Shown here piece by piece: positions 1-64,000 of a stretch of 64,000 bases of DNA. The stretch lies in contig PUNM01000064.1 in assembly GCA_003552625.1 (NCBI GenBank), positions 1 through 64,000 of the forward strand, read 5' to 3'. The notes beneath the pieces were generated by a model that was not told the origin of the DNA, made no database searches, and saw nothing but the letters and a program-made list of their open reading frames with translations. The DNA comes from Ectothiorhodospiraceae bacterium (GTDB taxonomy: Bacteria > Pseudomonadota > Gammaproteobacteria > Nitrococcales > Halorhodospiraceae). The stretch's first letter is position 1; each line of letters begins with the position of its first letter. The translations under genes were made by a program, and so were the position numbers.

Positions 1-111
1 ATGTTCAGGTTGTGAACACCCATGAAATCACAGGTGCAGCGAGGGGGCAACCGCGTTCTCCGGACCTCAGAGGAACTCCGCAAAGACCGTCTGCAACTAA
101 ATGGCGCCATG
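1..111. other. left-edge sequence, no gene recognised
   Basis: I see no supported coding sequence here. A small plus-strand reading frame begins near position 22 but has no ribosome binding site and lies opposite the antitoxin remnant, so I treat it as chance. If a toxin partner for that antitoxin exists, it would lie to the left of this window on the minus strand. Confidence 0.4.
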
Positions 112-255
112 TTAACGCGCAGTGCGCACTGCTGCCTGTCCGCCGGGGTTAGCGCGGTATCCGGTGGACGTGCAGGCCGGGGACTTCCTCAATCCCTGAT
201 CCACCGCGCTGATGCCACGGCGCTTGATCTCTTGTGCGGAAATGACGTTCTCCAT
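112..255 (-). pseudogene. truncated type II antitoxin remnant (Phd/YefM-like)
   Basis: From an ATG at 255 the minus strand reads a 47-residue frame beginning MENVISAQEIKRRGISAVDQ. This resembles the N-terminus of small antitoxins of the prevent-host-death type, whose members start with an S-A-x-E-[IL]-K-R-R-G-I-[SG]-A-[IVL] block. Intact members usually continue with a G-P-V-H-V-I-[KR] segment and run to about 70-90 residues. Here the similarity stops after the Leu-Arg-Lys near residue 24. A weak GLHVHRIPR echo of the next block sits in another frame, which suggests a frameshift. No toxin is visible. The family call rests on motif memory; a short intact protein is possible but less likely. 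Confidence 0.45.
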
Positions 256-387
256 CAGTACGACCTCAGGTACTTGATTCAGTATCCATTTTAGCACCGA
301 AATCGAGCAGGACAGTCTCGCCTGCCAGGTGTGTGCGCCCGCCACTTGTGCTAAATAGAGGGGTCCACAGCGGGAGTTGCCCCATCC
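256..387. promoter_or_regulatory. upstream region of glgP and of the antitoxin remnant
   Basis: This non-coding stretch separates the divergent antitoxin remnant and glgP. It is visibly more AT-rich than the genes. It holds TTGATT-like and TAAATA-like hexamers, but I could not pair them at a good spacing, so no promoter is called. The glgP ribosome binding site is probably the GGGAG about 11 nt before the ATG, a rather long spacing. Confidence 0.35.
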
Positions 388-2943
388 ATGTCCGAGCGTC
401 TTTTCACCCTGGAAGTCCAGCCGAATCTCCCGTCCGATCTGACGCGCCTGCGCGAGCTGGTCGATGACCTTTATTACTCCTGGGATCGGCGGGTACGCGG
501 GCTCTTCTACCAGATCGACGCCGACTGCTGGGAGGCCAGCGGCCACAACCCCAAAGTCTTCCTGCGCCGGGTCTCCCAGGAGGCGCTCGAGCGGGCCGCG
601 CAGGATCCGACCTTCGTGGAGGACTACAACCGGACCCTATCCGCCTACGACACCTACCTCGATCAAGGGACGTCGCCGGAGGTCACCCCGCACCTGGATC
701 CGGAGCGCGACCTGGTGGCCTACTTCTGCGCCGAGTTCGGCCTCCACGAGAGTCTGCCGCTGTACTCCGGCGGCCTCGGGATCCTCGCCGGCGACCATTG
801 CAAGGCGGCCAGCGACCTGCGCGTGCCGCTGGTTGCTGTGGGCCTGCTCTATCGCCAGGGCTACTTCATCCAGACCATCGACCACGAAGGCCGGCAGGTG
901 GCGCACTACGTGCCTACGGACGTCGCCCAGCTGCCCGCCTACCCCTGCCGCGACGAAGCGGGTGACCAGCCGCGGGTCGCCGTGGACCTGCCCGGGCGCC
1001 GTGTGGAGCTGCGCATCTGGCAGGTGCGCGCCGGCCACGTGCGCCTCTATCTGCTCGACAGCGATGTTCCGGAGAACACCCATGAGGACCGCTCGATCAC
1101 CTACCAGCTCTACGGCGGGGGGTCCGAGATGCGGATCAAGCAGGAGCTCTGCCTGGGCATCGGCGGGGTGCGGGCCCTGCGCAAGCTCGGCGTGGCGCCG
1201 ACCGTCTGGCACTTGAACGAGGGGCATTCGGCCTTCCAGCTCGTCGAGCGCTGCCGCGAGCGGGTGGCGGCCGGCGACGAGTTCGCCGCAGCCCTGGAGG
1301 CGGTTGCGGGCGCCTCGGTGTTCACCACCCACACCCCGGTGGCGGCGGGCCACGACATCTTCGACCCGGAAATGGTCCGCGAGTACCTGGAGGCCGCGCT
1401 GGGCGAGGCTGGGCTCGATGTGGACGCCCTGCTGGCGTTGGCCAATGGCCGCGGGGATGCGCCCGGCTTCAATATGACCAGCCTGGCGTTGCGCGGCTCG
1501 CGCTTTCACAACGGGGTCAGTCGCATCCACGGTCGTGTGGCCTCGGCGATGGAGGCGCCCATCTGGCCCGATGTCCCGGCCCAGGAGAACCCGATCCACG
1601 CCATCACCAACGGGATCCATGTGCCCACCTTCCTGGCTCAGGAGTGGGCCAACCTGTTCGATCAGCGCTGGCCGGCCTGGCGCAGCGAGTTGAGCAACGA
1701 GGCGTTCTGGGAGGTGGTTGACGAACTACCCGATCACCGCTACTGGAGTATGCGCCAGAGTCTGAAGTCGCAGATGCTCCGTGATGTCTGCGCCCGGGTC
1801 GAGGCCCGCTGCAAGCGCAACGGCATGGCCGAGGCGATGATCCGCCGCATGACCCGTTTCATCCGCGACCCCGAGGCCGACGTGCTGGTGCTCGGTTTCG
1901 CCCGGCGTTTCGCCACCTACAAGCGGGCGCTGCTGATTTTCCACGACCTGGAGCGCCTCAAGCAGCTGCTCAACGACCCGCAGCAGCCGATGATCCTGGT
2001 CTTCGCCGGCAAGGCCCACCCCCACGACGAGCAGGGGCAGGCGATGATTCAGCGCATCCACGAGCTGACCCTGGACCCGGATCTGATCGGGCGGCTGCTG
2101 CTGCTGGAAAACTACGACATGGCCCTGGCGCGGAAGCTCGTCACCGGAGTCGATGTCTGGATGAACAATCCGGAGTATCCCCTGGAGGCGTGCGGAACCT
2201 CCGGCCAGAAGGCGGCGATCAACGGCGTGCTCAACCTTTCCGTGCTCGACGGCTGGTGGGACGAGGGCTACGTCGGCGACAACGGCTGGGCGATCTACCC
2301 TCATGCCCCGGGGTTCGACCCGGACTACCGCGACGGCGAGGAGGCGCGGGACCTGCTCGATACCCTCGCCGGCGAGGTGGCACCGCTCTACTACGACCGG
2401 GGCGAGCGCGGTTACCCGGCCGGTTGGGTCGCGATGTCCAAGGCGGCGATGCGCACGACGCTGCCGCGGTTCAACGCGCAGCGAATGGTCATGGACTACG
2501 TGCGCGACCTTTACGGCCCGGCGGCTCGCCAGAACGAGCGCCTGGTCGGCCAGGAGAGCACCGGCGCGGCCCGTTTGGCTGCTTGGAAGCAGCGCGTGCT
2601 GGCCTGCTGGGACGGTACTTCTCTCGAGCTGATCGACGACGTCCCGGCCAGCCTGCGCCACGGCGAGTCGCTGCGGCTGCGGGTCAAGGCGAAGCTCAAC
2701 GGGCTCGGCCCCGAGGATGTCACGGTCGAGTGCCGCTTCAGCGCCGTACCGGATCCGCAGGATCCGGCGCAGATCCTGCGCTTCGTGCTCGCCGCCGAAG
2801 ACGGCGATGATGCCGGCGACCCGCTCTTCCGGCTCGATATTCAGCCGCAGCTCAACGGCTTGCAGTACTACCGCATTTGTATGTACCCCAGTCACGAGCT
2901 GCTGGCCCATCCGCTGGAGCTTGGCCGCATGCGCTGGCTCTAG
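388..2943 (+). CDS. glgP: alpha-glucan (glycogen) phosphorylase
   Basis: Phosphorolyses alpha-1,4-glucan chains from the non-reducing end to glucose-1-phosphate, in the cytoplasm. At 851 residues it belongs to the GT35 subgroup with an N-terminal DUF3417-type region (first ~120 residues), as in actinobacteria and Thermus, rather than the E. coli GlgP/MalP type. The pyridoxal-phosphate lysine is Lys608 in GTSGQKAAINGVLN, followed by the expected LDGWWDEGY. It stops 12 nt before the end of convergent malQ. Its glucose-1-phosphate can be reused by GlgC or enter glycolysis. The ATG is the first in frame before the conserved N-terminus; its ribosome binding site is weak. Confidence 0.95.
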   Translation: MSERLFTLEVQPNLPSDLTRLRELVDDLYYSWDRRVRGLFYQIDADCWEASGHNPKVFLRRVSQEALERAAQDPTFVEDYNRTLSAYDTYLDQGTSPEVTPHLDPERDLVAYFCAEFGLHESLPLYSGGLGILAGDHCKAASDLRVPLVAVGLLYRQGYFIQTIDHEGRQVAHYVPTDVAQLPAYPCRDEAGDQPRVAVDLPGRRVELRIWQVRAGHVRLYLLDSDVPENTHEDRSITYQLYGGGSEMRIKQELCLGIGGVRALRKLGVAPTVWHLNEGHSAFQLVERCRERVAAGDEFAAALEAVAGASVFTTHTPVAAGHDIFDPEMVREYLEAALGEAGLDVDALLALANGRGDAPGFNMTSLALRGSRFHNGVSRIHGRVASAMEAPIWPDVPAQENPIHAITNGIHVPTFLAQEWANLFDQRWPAWRSELSNEAFWEVVDELPDHRYWSMRQSLKSQMLRDVCARVEARCKRNGMAEAMIRRMTRFIRDPEADVLVLGFARRFATYKRALLIFHDLERLKQLLNDPQQPMILVFAGKAHPHDEQGQAMIQRIHELTLDPDLIGRLLLLENYDMALARKLVTGVDVWMNNPEYPLEACGTSGQKAAINGVLNLSVLDGWWDEGYVGDNGWAIYPHAPGFDPDYRDGEEARDLLDTLAGEVAPLYYDRGERGYPAGWVAMSKAAMRTTLPRFNAQRMVMDYVRDLYGPAARQNERLVGQESTGAARLAAWKQRVLACWDGTSLELIDDVPASLRHGESLRLRVKAKLNGLGPEDVTVECRFSAVPDPQDPAQILRFVLAAEDGDDAGDPLFRLDIQPQLNGLQYYRICMYPSHELLAHPLELGRMRWL

Positions 2944-2955
2944 CGCGGGGGCGTT

Positions 2956-4449
2956 TTAGAGCCGGCCGTAGAGCTCATTGAGCGCGCGCAGTTGACCCGC
3001 TAGCTCGTCCGGTATTTGCGCCCAGTCGAAGCGCCAGCGCCAGTTGCCCTCGGCGACGCCGGGGACGTTCATGCGGTGCTCGCTGCCCAGCGCCAGCAGG
3101 TCCTGCAGCGGGATCACCGCTGCCCCCGCCACGGATGCCAGTGCCGCGCGGATCAGCGGCCACGGCATCGGCTCGCCCGGGTGGCCCAGGTAGGCGTGGA
3201 GCCGCTGCGCTGTCGCCTGCGGCAGCTGCGTGTACCAGCCCACGGTGGTGTCGTTGTCGTGGGTGCCGGTATAGACCACGCAGTGGCGGTGATGGTGGTG
3301 GGGCAGGTAGGGGTTGGCGGCGTCGCTGTCGAAGGCGAAGTGCAGCACCTTCATCCCCGGCAGGGCAAAGCGATCGCGCAGGTGTTCCACCGCCTCAGTG
3401 ATTACGCCGAGGTCCTCGGCGACCAGCGGCACCCGCCCGAAGCGCGCCTGGACCGCTTCGAGCAGGGCGTCTCCGGGCGCTGTCTCCCAGGCTCCGTCCC
3501 GCGCCGTGGGGGCGTCGGCGGGGATGGCCCAGCAGGCGCACAGGCCCCGGAAATGGTCGATGCGCACGAAATCGAACAGCGCCAGCTGCGTGGCCAGCCG
3601 ATCGAGCCACCAGGCGAAGCCGTCGGCCTCCAGCCGGGGCCAGTCGTAGAGGGGGTTGCCCCAGCGTTGGCCCTCGGCAGAGAAGTAGTCCGGCGGCACG
3701 CCGGCCACTGCGGCCGCGCGGCCGGCGTCGTCAAGCCGGAAGTACCGGCGGTGGGCCCAGGTATCGGCGCTGTCGTGGGCGACGAAAATGGGGACATCGC
3801 CGAACAGGCGAATGCCGCGCTCAGCGGCATGGTCGCGCAGCGCCTGCCACTGGCTGAAGAACAGATACTGCTCGAAGATGTGGCCGTGGATCCGTTCGGC
3901 CAGCCGGGTGGCCGCCGCCTCCAGTGCCGCCGGTTCCCGGTCCCGCTCGGCGGCGGGCCATGCCCACCAGGGCGCGTTGCCGTGCTCCTCGCGCAGCGCG
4001 GCGTAGAGGGCGTAGTCCTCCAGCCAGTGGCTCTGCTCGCGCCGGAAGGCGTCGATCTGTGCCGCGGTCGGTGCGTCGCCTTGTTCGCGCAGTCGCCGGT
4101 GGGCGCGCTGCAGGCAGGAGCGGCGCCAGGCCCGCAGCGCGACGGGGTCGTCGCCGGTTTCCGGGGGGTGGAGTTCCTCCGGGGTCAGCCACCCCCGCTC
4201 GGCCAGTGCGTGCAGGTCGATGTAGCACGGCTCCCCGGCGTGGACCGAGAGGCTCTGGTAGGGGCTGAGGTCGTCGTGGGTGGGGCCGAGCGGCAGCATC
4301 TGCCAGAGGGTGAAACCGCTCGCTGCCAGCCAGTCCACGAATCGGTAGGCGTGCTGGCCGAGGTCGCCGTTGCCGCCCGGGCCGGGCAGTGTGCTCAGGT
4401 GAGCCAGGACCCCGGCGCGGCGGCGTGCGGCAAGATCGGTGCCGCTCAC
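2956..4449 (-). CDS. malQ: 4-alpha-glucanotransferase (amylomaltase)
   Basis: GH77 enzyme that transfers maltooligosaccharide segments between alpha-1,4-glucans, so that short phosphorylase-limit chains are rebuilt into longer substrates. Family motifs are present in order: the aspartate nucleophile in FVRIDHFRG, the acid/base glutamate in VAEDLGVI, and GTHDNDTT. At 497 residues it is the compact bacterial form without extra N-terminal domains. The GTG start overlaps the stop codon of the upstream GH57 gene (GTGA), so translation is probably coupled. Together with GlgP and the GH57 enzyme it forms the glycogen turnover part of the locus. Confidence 0.95.
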   Translation of the reverse strand: MSGTDLAARRRAGVLAHLSTLPGPGGNGDLGQHAYRFVDWLAASGFTLWQMLPLGPTHDDLSPYQSLSVHAGEPCYIDLHALAERGWLTPEELHPPETGDDPVALRAWRRSCLQRAHRRLREQGDAPTAAQIDAFRREQSHWLEDYALYAALREEHGNAPWWAWPAAERDREPAALEAAATRLAERIHGHIFEQYLFFSQWQALRDHAAERGIRLFGDVPIFVAHDSADTWAHRRYFRLDDAGRAAAVAGVPPDYFSAEGQRWGNPLYDWPRLEADGFAWWLDRLATQLALFDFVRIDHFRGLCACWAIPADAPTARDGAWETAPGDALLEAVQARFGRVPLVAEDLGVITEAVEHLRDRFALPGMKVLHFAFDSDAANPYLPHHHHRHCVVYTGTHDNDTTVGWYTQLPQATAQRLHAYLGHPGEPMPWPLIRAALASVAGAAVIPLQDLLALGSEHRMNVPGVAEGNWRWRFDWAQIPDELAGQLRALNELYGRL

Positions 4450-6185
4450 GATTCAGCACGTCCGTGCCGCATCACGCCGCCGCGCGCGGGCTGGCCCCGG
4501 CCCTGGCGGGCAAAGGCGTGGCTGAGGTGCTCCGGTGGCTCCTGGCCCAGGGCGTGGTAGAGCGCGGCGAGCTGGATGCGGTAGAGGTGGTCGAAGTCGC
4601 GGACCACGTCGGCGGGGTTGTAGTCGCCGAACCACCAGAACCAGTCGGAGCTTTCGCACAGGGCCAGCTGCGTCTCGGCGTGGGCCCGGGCGGCCTCGTC
4701 GAGCCCGTCGGCGTGCTGGTCGAAGGCCTGCTTGGCCTCGGCGAGCAGTTCCCAGGCCCGATCCTTGTCCACCTCGCCGATCCAGGTGGAGAGGGTGCCG
4801 TAGACCCAGCTGCCGGCCACCAGCTGTGACAGGGGCCGCGGCTCGACTTCCTCGGCGGCCTCGGCGAAGGTGGTCAGGATCAGCCCCGGATGGTCGGCCA
4901 GCCGCTGATAAAGGCCGCTGAGGAAGTGGAAGCCGTTGGCCGGGTAGTGCTCCCAGGCGTTCTCCCCGTCCATGATGATCGCGATCACCGTCTGCTCCGG
5001 CGCCTCGCAGCCGGCGGCGATGGCCTCCATGCGGCTGATCAGGTTGGCCACGGCGTCGTCGCCGTGCCAGTCGGAGAACTCGAAGCCGATGGCGTCCGAC
5101 AGCCCGTCATCGCGGAAAAAGCAGCGCGTAGCCGCCGCCAGCGCTTCGGGCTCTTGCGCGGCGAGGGTGTAGGCCCGGTGCCACTGGCCGTTGCCCGAGC
5201 CCTCCGCGCCCAGGCTGTTGTCCAGCACGGCGCCCCCGCTGGCCGCCCACCGGAAGCCGAACGTCTGCAACAGCGCCAGCGTGGCCTCGCTGATCGCGCC
5301 CTCGGACGGCCAGCAGCCCCGTGGCCGGTGGTGGAAGGTTCGTTCGAAGACCGCCAGCCCGCGCTCCAGGTGCCAGCGTGCCCGCTCCTCGCCGCCGGGA
5401 TAGCGCTCGACGATGGGCATCGAGCTCTCCGGCCAGGACTCGCGGGCACACTGCAGGTCCTGAAGCAGGGGCAGGATGGGGTGGGCGTAGGGAGTCATCG
5501 AGAGTTCCACCCGGCCGGTCTCGGCGAGGTGTCGGTAGCGGTGGGGCAGGCCGGCGAGCAGTTCGCCGATCACGCCAAGGAGCTCGCGTCGATCGTGGAG
5601 GGGGAAACCGCCGCCCTGGTCGATCAGCCGCTGGACCCGCGGCTCGCCCCGGCGGACCGTCTCGCCCATCCAGCCCAGGTGGTACCAGGTGATCAGATCC
5701 ACCAGGAAGGCGTCACTGAGATAGCGCATGCTCGCCGGGTGGGCGCTGACCAACTCGGCCATCTCGAGCAGGTGGCGGAAGTTCGGGAACGGATCGGCCA
5801 GGCGCTGGCGGTTGATGCGCTGGCACTGCTCGACCAGGCGACGGCGCTCGTGCTCGTTGACCGGCAGCGTGGGCATGGCCAGGGCGCGCAGCAGGGGATC
5901 GCGCAGGCGTTCTCCGCGTTCCAGAAAGCCGGTGATCTGGCGCCGGTAGTCCTCCAGCTGCTCCAGCAGCACCGGCGAGAAATTAACCACCGCGCGAGCC
6001 CCCGGGTTGGCCTCCAGGTGAGCAGCCATGTCGGCGTAGTCCTTGATGCCGTGGAGGTAGGTCCAGGGCAGCAGGTAATCCCCCGTGCCGGGGTCGAGGT
6101 AGCTCGGCTGGTGCATGTGCCAGCACAGGACCACGCGTACCGGCGGGTTCGGGGGCGTGGTAGAGGCGGTGGCTTCAGTAGACAA
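4446..6185 (-). CDS. glycoside hydrolase family 57 protein
   Basis: A 579-residue GH57 protein acting on alpha-glucan. The family's conserved regions are visible: HMHQP at residues 23-27, the nucleophile Glu295 in [10 protein letters not shown], and the acid/base Asp406 in MDGENAWE. Both catalytic residues are kept, so it should be active. GH57 contains amylases, amylopullulanases, 4-alpha-glucanotransferases and branching enzymes, and I cannot assign the specificity. Because glgB and malQ are already here, a debranching or endo-amylase role is a reasonable guess. The start is TTG, supported by AGGAG 7 nt upstream. The start overlaps the end of glgC, and the stop overlaps the GTG of malQ. Confidence 0.88.
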
Positions 6186-7440
6186 CGTGGATCTCCTGGC
6201 CGAGCATCTCCGGGGTGACGAGGACGACGCCGCCGGGCGTCACGGTGAACCGCCGCGCATCCGCCTCGGGGTCTTCGCCGATGACGGTGCCCGCCTTGAT
6301 GTGGCAGTGCTTGTCGATCACGGCGTTGCGGATGCGACAGCCCGGTTCGATGTAGGCCTCAGGGAGGATCACCGAGTCCTCGACCCGGGTGCGCTCATCG
6401 ACCGTCACCGACGAGAAGAGCAGCGAGCGGCGCAGCTGCGCCCCGGAGATGATGCAGCCGCCGGAGACCATGGAGTCGACCACGGTGCCGCGGCGGCCCT
6501 CCTCGTCGAAGACGAACTTGGCCGGGGGCAGCTGTTCCTGGAAGGTCCAGATCGGCCAGTCGCGGTCGTAGAGGTTGAGTTCCGGAGTGACGTCGATGAG
6601 CTCCAGGTTGGTCTTCCAGAACGCGTCGATGGTGCCGACGTCGCGCCAGTAGGCCTGCTCGCCGGTGCTCGGGTCGCGGAAGGGGTAGGCCATGACCCGG
6701 GCCTGGTCGATCAGCTGCGGGATGATGTCCTTGCCGAAGTCGTGCTCCGAGCCGCTGCGGGCGTCCGCCCCGAGGGTGCGGAAGAGGAAGTCCCGATTGA
6801 AGACGTAGACCCCCATGGAGGCCAGCGCCTGGTCCGCGCAGCCCGGGATGGGGGTGGGCCGGTCCGGTTTCTCGTCGAAGCGGACCACCCGGCTGTCCTC
6901 GTCGATGGCCATGACCCCGAAGGCGCTGGCCTCCTCGATGGGGACCTCGAGGCAGCTGACGGTGACGTCGGCGCCGCTCTCCACGTGGTAGGCAAGCAGC
7001 GGCCCGTAGTCCATCTTGTAGATGTGGTCGCCGGCGAGGATGAGCACGTAGTCCGGATCGTGGAGCCGGACGATATCCAGGCTCTGGTAGACCGCATCCG
7101 CCGTGCCCTGGTACCAGGAGTCGGCAATGCGCTGCTGGGCCGGCAGGATCTCCACGAACTCGCCGAAGTCGCTGCGCAGCGAACTCCAGCCCTGGCGGAT
7201 GTGGCGCAGCAGCGAGTGGGCCTTGTACTGGGTGAGGACGCCGATTCGCCGCACACCGGAATTGATGCAATTGGACAGGGGAAAGTCGATGATACGGAAC
7301 TTGCCGCCGAAGGGCACCGCGGGCTTGGCGCGCCACTGAGTCAGCTCGCACAGCCGCGTGCCGCGGCCGCCGGCAAGGATCAGGGCGAGGGTGTCGCGGG
7401 TGAGGCGGCTCACAAAGCGGGGAGAGCGCTGAGCTAACAC
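6175..7440 (-). CDS. glgC: glucose-1-phosphate adenylyltransferase (ADP-glucose pyrophosphorylase)
   Basis: Makes ADP-glucose from ATP and glucose-1-phosphate, the committed and allosterically controlled step of bacterial glycogen synthesis. The N-terminal nucleotidyltransferase signature [11 protein letters not shown] is followed by [19 protein letters not shown], and a left-handed beta-helix region forms the C-terminus. From the GTG at 7440 it is 421 residues, the usual length. An AGGAAG stands 7 nt upstream of this GTG, which is why I reject the much longer open frame that continues upstream through glgB. It is first in a minus-strand operon with the GH57 gene and malQ, and divergent from glgB with a 36-nt gap. 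Confidence 0.95.
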
Positions 7441-7476
7441 GTGCGGTCTTCCTGACTGCTGGGCCTGGGGAGCATT

Positions 7477-9380
<1,904 letters not shown>

Positions 9381-9384
<4 letters not shown>

Positions 9385-10817
9385 GGGTTCTGTTCGCCAC
9401 CGCCGAGGCGTGGCCCCTGGCCAAGACCGGCGGTCTCGGGGACGTGGCCTTTGGCCTGACCCGGGCCCTGGCCGAGCTCGGCTGCGACGTGCGTTTGCTG
9501 ATGCCCGCTTACCCGGGCGCCGCCGAGCAGCTCGACGGCCCGGTGCGCCGGCGCCAGGTGCAACGGCCCGGCGAGCCGGTCGCCCTCATCGAGGGGCGGT
9601 TGCCCGGCACCGCCGTGGGGGTCTGGCTGCTTGACGATCCGCCGCTCTTCGCCCGGGTCGGGGGTCCCTACGGCACCGCCCGGGGGGATGCCTGGCCGGA
9701 CAATCACTGGCGGTTCTGCCGTCTGTCGCAGGTGGCGGCGGCTCTGGCGGCGGGGGATTTGCTGGACTGGCGCGCCGACGTGCTCCACGGCAACGATTGG
9801 CAGACGGCCCTGGCCCCGGTCTTCCTGCGCGGGCGCGCCGACCGCCCGGCCACCGTGTTCGGTATCCACAATCTGGCCTACCGCGGGCTCTTCCCCGGGG
9901 AGTTCTACCCCCGGCTCGGGCTGCCCCCTGAGCTCTGGAGCCCCGAGGGGCTGGAGTTCTTCGGCCAGGTGGCCTTTATCAAAGGCTCGCTCGTCTTCGC
10001 CGATACCCTGGTGACGGTCAGCCCCACCTACGCCCGGGAGATCCAGACGCCGGCCTTCGGCTGGGGGCTGGAGGGCCTGCTCCACCACCGGCGGGACCGT
10101 CTGTACGGGATCGTCAACGGCATCGACACCGATACCTGGAATCCGGGTCGCGACCCCCATCTGGCCGCCTGCTACGACCGGCCGGACGACCGGGCGCGGG
10201 CGGCCAATCGCCGGGCCGTGGCCCGGGCCGTGGGCCTGGACGCAGGCGACGGGCCGGTGCTCGGCTTCGTCGGGCGGCTGGTGGAGCAAAAGGGCGTGGA
10301 CCTGATTCTGGCGGCGTTGCCGCGGCTGCTGGCCAATGGTGCGCAGCTGGCCTTCCTGGGCTCCGGCGAGCACCGGCTGGAGGCTGCCCTGCGAGCTGCC
10401 GCTGAGCAGTACCCGGGGCAGGTCGGGGTGGTCATCGGCTACGATGAGGCGCTCGCTCACCAGATCGAGGCCGGCAGTGATCTGTTTCTGATGCCCTCGC
10501 GCTTCGAGCCGTGCGGGCTCAACCAGCTCTACTCCCTGCGCTACGGCACGCCGCCGGTGGTCTACCCCACGGGCGGGCTGGCGGATACGGTGGTGGACGT
10601 GGATGCCGATCCCCACGGGGGGAATGGCTTTCATCTGGCCGCCTTGGCCGGCGCAGCGTTGGCCGCAGCGGTGGAGCGGGCCCTGGTCCACTGGCAGGAC
10701 CGGTCGGCCTGGCAGGCGATCCAGGCCCGCGGCATGGCTGGGGCCTACTCCTGGACAGCCTCGGCGCAGGCCTATCAGGAGCTCTACCGGCTCTCGGCCC
10801 GGGGGCGTGGCTCGTGA
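9381..10817 (+). CDS. glgA: glycogen synthase (ADP-glucose type)
   Basis: GT5 glycosyltransferase that elongates alpha-1,4-glucan from ADP-glucose. The substrate-binding motif [10 protein letters not shown] begins at Lys15, and the C-terminal [15 protein letters not shown] carries the conserved glutamate of the GT-B retaining fold. The length of 478 residues is normal. The ATG at 9381 overlaps the glgB stop, so the in-frame extension into glgB is not used. GlgC, GlgB and GlgA together are a complete classical synthesis pathway, although glgC is transcribed from the opposite strand. Confidence 0.95.
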
Positions 10818-10870
10818 TGGTGATGCCGTCTAAAAAAACTCTGCCTGAGCAGTCGGTTGAAGACAGGGGC

Positions 10871-10898
10871 TTGACGCCGCCGGCGATGCCTGTAGAAT
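10871..10898 (+). promoter_or_regulatory. sigma-70 promoter of tRNA-Gly
   Basis: TTGACG at 10871-10876 and TAGAAT at 10893-10898 are separated by 16 nt. This places transcription start about 13 nt before the mature tRNA. It is the best promoter-like pair in the 100-nt gap after glgA and lies exactly where a tRNA promoter is expected. Confidence 0.6.
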
Positions 10899-10917
10899 GC
10901 GCAGCCGTAGCGACACA

Positions 10918-10992
10918 GCGGGTGTAGCTCAGTGGTAGAGCACAACCTTGCCAAGGTTGGGGTCGTGGGTTCGAATCCCATCACCCGCTCCA
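10918..10992 (+). tRNA. tRNA-Gly (anticodon GCC)
   Basis: A full cloverleaf can be folded. The acceptor stem GCGGGTG (10918-10924) pairs with CACCCGC (10982-10988). The D arm contains AGCTCAGTGGTAGAGC. The anticodon stem CAACC/GGTTG encloses the loop TTGCCAA with anticodon GCC at 10950-10952, and the T loop reads GTTCGAATC. The discriminator is T, and the 3' CCA is encoded (10990-10992). It reads glycine codons GGC and GGU, the commonest glycine codons in this GC-rich genome. Confidence 0.97.
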
Positions 10993-11014
10993 TCTCCTTT
11001 CCCTTCCGTTGGTC

Positions 11015-11572
11015 CTAGCTGCGTTCCCCTTCATCGGTGTCACCGCTCGCGTGCGCTGCGCGAACAAAATCCGTGTGTGTGCAGCCCGGGCACGGCGGGA
11101 TCGGGCCGGCGCGCTGGAGCGTGACCAGCCGCCCGCAGGCGATGCAGCTCAGCTGTCCGGGGCCGGCCAGCTCCCCGGTGTGGTAGAGGCTCGGCTCCCC
11201 CGTGGTGGTGAATCCCTCCAGCTCCAGCCGGGTGCGGTCGGCCACCGAGGCGAAGGCGTCCCAGATCCAGCTCTCGAGCATCTGCAGGTCCATGCGCAGC
11301 CAGTCCCGCAGGGGCAGCTCGTGACGGCTGTCGGCGAGCCACGAGCCGGCCTCTTCCAGGTCGCGGCGCAGGGCCTTGCCGACATGCTCGGCGTCCTCGC
11401 TGGTCGCTTCGCCGAGGGCGATCATGCGTTGCTTGACCTGCTCAAGCGCTTCGCGCAGGCGTGGAACGCGGTCCTCCGCCTCGGCAAAGCGGGTGCGCAG
11501 CTGCTCCAGCATGCGCTCGTAGAGCTGCGCCAGGTGCTGCTCATGGCTTTCGTGGCGGTCGTCGTCGCTCAT
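11015..11572 (-). CDS. ybeL: zinc ribbon-containing protein (YbeL family, DUF1451)
   Basis: A 185-residue cytoplasmic protein of unknown function. The N-terminal two thirds is charged and helical. The C-terminal third has a zinc-ribbon pattern, CIAC followed by CPGC (SCIACGRL...[11 protein letters not shown]). Homologues occur beside leuS in many gammaproteobacteria, as here, where it is divergent from leuS. A GAGGAG lies 11 nt before the ATG at 11572 and 8 nt before a TTG one codon further upstream, so the protein may begin one residue earlier. It ends 22 nt from the tRNA-Gly on the other strand. Confidence 0.85.
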
Positions 11573-11722
11573 CAATGCTTGCGCTCCTCGCTGGGGTGTC
11601 TCCGTTCACGGTACCCTGAGCGCTCGCCCGGGCGCCATACGCTGGCGGCGCTAGAAGCGCGCACCGCCCCTCCGTTATCCTGCTCGCTTTCTTCACTGTG
11701 CCCAGGAACCAAAGAAGAGCCG

Positions 11723-14182
11723 ATGGAAGACCAGTACCGACCGCAGACGATCGAGGCCGAGGCCCAGGCCTACTGGCAGGAGCACGAAACCTTTCGCGCG
11801 CGCGAGGAGGACCCGCGCCCGAAGTACTACTGCCTGTCCATGTTCCCGTACCCGAGCGGGCGGCTGCACATGGGCCATGTGCGCAACTACACCATCGGCG
11901 ACGTGGTCAGCCGCTACAAGCGGATGCAGGGCTACAACGTCCTCCAGCCGATGGGGTGGGACGCCTTCGGCCTGCCCGCCGAGAACGCGGCCATGGAGCG
12001 CGAAGTCCCGCCGGCGCGCTGGACCCGCGAGAACATCGCGGCCATGACCGAGCAGCTCAAGGGGCTCGGCTTCGGCTACGACTGGTCCCGGGAGCTGGCC
12101 ACCTGCGACCCCGACTACTACCGCTGGGAGCAGTGGCTCTTTACGCGGCTCTACCGCAAGGGGCTCGTCTACCGCGATACCGCGGCGGTGAACTGGGATC
12201 CGGTGGACCAGACCGTTCTTGCCAACGAGCAGGTCATCGACGGCCGCGGCTGGCGTTCCGGGGCGCCGGTGGAGCGCCGCGAGATCCCGCAGTGGTTCCT
12301 GCGCATCACCGACTACGCCGACGAGCTGCTCGACGCCCTGGACCGCCTGGAGGGCTGGCCGGAGCAGGTACGCAACATGCAGCGCAACTGGATCGGCCGC
12401 TCCGAGGGGGTGGAGCTGTCCTTCGAGCTGGCCGGTCGCGACGAGCAGCTGACCGTCTTCACCACGCGCCCGGATACCCTCTACGGCGTCACGTACATGG
12501 GCCTGGCGCCGGAGCACCCGATCAGCCTGGAACTGGCCGAGCGCAACCCGGCCATCGCTGAACTGGTCGCCGAGGCCCGCGCCGGCGGCACCGCCGAGGC
12601 CGATCTGGCCACGCGGGAGAAGCGCGGCGCCGATACCGGGCTCGAGGCCGTGCATCCGCTTACCGGAGAGCGCATCCCGGTCTGGGTCGCCAACTTCGTG
12701 CTCATGGAGTACGGCTCCGGCGCGGTCATGGCCGTGCCTGCCCACGATCAGCGCGACTGGGAGTTTGCCACCGCCTACGGGCTGCCCATCCGCCCGGTCA
12801 TCCAGCCGGCCGACGGGTCCAGCGCACCGATTGACGAGGGCGCCTTTGCCGAGTACGGCGTCCTGATCGACTCCGGTCCGTTCACCGGCATGCCCTCCGC
12901 GGAGGCGTTCACGGCCATCGCCGAGCGGCTTGAGAGTGAGGGCCGCGGGCAGCGGCGCACCCAGTATCGGCTGCGCGACTGGGGTGTCTCCCGCCAGCGC
13001 TACTGGGGGGCGCCGATCCCCATGATTCACTGTGAGCAGTGCGGGCCGGTGCCGGTCCCCGACGACCAGCTGCCAGTGCGCCTGCCCGAGGACGTCGCCA
13101 TCCGTCCCGGCGGCGGCTCGCCGCTGAAGACCATGCCGGCGTTCTACGAGACGACCTGCCCCGATTGCGGGGGCGCGGCGCAGCGGGAGACGGACACGTT
13201 CGACACCTTCATGGAGTCGTCGTGGTACTTCGCCCGTTTCGCCTGCGCCGACCAGGAGCATGCCATGCTCGACGGACGGGCCGACCAGTGGACGCCGGTG
13301 GATCAGTACATCGGCGGCATTGAGCACGCCGTGCTGCATCTGCTCTACGCGCGCTTCTACCACAAGGTCCTGCGCGACGAGGGGCTGGTGAGCTCCGACG
13401 AGCCCTTCACCCGCCTGCTGACCCAGGGGATGGTCCTCAAGGACGGGGCCAAGATGTCCAAGTCCAAGGGCAATACCGTTGACCCGCAGGCGCTGGTCGA
13501 TCGCTTCGGTGCCGATACCGTGCGGCTGTTCACCATGTTCGCGGCGCCGCCGGACCAGTCGCTGGAGTGGTCCGATTCCGGTGTGGAGGGGGCTTACCGC
13601 TTCCTGCGCCGGCTCCACGCGCTGGTGCGTGATCACGTTGCCCGCGGCCCGGCGCCGGGCCTCGATGCCGACGCGCTCAGCGAGACGCAGCGCGATCTGC
13701 GCCGCAAGGTTCACGAAACCATCGCCAAGGCCTCCGACGATATCGGCAAGCGTTTTACCTTCAATACGGCCATCGCCGCCGTCATGGAGCTGTGTAACGC
13801 CCTCGGCAAGGCCCAGGAGGACGACAGCGACGGCGGCCGGGCGGTCATGCAGGAAGGCCTGGAGACGGCGGTGCTGATCCTGGCTCCGATCGCCCCGCAT
13901 CTGTGCCACCACCTCTACTTCCAGCTCGGGCACGAGACGCCGGTGGTCGATGCCGCCTGGCCGCAGGCCGATGAGCAGGCCCTGATCCGTGATCAGGTCG
14001 AGCTGGTGGTGCAGGTCAACGGCAAGCTGCGCGGCCACGTGACGCTGCCCGCCGACGCCGGCGAGGACCAGGCCCGGGAGGCGGCGCTGGCGGAAGCCAA
14101 CGTCCAGCGCTTCGTCGCCGACAAGACCATCCGCAAGGTGGTCTTTGTTCCGGGCAAACTGATCAACGTCGTGGCCCAGTAA
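11723..14182 (+). CDS. leuS: leucyl-tRNA synthetase
   Basis: Class I aminoacyl-tRNA synthetase that charges tRNA-Leu, with an editing domain inserted in the Rossmann fold. It shows HMGH at residues 49-52 and KMSKS at 577-581, and its 819 residues are normal for a proteobacterial LeuRS. The open frame extends far upstream, but only the ATG at 11723 puts the typical [19 protein letters not shown] at the N-terminus. The frame ends just before lptE, as in E. coli and Pseudomonas. I see no clear promoter in the 150 nt shared with divergent ybeL. Confidence 0.96.
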
Positions 14183-14198
14183 GCCGGGAGGGCAGGAG

Positions 14199-14720
14199 AT
14201 GGCAACGCCGCGGTGGAGGGCGGCAGCGCGCGGGCTGGCCGTCGCCGGCGTGCTGGTGCTGGCGCTGGGCATCGCCGCCTGCGGCTGGCAGCTGCGCGGC
14301 GCCGAAGGCGGCATCAGCCTCGACGGCCGGGTGATCCAGGTGGTGGACAACGCCGGCAGTGCCGATCTGCGCCGGGCCGTGCGCCGGGGCATCGAGCAGG
14401 CCGGCGGCCGCTACACCGAGGATCCGGACGAAGCCGACTGGGTGCTGACCCTCCACGGCCGCGGCACGGAGCGCGAGACCGGCGCCGTCGGGGCCGGCGG
14501 TGATGCCGAGGACTACCGCCTCACCTACCGCGTGGACTACAGCCTCGGTGAGCCCGTGGGCGAGGAGCTGCTCGGGCGCCAGTCCATCGAGGCCGAGCGC
14601 CGCTTCGCCGAGCCCGAGGGTGGCGCCGACGCCCGCCGCGCCCGGGAGGAGCAGCTTGAGGACGAGTTGCGCATGGACGCCGTCCGCCTGTTGATGTTGC
14701 GCCTGCAGACCGTGCGCTGA
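14199..14720 (+). CDS. lptE: LPS-assembly lipoprotein LptE
   Basis: Outer-membrane lipoprotein that plugs the LptD barrel and helps insert LPS into the outer leaflet. The signal peptide ends in a lipobox-like LGIAAC with the lipidated cysteine at residue 28, followed by GWQLRG, typical of LptE. At 173 residues it is of normal size. It sits 16 nt after leuS, and its stop shares one base with the ATG of holA. The companion export genes lptA, lptB and lptC are elsewhere in this window; lptD is not. Confidence 0.9.
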   Translation: MATPRWRAAARGLAVAGVLVLALGIAACGWQLRGAEGGISLDGRVIQVVDNAGSADLRRAVRRGIEQAGGRYTEDPDEADWVLTLHGRGTERETGAVGAGGDAEDYRLTYRVDYSLGEPVGEELLGRQSIEAERRFAEPEGGADARRAREEQLEDELRMDAVRLLMLRLQTVR

Positions 14721-15724
14721 TGGCCGAGCGCCCGGAGACCCTGCACAAGCGCCTGGCCGCCGGCGAGCTGCCGGCGGTGGCGCTGATCGCCGGCGAGGAG
14801 CCGCTGCTCCAGCGCGAGGCGGCCGACGCCCTGCGCACGGCCGCCCGCAGTGCCGGCTACAGTGAGCGCGAGGTGCTCGATGTCGAGGCCGGCTTTGCCT
14901 GGGGGCAGCTCACCGAAGCCGCCGGTAGCCTCTCGCTTTTCGGGGACCGGCGTCTGCTCGAGCTGCGGATGCCCGAGGGCAAGCCCGGCCGGGAGGGCAG
15001 TGACACCCTCAAGAACTACTGCGCCCGGCCGCCGGACGACACCCTGCTGCTGATCCTGTGTAATCGCCTCGACCGCGCCGCTCGCGAGTCCGCCTGGGTC
15101 CGTTCCGTGGCCGCGGCGGGCTGGTTCGTCTACTGCTGGCCGGTGGCGGCGCGGGAGATGCCGGGGTGGGTGGCGGAGCGGCTCAAGCGGGCCGGCCTCG
15201 CCGCCGACCGCGAGGCGGCGGCGCGCATCGCCGAGCAGGCGGAGGGCAATCTCCTCGCCGCCGATCAGGCCGTGGAGAAGCTTCGGCTGCTCTGCGGCGA
15301 GGGAGGGCAGGTGGACGCGGCCCTGGCCGACCAGGCGCTGAGCGACAGCGCCCGCTACGGTGTGGACGATCTTGCCGACGCGGCGCTGGCCGGCAACCTC
15401 GCCCGCGCCCTGCGCGTGCTGCGAACCCTGCGCGAGGAGGGTGTGCAGCCGCCGCTGATTCTCTGGGCCCTGGGGCGCGATATCCGCGTTGTCGCCCGGC
15501 TGGCGGCCGGTGCCGACGAGACGGTCCTGCAGCGCGAGCGGATCTGGAAGCGCCGGGCGGGCCTGGTTCGCGGTGCCGCCAAGCGCGGCTCCGTGGCCGC
15601 CTGGCGGCAGTTGCTGCGCCGCTGCCACCGCGTCGATCGTGCCATCAAGGGGCTGCCGCCGGGGGCGCCGGACGAGGAGCTGCGGGCGCTGGTCTCGCGG
15701 CTGGCCCGGACCGTGGCAAAATAG
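14720..15724 (+). CDS. holA: DNA polymerase III delta subunit
   Basis: The clamp-loader wrench that opens the beta sliding clamp. Its 334 residues match the family, with the N-terminal region around [22 protein letters not shown] that is diagnostic of HolA. The ATG overlaps the lptE stop by one base (TGATG). The leuS-lptE-holA order is conserved in gammaproteobacteria. As usual for this family, no nucleotide-binding P-loop is evident. Confidence 0.92.
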
Positions 15725-15759
15725 GAGTCAACAGCGACAAAGGGGAGGCCGCACGGCCG

Positions 15760-17034
15760 ATGAGCACACAACCGAACGCCGAGATCACCGCCACCCTGCG
15801 CCGGATCGGGCAGCAGGCCCGGCAGGCCGGCCGCGCCCTGGCCCGTTCCGGCACCGGGGCGCGCAACCATGCGCTGGAGGCCATGGCCCGGCGCATCGAG
15901 GCCGAGGCCGAGCGGATCGCCGGCGCCAACGCGGACGACCTCCACGCCGCCCGCGAGGCCGGGCTCGACCCGGCGCTGATCGAGCGCATGGAGCTGACCC
16001 CGGCGCGCATCCAGGCGATGGCCGACGGTCTGCGCCAGATTGCAGCTTTGCCGGATCCGGTGGGCGCCGTGCGCGAACTTGCCAGCCGGCCCTCCGGGAT
16101 CCAGGTCGGGCGCATGCGCATGCCCATCGGCGTGATCGGGATTATCTACGAGTCCCGCCCCAACGTCACCGCGGACGCCGCCGGTCTTTGCCTGAAGTCC
16201 GGTAACGCGGCGATCCTGCGCGGCGGCTCCGAGGCGATCCGCTCCAACCAGGCGATCGCCGCGTGCATCCGCGCCGGTCTCGAGGAGGCCGGCCTCCCCG
16301 CCGATGGGGTGCAGGTGATCGCCACGACCGATCGCGACGCCGTCGGCGCCCTGATCCAGATGCCGGAGTCGGTGGACGTCATCGTCCCCCGCGGCGGCAA
16401 GGGCCTGGTCGAGCGGATCAGCCGCGAGGCCCGGGTCCCGGTGATCAAGCACCTCGACGGTGTCTGCCACGTCTACATCGACGATCAGGCCGATTTCGAC
16501 AAGGCAGTGAACATCGCGGTCAATGCCAAGACGCAGCGGCTCGGCACCTGCAACACCATGGAAACCCTCCTGGTGGCCGCCGGCGCGGCCGACACCATCC
16601 TCCCCGAGGCGGCGCGGCAGCTGCGCGCCGCCGGCATCGAGCTGCGCGGCTGCGAGCAGACGCGGGCCCGCGTTCCCGAGGCCGTCGCCGCCGACGAGAC
16701 GGACTGGGCCGCGGAGTACCTGGGGCCGATCCTCGCCGTACGGGTGGTGGCGGATCTCGACGCCGCCATGGCGCACATCGAGCGTTACAGCTCCGGGCAC
16801 ACCGAGTCCATCGTCACCGAGAACTACCCCCGCGCCCAGCGCTTCCTGCGCGAGGTGGATTCCAGCTCGGTGATGGTCAACGCCTCCACCCGTTTCGCCG
16901 ACGGCCAGGAGTACGGCCTCGGGGCGGAGATCGGGATCAGCACCGACAAGCTCCACGCCCGCGGGCCGGTGGGGCTGGAGGGGCTGACCACGGAGAAGTG
17001 GATCGTCCTCGGGGACGGCCACTGTCGGGGCTGA
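15760..17034 (+). CDS. proA: glutamate-5-semialdehyde dehydrogenase (gamma-glutamyl phosphate reductase)
   Basis: Second step of proline synthesis: NADPH-dependent reduction of gamma-glutamyl phosphate. The catalytic cysteine is Cys264 in [13 protein letters not shown], and its 424 residues are typical. The ATG at 15760 follows a GGGGAGG motif, which excludes the longer frame running back into holA. In a halophile proline may also serve osmoprotection, but nothing in the sequence shows this. It is 7 nt upstream of nadD, a neighbour also seen in Pseudomonas. proB is not in this window. Confidence 0.95.
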
Positions 17035-17041
17035 GCAGGAG

Positions 17042-17710
17042 GTGAGCGCGCGCGTGGGTGAAGCGCTGCGAACCATCGGCATCCTGGGCGGGACCTTCGA
17101 TCCCATCCACTACGGCCACCTGCGCCCGGCCGAGGAGGTGCGCGAGGCCCTGGACCTGGCCGAGCTGCGCCTGATCCCCGCCCGGGTCCCGCCGCACCGC
17201 GCTCGCCCGCGGGTTGGCCCCGAGCAGCGCGCCGAGCTGGTCCGTCAGGCGGTGGCGGGCCACCCGGCGATGCGCGTCGATGAGCGCGAGCTTCATCGGG
17301 TCGGGCCTTCCTATACCGTCGATACCCTCGCCGAACTGCGCCGGGAGCTCGGTGCCGTCTCCCTGTGCCTGATCGTCGGCTACGACACCTTCCTCGGGCT
17401 GCCGGGTTGGTCGCGCTGGCGGGAGCTCCTGGCCGCCGCGCACATCATCGTCACTGAGCGCCCCGGTGTCCGGGCGCCGCTGCCCGAGGCGCTGGCCGCC
17501 GAGTACGCGGCGCGGCGCTGTGATGACCCGGCGGTTTTGCGCCGGGTGCCGGCGGGGCGGATTTATCGGCAGTCGGTGACGCCGGTGGCGCTGTCGGCCA
17601 CCGGGATCCGGCAGGCCCTGGCCCAGGGCCGGTCGGTGCGGTATCTCATGCCCGAGCCGGTGCGCCGGGCCATAACCGAGCAGGGGCTTTACGGCTACCC
17701 GCAGCTTTAA
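17042..17710 (+). CDS. nadD: nicotinate-nucleotide adenylyltransferase
   Basis: Converts nicotinate mononucleotide and ATP to deamido-NAD, an essential step of NAD synthesis. The nucleotidyltransferase motifs are GGTFDPIHYGHL near the N-terminus and SATGIRQAL near the C-terminus, in 222 residues. The GTG at 17042 follows GCAGGAG. It belongs to the proA-nadD-rsfS-rlmH run, where nadD and rsfS are a widely conserved pair. Confidence 0.94.
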   Translation: MSARVGEALRTIGILGGTFDPIHYGHLRPAEEVREALDLAELRLIPARVPPHRARPRVGPEQRAELVRQAVAGHPAMRVDERELHRVGPSYTVDTLAELRRELGAVSLCLIVGYDTFLGLPGWSRWRELLAAAHIIVTERPGVRAPLPEALAAEYAARRCDDPAVLRRVPAGRIYRQSVTPVALSATGIRQALAQGRSVRYLMPEPVRRAITEQGLYGYPQL

Positions 17711-17728
17711 GTCGAAGAGGTCGCAGGC

Positions 17729-18082
17729 ATGGTGGTGGAAGAGCTCGAGCAACTGGTCCGTGATGCGCTCGATCAGATCAAGGCGCAGGAGACCGTGGTC
17801 ATCGATGTCCGCGGCCGGACGCCGATGACCGATCTGGTCGTGGTGACCACGGGGACCTCCCAGCGCCACGTTCAGGCCGTGGCGCGCAACCTGGTCGATA
17901 CGGCCAAGGAGCGCGGTGTCCGTCCCTTCGGCGTCGAGGGCGAGGAGCCCGGTTCCAACTGGGTGCTGATCGACCTCGGTGACGCGGTGGTCCACGTGAT
18001 GACCGCCGAGAGCCGGGACTTCTACCGGCTGGAGCGCATCTGGGAGATGGAGGAGGCGTGCGCGTCCAGCTCCTCGCCGTAG
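17729..18082 (+). CDS. rsfS: ribosomal silencing factor RsfS
   Basis: Binds ribosomal protein uL14 on the 50S subunit and blocks subunit joining during starvation. The 117-residue protein has the family core [18 protein letters not shown] and, towards the C-terminus, [14 protein letters not shown]. Its last 25 nt overlap the start of rlmH, a pair that also lies together in E. coli and Pseudomonas. Confidence 0.94.
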
Positions 18083-18525
18083 GGCAGAAGCCGCCGCGCT
18101 GGGTGCAGCAGGGGTTCGATGAGTACGCACGACGGCTTGGCCGCGGCTGGCGGTTGACCCTCCAGGAGGTTCCCGCCGGGGGGCGCGGCAGCGACGACCC
18201 CCACGCCGCCGAGCGCGAGGCCGAGCGGCTGCGCCGGGCGCTGCCCGAGCGTGGGGTGCGGATCGCCCTGGATGAACGCGGTCAGGCCCACACCACGCGG
18301 CAGTGGGCGGAGCAACTGGAGCGCTGGAGCCATCAGGGCGGGGCGGCCACGCTGATCATCGGTGGCGCCGACGGCCTGACCGACGATCTGCGCCGGGAGG
18401 CCGACGCCTGCTGGTCGCTCTCGCCGCTGACCCTGCCGCACATGCTGGTCCGCGTACTCGTCGCCGAGCAGCTCTACCGCGCCTGGACGGTGATCCACGG
18501 CCATCCGTATCATCGGGATGGATAG
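18058..18525 (+). CDS. rlmH: 23S rRNA (pseudouridine1915-N3)-methyltransferase
   Basis: SPOUT methyltransferase acting on pseudouridine 1915 in helix 69 of the 23S rRNA. The 155-residue protein shows LIIGGADGL and, at the C-terminus, [18 protein letters not shown], both characteristic. The start is a GTG within the end of rsfS. The GAGGAGG just before it overlaps the rsfS coding sequence and gives a good ribosome binding site, indicating translational coupling. Confidence 0.95.
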
Positions 18526-18540
18526 ACTGGCTCAATCAAA

Positions 18541-18556
18541 CCCGCACCGATGCGGG
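18541..18556 (-). terminator. hairpin with a T-rich tail on the minus strand
   Basis: CCCGCA and TGCGGG form a perfect 6-bp stem around CCGA. Read on the minus strand the hairpin is followed by TTTGATT, like a short intrinsic terminator. On the plus strand no T-run follows, although both flanking genes are on the plus strand. It may block antisense transcription into rlmH or be a leftover of a rearrangement. Confidence 0.4.
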
Positions 18557-18577
18557 CGCTGACAGAGGGCTGCCGCC

Positions 18578-19159
18578 ATGGAACCGCACATCATCCTCGC
18601 CTCCCAATCCCCCCGTCGTCGGGAGTTGCTCGAGCGCATCGGCGTCCCGTACCGCAGCCATCCGGTCGATGTCGATGAGACGCCCCACGACGGGGAGGGT
18701 GCGGAGATGTTCGTCCTGCGCATGGCGCTGGAGAAAGCCCGCCGCGGCTACGCCGAAGCCGGGCGCCAGGTGCCGGCGCTCGGTGCCGATACCGCTGTGG
18801 TCCTGGACGGGGAGATCCTCGGCAAGCCGCGGGATGCCGAGCACGCCGACGCCATGCTCGAGCGCCTGGCCGGCCATACCCATCGGGTGGTGACGGGGGT
18901 GGCGCTCGTTGACGATCGCGAGGCGACGCGCCTGTCCGTCAGCCACGTCACGCTGCGTGCCATGAGCCCGCAGGAACGTCAGCGCTACTGGGCCAGCGGC
19001 GAGCCGGCGGACAAGGCCGGTGCCTACGCCATCCAGGGCCGTGGCGGTGTCTTCATCGAGCACCTCGACGGCAGCGACAGTGGCGTGATGGGCCTGCCGC
19101 TCTACGAGACGACCCTGCTGCTCGACGAGTTCGCGGTGCCGTGGCGCGAAGCCTGGTAG
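18578..19159 (+). CDS. maf: Maf family nucleoside triphosphate pyrophosphatase
   Basis: Hydrolyses non-canonical or pyrimidine nucleoside triphosphates to monophosphates as house-cleaning; the YhdE branch prefers dTTP and UTP. The N-terminal ASQSPRRRELL and the LGADTAVVLDGEILGKP block are the Maf signature. Its 193 residues are normal. It is followed 7 nt later by rng, the same maf-rng pair as in E. coli and Pseudomonas, which supports the YhdE rather than the YceF branch. Confidence 0.92.
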   Translation: MEPHIILASQSPRRRELLERIGVPYRSHPVDVDETPHDGEGAEMFVLRMALEKARRGYAEAGRQVPALGADTAVVLDGEILGKPRDAEHADAMLERLAGHTHRVVTGVALVDDREATRLSVSHVTLRAMSPQERQRYWASGEPADKAGAYAIQGRGGVFIEHLDGSDSGVMGLPLYETTLLLDEFAVPWREAW

Positions 19160-19166
19160 GAGGCGC

Positions 19167-20615
19167 GTGAGCCAGGAGATCCTCATCAATCTGACCCCGC
19201 GCGAGACGCGGGTGGCCCTGGTGGAGAACGGTGTCCTCCAGGAGGTGCATCTGGAGCGGGCGCGCCGGCGAGGGCTTGTCGGCAACATCTACCTCGGCGA
19301 GGTGCGCCGGGTGCTGCCCGGCATGCAGGCGGCTTTCATCGACGCCGGGCTCCAGCGCACCGCCTTCCTCCACGTCTCCGACCTCTACCGCGAACTCGGC
19401 GGGCCGGCGCCGCCAATCGACCAGCTCTTGCGCGAGCAGCAGTCGCTGCTCGTCCAGGTGATCAAGGACCCCATCGGCAACAAGGGGGCCCGGGTGACCA
19501 CGCAGATCACCGTGCCGTCGCGCTACCTGGTCCTGACCCCCCACTCCGCCGGGGTCGGGGTCTCGGCGCGGATCGAGGACGAGCAGGAGCGGGCCCGGTT
19601 GCGCGCCGTCGCCCACGGCCTTGGCGGCGAGCACGGCGAGGCCGGGGTGATCTTCCGCACCGCTGCCGAGGGCGCCTCCGACGAGGCGCTGGCCGCCGAC
19701 CGGACTTTCCTGCTGCGGCTCTGGGAGTCGATCCGCCAGCGCGCCGAGATCGCCCAGCCCGGCACGCTGGTCCACGAGGACCTGCCCCTGCTGCTGCGGG
19801 CCATGCGCGATCTGGCCACCCGGGACCTGGAGCGGGTCCGGGTCGACTCCCGGGAGGGCTACCAGCGCCTGCGCGCCTTCTGCGACGACCTGCTCCCCCA
19901 CGTCAGCGAGCGCATCGAGCTCTACGGCGGGGAGCGGCCGATCTTCGACCTCTACGGGGTGGAGGAGGAGATCGAGCGCGCCCTGCAGCGGCGGGTGGAG
20001 CTCAAATCCGGCGGTCACCTGATCATCGATCCCACTGAGGCGATGACCACCATCGACGTGAACACCGGCGGCTTCGTCGGCAACCGCAACGTCGATGAGA
20101 CGATCTTCAAGACCAACCTGGAGGCGGCGCAGGCCATCGCCCGGCAGCTGCGCCTGCGCAATCTCGGCGGGATCATCATTGTCGATTTCATCGACATGAC
20201 CGACGCCGAGCACCGCCGGCAGGTCCTGCGGGCCCTGGAAAAGGCCCTGGAGCGGGATCACGCCAAGACGCAGATCGGCGCCGTCTCTTCGCTGGGTCTG
20301 GTGGAGATGACCCGCAAGCGTACGCGGGAAAGCCTCGAGCAGCTGACCTGCGAACCCTGCCCGACCTGCGGCGGGCGCGGCACCGTGAAGACGGCGGAGA
20401 CGGTGGTCTACGAGATCTTCCGCGAGATCCTCCGCGAGGTCCGGCAGTTCGAGTCGCAGCGGATCATCGTCCTTGCCGCGCCGTCGGTGGTGGAGGTGCT
20501 CCTCGACGAAGAGTCGAGCAGCCTCGCACAGCTCGAGGAGTTCATCGAGCGGCCCATCGAACTGCAGGTGGAGTCGCTCTACGTCGCCGATCAGTACGAC
20601 GTGATCCCGGTCTGA
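19167..20615 (+). CDS. rng: ribonuclease G
   Basis: Single-strand endoribonuclease of the RNase E/G family that matures the 5' end of 16S rRNA and takes part in mRNA decay. An S1 domain begins near residue 38. The catalytic region contains IDVNTGGF, and the zinc-link cysteines are Cys398 and Cys401 in CPTCGGRG. At 482 residues it lacks the long unstructured scaffold tail of RNase E. The GTG start is 7 nt after maf, and yhdP follows 4 nt after the stop. Confidence 0.95.
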   Translation: MSQEILINLTPRETRVALVENGVLQEVHLERARRRGLVGNIYLGEVRRVLPGMQAAFIDAGLQRTAFLHVSDLYRELGGPAPPIDQLLREQQSLLVQVIKDPIGNKGARVTTQITVPSRYLVLTPHSAGVGVSARIEDEQERARLRAVAHGLGGEHGEAGVIFRTAAEGASDEALAADRTFLLRLWESIRQRAEIAQPGTLVHEDLPLLLRAMRDLATRDLERVRVDSREGYQRLRAFCDDLLPHVSERIELYGGERPIFDLYGVEEEIERALQRRVELKSGGHLIIDPTEAMTTIDVNTGGFVGNRNVDETIFKTNLEAAQAIARQLRLRNLGGIIIVDFIDMTDAEHRRQVLRALEKALERDHAKTQIGAVSSLGLVEMTRKRTRESLEQLTCEPCPTCGGRGTVKTAETVVYEIFREILREVRQFESQRIIVLAAPSVVEVLLDEESSSLAQLEEFIERPIELQVESLYVADQYDVIPV

Positions 20616-20619
20616 GGCG

Positions 20620-23600
20620 ATGGCGCGCGTGCGATGGGCGACGCTCGGGCGGTTGCTGGGCTACCTGGTGGCAGGGGTGGTTCTCCTCGGCCTGGGGCTG
20701 CGAGCGGTCGTCTGGTGGGGGCCGGATCTCTCCGAGCCGGCCCAACGCTGGCTGGCTCCGTACCTGCCCGTGGCGGTCGAGGTCGAAACCCTGGTTCCGG
20801 TCTGGGATTCCCTCTGGCCGGGGCTGGAGGCCCGCGGCGTCGAGGTTGCCGACGGTTCCACGCGGCTGAGTGCGCAGAGCGTGCGGCTGCAGCCGGCCCC
20901 CGGCGCTTCGCTTCGGGCGCAGCGGCCGGTTCTGCAACGGGTGGCGATCCGTGAGGCGGATCTCCATCTGGATGCGGCGGGGCTGTTGCGACAGGCCAGG
21001 GCGGACGGCCCGCCCGGTGCCGAGCCGCTGCAGGTGCTCCCGCGCGGTCCGGCCATCGACTGGGTCGAGGGCCTGCCGCGGAACCTCAGCGTCGAGGGCC
21101 TCCGTCTCCATCTTCAGCCCCGGGAAGGGGCGGCCGAGCGCACGGCGGCCCTGCGGGTGATTGGCGAGCGCCGGGGCCGGACGGTCCGGCTCGCCGTGGG
21201 CGGTGCCGAGGATTCGCAGCGCCCGGGGGCCGGGTTCGCCGCCGACGCCGAGTGGTCCGCTGAACGGCCGGCGGCCCTGACCTGGCGCCTGGCGCTGGCC
21301 GATGAGCCCATCGCGCCGTGGAGCGCTCTGCTCCACGGCCGCCCCGCCACCGGCACCCTGGACGGCGGAGTCGCCGGACGGATCGAGCGGGGGCGGCTGC
21401 AGGCGTTGGAGGGCCGGCTGCATGGGCACGATCTGGGCACATCGGCCCGCCGCCCCTTCCCGGCGCTGGCGGGCTGGGAGGCGAGCGCGGCGTTCGCGGG
21501 ACAGTCGGTGCGCCTGGAAGTTGGCGCGCAGGGGACGGCCATCGACCTCCCCTGGCTCTTTGGCGCGCCGCTGCCGCTGGAGCGGGCCGAGGCGCAGGCG
21601 GTCGGGCGCTGGAGCCCGGAGGGCCACTTCCAGCTGGCCACCGAGCGCCTGCGCGTGGCCAATGCCGATCTCACCGCGAGCGGGGATTTTCGCCTGCAGT
21701 ACACCGGCGAGGCGCCGGAGCTCTTCCTCCGCGCCACGGCGGAGGGTGCGCGCGCCGAGCGGGTGCCTGACTACGTCCCCGCCGGGGTCACGCCGGTGGA
21801 GGTGCAGCAGTGGCTGCGCCGCGCCCTGGAGCGCGGCGCGATCCCGCGCGCCGACCTGCTTCTTGCCGGGGACCCGCGGGACTTTCCCTTCGACGGTGGC
21901 GAGGGCGTCTTCGATGTCCGCGCCGCGGTAACCGACGGGCGGCTGCAGTTCGATCCGGAGTGGCCGCGGATCACCGATATCGACGCCCAGCTGCGCTTCC
22001 ACAACGCCCGTATGACCATTGAGGGCCGCGGTCGGACCAACGGCGCGCAGCTCCAGGACGTGCGGGTCGCCATCGCCGATCTGCGCGAGCCCGTCCTGGA
22101 GGTGAGCGGGCGGGCGGCGGCGGATGCCGGCCAGGGGCTGGCCTACCTGGCCGCGAGCCCGATGGGCCGCGAGTGGATCGGGGATCCGGTGGCTCTGCAC
22201 GGCCGTGGGCCGATGACCGTGGATCTGGACTTCCACCTCCCCCTGGAGCATGCCCATGGGGAGACGCTGCTGCTCAACGGCCGGGTCGACCTTGCCGGTG
22301 TAACGGCCGGTATCGCCCCGTGGTTCGAGGCAGAGGACCTGCGCGGGGCGCTGCGCTTTGACGCCGCCGGCCTGGAGAGCGTCGGCCCCATCCATGGCCG
22401 CTGGGGAGGAGAGCCGGCGCGGATCCGGGTAGACCGTCAGGAGCGGGACGGGTGGCCGGAGTTGCGCCTGCGGGCTGAGGCCTTCGGCTCGCCCGGAACG
22501 CTGCTCGCGTTTCTCGACGACGATCCGGCGTGGATCCAGGGCGCCGCCCCGTGGCAGGTGGAGGCCCGATTGCCGGCGTTCCAGCCCCGGCCCCGGCCTC
22601 TGGCTGTCGATCTGAGCGTGCGTTCCAGCCTCGCCGGGCTCGGACTCGACATGCCGCAGCCCATAGGGTTGGCGGCGCCGGCGCAGCGACCGCTGCGGAT
22701 CGATGTCGGCTTTACCGATCGCGGTCTGGAGTCGTACTGGCTGCGCTACGGCGACATCCTGCGTGCCGGGGCGGCGGCGGACGAACAGGGCCGGCCCGCG
22801 ACGATGTCCGTGGTCCTCGGGGATGCAGCGCCGCGGCTGCCCGAGCGCGGCGTGCGGCTGCACGGGACGCTCGAGCGCCTGGATCTGAGTGCCTGGCAGC
22901 ACTGGCTGCGCCGCCACCAGCCGTGGCAGCTGGGGAACGGGGCGACGGCCGGCGACTGGGCGTTGCCCCGGCCGCTGGCGGCCCACCTGCGCATTGCGGA
23001 TCTGCACTGGGCGGGGCGCCGTTACGGGGCGCAGACCGCCGCCGCCGAGCTCCAGGAGGACGGAACCGGACGGATCGGTCTGCGCGGGGATCTCGTCGAA
23101 GGGACCGTGCGCCGGGGTGAGGCGGCAGGGCCGGTGACCGTCAGCCTCCGCCACCTGGACCTGCCGGCCGTGGTGGGACGCGAGCCGGAGCGCACGCCAG
23201 AGCCTATTGAGGCGCTGGCGGAGCGCCCGGCCCGGCCCGAGGCGTGGCCGGTGCTGCGGGCCCATGTGGGCCAGTTGCGCATTGACGCAAGGACCGTGGG
23301 GAGCGTGCGTATCGCCGGCGAGCCCCGGGACGGCGTCTACTACGTGGATCAGGCCCAGCTGCGCGGTACGGCCGTGGAGGCCTCGCTCAGCGGGGAGTGG
23401 GACAGCAGCGGAACGCGCATCGGCGGGCGGCTGCGCGCCGACGATGTGGCGGATCTGCAGAGCCTGCTCGGTGCCCCCCGGGCGGTGATCCTCGCCGATG
23501 TGGATCTGGTCGGCGATCTGAGCTGGTCGGGGCCGCCCTGGGCCTTTGCGCTGGAGCGGATGGAAGGCGGGCTGGCGCTGAACATGCGCGATGGCCGCAT

Positions 23601-24051
23601 TACCACGGTGGAGCCCGGTGCCGGGCGGCTCGTCGGCCTGCTCGGCCTGCGCATGCTGCCGCGACGGATCCTGCTCGATTTCGGTGACTTCTTCGGCGAA
23701 GGGTTCGCCTTCGACACGCTGGAGGCGCGCATGGTTGCCGGCGATGGGCGGGCCCATGTGGAAACCTTCGCCATCGTCGGGCCGGCCGCCCGCGTTACCA
23801 TTGAGGGGAGCATGGATCTCGCGGCGCGCATGTATGATAACCGCATCTCGGTGGAGCCGCGGGTCGGCGCCACCCTGCCATGGATTGGCGCCATCCTCGG
23901 CGGCGGCGTCGGCGCCGTCGGGGGAGCGCTGGCCGATCAGTTGCTCGGCGAGGGCTTCGATCGTGCAGCCGCGGTGCACTACCGACTACGGGGGGCTTGG
24001 ACAGAGCCCGAGGTCTTCAGGCTGGGAGTCGAGGATGGAACAGAGCAGTAA
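20620..24051 (+). CDS. yhdP: YhdP family envelope phospholipid-transport protein (AsmA-like)
   Basis: A large AsmA-like protein of 1143 residues, anchored in the inner membrane by one N-terminal segment (about residues 10-27) with a long periplasmic beta-groove region. YhdP of E. coli helps move phospholipid from the inner to the outer membrane. The length is close to the ~1250 residues of E. coli, and the C-terminus contains the usual stretch of hydrophobic residues around the glycine-rich ILGGGVGAVGG. It lies between rng and the nitrilase gene, as in many gammaproteobacteria. The start of the next gene overlaps its last 17 nt. Confidence 0.88.
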   Translation: MARVRWATLGRLLGYLVAGVVLLGLGLRAVVWWGPDLSEPAQRWLAPYLPVAVEVETLVPVWDSLWPGLEARGVEVADGSTRLSAQSVRLQPAPGASLRAQRPVLQRVAIREADLHLDAAGLLRQARADGPPGAEPLQVLPRGPAIDWVEGLPRNLSVEGLRLHLQPREGAAERTAALRVIGERRGRTVRLAVGGAEDSQRPGAGFAADAEWSAERPAALTWRLALADEPIAPWSALLHGRPATGTLDGGVAGRIERGRLQALEGRLHGHDLGTSARRPFPALAGWEASAAFAGQSVRLEVGAQGTAIDLPWLFGAPLPLERAEAQAVGRWSPEGHFQLATERLRVANADLTASGDFRLQYTGEAPELFLRATAEGARAERVPDYVPAGVTPVEVQQWLRRALERGAIPRADLLLAGDPRDFPFDGGEGVFDVRAAVTDGRLQFDPEWPRITDIDAQLRFHNARMTIEGRGRTNGAQLQDVRVAIADLREPVLEVSGRAAADAGQGLAYLAASPMGREWIGDPVALHGRGPMTVDLDFHLPLEHAHGETLLLNGRVDLAGVTAGIAPWFEAEDLRGALRFDAAGLESVGPIHGRWGGEPARIRVDRQERDGWPELRLRAEAFGSPGTLLAFLDDDPAWIQGAAPWQVEARLPAFQPRPRPLAVDLSVRSSLAGLGLDMPQPIGLAAPAQRPLRIDVGFTDRGLESYWLRYGDILRAGAAADEQGRPATMSVVLGDAAPRLPERGVRLHGTLERLDLSAWQHWLRRHQPWQLGNGATAGDWALPRPLAAHLRIADLHWAGRRYGAQTAAAELQEDGTGRIGLRGDLVEGTVRRGEAAGPVTVSLRHLDLPAVVGREPERTPEPIEALAERPARPEAWPVLRAHVGQLRIDARTVGSVRIAGEPRDGVYYVDQAQLRGTAVEASLSGEWDSSGTRIGGRLRADDVADLQSLLGAPRAVILADVDLVGDLSWSGPPWAFALERMEGGLALNMRDGRITTVEPGAGRLVGLLGLRMLPRRILLDFGDFFGEGFAFDTLEARMVAGDGRAHVETFAIVGPAARVTIEGSMDLAARMYDNRISVEPRVGATLPWIGAILGGGVGAVGGALADQLLGEGFDRAAAVHYRLRGAWTEPEVFRLGVEDGTEQ

Positions 24052-24892
24052 CGCCGGCGCGAGTGCCGGCAGCGCCAATACCGGGCGGTACCGGGTGGGG
24101 GCCGTGCAGATGGCCTCCGGGCCGCACGTGGAGGCGAATCTGGAGGAGGCCGGGCGGCTGATCGCCGAGGCGGCGGCGGCTGGGGCGCAGCTGGTGGTCC
24201 TGCCGGAGAACTTCGCGATCATGGGCTATCAGGACACGGACAAGCTGCGCCACGCGGAGCCGGATGGCGCCGGTCCGATCCAGTCGTTCCTTGCCGGGCA
24301 GGCGCGGGAGCACCGGGTGCTGCTCGTCGGTGGCACCGTCCCGCTGGAAGGGGAGAGCGCGGAGCGCGTCCGCCCGGCAACGCCGGTCTACGGCCCGGAG
24401 GGAGAGCGGCTCGGCTGCTACGACAAGATCCACCTCTTCGACGTCCAGGTGGGTCCGGATGAGGCGTACCGGGAGTCGGCCACCCAGCAGCCCGGGGCGC
24501 AGCCGCTGGTACTTGATACCCCGCTCGGCCGGCTCGGCGTGGCGGTCTGCTACGATCTACGCTTTCCCGAGCTCTTCCGGGCGATGGCCGAGCAGGGCAT
24601 GGAGATTCTTGCCGTCCCCTCCGCCTTTACGGCGGTCACCGGGGAGGCGCACTGGAGCGTGCTGGTTCGCGCCCGCGCCATCGAGAACCTCTGCTACGTG
24701 GTGGCCCCGAACCAGGGGGGGTACCATGTCAACGGGCGCGAGACCCACGGCGAGAGCATGATCGTGGACCCGTGGGGGAGCGTGCTCAAGCGTCTGGAAC
24801 GCGGCGCCGGGGTGATCGTCAGCGACGTCAACCTCGGCCGTCTTCACGAGATCCGGGGGCGTTTCCCGGCTCTCCGTCACCGCAGGCTGTGA
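24035..24892 (+). CDS. carbon-nitrogen hydrolase (Nit1-like, deaminated glutathione amidase type)
   Basis: A 285-residue nitrilase-superfamily enzyme with the complete Glu-Lys-Cys triad: Glu58 in LPENFA, Lys131 in CYDKIHLFD and Cys172 in VCYDLRFPEL. These motifs fit the Nit1/YbeM branch, known to repair deaminated glutathione. That exact substrate is an inference. The ATG at 24035 overlaps the end of yhdP by 17 nt. It precedes tldD, a conserved neighbour. Confidence 0.9.
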   Translation: MEQSSNAGASAGSANTGRYRVGAVQMASGPHVEANLEEAGRLIAEAAAAGAQLVVLPENFAIMGYQDTDKLRHAEPDGAGPIQSFLAGQAREHRVLLVGGTVPLEGESAERVRPATPVYGPEGERLGCYDKIHLFDVQVGPDEAYRESATQQPGAQPLVLDTPLGRLGVAVCYDLRFPELFRAMAEQGMEILAVPSAFTAVTGEAHWSVLVRARAIENLCYVVAPNQGGYHVNGRETHGESMIVDPWGSVLKRLERGAGVIVSDVNLGRLHEIRGRFPALRHRRL

Positions 24893-24904
24893 GGTTTACC
24901 GACT

Positions 24905-26374
24905 ATGCAGCGTGATACCGTCGCATCGCCGATCGACGAGACGCTCCGCCAGGCCGAGGCCGATCTTCTTGCCCCCGCCGGCCTGGACGAGCAGGGGCTC
25001 GACGCAGTCTTCTCCCGGCTCCTGCGCCCCGGCGTCGACTTTGCCGATCTCTACTTCCAGGCCTCCCGGCGCGAGGCGTGGGTCCTGGAGGACGGCATCG
25101 TCCGCGAGGGCAGCCGCAGCCGGGATCGCGGCGTCGGGGCCCGGGCGGTCAGCGGCGAGACCACGGGCTTCGCCTACTGCGACGAAATCGACTTGCCGGC
25201 GCTGCTGGACGCCTCCCGCGCCGCCGGGGTGGTTGCCCGCAGCGGCGGCGCTCGGGCGCTGAGCCCCTTCCGCAGCGGTTCCGGCCGCGCCCTCTACCGC
25301 GGCGACGACCCGCTGGCCAGCCTCGACGCGGACGCCAAGGTAGCGTTGCTCCACCGGGCGGAGAAGGCGGCGCGGGACGTGGACCCGCGCATCGAGCACG
25401 TGGTGGTCAGCCTCGCCGGCGCCCACGACACCATCCTTGTGGCCAGTTCCGAGGGCGATTGGGCGGCGGATATCCGGCCGCTGGTGCGGATCAATGTCTC
25501 CGTGCTCGCCGTCTCCGGCGATCGGCGGGAGAGCGGCGCCTCCGGCGGCGGCGGCCGCTACAGCTACAGCCGCTTCGTCGAGGCGGACCGGGTGGAGGCG
25601 TACGCCCGTGAGGCGGCCCGTCAGGCGCTGGTCAATCTCGAGGCCGAAGACGCCCCGGCGGGCCACCTGCCGGTGGTTCTCGGCCCGGGCTGGCCCGGCG
25701 TGCTGCTGCACGAGGCCGTGGGCCACGGCCTGGAGGGCGATTTCAACCGCAAGGGCACCTCGGCCTTCAGCGGGCGGATCGGTGAGCGGGTCGCCTCACC
25801 GCTGTGCACCGTGGTCGATGACGGCACCCTGGCGGAGCGCCGCGGCTCCCTGAATATCGACGATGAGGGCCATCCGACGCAGTGCAACACCCTGATCCAG
25901 GAGGGGGTGCTGACCGGCTACATGCAGGATCGGCTCAATGCCGGGCTGATGGGGCAGGAGCGCACCGGCAACGCCCGGCGCGAGTCCTACGCCCACCTGC
26001 CGATGCCGCGGATGACCAACACCTACATGCTGCCCGGCTCCGACGATCCGGCCTCGATCATCGGCTCCGTGGACCGTGGGCTCTACGCGGTCCACTTCGG
26101 CGGCGGCCAGGTGGATATCACCTCGGGCAAGTTCGTTTTCTCGGCCAGCGAGGCGTACTGGATCGAGAACGGCCGCATCCAGCACCCGGTCAAGGGCGCG
26201 ACGCTCATCGGCAACGGGCCCGATGTCCTGACCCGGGTCAGCCGGGTCGGCAACGACCTGCAGCTCGACAGCGGGATCGGGGTCTGCGGTAAGGAGGGGC
26301 AGAGCCTGCCCGTCGGTGTCGGCCAGCCGACCCTGCTGGTCGACGGCATGACGGTGGGTGGAACGCAGGCCTGA
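24905..26374 (+). CDS. tldD: metalloprotease TldD
   Basis: The catalytic subunit of the TldD-TldE protease, which processes modified peptides (microcin B17 and PQQ-like precursors in other species) and unfolded peptides. The zinc motif HEAVGH lies near residue 270 within [14 protein letters not shown], and the C-terminal [15 protein letters not shown] is typical. The 489 residues agree with the family. It is 22 nt upstream of tldE. No RiPP precursor or biosynthetic gene is evident nearby, so a general housekeeping role is likeliest. Confidence 0.95.
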
Positions 26375-26396
26375 TTCAACGGTAATGCGAGGATTT

Positions 26397-27740
26397 ATGT
26401 CTGAAGACCGCAATGAGCTTCCCGCCGCCGCCACGCTCGAGCAACGCATCGAGCAGGCCCTGGATGAGGCCCGCCGGCACGGGGCGGAGGCGGCCGAGGC
26501 GGCCTGCTCCGGGGACGTGGGGCTGTCGGTGAACGTCCGCAAAGGGGCGATCGATACGCTGGAGCACCACCGCAACCGGGATCTGGCGGTGAGTGTCTAC
26601 TTCGGCGGGCGCAAGGGCAGCGCCAACTCGGGCGACCTCTCCGCGGAAGCCGTGCGGGAAGCCGTGCAGGCGGCCTGCGATATCGCGCGTTACACCTCGG
26701 AAGACCCGGCCAACGGTCTGGCTCCGGCCGAGCGCATGGCCGTCGATCCGCCGGATCTCGATCTGGACCACCCGTGGGGCATTACGCCGGAGGAGGCCGT
26801 TGAGCGCGCTCGCGCCTGTGAGGAGGCGGCGCTGGAGGCCGACCGCCGCATCGAGAATACCGAGGGCGCCGGCGTCAGCGTCCACCGCGGGCTCCACGCC
26901 TACGGCAATAGCCACGGCTTCCTGTCGGTCCTGCCCGAGACCCGCCATGGGGTCCACTGTGTCGCCGTGGCCGGGCACGGCGAGGACATGCAGCGCGACT
27001 ACTGGTACACCGTGGCCCGGGATCCCAACGGCCTCGAGGGGGCTAGTGCCGTGGGGCGCCGCGCCGCCGAACGGGCGACGGCCCGTCTCGGCGCCGATAG
27101 CGTGAGTACCGAGCGCGTGCCGGTGCTCTTCGAGGCCGCCGTGGCCCGGGGGCTGATCGGCCACCTGGTGGGGGCGGTCAAGGGCAGCGCCCTCTACCGG
27201 CGGGCCTCCTTCCTCGTGGATCGCCTCGGTGAGCAGCTCTTCCCGGCCTGGATGCAGATGGTCGAGCGGCCGCACATCCCGCGCGCCCTGGGCAGCGCCG
27301 CCTTCGACGCCGAGGGCGTGGCCACGGCGGATTCCCCGCTCATCGCTGACGGCGTCCTGCGCCGCTACGTGCTGGATAGCTACTCCGCCCGGCGCATGGG
27401 GCTGGAGACCACCGCCAACGCCGGGGGCATCCATAACCTCGAGGTACAGTCCGGCCCCGACGATTTCGACAGCCTGGTCCGGCGCATGGGGCGCGGACTG
27501 ATCGTCACCGAGCTCATGGGCCAGGGCGTGAACCTGGTTACCGGGGATTACTCCCGGGGGGCCGCCGGCTTCTGGGTGGAGAACGGGCAGGTCGATCGGC
27601 CCGTCCAGGAGGTCACCATCGCCGGGCACCTCGGAGATCTCTTCGCCGGCATCCAGGCGGTGGGCGCCGATGTCGATCGGCGGGGGAATGTGCTCACCGG
27701 CTCGATCCTGATCGATGAAATGACGGTGGCGGGGAAATAG
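26397..27740 (+). CDS. pmbA: metalloprotease subunit TldE (PmbA)
   Basis: The partner of TldD. It has the same fold but no HExxxH zinc site, as expected for the non-catalytic subunit. From the ATG at 26397, preceded by GCGAGGA, it is 447 residues, the usual length. An upstream in-frame start near 26358 would overlap tldD and add 13 unconserved residues. TldD and TldE form a heterodimer that encloses the active site. Confidence 0.94.
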   Translation: MSEDRNELPAAATLEQRIEQALDEARRHGAEAAEAACSGDVGLSVNVRKGAIDTLEHHRNRDLAVSVYFGGRKGSANSGDLSAEAVREAVQAACDIARYTSEDPANGLAPAERMAVDPPDLDLDHPWGITPEEAVERARACEEAALEADRRIENTEGAGVSVHRGLHAYGNSHGFLSVLPETRHGVHCVAVAGHGEDMQRDYWYTVARDPNGLEGASAVGRRAAERATARLGADSVSTERVPVLFEAAVARGLIGHLVGAVKGSALYRRASFLVDRLGEQLFPAWMQMVERPHIPRALGSAAFDAEGVATADSPLIADGVLRRYVLDSYSARRMGLETTANAGGIHNLEVQSGPDDFDSLVRRMGRGLIVTELMGQGVNLVTGDYSRGAAGFWVENGQVDRPVQEVTIAGHLGDLFAGIQAVGADVDRRGNVLTGSILIDEMTVAGK

Positions 27741-27800
27741 GACAGACTGGCAATCAGGGTTCAGACGGAAACGGATGGGAACAGGGGAGAAAGGCGCACG

Positions 27801-28142
27801 ATGGGCTTGAAAAACCTGGTGCAACAGTGGCAGCAGAATGCTGCGGAGAAGCGGACGCCGTACGAGTATGGGGTACGGCTGCCCCTGCACGATGCCGCGA
27901 AGATCAAGGCGCTTGCCGAGATGTACCCGGGACGCACCGAGGAGGAGCTGATTACCGACATCCTCTCCGCCGCCCTGGACGATATCGAAGCGTCCTTCCC
28001 CTACGTGCAGGGCAAGCAGGTGATCGCCGAAGACGACCAGGGCGACCCCATCTACGAGGATGCCGGCCTGACGCCGGAGTTCAAGGAGCGCACCCGCCGA
28101 CACCTCAAGCAGCTGCGCGAGCAGCTGGAGGCTGCACCGTAA
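27801..28142 (+). CDS. small conserved protein (often labelled pilin assembly / type 1 pili tip component)
   Basis: A 113-residue acidic soluble protein with no signal peptide or membrane segment. Homologues in gammaproteobacteria are commonly labelled type 1 pili tip component or pilin assembly protein, but nothing here supports a pilus role: it lacks a secretion signal and no fimbrial genes are near. The C-terminus is helical and charged. It lies 60 nt after tldE and converges on the HPr gene. Function unknown. Confidence 0.7.
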   Translation: MGLKNLVQQWQQNAAEKRTPYEYGVRLPLHDAAKIKALAEMYPGRTEEELITDILSAALDDIEASFPYVQGKQVIAEDDQGDPIYEDAGLTPEFKERTRRHLKQLREQLEAAP

Positions 28143-28163
28143 AGGCGGAGGGGGTAGGGCGAT

Positions 28164-28186
28164 GCGCTGCGGGGGGTCCGCAGCGC
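28164..28186. terminator. bidirectional hairpin between convergent genes
   Basis: GCGCTGCGG and CCGCAGCGC form a perfect 9-bp stem with a GGGGT loop. It fills the 46-nt gap between two convergent genes. It lacks a T-run on either side, so it is a terminator-like structure rather than a canonical intrinsic terminator. Confidence 0.5.
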
Positions 28187-28188
28187 GG

Positions 28189-28470
28189 TCAGGCTTCGAC
28201 CCCCTCGCCGAAGCCGCTGGAGACGAGCTCCTCGAGGGCGTCGAGCAGGGCCTCGGCATCGTCCCCGTCGGCTTCCAGGGTGATCTGAGCCTTGTTGCCG
28301 GCGGCAAGCATCATCAGTCCCATGATGCTCTTCCCGTTGACCCGCTTGCCCCGGTACTCCACGTGGACCTCGGCCTCGTAGGCGCTGGCCACGGTCACGA
28401 AACGGGCTGCGGCCCGGGCGTGGAGCCCGAGACGATTATGGATGGTCGCTTCCCGGCGCACGGTGCTCAT
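28189..28470 (-). CDS. HPr family phosphocarrier protein
   Basis: Phosphocarrier of the regulatory PTS. The active histidine is His17 in NRLGLHARAAARF. A serine at position 47 in NGKSIMGLMML corresponds to the Ser46 phosphorylated by HPr kinase. That fits with the HPr kinase gene in the same operon. At 93 residues it is a normal stand-alone HPr/NPr. It is the last gene of the rpoN-side run and overlaps the EIIA gene by 4 nt (ATGA). No sugar EIIBC transporter is present in the window, so a regulatory role is likely. Confidence 0.92.
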   Translation of the reverse strand: MSTVRREATIHNRLGLHARAAARFVTVASAYEAEVHVEYRGKRVNGKSIMGLMMLAAGNKAQITLEADGDDAEALLDALEELVSSGFGEGVEA

Positions 28471-28868
28471 ATCGCCCCCGGATCATCGACCTGGAGGATG
28501 CCGGCGCGGCCGGCGGTGACCGCCGACTCGGCCATAGCGTCCAGGGTGCGCTCCGGGTAGTTGAATACCCGCAGGAGCATCGGCAGGTTGATCCCCGTGA
28601 CGATCCGGCAGTGCATGCCGGTGCCGGCGGCGACGGCGACATTCGCCGGGGTGGAGCCGTAGGCGTCGGTGAGCACCAGGGTCCCGGCGCCGTCGTCCAC
28701 GGCGCTCATCCACTCCCGCGCCTGCGCGGCCAGTTGCTCCATCTCGTCCTCGTTCATGACCTCCAGCGAGCGGGTCTGCAGCGGGCAGATGCCGAGGGTC
28801 CGCGACGCGGTGGCGAGGATCTCGCTGCCGACCCGCCGGTGAGCGACGATGAGCAGCCCGACCCTCAT
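28467..28868 (-). CDS. PTS mannose-type EIIA domain protein
   Basis: A stand-alone 133-residue EIIA of the mannose/fructose family. The phosphorylated histidine is His10 in GLLIVAHRRVG. No cognate EIIB, EIIC or EIID gene is present, so it most likely accepts phosphate from HPr as a sensor. This arrangement between rapZ and HPr is known in beta- and some gammaproteobacteria. The start overlaps the rapZ stop (ATGA). Confidence 0.88.
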   Translation of the reverse strand: MRVGLLIVAHRRVGSEILATASRTLGICPLQTRSLEVMNEDEMEQLAAQAREWMSAVDDGAGTLVLTDAYGSTPANVAVAAGTGMHCRIVTGINLPMLLRVFNYPERTLDAMAESAVTAGRAGILQVDDPGAI

Positions 28869-29728
28869 GAGAGCTCCCGATGGCGCAGGGTGATCGGGTT
28901 CCCCGTGGCCTCGAGCGCGGCGGCGAGCCGCTCGGCCAGATAGACGGAGCGGTGCTGGCCGCCGGTGCAGCCGATGGCCACCGTCAGGTAGCTGCGGCTG
29001 GAGGCCAGGTGAGCGGGCAGCCAGTGGGTGACCAGGGTGTGGATCTGCTCGTAGAGCGTCTCGGTCGCATCATGGGCCTCGAGGAAGTCGCGGACGCAGG
29101 TGTCGCGGCCGGTGAAGGCGCGCAGCCGTGGCTCCCAGTGGGGGTTGGGTAGGCAGCGGGCGTCGAAGACGTAGTCGGCGTCGGTGGGGACCCCGTGCTT
29201 GTAGCCGAAGGACTGGACCAGGATCGACAGCCCGTGGCGGTGATCGGTGAGCCGCTCGGTGATCAGGCTGCGCAGGTCGTGGACCGTGGTCCGCGAGGTG
29301 TCGATGCACCAATCGGCGTTCTCGCGCAGCGGTTCAAGCAGCTGCTGCTCCGTGCGCAGGGCGTCGGCGAGGGGGCGGTCGCCTTCGGCCAGGGGATGGC
29401 GGCGACGGGTCTCCGAGTAGCGGCGGATCAGGATCCGCTCCTCGGCGTAGAGGAAGAGGACCTCCGTCTCGATGCCCTGTTCCTGGAGTGACGCCCGGGT
29501 CTGCGGCAGGCACTGCAGGTCCCGCGCCGGGTTGCGGGCGTCGATGCCGACGGCGAAGCGTTCGCCGGTAGGCGCCTCGCTGACCAGGGCGTACTGGGCC
29601 AGCGAGGCGATGAGGCTCACCGGCAGGTTGTCGATGCAGTAGTAGCCGGCGTCCTCCAGCGTGTGCAAGGCCACACTCTTGCCGGAGCCGGACAGCCCGC
29701 TGACGATGACCAGGCGGATGGTGTTCAC
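28865..29728 (-). CDS. rapZ: RNase adapter protein RapZ
   Basis: Nucleotide-binding RNA adapter that in E. coli delivers GlmZ to RNase E and senses glucosamine-6-phosphate. The Walker A SGLSGSGKS spans residues 10-18, and the C-terminal RNA-binding domain contains SFGYKHGVP and GCTGGQHRSV. From the GTG at 29728 it has 287 residues, normal for the family. The GTG overlaps the stop of hprK. Its position next to ptsN is conserved in gammaproteobacteria. Confidence 0.95.
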   Translation of the reverse strand: MNTIRLVIVSGLSGSGKSVALHTLEDAGYYCIDNLPVSLIASLAQYALVSEAPTGERFAVGIDARNPARDLQCLPQTRASLQEQGIETEVLFLYAEERILIRRYSETRRRHPLAEGDRPLADALRTEQQLLEPLRENADWCIDTSRTTVHDLRSLITERLTDHRHGLSILVQSFGYKHGVPTDADYVFDARCLPNPHWEPRLRAFTGRDTCVRDFLEAHDATETLYEQIHTLVTHWLPAHLASSRSYLTVAIGCTGGQHRSVYLAERLAAALEATGNPITLRHRELS

Positions 29729-30273
29729 GCTGCCGCCTCCCGGTTGCCGGTGATCTGCTGCAGCCGGTGCGTACTGCAAGGCTCGCTGACCACCGCCGCC
29801 TCGATCAACGCCGGCAGCGGGCGGCTGACGCCGCCGGTCAGGGTGACCCGCGGCAGCGCGACGCCACGCAGATAGCGCACGTCGCGCCGGCCGCGCAACA
29901 GGTGCTCCGGGCGGTCGTCCCCGGCGCGGGGCTGCAGGCGGATGCAGGCGGTGATCGGCGCCGCTGCGGCAACCGCCTCCGGGCCGTAGAGTTCGGTGGC
30001 GTCGATGACGCCGACGTCGCGCAGGTGAAGGAGCCCACGGGCCGGACCCGGGCAGCGGCCGCGGAGGGTCCCGCGGCGGCGTTCGAGCGCCACGGCGTCG
30101 TCGGCAACCAGGGTGTGGCCGCGCTCGAGCAGGCCGAGGGCGGCATCGCTCTTGCCGCTGCCGCTCGGCCCCTCGATCAGCACCCCGTGGCCGCCGCGCA
30201 GGGCGAGCAGCACGCCGGGGATGAGCGTCGGTTCCTCGCGAGTCACGTCGAAGGGTCGGACTGGGCTTGCCAT
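29725..30273 (-). CDS. hprK: short HPr kinase/phosphorylase (catalytic domain only)
   Basis: Only the C-terminal kinase domain is encoded, at most 182 residues against about 310 in full-length HprK. Visible motifs are the P-loop GPSGSGKS (35-42), ERGHTLVADDAV, and LHLRDVGVIDATELYG, which matches the EVRGLGIINVxxLFG signature but with RD in place of RG. The usual PxRPGRN segment is replaced by TLTGGVSRPLP. No N-terminal domain gene is present upstream, since ptsN overlaps directly. It could start at ATG 30273 or at GTG 30246, the latter giving a GTGA overlap with the ptsN stop. It probably phosphorylates Ser47 of the HPr encoded downstream. Confidence 0.85.
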   Translation of the reverse strand: MASPVRPFDVTREEPTLIPGVLLALRGGHGVLIEGPSGSGKSDAALGLLERGHTLVADDAVALERRRGTLRGRCPGPARGLLHLRDVGVIDATELYGPEAVAAAAPITACIRLQPRAGDDRPEHLLRGRRDVRYLRGVALPRVTLTGGVSRPLPALIEAAVVSEPCSTHRLQQITGNREAAA

Positions 30274-30716
30274 TCGCGCAGCGCGGCGAACAGCTCAGCC
30301 TCTTCGCCGGCGTTGCGCAGTCGCTCACACAGGGCCGCGTCGCTGAACATCTCCGCAAGCGCGGCGAGGATCTGCAGGTGCTCGTCGGTGAAGTGCTCCG
30401 GCACCACCAGGGCGAAGAGCAGATCCACCGGCGCCTTGTCGAAGGCATCGAACTCGATCCCTTCATCGAGGCGGATCAGGGCGCCGATGGCGCGCTCGAT
30501 GCCCTCGATCCGGGCGTGGGGCAGGGCGACCCCGTGCCCCAGCCCGGTGCTGCCGAGTCGTTCCCGGGCCAGTAATCGGCTGCTGACCTCGCCGGTGGCG
30601 AGGTTGGTATCGGCGGCCCCGATGAGCTCACCGATGTGCTGGAGCACTTGCTCCTTGTCATCGATCCCGCTGGCACAGTGTATGCGGTCCGGCGTTAAGA
30701 GTTGCTCGATGTCCAT
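30243..30716 (-). CDS. ptsN: PTS EIIA-Ntr regulatory protein
   Basis: Nitrogen-PTS EIIA, the terminal phospho-acceptor that regulates potassium transport, sigma-54-dependent functions and other targets by protein contact. The phosphorylation site is His67 in LGHGVALPHARIEG. The 157 residues are typical. It sits downstream of rpoN and hpf, the almost universal proteobacterial arrangement. The hprK coding region overlaps its 3' end. Confidence 0.94.
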   Translation of the reverse strand: MDIEQLLTPDRIHCASGIDDKEQVLQHIGELIGAADTNLATGEVSSRLLARERLGSTGLGHGVALPHARIEGIERAIGALIRLDEGIEFDAFDKAPVDLLFALVVPEHFTDEHLQILAALAEMFSDAALCERLRNAGEEAELFAALREWQAQSDPST

Positions 30717-30761
30717 GAATTGTCCGATCGGCTGACCCGCTGATCGCGCCCGACGAGGCCC

Positions 30762-31088
30762 TTACAGGGCCTCTTTGAGGGACGCGCCCTGCCGCCTCTG
30801 ATCGACGGCCTTTTCTTTACGCTTGAGGACCTGGCGATCGAGCTTGTCCACAAGGACATCAATCGCCGCGTAGAGATCCTCCTCCACTGCATCGGCAAAA
30901 ATGCGCCCGCCGCCAGCCCCGAGCTGAAGATTCGCCTCGGCTTTCTGGCGTTTCTTCTCCACGGAGAGGATAACCTCCGTGTCGATGACGTGATCAAAGT
31001 GGCGCTGGAGCCGCTGCATCTTGTCGTGGACGTGGTCCCGGAGCGCCGGGGTGATCTCGACGTGGTGCCCTGCAAGCTTGATCTGCAT
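30762..31088 (-). CDS. hpf: ribosome hibernation promoting factor (short form)
   Basis: Binds the decoding region of the 30S subunit and inactivates ribosomes in stationary phase. The 108-residue protein begins MQIKLAGHHVEITPALRDHV, typical of the short HPF/YfiA family, without the dimerising domain of long HPF. It lies 45 nt downstream of rpoN and 45 nt upstream of ptsN, its classical position. Confidence 0.93.
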   Translation of the reverse strand: MQIKLAGHHVEITPALRDHVHDKMQRLQRHFDHVIDTEVILSVEKKRQKAEANLQLGAGGGRIFADAVEEDLYAAIDVLVDKLDRQVLKRKEKAVDQRRQGASLKEAL

Positions 31089-31133
31089 GCCGCCTCCGTA
31101 CTGCCTTGACGGTCCGCTTGGCGCTGGTCCCGG

Positions 31134-32582
31134 CTACCGCCGGGGGGCCTCCTTGCGCTCCGCGGACGATGCGATGGACAAGGACTCCCGGTACTTGGCG
31201 ACGGTCCGTCGCGCCACCTGAAAGCCCTCCTCCTCAAGCATACGCGCAATCGCGCTGTCACTCAGCGGTTTGGCGCGATCCTCCTCAGCGATCAGTCGGC
31301 GGATCCGCGCGCGGATGGCCGTGGCTGAGGCCTCGCCGCCATCGCTGGTCTGCACATGGCTGGAGAAGAAGTACTTGAACTCGTACGTCCCCCGCGGCGT
31401 GTGCATGTACTTGTTGGTGGTGATCCGGGAGATGGTCGATTCATGCATCTCCACCGCCTCGGCGATCTCGCGCAGCACGAGCGGTTGCATGGCCTCCTCC
31501 CCGTGCTCGAGGAAGCCCTGCTGGCGTTCGACAATGGCGCTGGCTACCTTGAGCAAAGTCTCGTTCCTACTGCGCAGGCTCTTGAGCAGCCAGCGCGCCT
31601 CCTGGAGGTGGCTGCGCAGGCACTGGTTGTCGGCGCTGCGGTTCGCTCTCTGGATCAGGCTGGCGTAATAGTCGTTAATCCGCAACCGGGGTGCGGTCTC
31701 CCCGTTGAGTTCCACCTGCCAGTGCCCGTCGCGCCGGACCACGTAGATATCCGGGATGACGTAGTCCGGCGTCGTGTCGCTGATCTGCGAGCCCGGGCGC
31801 GGGTCCAGGGACTGGATCAGCCCGAAGACGGCGTCCACCTGCTCGGCGTCCAGGCCCAGAACGCGCTCCAAGTCGGTGAAGCGGCGCTCGGCGACCAGCT
31901 CCAGGTGCTGGCTCAGGGCGGTACGGGCGGCATCGCGCCAGGGGGTGTCGGGGGGGAGTTGATCGAGCTGGACGAGCAGCGCCTCCTGGGGGTTGCGGGC
32001 GGCAACGCCGACCGGGTCGAGGCGCTGCACCCAGGCGAGGACCGTCTCCAGTTCTTCGGGCTCGACCGCCGCCTCCGGCGGGCAGGCGCTGTGGAGCTCC
32101 TCCAGGGTCTGGATCAGGTAGCCGCCGTCGCCGACGCCATCGACGATGATCTCGGCGAGCATCCGCTCGCGGTCGCTGAGCGTCTCGAGCTGGATCTGCC
32201 AGAGCAGGTGCTGGCGCAGCCCCTCCGCCGGGGCGGCGTGGTTCTCCAGCGGGTCGCGGCCGGTGGCATCCTCGGCGGGGGCGCTCAGCGCGGTGGAGCC
32301 GTCGTAAATGTCGTCCCAGCTGGTGTCCAGCGGCAGATCTTCCGGGATCTCCTCGGCGGGGTCCGGCTCGTTGCTCTCCGCGGCCTCGGCCTCCTCGGAG
32401 AGCGCCTCCTCCTGGGTCGCCTCCTGCTCCTCGTCGAGCTCGAGCATCAGGTTCGACTCCAGTGCCTGCTGGATCTCTGTGCGCAACTCAAGACTGGAGA
32501 GCTGCAGCAGCCGGATTGCCTGCTGCAGCTGCGGCGTCATGGCCAGTTGCTGTCCGATGCGAAGCTGCAGCGACTGCTTCAT
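31134..32582 (-). CDS. rpoN: RNA polymerase sigma-54 factor
   Basis: Alternative sigma factor for -24/-12 promoters that need AAA+ activators. The N-terminal glutamine- and leucine-rich region I (LRIGQQLAMTPQLQQAIRLL) binds activators. An acidic region II follows around residues 50-100, and the C-terminal RpoN box ARRTVAKYRE is at residues 457-466. The length of 482 residues is normal. It comes 40 nt after lptB, and hpf follows. Confidence 0.96.
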   Translation of the reverse strand: MKQSLQLRIGQQLAMTPQLQQAIRLLQLSSLELRTEIQQALESNLMLELDEEQEATQEEALSEEAEAAESNEPDPAEEIPEDLPLDTSWDDIYDGSTALSAPAEDATGRDPLENHAAPAEGLRQHLLWQIQLETLSDRERMLAEIIVDGVGDGGYLIQTLEELHSACPPEAAVEPEELETVLAWVQRLDPVGVAARNPQEALLVQLDQLPPDTPWRDAARTALSQHLELVAERRFTDLERVLGLDAEQVDAVFGLIQSLDPRPGSQISDTTPDYVIPDIYVVRRDGHWQVELNGETAPRLRINDYYASLIQRANRSADNQCLRSHLQEARWLLKSLRSRNETLLKVASAIVERQQGFLEHGEEAMQPLVLREIAEAVEMHESTISRITTNKYMHTPRGTYEFKYFFSSHVQTSDGGEASATAIRARIRRLIAEEDRAKPLSDSAIARMLEEEGFQVARRTVAKYRESLSIASSAERKEAPRR

Positions 32583-32622
32583 GGTCGGGCCCGTACCGCT
32601 GGTGCTCGCAGGGTGGTGTCGG

Positions 32623-33344
<722 letters not shown>

Positions 33345-33348
<4 letters not shown>

Positions 33349-33890
33349 GAGCCGTTCTCCGCCTCCTCGCGCCGCGCCGGGTAGAGGATCGTCCGTGCCC
33401 GCTGGCCCTCGGCGCCCTGCGCACGCATGGCCCGGGTCTCCAGATTGACGTGGATGGTGGCGGCGCTGATCGTGTCATCCCCCTGCCACGCCCGGGCCTC
33501 TCCTTCAAAGTAGGCGCGCTCCGGGCCGGCGGCGTAATACTCCATGCGCTTCGCCTCGGCGTGCACCGGGCGCGGCTGCCCCTCGGGCTGGTCGCGGTAG
33601 GTTGCCGGGGTGCCGTCAACGTAGACGTGGCTCAGGCTCCCATCCTCGTGGGTGAAGACCTCCATGCGGTCGCCGGTGATGCGCATGGCGCCGCGGGTGA
33701 GTACCGCATCGCCCTCGTAGACGCTGACCCCGGCGGCGGCGTCCACGTCAACCCGGTCCGCTTCAAGCTCGACCGGCGGCTGGCGCTCCTCGGCCATTGC
33801 CGCCGGCCCCGCCGCAACGCCGGGCAGCAGGGCCAGCAGCAAGGCTACAGGAAAAATCCGGGCGGCCGGGCTAGCGGTTCGGGAATTCAT
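33345..33890 (-). CDS. lptA: LPS transport periplasmic protein LptA
   Basis: Periplasmic beta-jellyroll protein that bridges LptC and LptD and carries LPS across the periplasm. A signal peptide (about residues 10-33, ending near AAMAEE) precedes the LptA/OstA domain, which begins [21 protein letters not shown]. It is 181 residues long. The start overlaps the lptC 3' end by 20 nt, showing tight coupling in lptC-lptA-lptB. Confidence 0.93.
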
Positions 33891-34440
33891 AGGTGCCTCG
33901 GGCTTCGGCGTGCAGGCGCAGACGGTCGGCGCGGTAGTCCAGGGTCATGCCCACCCCGTGGACGACGCCGGCCGGATCGCGCGCTCGCACCGGGGCGTCG
34001 GTGCGGGCTTCGCCGGCTTCCAGATCGACGAGCAGGTCGCGGGTGAGGATCTCCAGCGGCGGCCGGGCGTTCTGGGGCGGGCGCTGGATGGCCACGCGCT
34101 CGTGGAGGAGGATCTCGCCGCGCCCCTGCCAGGCGGTGCCGCGGGGCGCCTGCCCTTCCCAGACCAGGCCGTCGCGGCTGCGCAGGGTCAGGTCCGGGTC
34201 CTGAATCCGCAACTCCTCCGGCCCCGGGTAGTGGTGAGCGGTCGTGCCCCGCAGGGTGCCCTCCGGCCGACCGTCGGCATCGTGGCTGACCGTCCGGAAT
34301 CCCTCGAAGAAGAAATCGGGGCGTTCCTCCGGAGCGTCCACTTCCTCCACCGCGGGATCCGGGTCCCGGGTCAACAGCAGGCCGAGGACCACGGCGATGA
34401 GCGCGACGACGGCGGGGTAGAGGAGGCCGCGGCGGCGCAT
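33871..34440 (-). CDS. lptC: LPS export protein LptC
   Basis: Bitopic inner-membrane protein linking LptB2FG to LptA. One N-terminal membrane segment (about residues 7-24, LYPAVVALIAVVLGLLLTR) is followed by an OstA-like periplasmic domain with LRGTTAHHYPG. The 189 residues match E. coli LptC in length. It lies 3 nt after kdsC. Confidence 0.9.
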   Translation of the reverse strand: MRRRGLLYPAVVALIAVVLGLLLTRDPDPAVEEVDAPEERPDFFFEGFRTVSHDADGRPEGTLRGTTAHHYPGPEELRIQDPDLTLRSRDGLVWEGQAPRGTAWQGRGEILLHERVAIQRPPQNARPPLEILTRDLLVDLEAGEARTDAPVRARDPAGVVHGVGMTLDYRADRLRLHAEARGTYEFPNR

Positions 34441-34443
34441 GGG

Positions 34444-35007
34444 TCAGCCCTCCGCCCCGTGAAGGATAGCGGCCAGTTCGCCGCGGGCGAGGAGGATCAA
34501 CTCGCTGACCTCGCGCACGGCGCCGCGACCGCCGGGGCGCCGGGTCACCCAGTCGGCGTGGGCCTGGACGTGGGGGTGGGCGTCGGCGACGGCGATACCG
34601 AGCCCGGCGCGGCGCACTGCGGGCAGATCGATGAGATCGTCGCCGGTGTAAGCGCAGCCACTCAGGGGGACGGCGAGGCGCTCGCTCATCTCGGCGAGCG
34701 CCTCGCCCTTGTCGGCGCGCCCGCGCAGCACATGGGGGATGCCGAGTTCATCGGCGCGGCGCATCAGGGCGCTGCCCCCGCGGGCGGTGATCCAGCCCAC
34801 CTGGACGCCGGCGTCCAGGAGCAGGCGCAGCCCCTTGCCGTCGTGGATATGGAAGACCTGGAGGGCATCGCCGCTGCCGCCGCAGTAGACGGTACCGTCG
34901 GTGAGCACCCCGTCCACGTCGAACAGGGCGGCGCGTATGCCGGCGGCCCGCTCGAGCACCGCAGCGGGCGGGTGGCCGCAGTAGGGGTGGAGGGCGGTGT
35001 CGGTCAT
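34444..35007 (-). CDS. kdsC: 3-deoxy-D-manno-octulosonate 8-phosphate phosphatase
   Basis: HAD-superfamily phosphatase that releases Kdo from Kdo-8-phosphate during LPS inner-core synthesis. The nucleophile motif is DVDGVLTDG (residues 30-38), and the later GDDLIDLPAV motif binds magnesium. The 187 residues are normal for this tetrameric enzyme. It overlaps kdsD by 4 nt (ATGA). Confidence 0.95.
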   Translation of the reverse strand: MTDTALHPYCGHPPAAVLERAAGIRAALFDVDGVLTDGTVYCGGSGDALQVFHIHDGKGLRLLLDAGVQVGWITARGGSALMRRADELGIPHVLRGRADKGEALAEMSERLAVPLSGCAYTGDDLIDLPAVRRAGLGIAVADAHPHVQAHADWVTRRPGGRGAVREVSELILLARGELAAILHGAEG

Positions 35008-36026
35008 ACCACGCCGGCCCGCAGCAGATCGTGCATGTTCAAGGCGCCGACGAGCCGTTCGTCGGCGTCGGTGATCAGCAGCGCGTTGATGCGGTGGCGC
35101 TCCATGCGCTCGGCGGCTTCGGCGGCGAGCCAGTCGGGGGCGCCGGGTTGCGGACCCGGCGTCATGACCTCCTGGATCGGTGTGGTGTGGATATCCGCGC
35201 CGCGGTCCAGCGTGCGGCGCAGGTCGCCATCGGTGAAGATGCCGAGGACACGGTCGTCGCCATCGACCACGGCCGTCATCCCCAACCCCTTGCGGCTGAT
35301 CTCCAGCAGCGCCTCGCGCAGGGGGGTCTGGGGAGCGACGCGGGGGATGCGCTCGCCGGTCTGCATGACGTCCTCGATGTGCAGCAGCAGGCGCCGGCCC
35401 AGTTTGCCGCCGGGGTGGGAGCGGGCGAAGTCCTCGGCCGTAAAGCCCCGGGCGTCGAGCAGCGCCACGGCCAGTGCATCCCCCATGGCCAGGGTGGCCG
35501 TGGTGCTCGCCGTCGGGGCGAGGCCGAGGGGGCAGGCCTCCTGGGCCACGCCGATGTCGAGATGGACATTCGCCGCGTGGGCGAGGGTGGATCCCGGCTT
35601 GCCGGTGAGCGCGATCAGCGGCACACCGAGGCGCTTGATCAGGGGCAGGATGGCGGTGATCTCGTCGGTCTCGCCGGAGTTGGACAGGGCGATGACCACA
35701 TCGTCGACGGTGATCATGCCCAGGTCCCCGTGGCTGGCCTCCCCGGGGTGCACGAAGAAGGCCGGCGTCCCCGTGCTCGCCAGGGTGGCGGCCATCTTCG
35801 AGCCGATGTGGCCGGATTTGCCCATGCCGGTGACGATCACCCGCCCGCGGCAGGCGAGCATGTGGTGGCAGGCGGCGGCGAACTCGCCCCCGATGCGCTG
35901 CCCCAGCGCAGCGACGGCGTCCGCCTCCAGCTGCAGCACGGCGCGTCCGAGCGCCTGCAGGCGCTCGTCGCTGCCGGCGTCGGTGGTGGCCTGGTAGTGC
36001 TCGACGAGGGTACGCATGGCAGTCAT
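35004..36026 (-). CDS. kdsD: D-arabinose 5-phosphate isomerase
   Basis: Converts ribulose-5-phosphate to arabinose-5-phosphate, the precursor of Kdo. An N-terminal SIS domain (VTGMGKSGHIGSKMAATLASTG) is followed by two CBS domains. The length of 340 residues is just above the ~325 of E. coli KdsD. An ATG at 36017 is an alternative start; GGGGGT lies directly before the first ATG and about 10 nt before the second. It opens the minus-strand kdsD-kdsC-lptCAB-rpoN run. Confidence 0.95.
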   Translation of the reverse strand: MTAMRTLVEHYQATTDAGSDERLQALGRAVLQLEADAVAALGQRIGGEFAAACHHMLACRGRVIVTGMGKSGHIGSKMAATLASTGTPAFFVHPGEASHGDLGMITVDDVVIALSNSGETDEITAILPLIKRLGVPLIALTGKPGSTLAHAANVHLDIGVAQEACPLGLAPTASTTATLAMGDALAVALLDARGFTAEDFARSHPGGKLGRRLLLHIEDVMQTGERIPRVAPQTPLREALLEISRKGLGMTAVVDGDDRVLGIFTDGDLRRTLDRGADIHTTPIQEVMTPGPQPGAPDWLAAEAAERMERHRINALLITDADERLVGALNMHDLLRAGVV

Positions 36027-36077
36027 ACCCCCATTCTACGACATCTGTTGCAGTTCCCGAGGGGCGCCGTGTGGCCT

Positions 36078-36093
36078 GCGGTCAATTGACCGC
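36078..36093. promoter_or_regulatory. perfect 16-bp palindrome, candidate operator
   Basis: GCGGTCAATTGACCGC is a perfect inverted repeat in the 112-nt gap between divergent kdsD and mlaF. Its right half contains the -35 hexamer (TTGACC) of the predicted mlaF promoter. That position would suit a dimeric repressor. I do not recognise the site as that of any known regulator. Confidence 0.5.
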
Positions 36094-36114
36094 TCGGTCG
36101 GCGCGATGGATACT
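36086..36114 (+). promoter_or_regulatory. sigma-70 promoter of the mla operon
   Basis: TTGACC (36086-36091) and GATACT (36109-36114) are separated by exactly 17 nt. A start near 36121 would leave a leader of about 18 nt before the mlaF ATG, which carries a GGGGGAGG ribosome binding site. Confidence 0.6.
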
Positions 36115-36138
36115 GCCCGCAGCGTAAAGGGGGAGGCG

Positions 36139-36963
36139 ATGGAGGCCGCAGAGAACCGCGACGAGATGCTCGCACGGGTGCGCGGACTGTGTGTCCGGCG
36201 CGGCGGGCGGTCGATCTTCGATGGGGTCGATCTCGATATCCGCCGCGGTCAGGTGACGGCCATCATGGGGCCGAGCGGTACCGGGAAGACCACCCTGCTG
36301 CGGGTGCTCGGCGGGCAATTGCGGCCTCAGGCCGGTGAGGTCCACGTCCTCGGTGAAGCGGTCCCGCAACTCAGCCGCGCGGAGCTCTACGCCCTGCGCC
36401 GGCGCATGGGGGTGCTCTTCCAGAGCGGGGCGCTCTTCACCCACCTCTCGGTCTTTGAGAACGTGGCCTTCCCCATCCGCGAGCACGCCCGCCTGCCCGA
36501 GCCGCTGGTGGAGACCCTGGTGCTGCTCAAGCTGGAAGCGGTCGGACTGCGCGGCGCCCGAGACCTCATGCCGGCGGAGCTCTCCGGCGGGATGGCCCGG
36601 CGCGTGGCCCTGGCCCGGGCCATCGCCCTCGATCCTGCCCTGATGATGTACGACGAGCCCTTCGCCGGGCAGGATCCGATCACCATGGGGGTGCTCATCG
36701 ATCTGATCCGGCGGCTGAACGATGCCCTCGGGTTGACCTCGGTGGTCGTCTCCCACGATGTCCATGAGACCTTCGCCATCGCCGACTACGTCTACGTCCT
36801 CGCCGACGGCGCTGTCATCGCCGAGGGGACGCCGGCGCAGCTGAACGCCTCCGAGGCGGCTTCGGTGCGCCAGTTCGTGGATGCCCGGCCCGATGGACCG
36901 GTGCCGTTCCACTACCCCGCGCGAAGCCTGGCCGATGAGCTGACCGGAGGGCGCGGGTCGTGA
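36139..36963 (+). CDS. mlaF: lipid asymmetry ABC transporter ATP-binding protein MlaF
   Basis: ATPase of the MlaFEDB complex that moves phospholipid between the outer-membrane lipoprotein system and the inner membrane. Walker A GPSGTGKT (44-51), signature LSGG from residue 148 and Walker B MMYDEPFAGQDP are all present. From the ATG at 36139, after GGGGGAGG, it has 274 residues. Upstream in-frame codons would run through the promoter and are rejected. It overlaps mlaE by 4 nt (GTGA). Confidence 0.95.
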   Translation: MEAAENRDEMLARVRGLCVRRGGRSIFDGVDLDIRRGQVTAIMGPSGTGKTTLLRVLGGQLRPQAGEVHVLGEAVPQLSRAELYALRRRMGVLFQSGALFTHLSVFENVAFPIREHARLPEPLVETLVLLKLEAVGLRGARDLMPAELSGGMARRVALARAIALDPALMMYDEPFAGQDPITMGVLIDLIRRLNDALGLTSVVVSHDVHETFAIADYVYVLADGAVIAEGTPAQLNASEAASVRQFVDARPDGPVPFHYPARSLADELTGGRGS

Positions 36964-37736
36964 TCGGCGCGATTCAGGGACTCGGACGGCGGACCCTCGA
37001 CGGCCTGCGCGGGCTCGGTGAGGCGGTGCTGCTGATGCTGCGCATCCTGCGCGCGGCCCCGGAGGTGGTGCGTCGGCCGCGGCTGCTTATCGAACAGCTC
37101 TACGTCGTCGGCGTCTTGTCGCTGGTGATCATTCTCGTCTCGGCGCTCTTCGTGGGGCTGGTGCTCGGTCTGCAGGGGTACTACACCCTGGTCGATTTCG
37201 GCGCCGAGGACGCCGTCGGCACCATGGTGGCGCTGACCCTGGTCCGGGAACTGGGGCCGGTGGTGACAGCGCTGCTGTTTGCCGGCCGGGCCGGGTCCTC
37301 GCTGACCGCCGAGGTCGGGCTGATGAAAGCCACCGAGCAGCTTTCCAGCATGGAGATGATGGCGGTGGACCCGGAGCGGCGCATCCTCGCCCCGCGCTTC
37401 TTCGCGGCGCTGCTGGCGGTGCCGTTGCTGGCGGCGATCTTCAGCGCCGTCGGCGTCTTCGGCGGCTATCTGGTCTCGGTGGGCATGATCGGAATCGATG
37501 CCGGCGCTTACTGGTCCAATATGCAGAACGCCGTCACCGTGCAGGATGATATCTTGAATGGGGCAATCAAGAGCGTGGTCTTCGGCTTCCTGGCCGGCTG
37601 GATCGCGCTGCATAAGGGGTACATGGCCACGCCGACCTCAAGCGGGGTGAGCCGGGCGACGACCATGGGCGTGGTGCACACCTCCTTGGCGGTGCTCGGG
37701 CTGGACTTCCTGCTCACGGCGCTGATGTTCGGCTGA
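36960..37736 (+). CDS. mlaE: lipid asymmetry ABC transporter permease MlaE
   Basis: Integral inner-membrane permease of the Mla system, 258 residues with five or six hydrophobic segments. The family core GPVVTALLFAGRAGSSLTAE and the SMEMMAVDP region are clear. The GTG start overlaps the stop of mlaF. It acts as a dimer at the centre of the MlaFEDB complex. Confidence 0.95.
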   Translation: MIGAIQGLGRRTLDGLRGLGEAVLLMLRILRAAPEVVRRPRLLIEQLYVVGVLSLVIILVSALFVGLVLGLQGYYTLVDFGAEDAVGTMVALTLVRELGPVVTALLFAGRAGSSLTAEVGLMKATEQLSSMEMMAVDPERRILAPRFFAALLAVPLLAAIFSAVGVFGGYLVSVGMIGIDAGAYWSNMQNAVTVQDDILNGAIKSVVFGFLAGWIALHKGYMATPTSSGVSRATTMGVVHTSLAVLGLDFLLTALMFG

Positions 37737-37752
37737 ACGGAGAGGCAACACG

Positions 37753-38208
37753 ATGAGCCAACGGCTCGTGGAGATCTGGGTCGGATTGTTCGTGGCCCTG
37801 GGGCTGGCCGGGTTTCTGGTCCTGGCCCTGCAGGTCAGTGGCCTGGCGGAGATCCGCCAGCAGCCGGGCTATCAGGTGGCGGCCAGCTTCGACAACATTG
37901 GCGGGCTCCGGGAGCGCGCGCCGGTGAGCATGGCCGGCGTCCGCGTGGGCAAGGTCGAGCGCATCGAGCTCAACCCGGAGAGCCACCAGGCCGAGGTCAT
38001 CCTCCGTATCGACCAGCGCTACGACCGGATCCCGGTGGATACCTCGGCGGCGATCTACACCTCCGGACTGCTCGGCGAGCAGTACGTCGGCCTGGAGGCC
38101 GGCTGGGAGGACGAGACGCTCGGCAGCGGGGATCGGATCACTCAGACCCAGTCGGCCGTGGTCCTGGAACGGTTGATCGGCCAATTCCTGACGCGGATGC
38201 AAGACTGA
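37753..38208 (+). CDS. mlaD: lipid asymmetry MCE-domain protein MlaD
   Basis: Substrate-binding subunit of the Mla transporter. It is anchored by one N-terminal membrane segment (about residues 7-28) and has one MCE domain beginning VAASFDNIGGLRERAPVSMAGV. Hexamers of MlaD form the hydrophobic channel on top of MlaE. At 151 residues it is shorter than E. coli MlaD (183), mainly at the C-terminus. Confidence 0.94.
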   Translation: MSQRLVEIWVGLFVALGLAGFLVLALQVSGLAEIRQQPGYQVAASFDNIGGLRERAPVSMAGVRVGKVERIELNPESHQAEVILRIDQRYDRIPVDTSAAIYTSGLLGEQYVGLEAGWEDETLGSGDRITQTQSAVVLERLIGQFLTRMQD

Positions 38209-38224
38209 ACAGCGAGGTCGCGGA

Positions 38225-38851
38225 ATGCTTCAGGCAGTACGGGTAACCGGTGGGCGCAAAACGCTGGTAGGGCTTGTGGTTGGCGCTCTGGCGCTGTGGG
38301 GCGTGGCGCAGGCGAAGCCGGATCCGCGCGCGCTGGTCGAGCGCGTCACGCAGGAGGTGCTCGAAGTCTTTGAGGAGCGCGGCGAGGAGCTCGCCGGCGA
38401 TCCGGTGGCGATCTACGAGGCCCTGGCGCCCATCGTCGAGCCGCACATCGACTACGACCGGATCGGGGCGCGCATCCTCGGGCCCCACTGGCGGGATGCC
38501 GACGACGCCACCCGGGAGCGCTTCGTGCAGGAGTTTCAGCGCAGCCTGCTGCGCACTTACGCCTCCAGCATGGAGGAGTACCAGGGGGTGGATGTCCGCA
38601 TCCTCGGGAGCCGCCAGCGCGACGGCGGTGTCCAGGTGGGCATGGAGGTCGGCGCCGGGGATAGCCGGGCCCGGGTCCTCTACCGGCTCGAGGCGCAGGA
38701 CGATGCCTGGAAGCTCGTGGACGTGACCGCCGAAGGCGTAAGCCTGATCCACAACTACCGCGAGGACTTCCGGGCGCGGCTGCGTGATCACACGCTCGAG
38801 GAGGTCATCGAGCAGATGGCCGAGCGCAACCGGGAGATCGGCTTCGAATGA
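38225..38851 (+). CDS. mlaC: phospholipid-binding periplasmic protein MlaC
   Basis: Periplasmic carrier that ferries phospholipid between the MlaA-porin complex and MlaFEDB. A signal peptide ends near the AQA at residues 29-31 (LALWGVAQAKPDP). The mature domain shows the typical ...TLEEVIEQMAERN end. It is 208 residues long. Its stop overlaps the mlaB ATG (ATGA). The outer-membrane partner MlaA is not in the window. Confidence 0.93.
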   Translation: MLQAVRVTGGRKTLVGLVVGALALWGVAQAKPDPRALVERVTQEVLEVFEERGEELAGDPVAIYEALAPIVEPHIDYDRIGARILGPHWRDADDATRERFVQEFQRSLLRTYASSMEEYQGVDVRILGSRQRDGGVQVGMEVGAGDSRARVLYRLEAQDDAWKLVDVTAEGVSLIHNYREDFRARLRDHTLEEVIEQMAERNREIGFE

Positions 38852-39162
38852 ACGCGGCGACCCTGGAGCCGAACGGCGCGCAGGGGCGTCGGCTGTGCGG
38901 CCGGCTGGACTTCGAGACCGCAGCGGCGATCTGGGCCGAGGGGCTGGCCTGGATCGACGCGGCCAACGGCGAGCGCGTCCTCGATCTGGCGGCGGTGGAG
39001 CGGACGGATAGCGCCGGCGTCGCGGTGCTCGTGGACTGGACGCGCCGGGCCCGGGGCCACGGGAGTACCCTGCGTCTGCGCCACATGCCCGAGCAGATGA
39101 CGGCCATCGTCGAGGTCACCGGCGTGGCGCCCGTGCTCGATATCGCCGACGAACGGCCTTGA
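38848..39162 (+). CDS. mlaB: STAS-domain protein MlaB
   Basis: Cytoplasmic STAS protein that binds MlaF and is needed for activity and stability of the transporter. The 104 residues include LDLAAVERTDSAGVAVLVDW, the STAS core around its conserved serine and threonine region. It ends the mlaFEDCB unit. The next gene follows after 61 nt with a possible promoter of its own. Confidence 0.88.
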   Translation: MNAATLEPNGAQGRRLCGRLDFETAAAIWAEGLAWIDAANGERVLDLAAVERTDSAGVAVLVDWTRRARGHGSTLRLRHMPEQMTAIVEVTGVAPVLDIADERP

Positions 39163-39168
39163 ATCGGC

Positions 39169-39174
39169 TATAAT
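39169..39174 (+). promoter_or_regulatory. possible -10 element upstream of ibaG
   Basis: A perfect TATAAT lies 49 nt before the ibaG ATG, in the only sizeable gap between mlaB and ibaG. No good -35 hexamer is found at 16-18 nt, so the promoter may be weak or activator-dependent, or this may be chance. Confidence 0.35.
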
Positions 39175-39223
39175 CGCGCGCTTTACGGCAACAGGCTGCG
39201 AGCGAATCGCAGGGGGACAGGCA

Positions 39224-40730
<1,507 letters not shown>

Positions 40731-40752
40731 CGACGAGAGCCAGCCCAGACCC

Positions 40753-41397
40753 ATGAGCCGAACCCTGACCCTCGCCCTGTCCAAGGGCCGCATCCTGGAA
40801 GACACCCTGCCGCTGCTCAGCGCCTGCGGCATCGAGCCGGCGGAGGACCCCGACGCCAGCCGCAAGCTGATCATCGGCACCAACCGCGATGACCTCCAGC
40901 TGCTGGTGGTGCGGGCCTCCGATGTGCCCACCTACGTCGAGCACGGCGGCGCCGATCTGGGTGTGGCCGGCCGCGACGTCCTGCTTGAGCACGGCGGCAC
41001 CGGGCTCTACGACCCGGTGGATCTGGGCATCGCCCGCTGCCGGCTGATGGTCGCCGGGCCCAAGGGCGGGGCGCCGGCAGGGCGGCGCCCCCGGGTGGCG
41101 ACCAAGTTCGTCCATCTCGCCCGGCAGTACTTTGCCCAGCAGGGGCGACAGGCGGAGATCATCAAGCTCTACGGCTCCATGGAGCTCGCCCCGCTGGTGG
41201 GCATGGCCGATCTGATTGTCGATCTGGTGGATACCGGGAACACGCTGCGCGCCAACGGGCTCGAGCCTCTGGAGGAGATCCTCCCGATCAGCGCTCGCCT
41301 GGTGGTCAACAAGGCCTCATTGAAGACCGAGCCGGACCGGGTCGGCGCCCTGACACGGGATCTGGCCGCCGCGGCCCGCGCCGCCCAGAGCACTTAG
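40753..41397 (+). CDS. hisG: ATP phosphoribosyltransferase catalytic subunit, short form
   Basis: First step of histidine synthesis. From the ATG at 40753 it has 214 residues. It therefore lacks the C-terminal ACT-like regulatory domain of long HisG (~300 residues). Short HisG works only with HisZ, a histidyl-tRNA-synthetase-like regulatory subunit, which must lie outside this window. The core [16 protein letters not shown] and the [12 protein letters not shown] motif are present. The frame continues upstream into murA, but that part is not conserved. Confidence 0.94.
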
Positions 41398-41418
41398 CAA
41401 TAGCCGAAGGGAACAGCC

Positions 41419-42738
41419 ATGGTCGAGATCAAGCGGCTGAGTACGACGCAACCCGATTTCTGGGACAGCCTCGACGCCCTGACCAGCTGGGGCAACCACC
41501 CCGGGGCCGCCATTGAGCAGCGGGTCGCCGAAGTGGTGGACGGGGTGCGCAGTGGCGGGGATGCCGCGCTGCTCGATTACGTCCGGCGTTTCGACGGCAC
41601 CGAGGCGGGCAGCGTCGCCGAGCTGGAGATCCCCGCAGCCGATCGGGCGGCGGCCCTCGAGCAGATCGCCCCGGAGGCGCGCGAGGCCCTGGAGGCGGCC
41701 GCGGAGCGCATCCGCGCCTACGCCGAGCGGCAGCGCCTGGAGGAGTGGAGCTACGAGGACGCCGACGGCAACCGCCTCGGGCAGCAGGTGACGGCGCTCG
41801 ACCGGGTCGGCGTCTACGTCCCCGGGGGCAAGGCGGCGTACCCCTCCACGGTGCTCATGAACGCGGTGCCGGCGCGGGTTGCCGGCGTCGAGGAGATCAT
41901 CATGGTCGTGCCGGCCCCGGGTGGGGCGATCTCCCCGCTGGTGCTCGCTGCCGCCCATGTGGCCGGCGTCGATCGCATCTTCACCATCGGCGGCGCCCAG
42001 GCGGTGGCGGCGCTGGCCTACGGCACCGAGACCGTCCCGGCGGTGGACAAGATCGTGGGTCCGGGTAACGCCTACGTCGCCGAGGCGAAGCGGCGGGTCT
42101 TCGGCGTGGTCGGCATCGACATGATCGCCGGTCCCTCGGAGGTGCTGATCATCAGCGACGGCCAGGCGGATCCGGAGTGGATCGCCATGGATCTGTTCTC
42201 ACAGGCTGAGCACGACGAGGAAGCGCAGGCCCTGCTGGTCTGCCCGGACTTCGTCTTCCTCGACCAGGTCCAGCAAGCGATGGAGCGGCTCCTGCCGGAT
42301 CTGGAGCGCTCCGAGATCATTCGTGCCTCCCTCGCCGAGCGCGGCGCCCTGATCTGCGTCCGCGACCTGGAGGAGGCGCAGCAGGTAGCCAATTACGTGG
42401 CCCCGGAGCACCTGGAACTGTCCGTGGCGGAGCCGGACCGCCTGCTCGAGGGGATCCGCCACGCCGGGGCGATCTTCCTCGGCCATTACAGCGCCGAGGC
42501 GCTCGGCGACTACTGCGCCGGGCCCAACCACACGCTGCCGACGTCGCGCACGGCCCGCTTCGCCTCGCCGCTGGGGGTCTACGACTTCCAGAAACGTTCG
42601 ACGACGCTCTACTGCTCGCCGCAGGGGGCGGCGGCGCTGAGCGGCTGCGCGGCCGCTCTCGCCCGCGGTGAGGGGCTGACGGCCCACGCCCGGTCGGCGG
42701 AGTACCGGGCCCGCGGCGAGGAGTCGGCCGGTGACTAG
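41419..42738 (+). CDS. hisD: histidinol dehydrogenase
   Basis: Zinc enzyme catalysing the last two oxidations of histidine synthesis, histidinol to histidine with NAD. Characteristic blocks are [34 protein letters not shown] and GPNHTLPTS, in 439 residues. Its last 8 nt overlap the hisC start. The hisG-hisD-hisC trio is detached from the remaining his genes. Confidence 0.96.
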
Positions 42739-43825
42739 CGCAGCGGACCGGGCGGCGCGGTGGGTGCGCCCGGCCATCCAGGCGATGGACGGGTATGCGG
42801 TCGCCGATCCGGGCAGGGCCATCAAGCTTGACGCCATGGAGAGCCCCTGGGCCTGGCCCGGGGCGCTGGAGACGGCGTGGCTCGAGCGCATGCGCAAGGT
42901 GGCGGTCAACCGCTACCCCGATTCCCGCGGGCGTGAGCTCAAGGCCGCCCTGCGCAGCGGGCTCGGTATCCCGGAGGGCGCCGGGATCCTGCTCGGCAAC
43001 GGTTCCGACGAGCTGATCCAGCTCATCAACCTCGCCGTGGCGGGTGCCGGGCGGAATGTCCTCGCGCCGGCGCCGAGCTTCGCCATGTACCGGGTCATTG
43101 CCGAGCTTACGGGCTCCGGCTACGCGGAGTTCGAGCTCGACGACGACTTCGGCCTCGACCCGGCTGCCGCCGCGGCGGCGCTCGCCGAGCATCAGCCGGC
43201 GGTGACCTACCTGGCGCATCCGAACAATCCCACCGGCAACGGGCTCGACCTGGATGCGGTCGCCGAGCTGGCTGCCGGCGCCGACGGTGTGGTCGTGGTT
43301 GACGAGGCGTACGCCGCCTACGCTGAGGCGAGCTTCCTGCCCCGGGTGCTGGAACTGCCCAACGTGCTCGTGCTGCGAACCCTCTCCAAGGTCGGACTCG
43401 CCGGGCTGCGGGTCGGCGTGCTCATCGGCGCGCCGGCCTGGATCAAGGAGCTGGACAAGTGCCGCCTGCCCTACAACGTGGGGAGCCTGGCCCAGGCCAG
43501 CGCCAGCTTCGCTATGGAGCATGCGGAGGCCCTGGAGCGCTCCGTCCAGGCGGTGCGCACGGAGCGCCACCGTCTGGCGGGGGAACTGGCCGCCGTGCCG
43601 GGGGTGGAGTGGGTCGGGCCGAGCCAGACCAACTTCCTGACCTTCCGCGTCACGGCCAGTCCGGCGCCGCAGCTCCACGCGGCGCTGCGCGAGCGGGGGG
43701 TGCTGATCAAGTGCCTGGATGGCAGCCACCCGCGGCTTGCCGGGTGCCTGCGGGTGACCGTGGGGCGGCCGGATGAGAATGACGCCTTTCTCAAGGCCCT
43801 GCGGGCGAGCCTGCCGTCGGGGTGA
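42731..43825 (+). CDS. hisC: histidinol-phosphate aminotransferase
   Basis: PLP-dependent class I/II aminotransferase that converts imidazole-acetol phosphate to histidinol phosphate. The Schiff-base lysine is Lys220 in [15 protein letters not shown], and HPNNPTGN is also present. The length of 364 residues is typical. The GTG start lies within the end of hisD. It converges on the DegS-like gene across a strong hairpin. Confidence 0.94.
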
Positions 43826-43830
43826 CGGTC

Positions 43831-43867
43831 CCGGGCCTCCCCGCGGGCGGCGAACCGCGGGGCCCGG
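43831..43867. terminator. GC-rich hairpin between convergent hisC and the protease gene
   Basis: CCCCGCGG pairs with CCGCGGGG over an 8-nt loop. The stem extends by CCGGG/CCCGG after a 3-nt bulge. It occupies the 66-nt convergent gap and could terminate both transcripts. There is no T-tract, so termination may need Rho or rely on the very stable stem. Confidence 0.5.
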
Positions 43868-43891
43868 TGCGAGTGCGGGCGGCTGCGGCGG

Positions 43892-45115
43892 TCAGCGTTG
43901 CCCGGGGCGTTGCGGCTGCTGGACGGCCGGGCGTTCACCAAGGGTGACCCGCGTCGAGAAAGGCTCCTGGTCCCGGTAGCCGCTGACTTCCACCTCGGTG
44001 CCCGGCGCCGCCTGGCTGATCGCCTGGAGCAGGTCCTGGACGTCGCGCAGGGGGCGCTCCTCGACTTGCGTGAGAATATCGCCTGCCCGGAGACCGGCAC
44101 GGTCCGCCGGGCCCTCGGGGAGGACGTGGGTGATGGCAACGCCTGCGGTCTCCGGGTCGAGGCCGAGGGACTCGGCCAGAGCCGGATTCAGCCGCTGCGC
44201 CTGCACGCCGATCCACCCGCGGACCACGCGGCCATGCTGGATCAGGTCCGAAACGACCGCCTGGGCGATCCCCGCCGGGATGGCGAAGCCGATGCCCTGC
44301 GAGCCCCCGGTTCCGCTGAAAATGGCGGTGTTGATGCCCACCAGGTGACCCTGGGCGTCCACCAGCGCGCCGCCGGAGTTGCCCGGGTTGATGGCCGCGT
44401 CCGTTTGCAGGAAGTTCTCGAACGTGGACAGGCCGAGCTGGTCGCGCCCGGTGGCGCTGATGATCCCCTGGGTCACCGTCTGGCCGACCCCGAAGGGGTT
44501 GCCGATGGCCAGGACCACATCGCCGACACGGACGCGATCGTCCCGGGCGAAGGTGATGACCGGCAGCTGGTCGGCGTCGATCCGTAAAACGGCCAGATCG
44601 GTCTCCGGGTCCCGGCCGACAACGCTGGCGGTCCGCTCGCGTCCGTCAGCGAGAAGGACCTGGATCTGCTCGGCGTCGTCGATGACGTGGTGGTTGGTGA
44701 CCACGTAGCCGTTCTCCGAGAGGATGACCCCGGAGCCGAGGCTGGTCTGCGTCCGCTGGCGCTCCTGCGCCGGCGGGTCGCCGAAGAAGCGGCGGAAGAG
44801 CGGATCGTCGAAGCCGGGCGGGGTGAGCCGCTCCGTCACCTGCTTGACGGTGAAGATGTTGACCACCGCGGGGGCGGCCTCGTCAACGGCGGCGGCGTAG
44901 CTGGCCGGGCCGGATGCGTCGTATTGTCGCGGCGACTCCGCCTCGGTCTGAGTGACCTCGACACGCGGAGCAAAGGGGCCGAGCAGGTCCGGATTGATCC
45001 AGACGATCACCACTGCCAGGGCGATGCCCAGGGCCGTGTAGCCGACCACGAAGCGCAGCCACGCGCTCCCCTGCTCGGCCAATGGCCGCCAGCGTGCGGG
45101 TCCTGTTAGCCTCAT
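43892..45115 (-). CDS. degS: periplasmic serine endoprotease, DegS/AlgW type
   Basis: Inner-membrane-anchored HtrA-family protease that senses misfolded outer-membrane proteins and starts the sigma-E cascade by cleaving RseA/MucA-like anti-sigma factors. One membrane segment spans residues ~20-41. The protease domain has the triad His143 (TNHHVID), Asp173 (ETDLAVL) and Ser247 (NPGNSGGAL). One PDZ domain starts at about 290. The single PDZ and membrane anchor separate it from DegP/DegQ. In Pseudomonas the homologue at this location is AlgW. The 407 residues include a longer linker and tail than E. coli DegS (355). Confidence 0.9.
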   Translation of the reverse strand: MRLTGPARWRPLAEQGSAWLRFVVGYTALGIALAVVIVWINPDLLGPFAPRVEVTQTEAESPRQYDASGPASYAAAVDEAAPAVVNIFTVKQVTERLTPPGFDDPLFRRFFGDPPAQERQRTQTSLGSGVILSENGYVVTNHHVIDDAEQIQVLLADGRERTASVVGRDPETDLAVLRIDADQLPVITFARDDRVRVGDVVLAIGNPFGVGQTVTQGIISATGRDQLGLSTFENFLQTDAAINPGNSGGALVDAQGHLVGINTAIFSGTGGSQGIGFAIPAGIAQAVVSDLIQHGRVVRGWIGVQAQRLNPALAESLGLDPETAGVAITHVLPEGPADRAGLRAGDILTQVEERPLRDVQDLLQAISQAAPGTEVEVSGYRDQEPFSTRVTLGERPAVQQPQRPGQR

Positions 45116-45143
45116 GCGATTCCTGCTCTGCGAGTCTCAAGCC

Positions 45144-45902
45144 ATGGTGCACCGAAACGAATTACAAGCATACCTGAATGAATGGCTTGCCCCCGGTGCG
45201 GTCAGTGACTACGCGCCCAATGGCCTGCAGGTGGAGGGGTGTGCCTCCATCGGGACGGTGGTCACCGGGGTCACCGCGAGCGCGGCCTTGATCGAGGCGG
45301 CCATCGACCTGGAAGCCGATGCGTTGATCGTCCACCACGGCTATTTCTGGAAAGGGGAGGACCCGTGCCTGGTGGGAATGAAGGGGCGCCGGATCCGGCA
45401 GCTGATCGCCGCTCAGATCAATCTCTTCGCCTACCACCTGCCCCTGGATATCCATCCGGAGATTGGCAATAACGCCGGCCTGGCCCGGTTGCTGGAACTC
45501 CGCCCCGAGGCGCAGCACGACGCCAAGGGAGTCCCTGGGCTGCTGTGGACGGGTACGCTCGCCGAGCCCCTTTCGGCGGAGGCGTTCGCTGCGCGCATCG
45601 ACCGTGCGCTGGGGCGGCCGCCGACCCACGTTCCCGGCGGGCCCGAACGGATCCAGCGCCTGGGCTGGTGCAGCGGCGGCGCCGACGGGCTGATTGACCA
45701 GGCCGCCGACCTCGGGGTCGATGCCTACCTCTCCGGAGAACTTGGCGAGCCCATCCCCCACACCGCCCGCGAGCGCGGTCTGCACTACTTCGCCGCCGGC
45801 CACCACGCCACGGAGCGCTCCGGGGTGCAGGCCCTCGGCGCCCGGATCAACGAGGTCCTCGGCCTTGTCCATCACTACGTGGAGGTGGATAACCCGGCGT
45901 AG
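45144..45902 (+). CDS. NIF3-like dinuclear metal-centre protein
   Basis: YbgI/NIF3 family protein (252 residues) with a dinuclear metal site; the function is uncertain, with GTP cyclohydrolase I type 2-like and hydrolase roles proposed. Metal ligands are visible in LIVHHGYFW, LPLDIHPEIGNN and the C-terminal FAAGHHATERSGVQALG. The ATG at 45144 gives the conserved HRNELQAYLNEWL N-terminus; earlier in-frame codons would overlap the divergent protease gene. That gene starts only 28 nt away. Confidence 0.92.
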   Translation: MVHRNELQAYLNEWLAPGAVSDYAPNGLQVEGCASIGTVVTGVTASAALIEAAIDLEADALIVHHGYFWKGEDPCLVGMKGRRIRQLIAAQINLFAYHLPLDIHPEIGNNAGLARLLELRPEAQHDAKGVPGLLWTGTLAEPLSAEAFAARIDRALGRPPTHVPGGPERIQRLGWCSGGADGLIDQAADLGVDAYLSGELGEPIPHTARERGLHYFAAGHHATERSGVQALGARINEVLGLVHHYVEVDNPA

Positions 45903-46054
45903 CGTGCGAAAGGAATGACGTATCAGTGGTGATGTAATAGTCTATGGCACCACCGGGCCAGGCTGGGCGAAAAGCGCCTTGACGCCTGGATACACGATGT
46001 ACGAAGCTTACGCGCTGTTTGTACACCCTTGGGTACGACACGTAGGGAACCGTC
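45903..46054 (+). promoter_or_regulatory. upstream region of the bc1 operon
   Basis: This 152-nt gap must hold the petABC promoter. A TTGACG at 45979-45984 is a good -35, but no matching -10 lies at standard spacing. A short ACCC-TT-GGGT inverted repeat lies at about 46026. An AGGGA ribosome binding site precedes petA. Confidence 0.3.
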
Positions 46055-46672
46055 ATGAGTAACGAAGCCCCTGATCCTAGCCGGCGCCGCTTTCTGACCG
46101 GCGCCGCCACCGTGGTCGGCGGGGTCGGTGTAGTCTTTGCGGCTGTGCCTTTCCTCGGCTTTCTCCGACCGAACGTAGAGGCTCGCGCAATGGGTGAGCC
46201 CGTCGAGGTCGATGTTGGACGCATCGATCCCGGCCAACGGCTGACCTTCGAATGGAAGGGCAGCCCCATCTGGGTCATCGGTCGTAGCGACGAGCACATC
46301 GAGTCCCTCAAGAGCGACGAGCTTCGGGGGCGCCTGCGCGACCCGGACTCGGAACGGGACCAGCAGCCGGATTACGTCGATCCGCAGCTGCGCTCCGTCT
46401 CGCCCGAGGTCTTTGTCGTCATCCCGATCTGCACCCACCTCGGCTGCATCCCGATCTTCTATCCGGAGATGCGGGCGCAGAGCTTCGACGACGACTGGAG
46501 GGGCGGCCACTTCTGTGCCTGCCACGGGTCGATGTTCGACATGGCCGGCCGCGTCTACCGCGGTGTGCCGGCACCGACCAACCTGGAGATCCCCCCCCAC
46601 CGGTTCGCGGAGGACGGTGCCAAACTCGTCATCGGCGAGGATCCTGACGACGCAGAGGAGGGCGCGGCGTGA
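46055..46672 (+). CDS. petA: ubiquinol-cytochrome c reductase iron-sulfur subunit (Rieske)
   Basis: The high-potential 2Fe-2S subunit of the cytochrome bc1 complex. A twin-arginine signal-anchor (SRRRFLTGAATVVGG) targets it through the Tat pathway with the cluster folded. Cluster ligands lie in CTHLGC (Cys126, His128) and CACHGS (Cys154, His157), with Cys131 and Cys156 able to form the usual disulfide. It has 205 residues and an acidic C-terminal end. It is the first gene of petA-petB-petC. Confidence 0.96.
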   Translation: MSNEAPDPSRRRFLTGAATVVGGVGVVFAAVPFLGFLRPNVEARAMGEPVEVDVGRIDPGQRLTFEWKGSPIWVIGRSDEHIESLKSDELRGRLRDPDSERDQQPDYVDPQLRSVSPEVFVVIPICTHLGCIPIFYPEMRAQSFDDDWRGGHFCACHGSMFDMAGRVYRGVPAPTNLEIPPHRFAEDGAKLVIGEDPDDAEEGAA

Positions 46673-47904
46673 TGAATCGATTGAACGCCAGCGGTCTGCT
46701 GCAGTGGGTGGATGACCGCTTCCCGCTGACCAGCACTTGGCGCTACCACATGGGGGAGTATTACGTCGCCAAGAATACCAACTTCTGGTATTACTTCGGC
46801 TCCCTCTCCATCCTGGTACTGATCATCCAGATTGTCTCCGGCCTCTGGCTGACCATGTACTATCAGCCCTCCGCGGAGCGCGCGTTCTCGTCGATCGAGT
46901 TCATCATGCGCGACGTGGACTGGGGCTGGCTGATGCGCTACTTGCACACCACCGGCGCATCGGCGTTCTTCATCGTCGTCTATCTGCACATGTTCCGCGG
47001 ATTGCTCTACGGCTCCTACAAGAAGCCGCGCGAACTGCTGTGGATCATCGGCGTGCTGATCTACCTGGTGATGATGACCGAGGCCTTCATGGGGTACGTG
47101 CTGCCGTGGGGCCAGATGTCCTACTGGGCGGCACAGGTGATCATCGCCTTGGCGGGCGTAGTGCCCGTGGTCGGTGAAGAACTCGTCATCTGGCTGCAGG
47201 GCGGATTCATCGTCAATGAGGCCACCCTCGGCCGGCTCTTTGCGCTGCATGTGGTGGCGCTGCCCCTGGTGCTGATCGCACTGGTCTTCGTCCACATCGT
47301 GGCGCTGCACCACGTCGGGTCCACCAATCCGGATGGCGTCGATATCAAGAAGAACAAGGACGCGGACGGCAAGCCGGTAGACGGCGTCCCGTTCCATCCG
47401 TACTTCACGGTCAAGGACCTGTTCGGCTACGGCGTCTTCCTGACCCTGTTCGTGGCGGTGATCTTCTTCGCGCCGGAGTTTGGCGGCTACTTCATTGAGC
47501 GGCCGAACTTCCAGCCGGCAGACCCGCTGCAGACGCCGGAGGCGATCCACCCGGTCTGGTACTTCACGGCCTGGTACGCCATGCTGCAGTCGATCCCGAA
47601 CGAGGCGCTCGGCGTGATCGTCATGCTGGCCGGGACGGTGGTCCTGCTCTTCCTGCCCTGGCTGGATCGCACCGAGGTCAAGTCGATCCGCTACCGCGGG
47701 CTCGGGTTCAAGATCGGCCTTGCGGCCCTGGTGATCTCGTTCCTGATCCTGACCTGGGTCGGCATGCAGGATCCGGAGGGTCTGCCCATCATCCTGGGCC
47801 GGATCTTCACCGCGATCTACTTCGGGTTCTTCGTCTTCCTGTGGGTCTACACCTACTTCGGATTCGAGAAGACCAAGCCCGTACCGGAAAGGGTGACCTC
47901 CTGA
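46672..47904 (+). CDS. petB: ubiquinol-cytochrome c reductase cytochrome b
   Basis: Integral membrane subunit with two b hemes and the Qo and Qi sites. Heme ligand pairs are spaced H-x13-H (HTTGASAFFIVVYLH) and H-x14-H (HVVALPLVLIALVFVH), as in classical bc1. The Qo-site motif usually written PEWY reads PVWY at residues 294-297, so the glutamate thought to take part in proton exit is a valine. The 410 residues and eight or so membrane segments are normal. It starts at ATG 46672, sharing one base with the petA stop, or at GTG 46669. Confidence 0.96.
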   Translation: MNRLNASGLLQWVDDRFPLTSTWRYHMGEYYVAKNTNFWYYFGSLSILVLIIQIVSGLWLTMYYQPSAERAFSSIEFIMRDVDWGWLMRYLHTTGASAFFIVVYLHMFRGLLYGSYKKPRELLWIIGVLIYLVMMTEAFMGYVLPWGQMSYWAAQVIIALAGVVPVVGEELVIWLQGGFIVNEATLGRLFALHVVALPLVLIALVFVHIVALHHVGSTNPDGVDIKKNKDADGKPVDGVPFHPYFTVKDLFGYGVFLTLFVAVIFFAPEFGGYFIERPNFQPADPLQTPEAIHPVWYFTAWYAMLQSIPNEALGVIVMLAGTVVLLFLPWLDRTEVKSIRYRGLGFKIGLAALVISFLILTWVGMQDPEGLPIILGRIFTAIYFGFFVFLWVYTYFGFEKTKPVPERVTS

Positions 47905-47905
47905 C

Positions 47906-48637
47906 ATGAGCATGAAAAAGACAGGAATCGTTCTGAGCGCGCTCCTGACCTTCGCCTTCGCCGGCTCGGCGAAGGCGGAGGTGGGGATGATGGACCCGAA
48001 CATCAGTCACCACGACCGGGACTCCATCCGCAAGGGTGCGGAGCTGTTCGCCGAGTACTGCGTCGGCTGCCACTCCGTGGAGTTCCTCCGCTACGAGCGG
48101 CTGATGGACGACGTGGGCGAGGATGAGGCGTGGATCGAAGATCGGATCATGCACGGTGACCACGACCTGCATGGCCACATCATCTCGCCCATGGATCCCG
48201 AGGATGGTGAGAACTGGTTCGGACTGGCTCCGCCGGATCTCAGCCTGACCGCCCGCGTTGAGGGTGAGGACTGGATCTACACCTACCTCAACACCTTCTA
48301 CGTGGACGACGAGGCCGAGGTTGGCTACAACAACTGGGTCCAGGAGGGCACTTCCATGCCCCACATCCTGCAGGCCCTGCAGGGTGACCAGAAGGCCGTC
48401 AAGGACGACGATGGCAACATCGTTGACTTCGAGATGGTCGAAGGGGCCGAGGGCCGCCTCAGCCAAGAGGAGTACCGGGAGGTCACTGCACAGCTGACCG
48501 CCTTTCTCTCCTATGCCGCCGAGCCGATCCGGGCCGATCGGGAGCGGATGGGCATCTGGGTGGTGCTCTTCATGATTGTCTTCACTGGCGTCTTCTATCT
48601 CCTGTATAAGGAGTACTGGCGCGACGTGAAGAAGTAA
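47906..48637 (+). CDS. petC: ubiquinol-cytochrome c reductase cytochrome c1
   Basis: Membrane-anchored c-type cytochrome that accepts electrons from the Rieske protein. A cleavable signal peptide (ending near SAKAEV) is followed by the heme motif CVGCH at residues 52-56. One C-terminal membrane helix (about 217-236) is followed by a short basic tail, KEYWRDVKK. The periplasmic part is very rich in Asp and Glu, for example in the DDVGEDEAWIEDR stretch, which fits a saline periplasm. It has 243 residues. Confidence 0.95.
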   Translation: MSMKKTGIVLSALLTFAFAGSAKAEVGMMDPNISHHDRDSIRKGAELFAEYCVGCHSVEFLRYERLMDDVGEDEAWIEDRIMHGDHDLHGHIISPMDPEDGENWFGLAPPDLSLTARVEGEDWIYTYLNTFYVDDEAEVGYNNWVQEGTSMPHILQALQGDQKAVKDDDGNIVDFEMVEGAEGRLSQEEYREVTAQLTAFLSYAAEPIRADRERMGIWVVLFMIVFTGVFYLLYKEYWRDVKK

Positions 48638-48652
48638 TAGGACCACGATGAG

Positions 48653-48686
48653 GACCCGCGGGGTGCCGTGTGGGGCCCCGCGGGTC
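48653..48686 (+). terminator. terminator of the bc1 operon
   Basis: GACCCGCGGGG and CCCCGCGGGTC form a perfect 11-bp stem around a 12-nt loop, 16 nt after the petC stop. A T-containing but interrupted tail (GTCTCGTCT) follows. It would end petABC transcription before sspA, whose own promoter I could not identify. Confidence 0.65.
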
Positions 48687-48718
48687 GTCTCGTCTGGCCC
48701 CACCGGCCGGAGGGTTTT

Positions 48719-49318
48719 GTGATCCGTCTGTATACCGGTGCGCACTGCATCCACAGTCATCGGGTGCGGCTCGCCCTGGCCGAGAAAGGGGTCGAGGCCG
48801 AGCGGGTTCTGGTCGATCCGGACCAGCCCCCGGCGCAGCTTCTCGAGCACAACCCGTACGGGGATGTGCCCACGCTCGTCGATCGCGACATCGCGCTCTA
48901 CGAGCCGTCGATTGTCATCGAATACCTGGACGAGCGCTATCCGCACCCGCCGCTGATGCCGGTGGACCCGATCAACCGGGCCAAGGCTCGGCTGGTCGCC
49001 TACCGCATGCAGCGCGACTGGTACGCGCTCTACGAGCAGATCGAGACCGGCGGGCGGAATCGGGCGCAGAGCGCACGCCGCGCTCTGCGGGAGAGCCTGA
49101 CGGCCGCCGCAGAGCTCTTCGAAGGGCAGACCTACTTCCTGAGCGACGAGCTCACCGTCATGGACGTGATGGTGTTGCCGCTGCTCTGGCGTCTGCCCGC
49201 CGTCGGCGTCGAACTCCCGGAGGCCGCCGCCGCCATCCGCGATTACGCCGAACAGCAATTCGCAACCGATGCCTTTCAGGCCAGCCTGACCGCCGAGGAG
49301 CGGCTGCTGCGCGCCTGA
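48719..49318 (+). CDS. sspA: stringent starvation protein A
   Basis: Glutathione-S-transferase-fold protein that binds RNA polymerase and modulates transcription in starvation. The N-terminal thioredoxin-like domain reads IRLYTGAHCIHSHRVRLALAEKG, the C-terminal helical domain follows, and there is no obvious GST catalytic serine. From the GTG at 48719, preceded by GGAGGG, it has 199 residues. An earlier in-frame ATG at 48668 falls within the terminator hairpin and is rejected. sspB follows. Confidence 0.93.
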   Translation: MIRLYTGAHCIHSHRVRLALAEKGVEAERVLVDPDQPPAQLLEHNPYGDVPTLVDRDIALYEPSIVIEYLDERYPHPPLMPVDPINRAKARLVAYRMQRDWYALYEQIETGGRNRAQSARRALRESLTAAAELFEGQTYFLSDELTVMDVMVLPLLWRLPAVGVELPEAAAAIRDYAEQQFATDAFQASLTAEERLLRA

Positions 49319-49334
49319 AGGCGGGAGAGCAGCG

Positions 49335-49775
49335 ATGACCCCGAGCCGACCCTACCTCATCCGTGCCGTCTACGAGTGGATCGCGGACAACGGCCTGACG
49401 CCGTATCTGCTGGTCGATGCGGAGCGCGAGGACCTCGACGCGCCCCTGGAGTTCGCCGAGAACGGCCAGTTGGTCCTGAATGTGGCGCCGCGTGCCGTGC
49501 AGGCGCTGAACATGGGCAATGAGACCATCGCCTTCCGGGCCCGCTTCGGCGGGGTGCCGCGCGGGGTCGAAGTCCCGGTGGGTGCGGTCATGGCGATTTA
49601 CGCCCGTGAGAACGGGCAGGGTATGCTCTTCGGCGGTGAGGGCGAGATGGGTGGCAGCCCCGACGATGCGCAGCCGCAGGGCCCATCCGGGGGCAACGAC
49701 GGCGGCGGCGGCGACGACGATCCACCGCAAGGTCCGGGCGGCGGCGGCCGGCCGAACCTGCGTGTGGTCAAGTAA
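49335..49775 (+). CDS. sspB: ClpXP protease specificity-enhancing factor SspB
   Basis: Adaptor that delivers ssrA-tagged proteins to ClpXP. The folded N-terminal domain begins PYLIRAVYEWIADNGLTPY. A flexible Gly/Asp-rich linker (about residues 100-139) leads to the C-terminal ClpX-binding tail GRPNLRVVK, close to the E. coli one. It has 146 residues and is coupled to sspA. Confidence 0.94.
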   Translation: MTPSRPYLIRAVYEWIADNGLTPYLLVDAEREDLDAPLEFAENGQLVLNVAPRAVQALNMGNETIAFRARFGGVPRGVEVPVGAVMAIYARENGQGMLFGGEGEMGGSPDDAQPQGPSGGNDGGGGDDDPPQGPGGGGRPNLRVVK

Positions 49776-49784
49776 CGGGCCGCC

Positions 49785-50714
<930 letters not shown>

Positions 50715-50737
<23 letters not shown>

Positions 50738-52619
50738 GATCGGTTTCGTTGCGGCCCGCCGCCGGGCGATCGAAGACCGGCCGGCCGCCCTCGAAGCGCG
50801 CCATCACCAGCCCGCGCTGTACCCGCCGCTGTTCGTCGAGGCGCAGGCTGCCGGTCAGGCCATCGAGCTGCTCCTCCGGGTGCTCCTCGAGAAGCTCCAG
50901 GTACGGCAGTATCCGGTAAGCGTCGATGCCCAGTGCGACCAGCCGGGCGTGGCGCTCCATGACACCCCCCAGCTGATGCTCGAGACGCTCGCGCTCCAGG
51001 CCGTCGGGGACACCGAGCGCCGCATCGATGAGCCAGGGTCCGTCGAGAAAGCGCAGCCCGCCCAGATCGCGGTCTTCTTCCGGTTGCGCGGTGCCGGTGA
51101 ACACGTGGGAGGTGGCCAGCACCGGCAGGTCTTGCGCGTGGTGGTATTCAAGCTGCGGGCGCAGGAGCCGTCCCACCTCCGGGAAGGCGGCCATGAAAAT
51201 ACCGTCCACATCCTGGCGCCGCCGGGGTTGGTACTCCAGCGACTGACCCAGCGTCCGGACCAGCTCCTGGTGGCGCCGGCCGCTGACGCGGAGGTTGAGG
51301 GTCTCGCGGATGGCGCTGGAGAAATCGGCCTCGCTCGGGTCGTAGGCGTCGCTTTGCAGCAGGATGCCGCCGCTTTCGGTAAAGGCCTCCTCGAAAGCGG
51401 TGAGCACCCGACTGCCCCAATCGGAGTCCGGGGCCAGGGCGATGGCGGTCTCCCAGCCCAGCTCACGGGCCTGGTGTGCTGCCTGGCGGGCCTCATCCTC
51501 GGGGCTGAGGGCGAATTGGTAGAGGCTATCGCGCCCGGCGTCCGCTACCCGGTTGAGGGTCAGAAGCGGCTCGGGGTTGTCGTCGTGGGCGTCGATGACG
51601 CTTTTCACCGCATCGCGGGTCACCGGACCGATCACCATCTCCGCCCCGTCAGCGATGGCACGTCGGTAAGCGCGGGCTGCCCGCTCGGCATCGCCGGCAG
51701 TATCGTAGACCTGTACCGTGGGCCGGTCGCTGGCGTCCGAGGCGTAGTGCGCCACCAGGGCGCCGTCCCGGATGGCCCGCCCGGCGGCAGCGAAGTCCCC
51801 GCTCAGCGGCACGAGCAGCGCGATCTGTGTCGGCCGGTGAATGCGCTCCCGGTAGCGGGTGATCAGTTCCGGTGCCTGGCGCTCCACGGCCGGATGGTCC
51901 GGGTGGTCGGCCTGCCAGGCCTCAACGGCATCCTCCAGCCGCTGCGGATCGAGCCGGTGGGTGCGCGCCAGCTGCGCAAGGCGAACCCAGCCGCCGAATT
52001 CGTTGTCCTCGGGCTCGGCTTCGCGCAATTCAGTGGCCGGGACCCGTCCCAGGTAATCCCACAGCGCGGTGCGATTGGCCTCGCGCTCGGGGGCGCGCTC
52101 CAGGAGTTCATCCAGTGCCACCCGGTGCTCGGCCGCGCGGAGGAAGGCCCCCACGCCGGCGGCGGCCTCGGCGCGAAGCCGCCAGTAGTCGGCCTCGCGG
52201 TCGCTCGGCGGATCGAACTCGGCGAGTGCGCGCTGGGCGCGCTCGTGCTGACCGCGAACGATCAGCAGTTCGGCGCGCAGCAGGTCGTACTCGGCGCGGT
52301 CCTCGTCGTCCAGCGCCTGGCGCTGCACGCGGGCGAGCGCGGTAATGGCCGCGTCCTCCTCGTCGGCCTCGAGCCATTGGCGCGCCGCTGCCACGCTGAC
52401 CCGGCTGCGGTCGGCGGCTTCCTCATACGCCGCCGCTGCCGCATCATAGAGCACCGCCGCCTCCTGGGCCTGATCGCCGGCACGGGCGCTATCGGCCCGG
52501 GATTCGGTCTCCTCCGGGGTATCGGCGGGTTCAACCGGGGTCGTCGGTGCGCAGGCGTAGACCCCCGTCAGGAGGAGGATCACCACCAGCAGCTGGAGGG
52601 CGCGAATTGGGCCGGACAT
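50715..52619 (-). CDS. lpoA: penicillin-binding protein activator LpoA
   Basis: Outer-membrane lipoprotein that activates the peptidoglycan synthase PBP1a. The signal peptide ends in a lipobox-like GVYAC with Cys23. An N-terminal TPR-like helical domain (to about residue 260) is followed by a C-terminal type I periplasmic-binding-protein-like fold (IALLVPLSGDFAAAGRAIRDG). It has 634 residues from the ATG at 52619; an in-frame start 22 codons upstream is possible but would spoil the signal peptide. The helical region is markedly acidic. It is divergent from rsmI. Confidence 0.9.
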
Positions 52620-52639
52620 CACCACCAACAGCGAACGGG

Positions 52640-53536
52640 ATGGATAAGCCTTCGGAGTATCCGGCGCCCCCTGCGGCCGTGTCAAACGACGCCGGCGTCC
52701 TCTGGGTGGTCGCCACCCCCATCGGCCATATGCAGGACCTTAGTCCGCGCGCCCGGGCGGTACTCGGGGCTGTTGACTGGGTCGCCGCCGAGGATACCCG
52801 CCGCACCGGTCGGCTGCTGGAGCAGATCGGTGCCCGGCCGCGGCGAATGAGTCTCCACGAGCACAACGAGGCCTCGCGCATCCCGCGCCTGCAGCAACTG
52901 CTGGCTGCCGGGCGGCACGTGGCCCTGGTCAGCGACGCGGGGACGCCGCTGCTCAGCGACCCCGGCGCGCGCCTGGTCGCTGCCGTGGCGGCCGCCGGCG
53001 TGGCCGTCAGCCCGGTTCCCGGGCCGTGCAGTGTGGCGGCCGCCCTCTCCGTGGCCGGCTTCGCCGCGGATCGCTTCCGCTTCGAAGGATTCCTGCCCGC
53101 GCGCAGCGAGAGCCGCCGCAGGCGGCTGGAGGCCCTGGCCCGGGAGCCGGTAACCAGCGTCTTCTTCGAGGCGCCCCACCGGATCGCCGCCTGCCTTCAG
53201 GAGCTGGCCGCGGTGGCCGGGCCGGACCGGCAGGTGGCGGTGGCCCGGGAATTGACCAAGGTCCACGAGACCGTGCTGCGCGGGTCGGTCGCCCGGGTGG
53301 CCAAGCAGGTTGCCGCCGACGCCGACCAGCAGCGCGGGGAACTCGTTGTCGTTCTTGAGCCGGCAGCGCAGAGGGCGGCGGGCGCCGAGGAGGCCGACGA
53401 TGTGCTGCGCGCTCTGCTTGCGGAACTCCCCACCAAGCAGGCCGCCCGCCTGGCGGCACGGATCACCGGGGCAAAGCGCAACGAGCTCTATCAACGCGCC
53501 CTGGCGCTGGGCAGCGGGGGTGGTTCGGACGCCTGA
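52640..53536 (+). CDS. rsmI: 16S rRNA (cytidine1402-2'-O)-methyltransferase
   Basis: Tetrapyrrole-methylase-fold enzyme that methylates the ribose of C1402 in the 16S rRNA decoding centre. Motifs are WVVATPIGHMQDLSPRA, AAEDTRRTGRLL, LVSDAGTPLLSDPG and VFFEAPHRI. From the ATG at 52640 it has 298 residues. Its start is 20 nt from the start of divergent lpoA, so the two promoters must overlap or lie inside the genes. RNase P RNA follows 48 nt after the stop. Confidence 0.95.
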   Translation: MDKPSEYPAPPAAVSNDAGVLWVVATPIGHMQDLSPRARAVLGAVDWVAAEDTRRTGRLLEQIGARPRRMSLHEHNEASRIPRLQQLLAAGRHVALVSDAGTPLLSDPGARLVAAVAAAGVAVSPVPGPCSVAAALSVAGFAADRFRFEGFLPARSESRRRRLEALAREPVTSVFFEAPHRIAACLQELAAVAGPDRQVAVARELTKVHETVLRGSVARVAKQVAADADQQRGELVVVLEPAAQRAAGAEEADDVLRALLAELPTKQAARLAARITGAKRNELYQRALALGSGGGSDA

Positions 53537-53584
53537 GCCGGCGCGGGCGTGGTCTGCTGGGCGCAGGCGCGTTATGCTGGAGCT

Positions 53585-53942
53585 GGAGTCGGCCGGGTGG
53601 TCGCTGTGCCCCCGGGGCGCGGAGGAAAGTCCGGGCTCCACAGGGCAGGGTGCCAGGTAACGCCTGGGGGGCGTGAGCCCACGGAAAGTGCCACAGAAAA
53701 CAGACCGCCGATGGCCGGCACGCCCGTGTCGGTACAGGTAAGGGTGAAAAGGTGCGGTAAGAGCGCACCGCGCGACCGGTAACGGCTCGCGGCACGGTAA
53801 ACCCCACCCGGAGCAAGGCCAAATAGGGGAGCGATGGCGTGGCCCGCGCTGCTCCCGGGTAGGCCGCTAGAGGCATGCGGTGACGCATGTCCCAGAGGAA
53901 TGACCACCCTCGACAGAACCCGGCTTACAGGCCGACTCCATT
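53585..53942 (+). ncRNA. rnpB: RNase P RNA, bacterial type A
   Basis: Catalytic RNA that cleaves the 5' leader from pre-tRNAs. P1 is formed by GGAGTCGGCC (53585-53594) and GGCCGACTCC (53930-53939). The universally conserved GAGGAAAGTCCGGGCTCC, GGGTGCCAGGTAACGCCTGG and ACAGAACCCGGCTTACA segments are present, and the P15-P16 region confirms type A. A TATGCT at 53573-53578 is the likely -10. By eye, the L15 position of the tRNA-CCA-binding GGU reads GGC (53836-53838). Ends are approximate. Confidence 0.95.
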
Positions 53943-54199
53943 CCCTCTTCTTTGCATCTTCCCGGCTTGCGCTGGCGCGCCGCAACGGTGCCGCTGGCGA
54001 TCCCGCGCCGAGTTCGGGTCGCGCCGCAGGGTGTAGCCGCTCCAGGTGTTCTTCTGACGCAAAGGCTTACGCGCCTTATCTCGGCATGAACTGAAGAGTG
54101 AGCAATAATCCGCCCACTGCCGCCGGATTCATTGCCTCAAGACCTCAAAAACCGCGTCTAAGTCCGGGTTTGACGGCCGGTTGTGCCCCCGGTGTTCGG
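53943..54199. other. intergenic region between rnpB and the mraZ promoter
   Basis: I see no gene here. A T/C-rich stretch (TTCCCTCTTCTTT) follows rnpB and may assist its termination, but no clear hairpin precedes it. Frames in this region have no ribosome binding sites or recognisable motifs. A second TTGACG-like hexamer near 54168 might belong to an additional upstream promoter of the dcw cluster. Confidence 0.4.
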
Positions 54200-54228
54200 T
54201 TGACGGGGTGGGGGGTGCCTCCTATAGT
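54200..54228 (+). promoter_or_regulatory. sigma-70 promoter of the dcw cluster (Pmra)
   Basis: TTGACG (54200-54205) and TATAGT (54223-54228) are separated by exactly 17 nt, the best promoter match in the window. Transcription would start near 54235, just before the MraZ boxes, and leave a leader of about 50 nt before mraZ. Confidence 0.75.
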
Positions 54229-54237
54229 GGCGCGACG

Positions 54238-54262
54238 TGGGTTAAAGTGGGAAAAAAGGGCA
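54238..54262 (+). promoter_or_regulatory. MraZ-binding direct repeats
   Basis: TGGGT (54238-54242) and TGGGA (54248-54252) are spaced by 5 nt, followed at the same spacing by a degenerate GGGCA (54258-54262). MraZ of E. coli and mycoplasmas binds direct TGGGN repeats with 5-nt spacers upstream of its own gene. This therefore looks like the autorepression operator of the cluster, placed immediately downstream of the start point. Confidence 0.7.
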
Positions 54263-54286
54263 CAGGATGGAGTTCTGGGGGGCGCG

Positions 54287-54745
54287 GTGTTTCGGGGGGT
54301 CAATCAACTCAATCTCGATGCCAAAGGACGGCTCGCGTTCCCGTCCCGGCACCGCGATCGCCTGCACAAGCACTGTGACGGTGAAGTCGTAGCCACGATC
54401 GATTACCGGGATCGTTGCCTCGTCGTCTACCCGTTGCCGGAGTGGGAGGCCATCGAGCGCAAGCTCGTCGCCCTGCCGGACCTTCAGCCCAGTGCCAAGC
54501 GGCTCAAGCGGCTGCTGATCGGGCACGCCCAGGAGCTCCAGGTCGACGGCAACGGCCGAGCCTTGGTCCCCCCGCCTCTGCGTGAGTACGCCGGCCTGGA
54601 GAAGCGTGTGGTGCTGATCGGGCAGGGCAATAAGTTTGAGCTCTGGGACGAGGCCCTGTGGGAGTCCCGGCGTGCCGCCTGGCTGGAGGAGGCGGCCGAG
54701 ACGGATGCCGGGCTGACCGAAGAACTAGAGAGCCTCGCCCTGTAG
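54287..54745 (+). CDS. mraZ: transcriptional regulator MraZ
   Basis: AbrB-like DNA-binding protein that forms ring oligomers and represses the dcw operon. Two tandem SpoVT-AbrB domains are evident, with LDAKGRLAFPSRHRD in the first and VDGNGRALVPPPLREYAGL in the second, in 152 residues. The GTG at 54287 follows a run of G residues that serves as ribosome binding site. The frame stays open upstream through the promoter, but that part cannot be coding. Confidence 0.94.
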   Translation: MFRGVNQLNLDAKGRLAFPSRHRDRLHKHCDGEVVATIDYRDRCLVVYPLPEWEAIERKLVALPDLQPSAKRLKRLLIGHAQELQVDGNGRALVPPPLREYAGLEKRVVLIGQGNKFELWDEALWESRRAAWLEEAAETDAGLTEELESLAL

Positions 54746-54760
54746 CGAGAGGGGGGCGTC

Positions 54761-55732
54761 GTGGGCGCAGCAAATCAGCGCGCAGAGGCAGGCCCGGAGA
54801 AGGCGCAGGCCCACCGGCCGGTGTTGCTCGAGTCGGTGCTCGAGGGGCTTCGGCCGCAGGCTGGCGGTGTCTATTGCGACGCCACCTACGGCCGGGGCGG
54901 CCACGCCGAGGCGCTCCTCCAGCGCATCGGTCCGGGCGGGCGGCTGATCGTCGCCGATCGCGACCCGGAGGCCGTGGCGGCGGCGCGGCAGCGCCACGGG
55001 TCGGATGAGCGCGTGACGGTCCTCCACTGCACGCTCGCCGAACTCCACCACGCGCTCGATGAGTTGCAGCTCCGCGGTCGGCTCGACGGGCTGCTCGCCG
55101 ATCTGGGCGTTTCCTCCCCGCAGGTGGACGATCCGCAGCGCGGTTTTTCGTTTCAGCGCGATGGGCCTCTGGACATGCGCATGGACCCCGGGGCGGGCGA
55201 GTCCGCACGGGAGCTGTTGGCGCGCACCGGCGAGCGGGATCTGGCCCGGATTCTGCGCGATCACGCCGAGGAGCGTCAGGCACGCCGCATCGCCCGGGCC
55301 ATCGTGCGCGCCCGTGATGCCGGATCGCTGCCGGAGACGACCGGGGCGCTGGCGGCGCTGGTCGAGTCCGTGGTGCCGCGCCGGGAGCCGGGGCGGCACC
55401 CGGCGACGCGAACGTTCCAGGCGCTGCGTATCGCCGTCAACGACGAGCTCGGCCAGATCGACGGGTTCCTCGAGCACGCCATCGACCTGTTGGCCCCCGG
55501 GGGTCGGCTGGCCGTGATCGCGTTCCACTCGCTGGAGGATCGCCGCGTGAAGCGCTTTATCCGCCGCGCCTCCAGCGTCGGGGACCTGCCGCCTTCGGTG
55601 CCGGTCGTGCCGGAGGAGGCGCAGCCGCGCTTGAAGCCGGTCGGCCGGGCGATTCAGGCGGACGACACGGAGCGCGATGCCAACCCGCGGGCGCGCAGCG
55701 CCGTGCTGCGTATCGCGGAGCGGGTGCGATGA
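54761..55732 (+). CDS. rsmH: 16S rRNA (cytosine1402-N4)-methyltransferase
   Basis: SAM-dependent methyltransferase that acts on the same C1402 nucleotide as RsmI, encoded about 2 kb upstream. It shows [45 protein letters not shown] and [16 protein letters not shown], in 323 residues. The GTG start follows GAGAGGGGGG. The stop overlaps the ftsL ATG (ATGA). Confidence 0.96.
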
Positions 55733-56001
55733 ACCGGGCGCAGTGTGCCGTGGTCGTGCTGGTGGTGTTGTCGCTGGCCAGCGCACTGGGCGTGGTCTGG
55801 GTGCACCACGAGCAGCGCAAGGTCTTCGCCGACTGGCAGTCGGAGCTGGATCGGCGCGACCGGTTGCGCGAGGAGTGGAGCATGCTGCAGCTGGAGGAGG
55901 GGGCCTGGGCCGGCCATAGCCGTCTGGAGCGGGTCGCCGGTGACGAACTGGAAATGGTGTTCCCGGAGCGGGACGAGATCGTGATCCTCAAGCGCCCGTA
56001 A
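55729..56001 (+). CDS. ftsL: cell division protein FtsL
   Basis: Small bitopic divisome protein of 90 residues that joins FtsB and FtsQ and helps activate FtsWI. One membrane segment spans residues ~5-22 ([19 protein letters not shown]), followed by a periplasmic coiled-coil region and a [16 protein letters not shown] end. It overlaps rsmH by 4 nt and lies directly before ftsI. Confidence 0.9.
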
Positions 56002-56002
56002 G

Positions 56003-57748
56003 GTGAGAAGAGTGCCGCAGAGCCGACGCCGCAAACCGACGCTGCAGGGGCCACCGTTCTGGCGGCTGGTCAGCGTCGCCGTCGTGCTGGTCCTCAGCGC
56101 CGGCGCGGTGCTGCTGCGTGCCCTCGATCTCCAGGTGATCAACAGCGAGTTCCTGCGCAGTGAGGCGGATGCCCGGCATCTGCGCACTGTAAGCATGCCG
56201 GCGCCGCGTGGCGTGGTGCAGGACCGCCACGGCGAACCGCTGGCGGTGAGCTCCCCGGCACAGTCGGCCTGGGCGGAGCCCGCGGAGCTGCTGGCCGACC
56301 CGGACGCGTTGCGCGCGGTGGCCGAGGCGCTGGACCGCTCCCCGCAGGCGCTGGAGTCGTTCCTTGAGCAGCGCGCCGACCGGGAGTTTGTCTACCTGCG
56401 CCGCCACCTGCCGCCGCCGCTGGCCGCTGAGCTGGAAGGGCTGGAGGCTCCCGGGCTCCATATGCTGCAGGAGTCGCGCCGTTTCTACCCCGCCGGCGAG
56501 GTCGCCGCCCAGCTGGTCGGCATCACCGACATCGACGGGCAGGGGCTGGCCGGCGCTGAGCGCGCGTTCAACGACGCCCTCAGTGGCCAGAGCGGGGCGA
56601 AGCGCGTGGTCCGGGATCGTTTCGGGCGGACCATCGACAGCGTCGAGCTGCTCCGCGAGCCCCGCCCCGGTGAGGATATCCAGCTGACCATCGACCGGCG
56701 CATTCAGTATCTTGCCTACCGCGAGCTCAAGCGCGCCGTGCGTCGCCACGGTGCGAGCAGCGGCTCGGCGGTGGTCCTCGACGCGCGCAGCGGCGAGATC
56801 CTGGCGCTGGTCAATCAGCCCTCCTACAACCCCCATCGGCGCAGCGGTGTCGAGGATGAGCAGCGCCGCAACCGGGCGGCTGGCTATGCCATGGAGCCGG
56901 GCTCGGTGATCAAGCCGTTCACCGTGGCCGCCGCGCTGCAATCCGGAGCCGTGGGGCGGGAGCAGATCCTGGATACGGCGCCGGGGACGATGCAGGTCTC
57001 CGGCCACGAGGTGCGCGACTTGCTCGACTACGGGGATCTCGACGTGGCCGGGGTCCTGCAGAAGTCGAGCAATGTCGGCGCCGCCAAGGTGGCCCTGGAG
57101 ACCGAGCCGCGGGCGCTGTGGAGCACCCTTGAGGACTTCGGCTTCGGCGAGCGCACGCGCTCCGGGCTGCGTGAGGAGCACGCCGGGCACTTCCTCGCCG
57201 CGCCCCCGCGCGGGGACGTGCAGCGGGCCACGCTGTCCTACGGCTACGGGATCACCGCCACGCCGCTGCAGCTGGCCCGGGCCTACGCCGCGCTCGCCAA
57301 TGACGGCGTGCTGCTGCCGCTGAGCATCCGTCATGGCGGTGAGCCGCCACGGGGGCACCGGGTCCTGGACGCCGATCTGGCCGCCGATCTGCGCGGTATG
57401 CTCGAGAAGGTTACCGAGCCGGGCGGCACCGGGACGCGGGCGGACATCACCGGCTACCGAATCGCCGGCAAGACCGGAACGGTGCGCAAGAGTGGCGCCG
57501 AGGGCGGCTATGCCGAGGACGACTACATCGCCAACTTCATCGGTTTCGCCCCGGCATCGGACCCGCGCCTGGTGATCGCCGTCAGTGTCGATGAGCCCCA
57601 GGGCGAGCTCTTCTACGGTGGGCAGGTTGCCGCGCCGGTGTTCGCCAGCATTATGGCCGGTGCCCTGCGCATGCTGAACGTGCCGCCGGATGATGACGTG
57701 CCGGTGCCGGATCTGCCCGTGCTCGCTGAGCGGGAGGACTCGCCGTGA
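56003..57748 (+). CDS. ftsI: peptidoglycan D,D-transpeptidase FtsI (PBP3)
   Basis: Septal transpeptidase that cross-links peptidoglycan with FtsW. It has an N-terminal membrane anchor (about residues 21-41), a PBP dimerisation domain, and a transpeptidase domain with SVIK (301-304), SSN (355-357) and KTGT (490-493). The length of 581 residues is typical. GTG at 56003 or GTG at 56012 could be the start; the second has GGTGAGAAGA before it. The stop overlaps the murE GTG. Confidence 0.96.
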   Translation: MRRVPQSRRRKPTLQGPPFWRLVSVAVVLVLSAGAVLLRALDLQVINSEFLRSEADARHLRTVSMPAPRGVVQDRHGEPLAVSSPAQSAWAEPAELLADPDALRAVAEALDRSPQALESFLEQRADREFVYLRRHLPPPLAAELEGLEAPGLHMLQESRRFYPAGEVAAQLVGITDIDGQGLAGAERAFNDALSGQSGAKRVVRDRFGRTIDSVELLREPRPGEDIQLTIDRRIQYLAYRELKRAVRRHGASSGSAVVLDARSGEILALVNQPSYNPHRRSGVEDEQRRNRAAGYAMEPGSVIKPFTVAAALQSGAVGREQILDTAPGTMQVSGHEVRDLLDYGDLDVAGVLQKSSNVGAAKVALETEPRALWSTLEDFGFGERTRSGLREEHAGHFLAAPPRGDVQRATLSYGYGITATPLQLARAYAALANDGVLLPLSIRHGGEPPRGHRVLDADLAADLRGMLEKVTEPGGTGTRADITGYRIAGKTGTVRKSGAEGGYAEDDYIANFIGFAPASDPRLVIAVSVDEPQGELFYGGQVAAPVFASIMAGALRMLNVPPDDDVPVPDLPVLAEREDSP

Positions 57749-59259
57749 CTGCGCCGCTCGCCGGGTCCGTATCCCTGCGCTGGCTGCTCGAGCCGTGGTC
57801 GGCGGAGCCGCTGCCGGATATCCAGGTCCACGGGCTGGCTTTGGACAGCCGGCGGCTGCGCCACGGGGAGGTCTTTGTAGCCCTGGCCGGGGAGCAGCAG
57901 CACGGGGCGGCTTTTATTCCCCAGGCCGCTGAACAGGGTGCGGCGGCGGTGGTCTGGGACCCGGAGGACGCCCCGGGGGCCACCGACCCGGCGGCGGCCG
58001 CCGCGGAGCGGGGGCTGCCTGCGGCCGCCGTACCGGGGCTGCGCCGCCACCTGGGGGCGGTGGCCGCCCGGCTCTATGGCGAGCCGTCGCGCAGCCTCGA
58101 GGTCATTGCGGTGACCGGGACCGACGGCAAAAGCTCGGTCAGCCACTTCGTGGCGCAACTGCTTGCTGAGCCGGACCGTCCCTGGGGCGTGATCGGCACG
58201 CTGGGACACGGCCTGCTCGGGGCACTGCAGGCCGGTGAGCTGACCACCCCGGATGCGGCCAGCGTGCAGCGCGCCCTGGCCGAGTGTCGCGCCGCCGGTG
58301 CTGCCGGCGTGGCGCTGGAGGCTTCCTCGCACGCTCTGGCTCAGGGGCGGCTGGCGAGTACCGCCGTGGACGTGGCCGTCCTGACCCATCTGGGGCGGGA
58401 CCACATCGACTACCACGGCTCCCTGGAGGCGTACGCCGACGCCAAGGGGCGGCTGTTCGAGCTGCCGAGCGTGCGCGCCCAGGTCCTGAATATCGACGAC
58501 GCCCTGGGGCAGCGCCTCTGGGACCGCGCCTCCGGGGCCGTCTTTACCTACAGCCCGGGTGGGCGCAGCGCCGATCTTGCGGTGCGGGCCGTTGTGCCGC
58601 AGGCCGACGGGTTGCGCCTGGAGTTGGTCTTTGGCGGAAGACACCGACCGCTGCACCTGCCCCTGATCGGCGCTTTCAACGCGGCCAACGCGCTGGCGGC
58701 TCTGGCGGCCTGCGTGGCGGCGGGCCGGCCGCTCGACGCGCTGCTGCCGCGCCTGGAGAAACTGCACCCCGTCCCCGGTCGCATGGAGCGCTTGCAGGCA
58801 GCGGGGGCACCGCTGGTCGTGGTGGATTACGCCCATACCCCCGGTGCGCTGGAACAGGCACTGGAGGCGGTGCGTGCCCATACGCGCGGCCGCCTGGCGG
58901 TGGTCTTCGGCTGTGGCGGAGACCGCGACCGCGGCAAGCGGGCGCTGATGGGGGAAGCAGCGGCACGCCTGGCGGACCGGGTGTGGATTACTGATGACAA
59001 TCCGCGCAGCGAGGATCCCGCTGCGATCCGGGCCGAGGTGCGTGGCGGCACCGGCGGTGGGGCCCACGTGACTGAGCGCGCCGGGCGGGCGGAGGCCATC
59101 GCCGCGGCCATCGCCGAACTCGGCCCCGACGATGCACTGCTGGTGGCCGGCAAAGGGCACGAGAGCGCGCAGGAGATCGCTGGCCAGCGCCACCCCTTCT
59201 CCGACCGGGAGCAGGTGGCCCGTGCCCTGGGCCGCGAGGAGGGCGCATGGATCCGCTGA
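57745..59259 (+). CDS. murE: UDP-MurNAc-L-Ala-D-Glu:meso-diaminopimelate ligase
   Basis: ATP-dependent ligase that adds the third amino acid of the peptidoglycan stem peptide. The ATP loop is GTDGKSS with Lys129. The DNPR motif (418-421) in ITDDNPRSEDP marks meso-diaminopimelate as the amino acid, as expected for a Gram-negative. It has 504 residues. It overlaps ftsI by 4 nt and murF by 13 nt. Confidence 0.96.
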   Translation: MTAPLAGSVSLRWLLEPWSAEPLPDIQVHGLALDSRRLRHGEVFVALAGEQQHGAAFIPQAAEQGAAAVVWDPEDAPGATDPAAAAAERGLPAAAVPGLRRHLGAVAARLYGEPSRSLEVIAVTGTDGKSSVSHFVAQLLAEPDRPWGVIGTLGHGLLGALQAGELTTPDAASVQRALAECRAAGAAGVALEASSHALAQGRLASTAVDVAVLTHLGRDHIDYHGSLEAYADAKGRLFELPSVRAQVLNIDDALGQRLWDRASGAVFTYSPGGRSADLAVRAVVPQADGLRLELVFGGRHRPLHLPLIGAFNAANALAALAACVAAGRPLDALLPRLEKLHPVPGRMERLQAAGAPLVVVDYAHTPGALEQALEAVRAHTRGRLAVVFGCGGDRDRGKRALMGEAAARLADRVWITDDNPRSEDPAAIRAEVRGGTGGGAHVTERAGRAEAIAAAIAELGPDDALLVAGKGHESAQEIAGQRHPFSDREQVARALGREEGAWIR

Positions 59260-60596
59260 GCCTGGACGATCTCGCTGCAGTGACCGGCGCCCGCCGGATC
59301 GGGGGCGTCGGTGAGGCGGAGGTCGATCATGTGGTCTTCGACAGCCGGGATGCGCGCCCCGGCTCACTCTTCGTGGCCCTGCGCGGCAGCCGCGTGGACG
59401 GCCACGAATTCGCCGTGGACGCTGCCCGTCGCGGCGCCCTGGCGGTCCTCGGTGAGCGGGTTGTGGAGGGATTGCCGACGCTGGTCGTCCCGGACGCGGC
59501 CCGGGCACTGGCGGCACTGGGTGCCGACTGCCGGTCGCGCAGCCCGGCGCGGTTCGTGGCCATAACCGGAAGCAACGGCAAGACCACGGTCAAGGAACTG
59601 CTGGCGAGCATCCTCTCCGGGGCCGGCAGCACGCTGGCAACCGCCGGCAACCGGAACAATCTACTCGGCGTGCCGGAGACACTCTGCCGCCTGGAGGCCC
59701 GGCATCGCTACGCGGTCATCGAGATGGGGGCCAACCACGCCGGGGAGATCGCCGAGCTGACCCGCTGGGTGCGCCCCCACGTGGGCGTGGTGACCAACGC
59801 CGGCCCGGCTCACCTGGAGGGTTTCGGCTCCATCGACGGGGTTGCCCACGCCAAGGGGGAGCTCTTCGCCGGCCTGCCGGCCGACGGCGTTGCGGTCATC
59901 CACGCCGACGACCCGTATGCCGGGCTCTGGCGGGAACTGGCCGGTGCCCGCCGATGCCTGACCTTCGGTCGGGAGGCCGGGCAGATCCGCTACCGCGGCG
60001 CCGGCGCGGACCTGGCCATCGATCTCGGGGACGGCTTCCAGCCAATGCCCACGGTGCTGGCCGGCGAGCACAACGCCGCCAATGTGGCGGCTGCAGCCGC
60101 CTGTGCCGCGGCCCTTGGTGTCGGTGGTGCGGCGATCCGCGATGGGGTCGCTGCCGCGCGCCCCGCACCGGGCCGGCTCGAGCTGCGTGCCGGCCGGCAT
60201 GGGGGCTGGGTGCTGGACGATAGCTACAACGCGAATCCGGCCAGCGTGGAGGCGGCGCTGCAGGTCCTCCGCGAGCTGGAGGGGCGGCCGTGGCTGATCC
60301 TCGGCGGCATGGCGGAACTCGGCGACGACGCCGACGACTGGCACGCCCACGTCGGTCGGCTGGCAGCGCAACACGGTCTTGAGGGGGTCTGGGCGCTGCA
60401 CGCGGCCGCGCCGGCTGCCGCGGCGTTCGGGGCGGGCGGCCGGGTCTTCACCGACCACCAGGCGCTGCTTCGTGCCTGCGAGCAAGAGCTACCGGCCGGG
60501 GCGGCGGTACTGATCAAGGGTTCACGCTCGGCGGGGATGGAGGCGGTGGTTGCCGGCCTCGCCGCCGCCTCGAACAACATCGGAGAGGGGGTCTAG
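59247..60596 (+). CDS. murF: UDP-MurNAc-tripeptide D-alanyl-D-alanine ligase
   Basis: Adds the D-Ala-D-Ala dipeptide and completes the cytoplasmic peptidoglycan precursor. It has the ATP loop ITGSNGKTTVKEL with Lys112, then TAGNRNNLLGVPETL and VLDDSYNANPASVEAAL, in 449 residues. The ATG lies inside the murE 3' end, and mraY begins immediately after its stop codon. Confidence 0.96.
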   Translation: MDPLSLDDLAAVTGARRIGGVGEAEVDHVVFDSRDARPGSLFVALRGSRVDGHEFAVDAARRGALAVLGERVVEGLPTLVVPDAARALAALGADCRSRSPARFVAITGSNGKTTVKELLASILSGAGSTLATAGNRNNLLGVPETLCRLEARHRYAVIEMGANHAGEIAELTRWVRPHVGVVTNAGPAHLEGFGSIDGVAHAKGELFAGLPADGVAVIHADDPYAGLWRELAGARRCLTFGREAGQIRYRGAGADLAIDLGDGFQPMPTVLAGEHNAANVAAAAACAAALGVGGAAIRDGVAAARPAPGRLELRAGRHGGWVLDDSYNANPASVEAALQVLRELEGRPWLILGGMAELGDDADDWHAHVGRLAAQHGLEGVWALHAAAPAAAAFGAGGRVFTDHQALLRACEQELPAGAAVLIKGSRSAGMEAVVAGLAAASNNIGEGV

Positions 60597-61679
60597 GTGC
60601 TTTACCACTTGGCCATGTGGCTGGAGACGTTCTACTCGGGGTTCAACGTCTTCCAGTACATTACGTTCCGGACCATTCTCGGGGTTTTGACCGCCCTGGG
60701 CATGGCGCTGCTGATCGGCCCGGCGCTCATCCAGCGCCTAGTGCTCTACCAGGTCGGCCAGCAGGTCCGGGACGACGGCCCGGAGACGCACCTGGACAAG
60801 GCCGGTACGCCGACCATGGGCGGCGCGCTGATCCTGGTCGCCATCGCGGTGGCGACCCTGTTCTGGGCGGACCTGACCAACCGCTACGTCTGGGTTGCCC
60901 TGCTGGTAACCCTCGCCTTCGGCGTCATCGGTGGGGTCGATGACGCGCTCAAGCTCATCCGTCAGGACAGCCAGGGGCTGCGGGCGCGGACCAAGTTCGG
61001 TCTGCAGATGCTCGCCGCGCTGCTGGCCAGTTCCTTTCTCTTCGCCAGTGCTGGCAATCCGATCGAGACCAGCCTGGTACTGCCGCTGGTCAAGGACTGG
61101 GTCTTCCCGCTGGGGATCGGCTTCGTGGCCCTGGCGACGCTGGTCATTGTCGGCAGCTCCAACGCGGTCAATCTCACCGACGGGCTCGACGGCCTGGCCG
61201 TGCTGCCCACCGTCCTCGTCGCCGGCGGGCTGGCGGTCTTTGCCTACGCCAGCGGCCACCAGGTCTTCGCCGACTATCTGGGCATCCCCTCGGTCCCGGG
61301 CGTAGGGGAGCTGGTGATCTTCTGCGGGGCGATCGTCGGCGCCGGGCTCGGTTTCCTCTGGTACAACACCTACCCGGCCCAGGTCTTCATGGGCGACGTC
61401 GGCGCGCTCGCCCTCGGGGCCGCGCTGGGGATCGTCGCCGTCTCCGTTCGCCAGGAGATCGTCCTGTTCATCATGGGCGGTGTCTTCGTGATGGAGACGG
61501 TCTCGGTGATGGTGCAGGTCCTCTCCTACAAGTTGACCGGGCGGCGCGTCTTCCGCATGGCGCCGCTGCACCACCACTACGAACTCAAGGGCTGGCCGGA
61601 GCCGCGGGTGATCGTCCGCTTTTGGATCGTCACCGTGATCCTGGTCCTCATCGGCCTGGCCATGCTGAAGGTGCGCTGA
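60597..61679 (+). CDS. mraY: phospho-N-acetylmuramoyl-pentapeptide transferase
   Basis: Integral membrane enzyme that transfers phospho-MurNAc-pentapeptide to undecaprenyl phosphate, forming lipid I. About ten membrane helices and the signatures [35 protein letters not shown] and [13 protein letters not shown] are present. It has 360 residues. The GTG start abuts the murF TAG, and the stop shares one base with the murD ATG. Confidence 0.97.
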
Positions 61680-63022
61680 TGGCAGTCGAGCCACGCCACA
61701 ACGGCTACACCGCGGTCGCCGGACTCGGCGTCACCGGGGTGGCGTGTGTCCGCCACCTGCGTGCCCGCGGGGAGGCGGTGGTGGCGCTGGACAGTCGCGC
61801 CGAGCCGCCCGGGGCGGCGACCGTGGCCGCTGAGCACCCGGAAGTGGAGTTGATCACCGGGGGGTTCGACGCGGAGCGGCTCGCCGGCGCCGAGCGCGTG
61901 GTGGTCAGCCCGGGCCTCGATCTGCGCCGGGGACCGCTGAGCGATCTGCGGGCAGCCGGGCGTCCGGTCGTCGGTGAACTTTCGCTCTTCGCCGAGGCCG
62001 CGCAGGGGCCGGTCTGTGCGGTCACCGGCTCCAATGGCAAGTCCACGGTGGTGACGCTGCTTGGAGAGATGGCGGCGGCCGCCGGTCTCGACGTCGGTGT
62101 GGGCGGCAACCTCGGCACGCCGGCGCTGGCGCTGCTCGAGGCTGCGCCGGCGGACGGCTATCTGCTTGAGGTCTCCAGCTTCCAGCTCGAGACCTGCCTC
62201 GGGTTCCGGGCCGACTACGGCGCGGTGCTCAACGTCAGCCCCGATCACATGGACCGTTACGACAGCCTCGGCGACTACGCGGCCACCAAGGACCGGATCC
62301 TCGACGGCGTGACCGTCGCGGTCGTGGGCCATGATGACCCGTGGACCGCTGCGATGGGTCATGCGGCCCCGCGGCGCCTCTCCTTTGGGGTGGACGCGGA
62401 GGCCGACTACCGCATCGCCGATGTGCAGGGGGAGCGCTGGCTCCTCGCCGCAGATACGCCGCGGCTGCCGGTGCGGGCGTTGCCGGTGCCCGGGTCCGCC
62501 CATCAGCTCAACGCCCTGGCCAGCATGGCCCTGGCCGACGCCCTGGGCATCCCCGGGGATGCCCAGGCGGCGGTGCTGCGCGGCTTCGCCGGACTGCCGC
62601 ACCGCCTGGAGCGGATCGGCACCTGGGACGGGGTAACCTGGATCAACGATTCCAAGGCCACCAATGTCGGTGCCGCTGTCGCCGCCCTCTCCGGGATGCC
62701 CGGTGCGGTGGTCCTGATCGCCGGCGGTCAGGGCAAGGGGGCCGACTTCACTGCGCTGGCCGAGGCGTGCCGGGAACGCGCTCGGGCCGTGGTGCTCATC
62801 GGCGAGGATGCCCCCGCCATCGAGGCGGCCCTGGCTGGCCGTGTGCCCAGCGTCTGTGCCCGGGATATGACCGAAGCGGTGGAGCAGGCTCGCCGTCGCG
62901 CGCAGCCCGGGGATACCGTGCTGCTCGCGCCGGCCTGCGCAAGCTTCGATCAGTACGCCGGCTTCGAGGCACGCGGCGTGGCCTTCCGGGAGGCTGTGGA
63001 GCGGGAGGTGGCCCATGGCTGA
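61679..63022 (+). CDS. murD: UDP-N-acetylmuramoylalanine--D-glutamate ligase
   Basis: Adds D-glutamate to UDP-MurNAc-L-Ala. The N-terminal Rossmann part reads AVAGLGVTGVACVRHLRARG, the ATP loop AVTGSNGKSTVV includes Lys121, and the later WINDSKATNVGA is a hallmark of MurD. It has 447 residues from the ATG at 61679. Its last 8 nt overlap ftsW. Confidence 0.96.
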   Translation: MAVEPRHNGYTAVAGLGVTGVACVRHLRARGEAVVALDSRAEPPGAATVAAEHPEVELITGGFDAERLAGAERVVVSPGLDLRRGPLSDLRAAGRPVVGELSLFAEAAQGPVCAVTGSNGKSTVVTLLGEMAAAAGLDVGVGGNLGTPALALLEAAPADGYLLEVSSFQLETCLGFRADYGAVLNVSPDHMDRYDSLGDYAATKDRILDGVTVAVVGHDDPWTAAMGHAAPRRLSFGVDAEADYRIADVQGERWLLAADTPRLPVRALPVPGSAHQLNALASMALADALGIPGDAQAAVLRGFAGLPHRLERIGTWDGVTWINDSKATNVGAAVAALSGMPGAVVLIAGGQGKGADFTALAEACRERARAVVLIGEDAPAIEAALAGRVPSVCARDMTEAVEQARRRAQPGDTVLLAPACASFDQYAGFEARGVAFREAVEREVAHG

Positions 63023-64000
63023 CGCCGCCTTGATCCGCCCCGCAACGAGTGATCGCCTGCCCCTTTGGGCCGGGCTCGATCAGCGCCTGCTTTGGGTGAT
63101 CGCGGCCACCGCGCTGCTCGGGCTGGTGATGCTGGCCTCGGCCTCCACCTCACTGGCCGAGCAGGCCACCGGCGATGCCTTCTACCACTTCAAGCGCCAG
63201 CTGCTCTTCGCCCTGCTCGGCGCCGGGCTCGCTTTCGCCCTGCTGCAGATCCCGCTGGCCACTTGGGAGCGGGTCGGGCCGATGCTTCTGCTCGTCGCGG
63301 TGGGGCTGTTGGTGCTGGTGCTCCTCCCCGGCGTGGGGCGTGAGGTCAACGGCGCCGTGCGCTGGATTCCCCTGGGGGTCTTCAACCTGCAGGTGGCCGA
63401 ACCGGTTAAGGTGTTGATGGCACTCTACCTGGCCGGCTTCCTGGTCCGCCGTCAGCAGCAGTTGCAGACCACCATGGCGGCGTTCCTCGTTCCGGTGGTG
63501 GTGGCCGGCATCTGCGCCTTTCTGCTGCTGCTCCAGCCCGATTTCGGAACGGCGCTGATGCTCATGGCGCTGGCGGTGGCGCTGCTCTACCTGGCCGGGG
63601 CGCCGCTGTGGCGCTTTGCAGCGCTGGTCGCCGCGCTCGCGGCCGCCGCCGCTGCACTGGTGGTCTACTCCCCGTACCGTTGGCAGCGGGTCACGGCTTT
63701 CATGGATCCGTGGTCGGATCCGTTCAACACCGGCTTTCAGCTCACCCAGTCGCTGATCGCCATCGGCCGCGGTGACTGGTTCGGCGTCGGCCTTGGCGGC
63801 AGCGTTCAAAAACTCTTCTACCTGCCCGAGGCCCACACCGACTTCGTCTTTGCCGTGCTCGCCGAGGAACTGGGCTGGATCGGCGTGCTGGCGGTGGTCG
63901 CCCTGTTTACGTTCATCGTCGCCCGGGCCCTTTACCTGGGCTGGCAGTGCCACCGCCATCGGCTGCCCTTCGCCGGCTATCTGGCCTGGGCGGTGGGGCT
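63015..64000 (+). CDS. ftsW: septal peptidoglycan glycosyltransferase FtsW (3'-truncated by the window)
   Basis: SEDS-family polymerase that builds septal glycan strands together with FtsI. The coding sequence starts at ATG 63015 within the end of murD and runs open to the window edge, giving about 328 of the usual ~390 residues. Visible are several membrane helices and the SEDS blocks VNGAVRWIPLGVFNLQVAEP, LLQPDFGTALMLMALA and TDFVFAVLAEELGWIGVL. murG and murC would be expected next, outside the window. Confidence 0.96.
   Translation, partial: MADAALIRPATSDRLPLWAGLDQRLLWVIAATALLGLVMLASASTSLAEQATGDAFYHFKRQLLFALLGAGLAFALLQIPLATWERVGPMLLLVAVGLLVLVLLPGVGREVNGAVRWIPLGVFNLQVAEPVKVLMALYLAGFLVRRQQQLQTTMAAFLVPVVVAGICAFLLLLQPDFGTALMLMALAVALLYLAGAPLWRFAALVAALAAAAAALVVYSPYRWQRVTAFMDPWSDPFNTGFQLTQSLIAIGRGDWFGVGLGGSVQKLFYLPEAHTDFVFAVLAEELGWIGVLAVVALFTFIVARALYLGWQCHRHRLPFAGYLAWAVG

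Follow-up and report, generated by a model that had tools for sequence, protein, structure and literature searches.

A probable sigma-70-type core promoter conserved upstream of the mla operon, with an apparently incidental palindrome over its -35 hexamer

The intergenic gap studied here occupies positions 36027-36138 of the window, by which we mean the whole 64,000-nucleotide stretch of DNA that was analysed. It separates two divergent genes, kdsD on the minus strand (ATG at 36026) and mlaF on the plus strand (ATG at 36139). The genes at the locus are as follows.

35004..36026, minus strand: kdsD, the divergent neighbour, by its SIS domain and two CBS domains
36139..36963, plus strand: mlaF, by its ABC_tran domain
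36960..37736, plus strand: mlaE, by domain PF02405
37753..38208, plus strand: mlaD, by domain PF02470
38225..38851, plus strand: mlaC, by domain PF05494
38848..39162, plus strand: mlaB, by its STAS domain
39224..39469, plus strand: ibaG/bolA-like gene, by domain PF01722
39474..40730, plus strand: murA, by its EPSP_synthase-family domain and by context
40756..41397, plus strand: hisG, from a putative start codon; the listed open reading frame opens at 40627, inside murA
41419..42738, plus strand: hisD, by domain

The genes murA, hisG and hisD lie behind mla on the same strand in all 18 loci that were read. We take the EPSP_synthase-family gene to be murA from this context; murA is essential. 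A simple scan found no consensus promoter inside 36139-41400 of the window. Were a single promoter to serve both an essential cell-wall gene and an envelope system, selection on it would be strong, and the dependence of murA and the envelope system on it would be what keeps such a promoter in place.

The gap between kdsD and mlaF holds the following features.

36033..36038, minus strand: TAGAAT, resembling a -10 and placed 6 nt ahead of the kdsD ATG, a spacing shared by 6 of 8 rows of the genus
36078..36093, no strand: GCGGTCAATTGACCGC, a perfect palindrome of 16 bp that we take to be incidental; its left arm lacks conservation
36086..36091, plus strand: TTGACC, the -35 hexamer of the mla promoter, with TTGAC retained in 50 of 52 order genomes
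36109..36114, plus strand: GATACT, the -10 hexamer of the mla promoter, likewise retained in 50 of 52 order genomes
36121..36121, plus strand: position at which transcription is predicted to begin, 7 nt past the -10
36129..36136, plus strand: purine-rich, Shine-Dalgarno-like stretch before the mlaF ATG, recognised by eye

TTGACC and GATACT are separated by a 17-bp spacer and together span 36086-36114. This pair is the only promoter-like match between 35500 and 36700, where shuffled sequences give a mean of 0.0. The -35 hexamer agrees with TTGACA at five of six positions, and the spacing falls within the 16-18 bp usual for sigma-70. GATACT agrees with TATAAT at four of six positions, which include the A at -11 and the T at -7; on paper it is a weak -10, and this counts against reading the element as a housekeeping promoter. 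Initiation at 36121 would leave an 18-nt leader with the purine-rich stretch before the ATG. From the minus-strand hexamer, a start 7 nt downstream would coincide with the kdsD ATG, so a leaderless mRNA is possible, and kdsD may be read from such a transcript in Halorhodospira.

The original prediction noted an exact 16-bp inverted repeat in this gap, and the repeat is indeed there. It also took half of the repeat as the -35 of a well-spaced sigma-70 promoter, which agrees with TTGACC-17-GATACT and with the retention of this pair in 50 of 52 order genomes. Palindrome and promoter have to be assessed separately. For the palindrome the questions are how unusual it is and whether relatives share it. 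The chance of such a palindrome in one 112-bp gap of like composition is 0.3%. Across the window there are seven perfect palindromes of at least 16 bp, against a mean of 3.3 (range 0 to 8) in 50 random sequences generated to match its first-order base steps. The palindrome is thus unusual for one given gap and not for the 64-kb window as a whole. Longer perfect palindromes lie at 62542-62567 (26 bp) and 34800-34819 (20 bp).

Conservation of the palindrome amid drifting flanks, which the original prediction proposed as a check, was not observed. Within 300 bp upstream of mlaF, GGTCAATTGACC was found in the window's own genome only, that is, in 1 of the 52 order genomes with an mlaF locus, and the palindrome is present in none of the seven congeners that have the promoter. 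Such absence from close relatives is one half of what the original prediction said would refute it. Agreement with the seven congeners averages 2.43 of the 6 outer bases of the left arm and 5.86 of the 6 bases of the -35. With the window's own genome excluded, the two arms pair at 2.55 of 8 positions, compared with 2.50 when arms are shuffled among genomes, so we rejected the idea that they are imperfect conserved operators. Four congeners keep AATTGAC, which leaves the inner four bases symmetrical; 38 of 50 genomes have TTTGAC in its place.

The second proposed check, a search for further copies, gave nothing above background. At up to three mismatches, the own genome contains nine sites for the 16-mer, including that at 36078-36093, and the backward control also gives nine. 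In the window, GGTCAATTGACC at up to two mismatches finds its own copy only (1.06 expected). A palindromic repressor operator should have both arms conserved in orthologous gaps and further copies before other genes of its regulon. Neither was found here, the second being a weak test, as a repressor with a single site would show no further copies.

In addition to the palindrome there is a second inverted repeat, the 12-mer GACCGCTCGGTC at 36088-36099, which overlaps the mla -35 in the window. We notice that it also lies directly upstream of the mla -35 in four of five genomes of genus g8 (G016, G019, G029 and G041). Its form GACCG-N2-CGGTC, which we take to resemble a TetR-like operator, was considered as such and set aside, being not enriched: counts do not exceed the control in any of eight genomes, and in the own genome GACCGNNCGGTC is rarer than in the control (7 vs 15).

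The repressor suggested by the original prediction can be weighed on these results. A species-specific protein could bind the palindrome over the -35 and block transcription of mla and perhaps of kdsD. The perfect 16-bp symmetry placed exactly on the -35, with its low chance per gap, speaks for such a protein, as does the second inverted repeat, found beside the -35 in genus g8 as well. However, the absence of the palindrome from all seven congeners, the pairing of the relatives' arms at the level of shuffled arms, own-genome copies no more frequent than in the control, and the deficit of GACCGNNCGGTC relative to its control all argue against it, and we consider this repressor unlikely. The palindrome is probably a chance product of sequence. 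The half that carries the -35 is kept on account of that role, and the bases to the left would mirror that hexamer by accident in one species only, so that no regulator would be required.

In order to follow the promoter itself, we compared 54 genomes of the order (G000-G053), a set that we judge to take in Halorhodospira, Aquisalimonas and Nitrococcus. An mlaF locus was available in 52. Outside this count are G005, with no close MlaF match, and G017, in which the exact pair lies 315 bp from the contig end and 1.2 kb from its kdsD. Of the 52 genomes, 50 carry TTGAC-N17/18-GATACT upstream of mlaF, and they represent 15 of 16 genera; the spacer is 17 in 46 genomes and 18 in four. All 50 have G at -12, and T at -17 and C at -14 reach genus-weighted frequencies of 0.79 and 0.77.

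The pair is missing in two genomes, both of genus g2, and the operon is kept in the one that was fully read; the mla promoter may have been lost or replaced in this genus. The two loci concerned, L014 and L015, are the only ones of the order without the pair, and in L015 mlaF lies about 50 bp from kdsD.

As a measure of background, any 5-mer/6-mer pair at the same spacings was scored before control genes by the number of genera sharing it, in the best-scoring 30 of 47 to 49 matching genomes for each gene. The best shared pair reached 6 of 15 genera for kdsD, 6 of 14 for recA, 5 of 14 for mlaA and 4 of 12 for rpoH. Among the kdsD pairs, some represent the mla promoter in reverse reading, and the upstream stretches of recA, mlaA and rpoH were measured from the start of the domain match and are partly coding. 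The degree of conservation before mlaF may hint at more than core recognition.

Gene order bears on a further part of the original prediction, a two-way co-ordination of phospholipid transport (mla) with LPS synthesis and export (kds-lpt) from the shared gap. In nine of the 18 loci read, 1.1 to 1.6 kb separate kdsD from mlaF, and the promoter is kept in all nine. The longest intervening open frame looks by eye like a Na/Ca exchanger in six of the nine, confirmed by Pfam in both of the two scanned; in the other three (L401, L406 and L409) the longest frame appears to be a wrong frame. Divergent co-ordination with kdsD is thus rejected as the cause of conservation. The promoter persists at loci with another divergent neighbour than kdsD, and so belongs to mla and is not a shared switch. 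The comparison of loci gives no support to a mla/kds-lpt switch, as the conserved element is directional and stays when its neighbour changes.

Which polymerase reads the pair can be approached through its other occurrences. Across the 54 order genomes we count 87 occurrences of the exact pair and 11 of the backward pattern. Three sites away from mlaF were read. One precedes a tRNA-Arg gene (L419), one precedes a tRNA-Met gene (L420) and one has no assigned gene (L418); the two tRNA sites carry exact TTGAC-N18-GATACT. Several genomes of genera g10 and g12 have further sequences like the L419 and L420 matches.

A related TTGAC/TATACT pair recurs in 11 genomes of family f2, spread over four genera. 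Four genomes were read, three of this set and G010, and in each of them TTGAC-N18-TATACT stands before an atpI-like gene (L414, L415, L416 and L417), which matches Pfam ATP-synt_I in three of them. The idea that such conservation is unique to mla is weakened by this case, as the pair is kept across genera. TTGAC-N18-TATAAT was not found in any of the nine genomes of the window's genus.

The position of TTGAC/GATACT before tRNA genes makes a housekeeping sigma-70-type promoter the best reading. Together with the absence of TTGAC/TATAAT it is also the simplest, GATACT being no odd -10 in these GC-rich genomes. The pair could be read, in place of the housekeeping holoenzyme, by an alternative sigma factor or by an activator dependent on the G at -12. 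The invariance of that G in the 50 order genomes, with T at -17 and C at -14 also common, is what such a factor would explain. But the exact pair stands before tRNA genes too, the -10 relaxes to [GC]ANAMT in other orders as expected of a core promoter, and the near absence of TTGAC-N18-TATAAT from these GC-rich genomes makes the G at -12 no marked departure, so that we regard this alternative as very improbable. We conclude that the functional element is likely a housekeeping sigma-70-type core promoter, TTGACC-17-GATACT, and that the palindrome is probably incidental to it. Counting against this reading are the weak -10, the two g2 genomes that lack the pair and the low chance of such a palindrome in a single gap. 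The RpoD holoenzyme would recognise the pair and fire rightwards from about 36121, giving a short-leader transcript that would run as a single unit through mlaFEDCB-ibaG-murA-hisG-hisD.

The promoter can be followed beyond the order in a looser form, TTGAC-N17..19-[GC]ANAMT, within 300 bp upstream of mlaF. It is present in 23 of 103 genomes from other orders (reversed form 0, shuffles 0.3), a descriptive figure because the looser form was picked after viewing the best matches; it was applied unchanged in the reversed and shuffled controls. This class set comprises 104 of 112 matching other-order genomes, eight of the weakest matches being left out, less one that was too short. In a second set of named loci (80 taken, one too short and dropped), which partly overlaps the class set, the form is found in 28 of 79 (reversed 1, shuffles 0.2), or in 24 of 74 outside the order, five loci being judged to match order genomes already counted. 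Carriers include loci of Plasticicumulans, Thiohalomonas, Thioalkalivibrio, Methylophaga and Methylocaldum, and the form is missing from the Pseudomonas, Halomonas and Marinobacter loci of the named set. E. coli was also considered as a carrier of TTGAC/GATACT and rejected, as the pair has no match in the 210 bp before its mlaF.

From these comparisons we tentatively suggest, as a possibility somewhat short of even, that an ancestral gammaproteobacterial mla-murA core promoter has been kept base for base as TTGAC-17-GATACT through the order while neighbours, leader length and most flanks changed. It would be traceable as TTGAC-17-GANAMT in sulfur-oxidising and methylotrophic lineages, and other control may have taken its place in Pseudomonas, Halomonas, Marinobacter and E. 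coli (MarA in enterics). With its -10 fixed below the optimum, such a promoter could hold the expression of phospholipid transport and murA within a narrow level. The analysis as a whole removes a tempting regulatory link between mla and LPS export as unsupported, and a testable promoter link is put in its place. The promoter, ahead of both mla and murA, would be old enough to trace through several gammaproteobacterial orders, and its turnover in enterics and pseudomonads could be set in time relative to the acquisition of MarA and similar regulators.

Among the papers found on mla operon promoters, the kdsD-mlaF intergenic region and Halorhodospira transcription starts, judged mainly by their listings, none is evidently on this conserved mla promoter. 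For E. coli mla, promoters mlaP1-P3 are reported, of which MarA activates mlaP2 through a marbox (PMC5684230), and RamA likewise acts as an activator in Klebsiella (PMC11792452). Among E. coli RpoD sites listed from in vitro work, the one for mlaF is TGGACT-16-TAAAAC (PMC3946193), and a further paper concerns Stenotrophomonas mla (PMC10925693). In E. coli, MarA also brings phospholipid transport and LPS genes under common regulation, acting at separate marboxes before lpxC, lpxL, rfaY and mlaF (PMC12052159).

The E. coli promoters with their marbox serve the same operon from the same place upstream of mlaF as the promoter in the window. They differ in lacking TTGAC/GATACT and in having yrbG as the divergent neighbour, and control there is by an activator (MarA or RamA), not by a repressor at a palindrome. 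The co-ordination of mla with LPS genes by MarA resembles the link in the original prediction, yet it works through separate marboxes and not through a shared divergent operator. Compared with sigma-70 housekeeping core promoters in general, the mla promoter is alike in its TTGAC -35, its 17-bp spacer, its A at -11 and T at -7, and the presence of the pair before tRNA genes in relatives. It is unlike the usual ones in its GATACT -10 and in being kept base for base before one operon in 15 of 16 genera. In kind the mla promoter is ordinary; what is unusual is how clear its record of conservation is.
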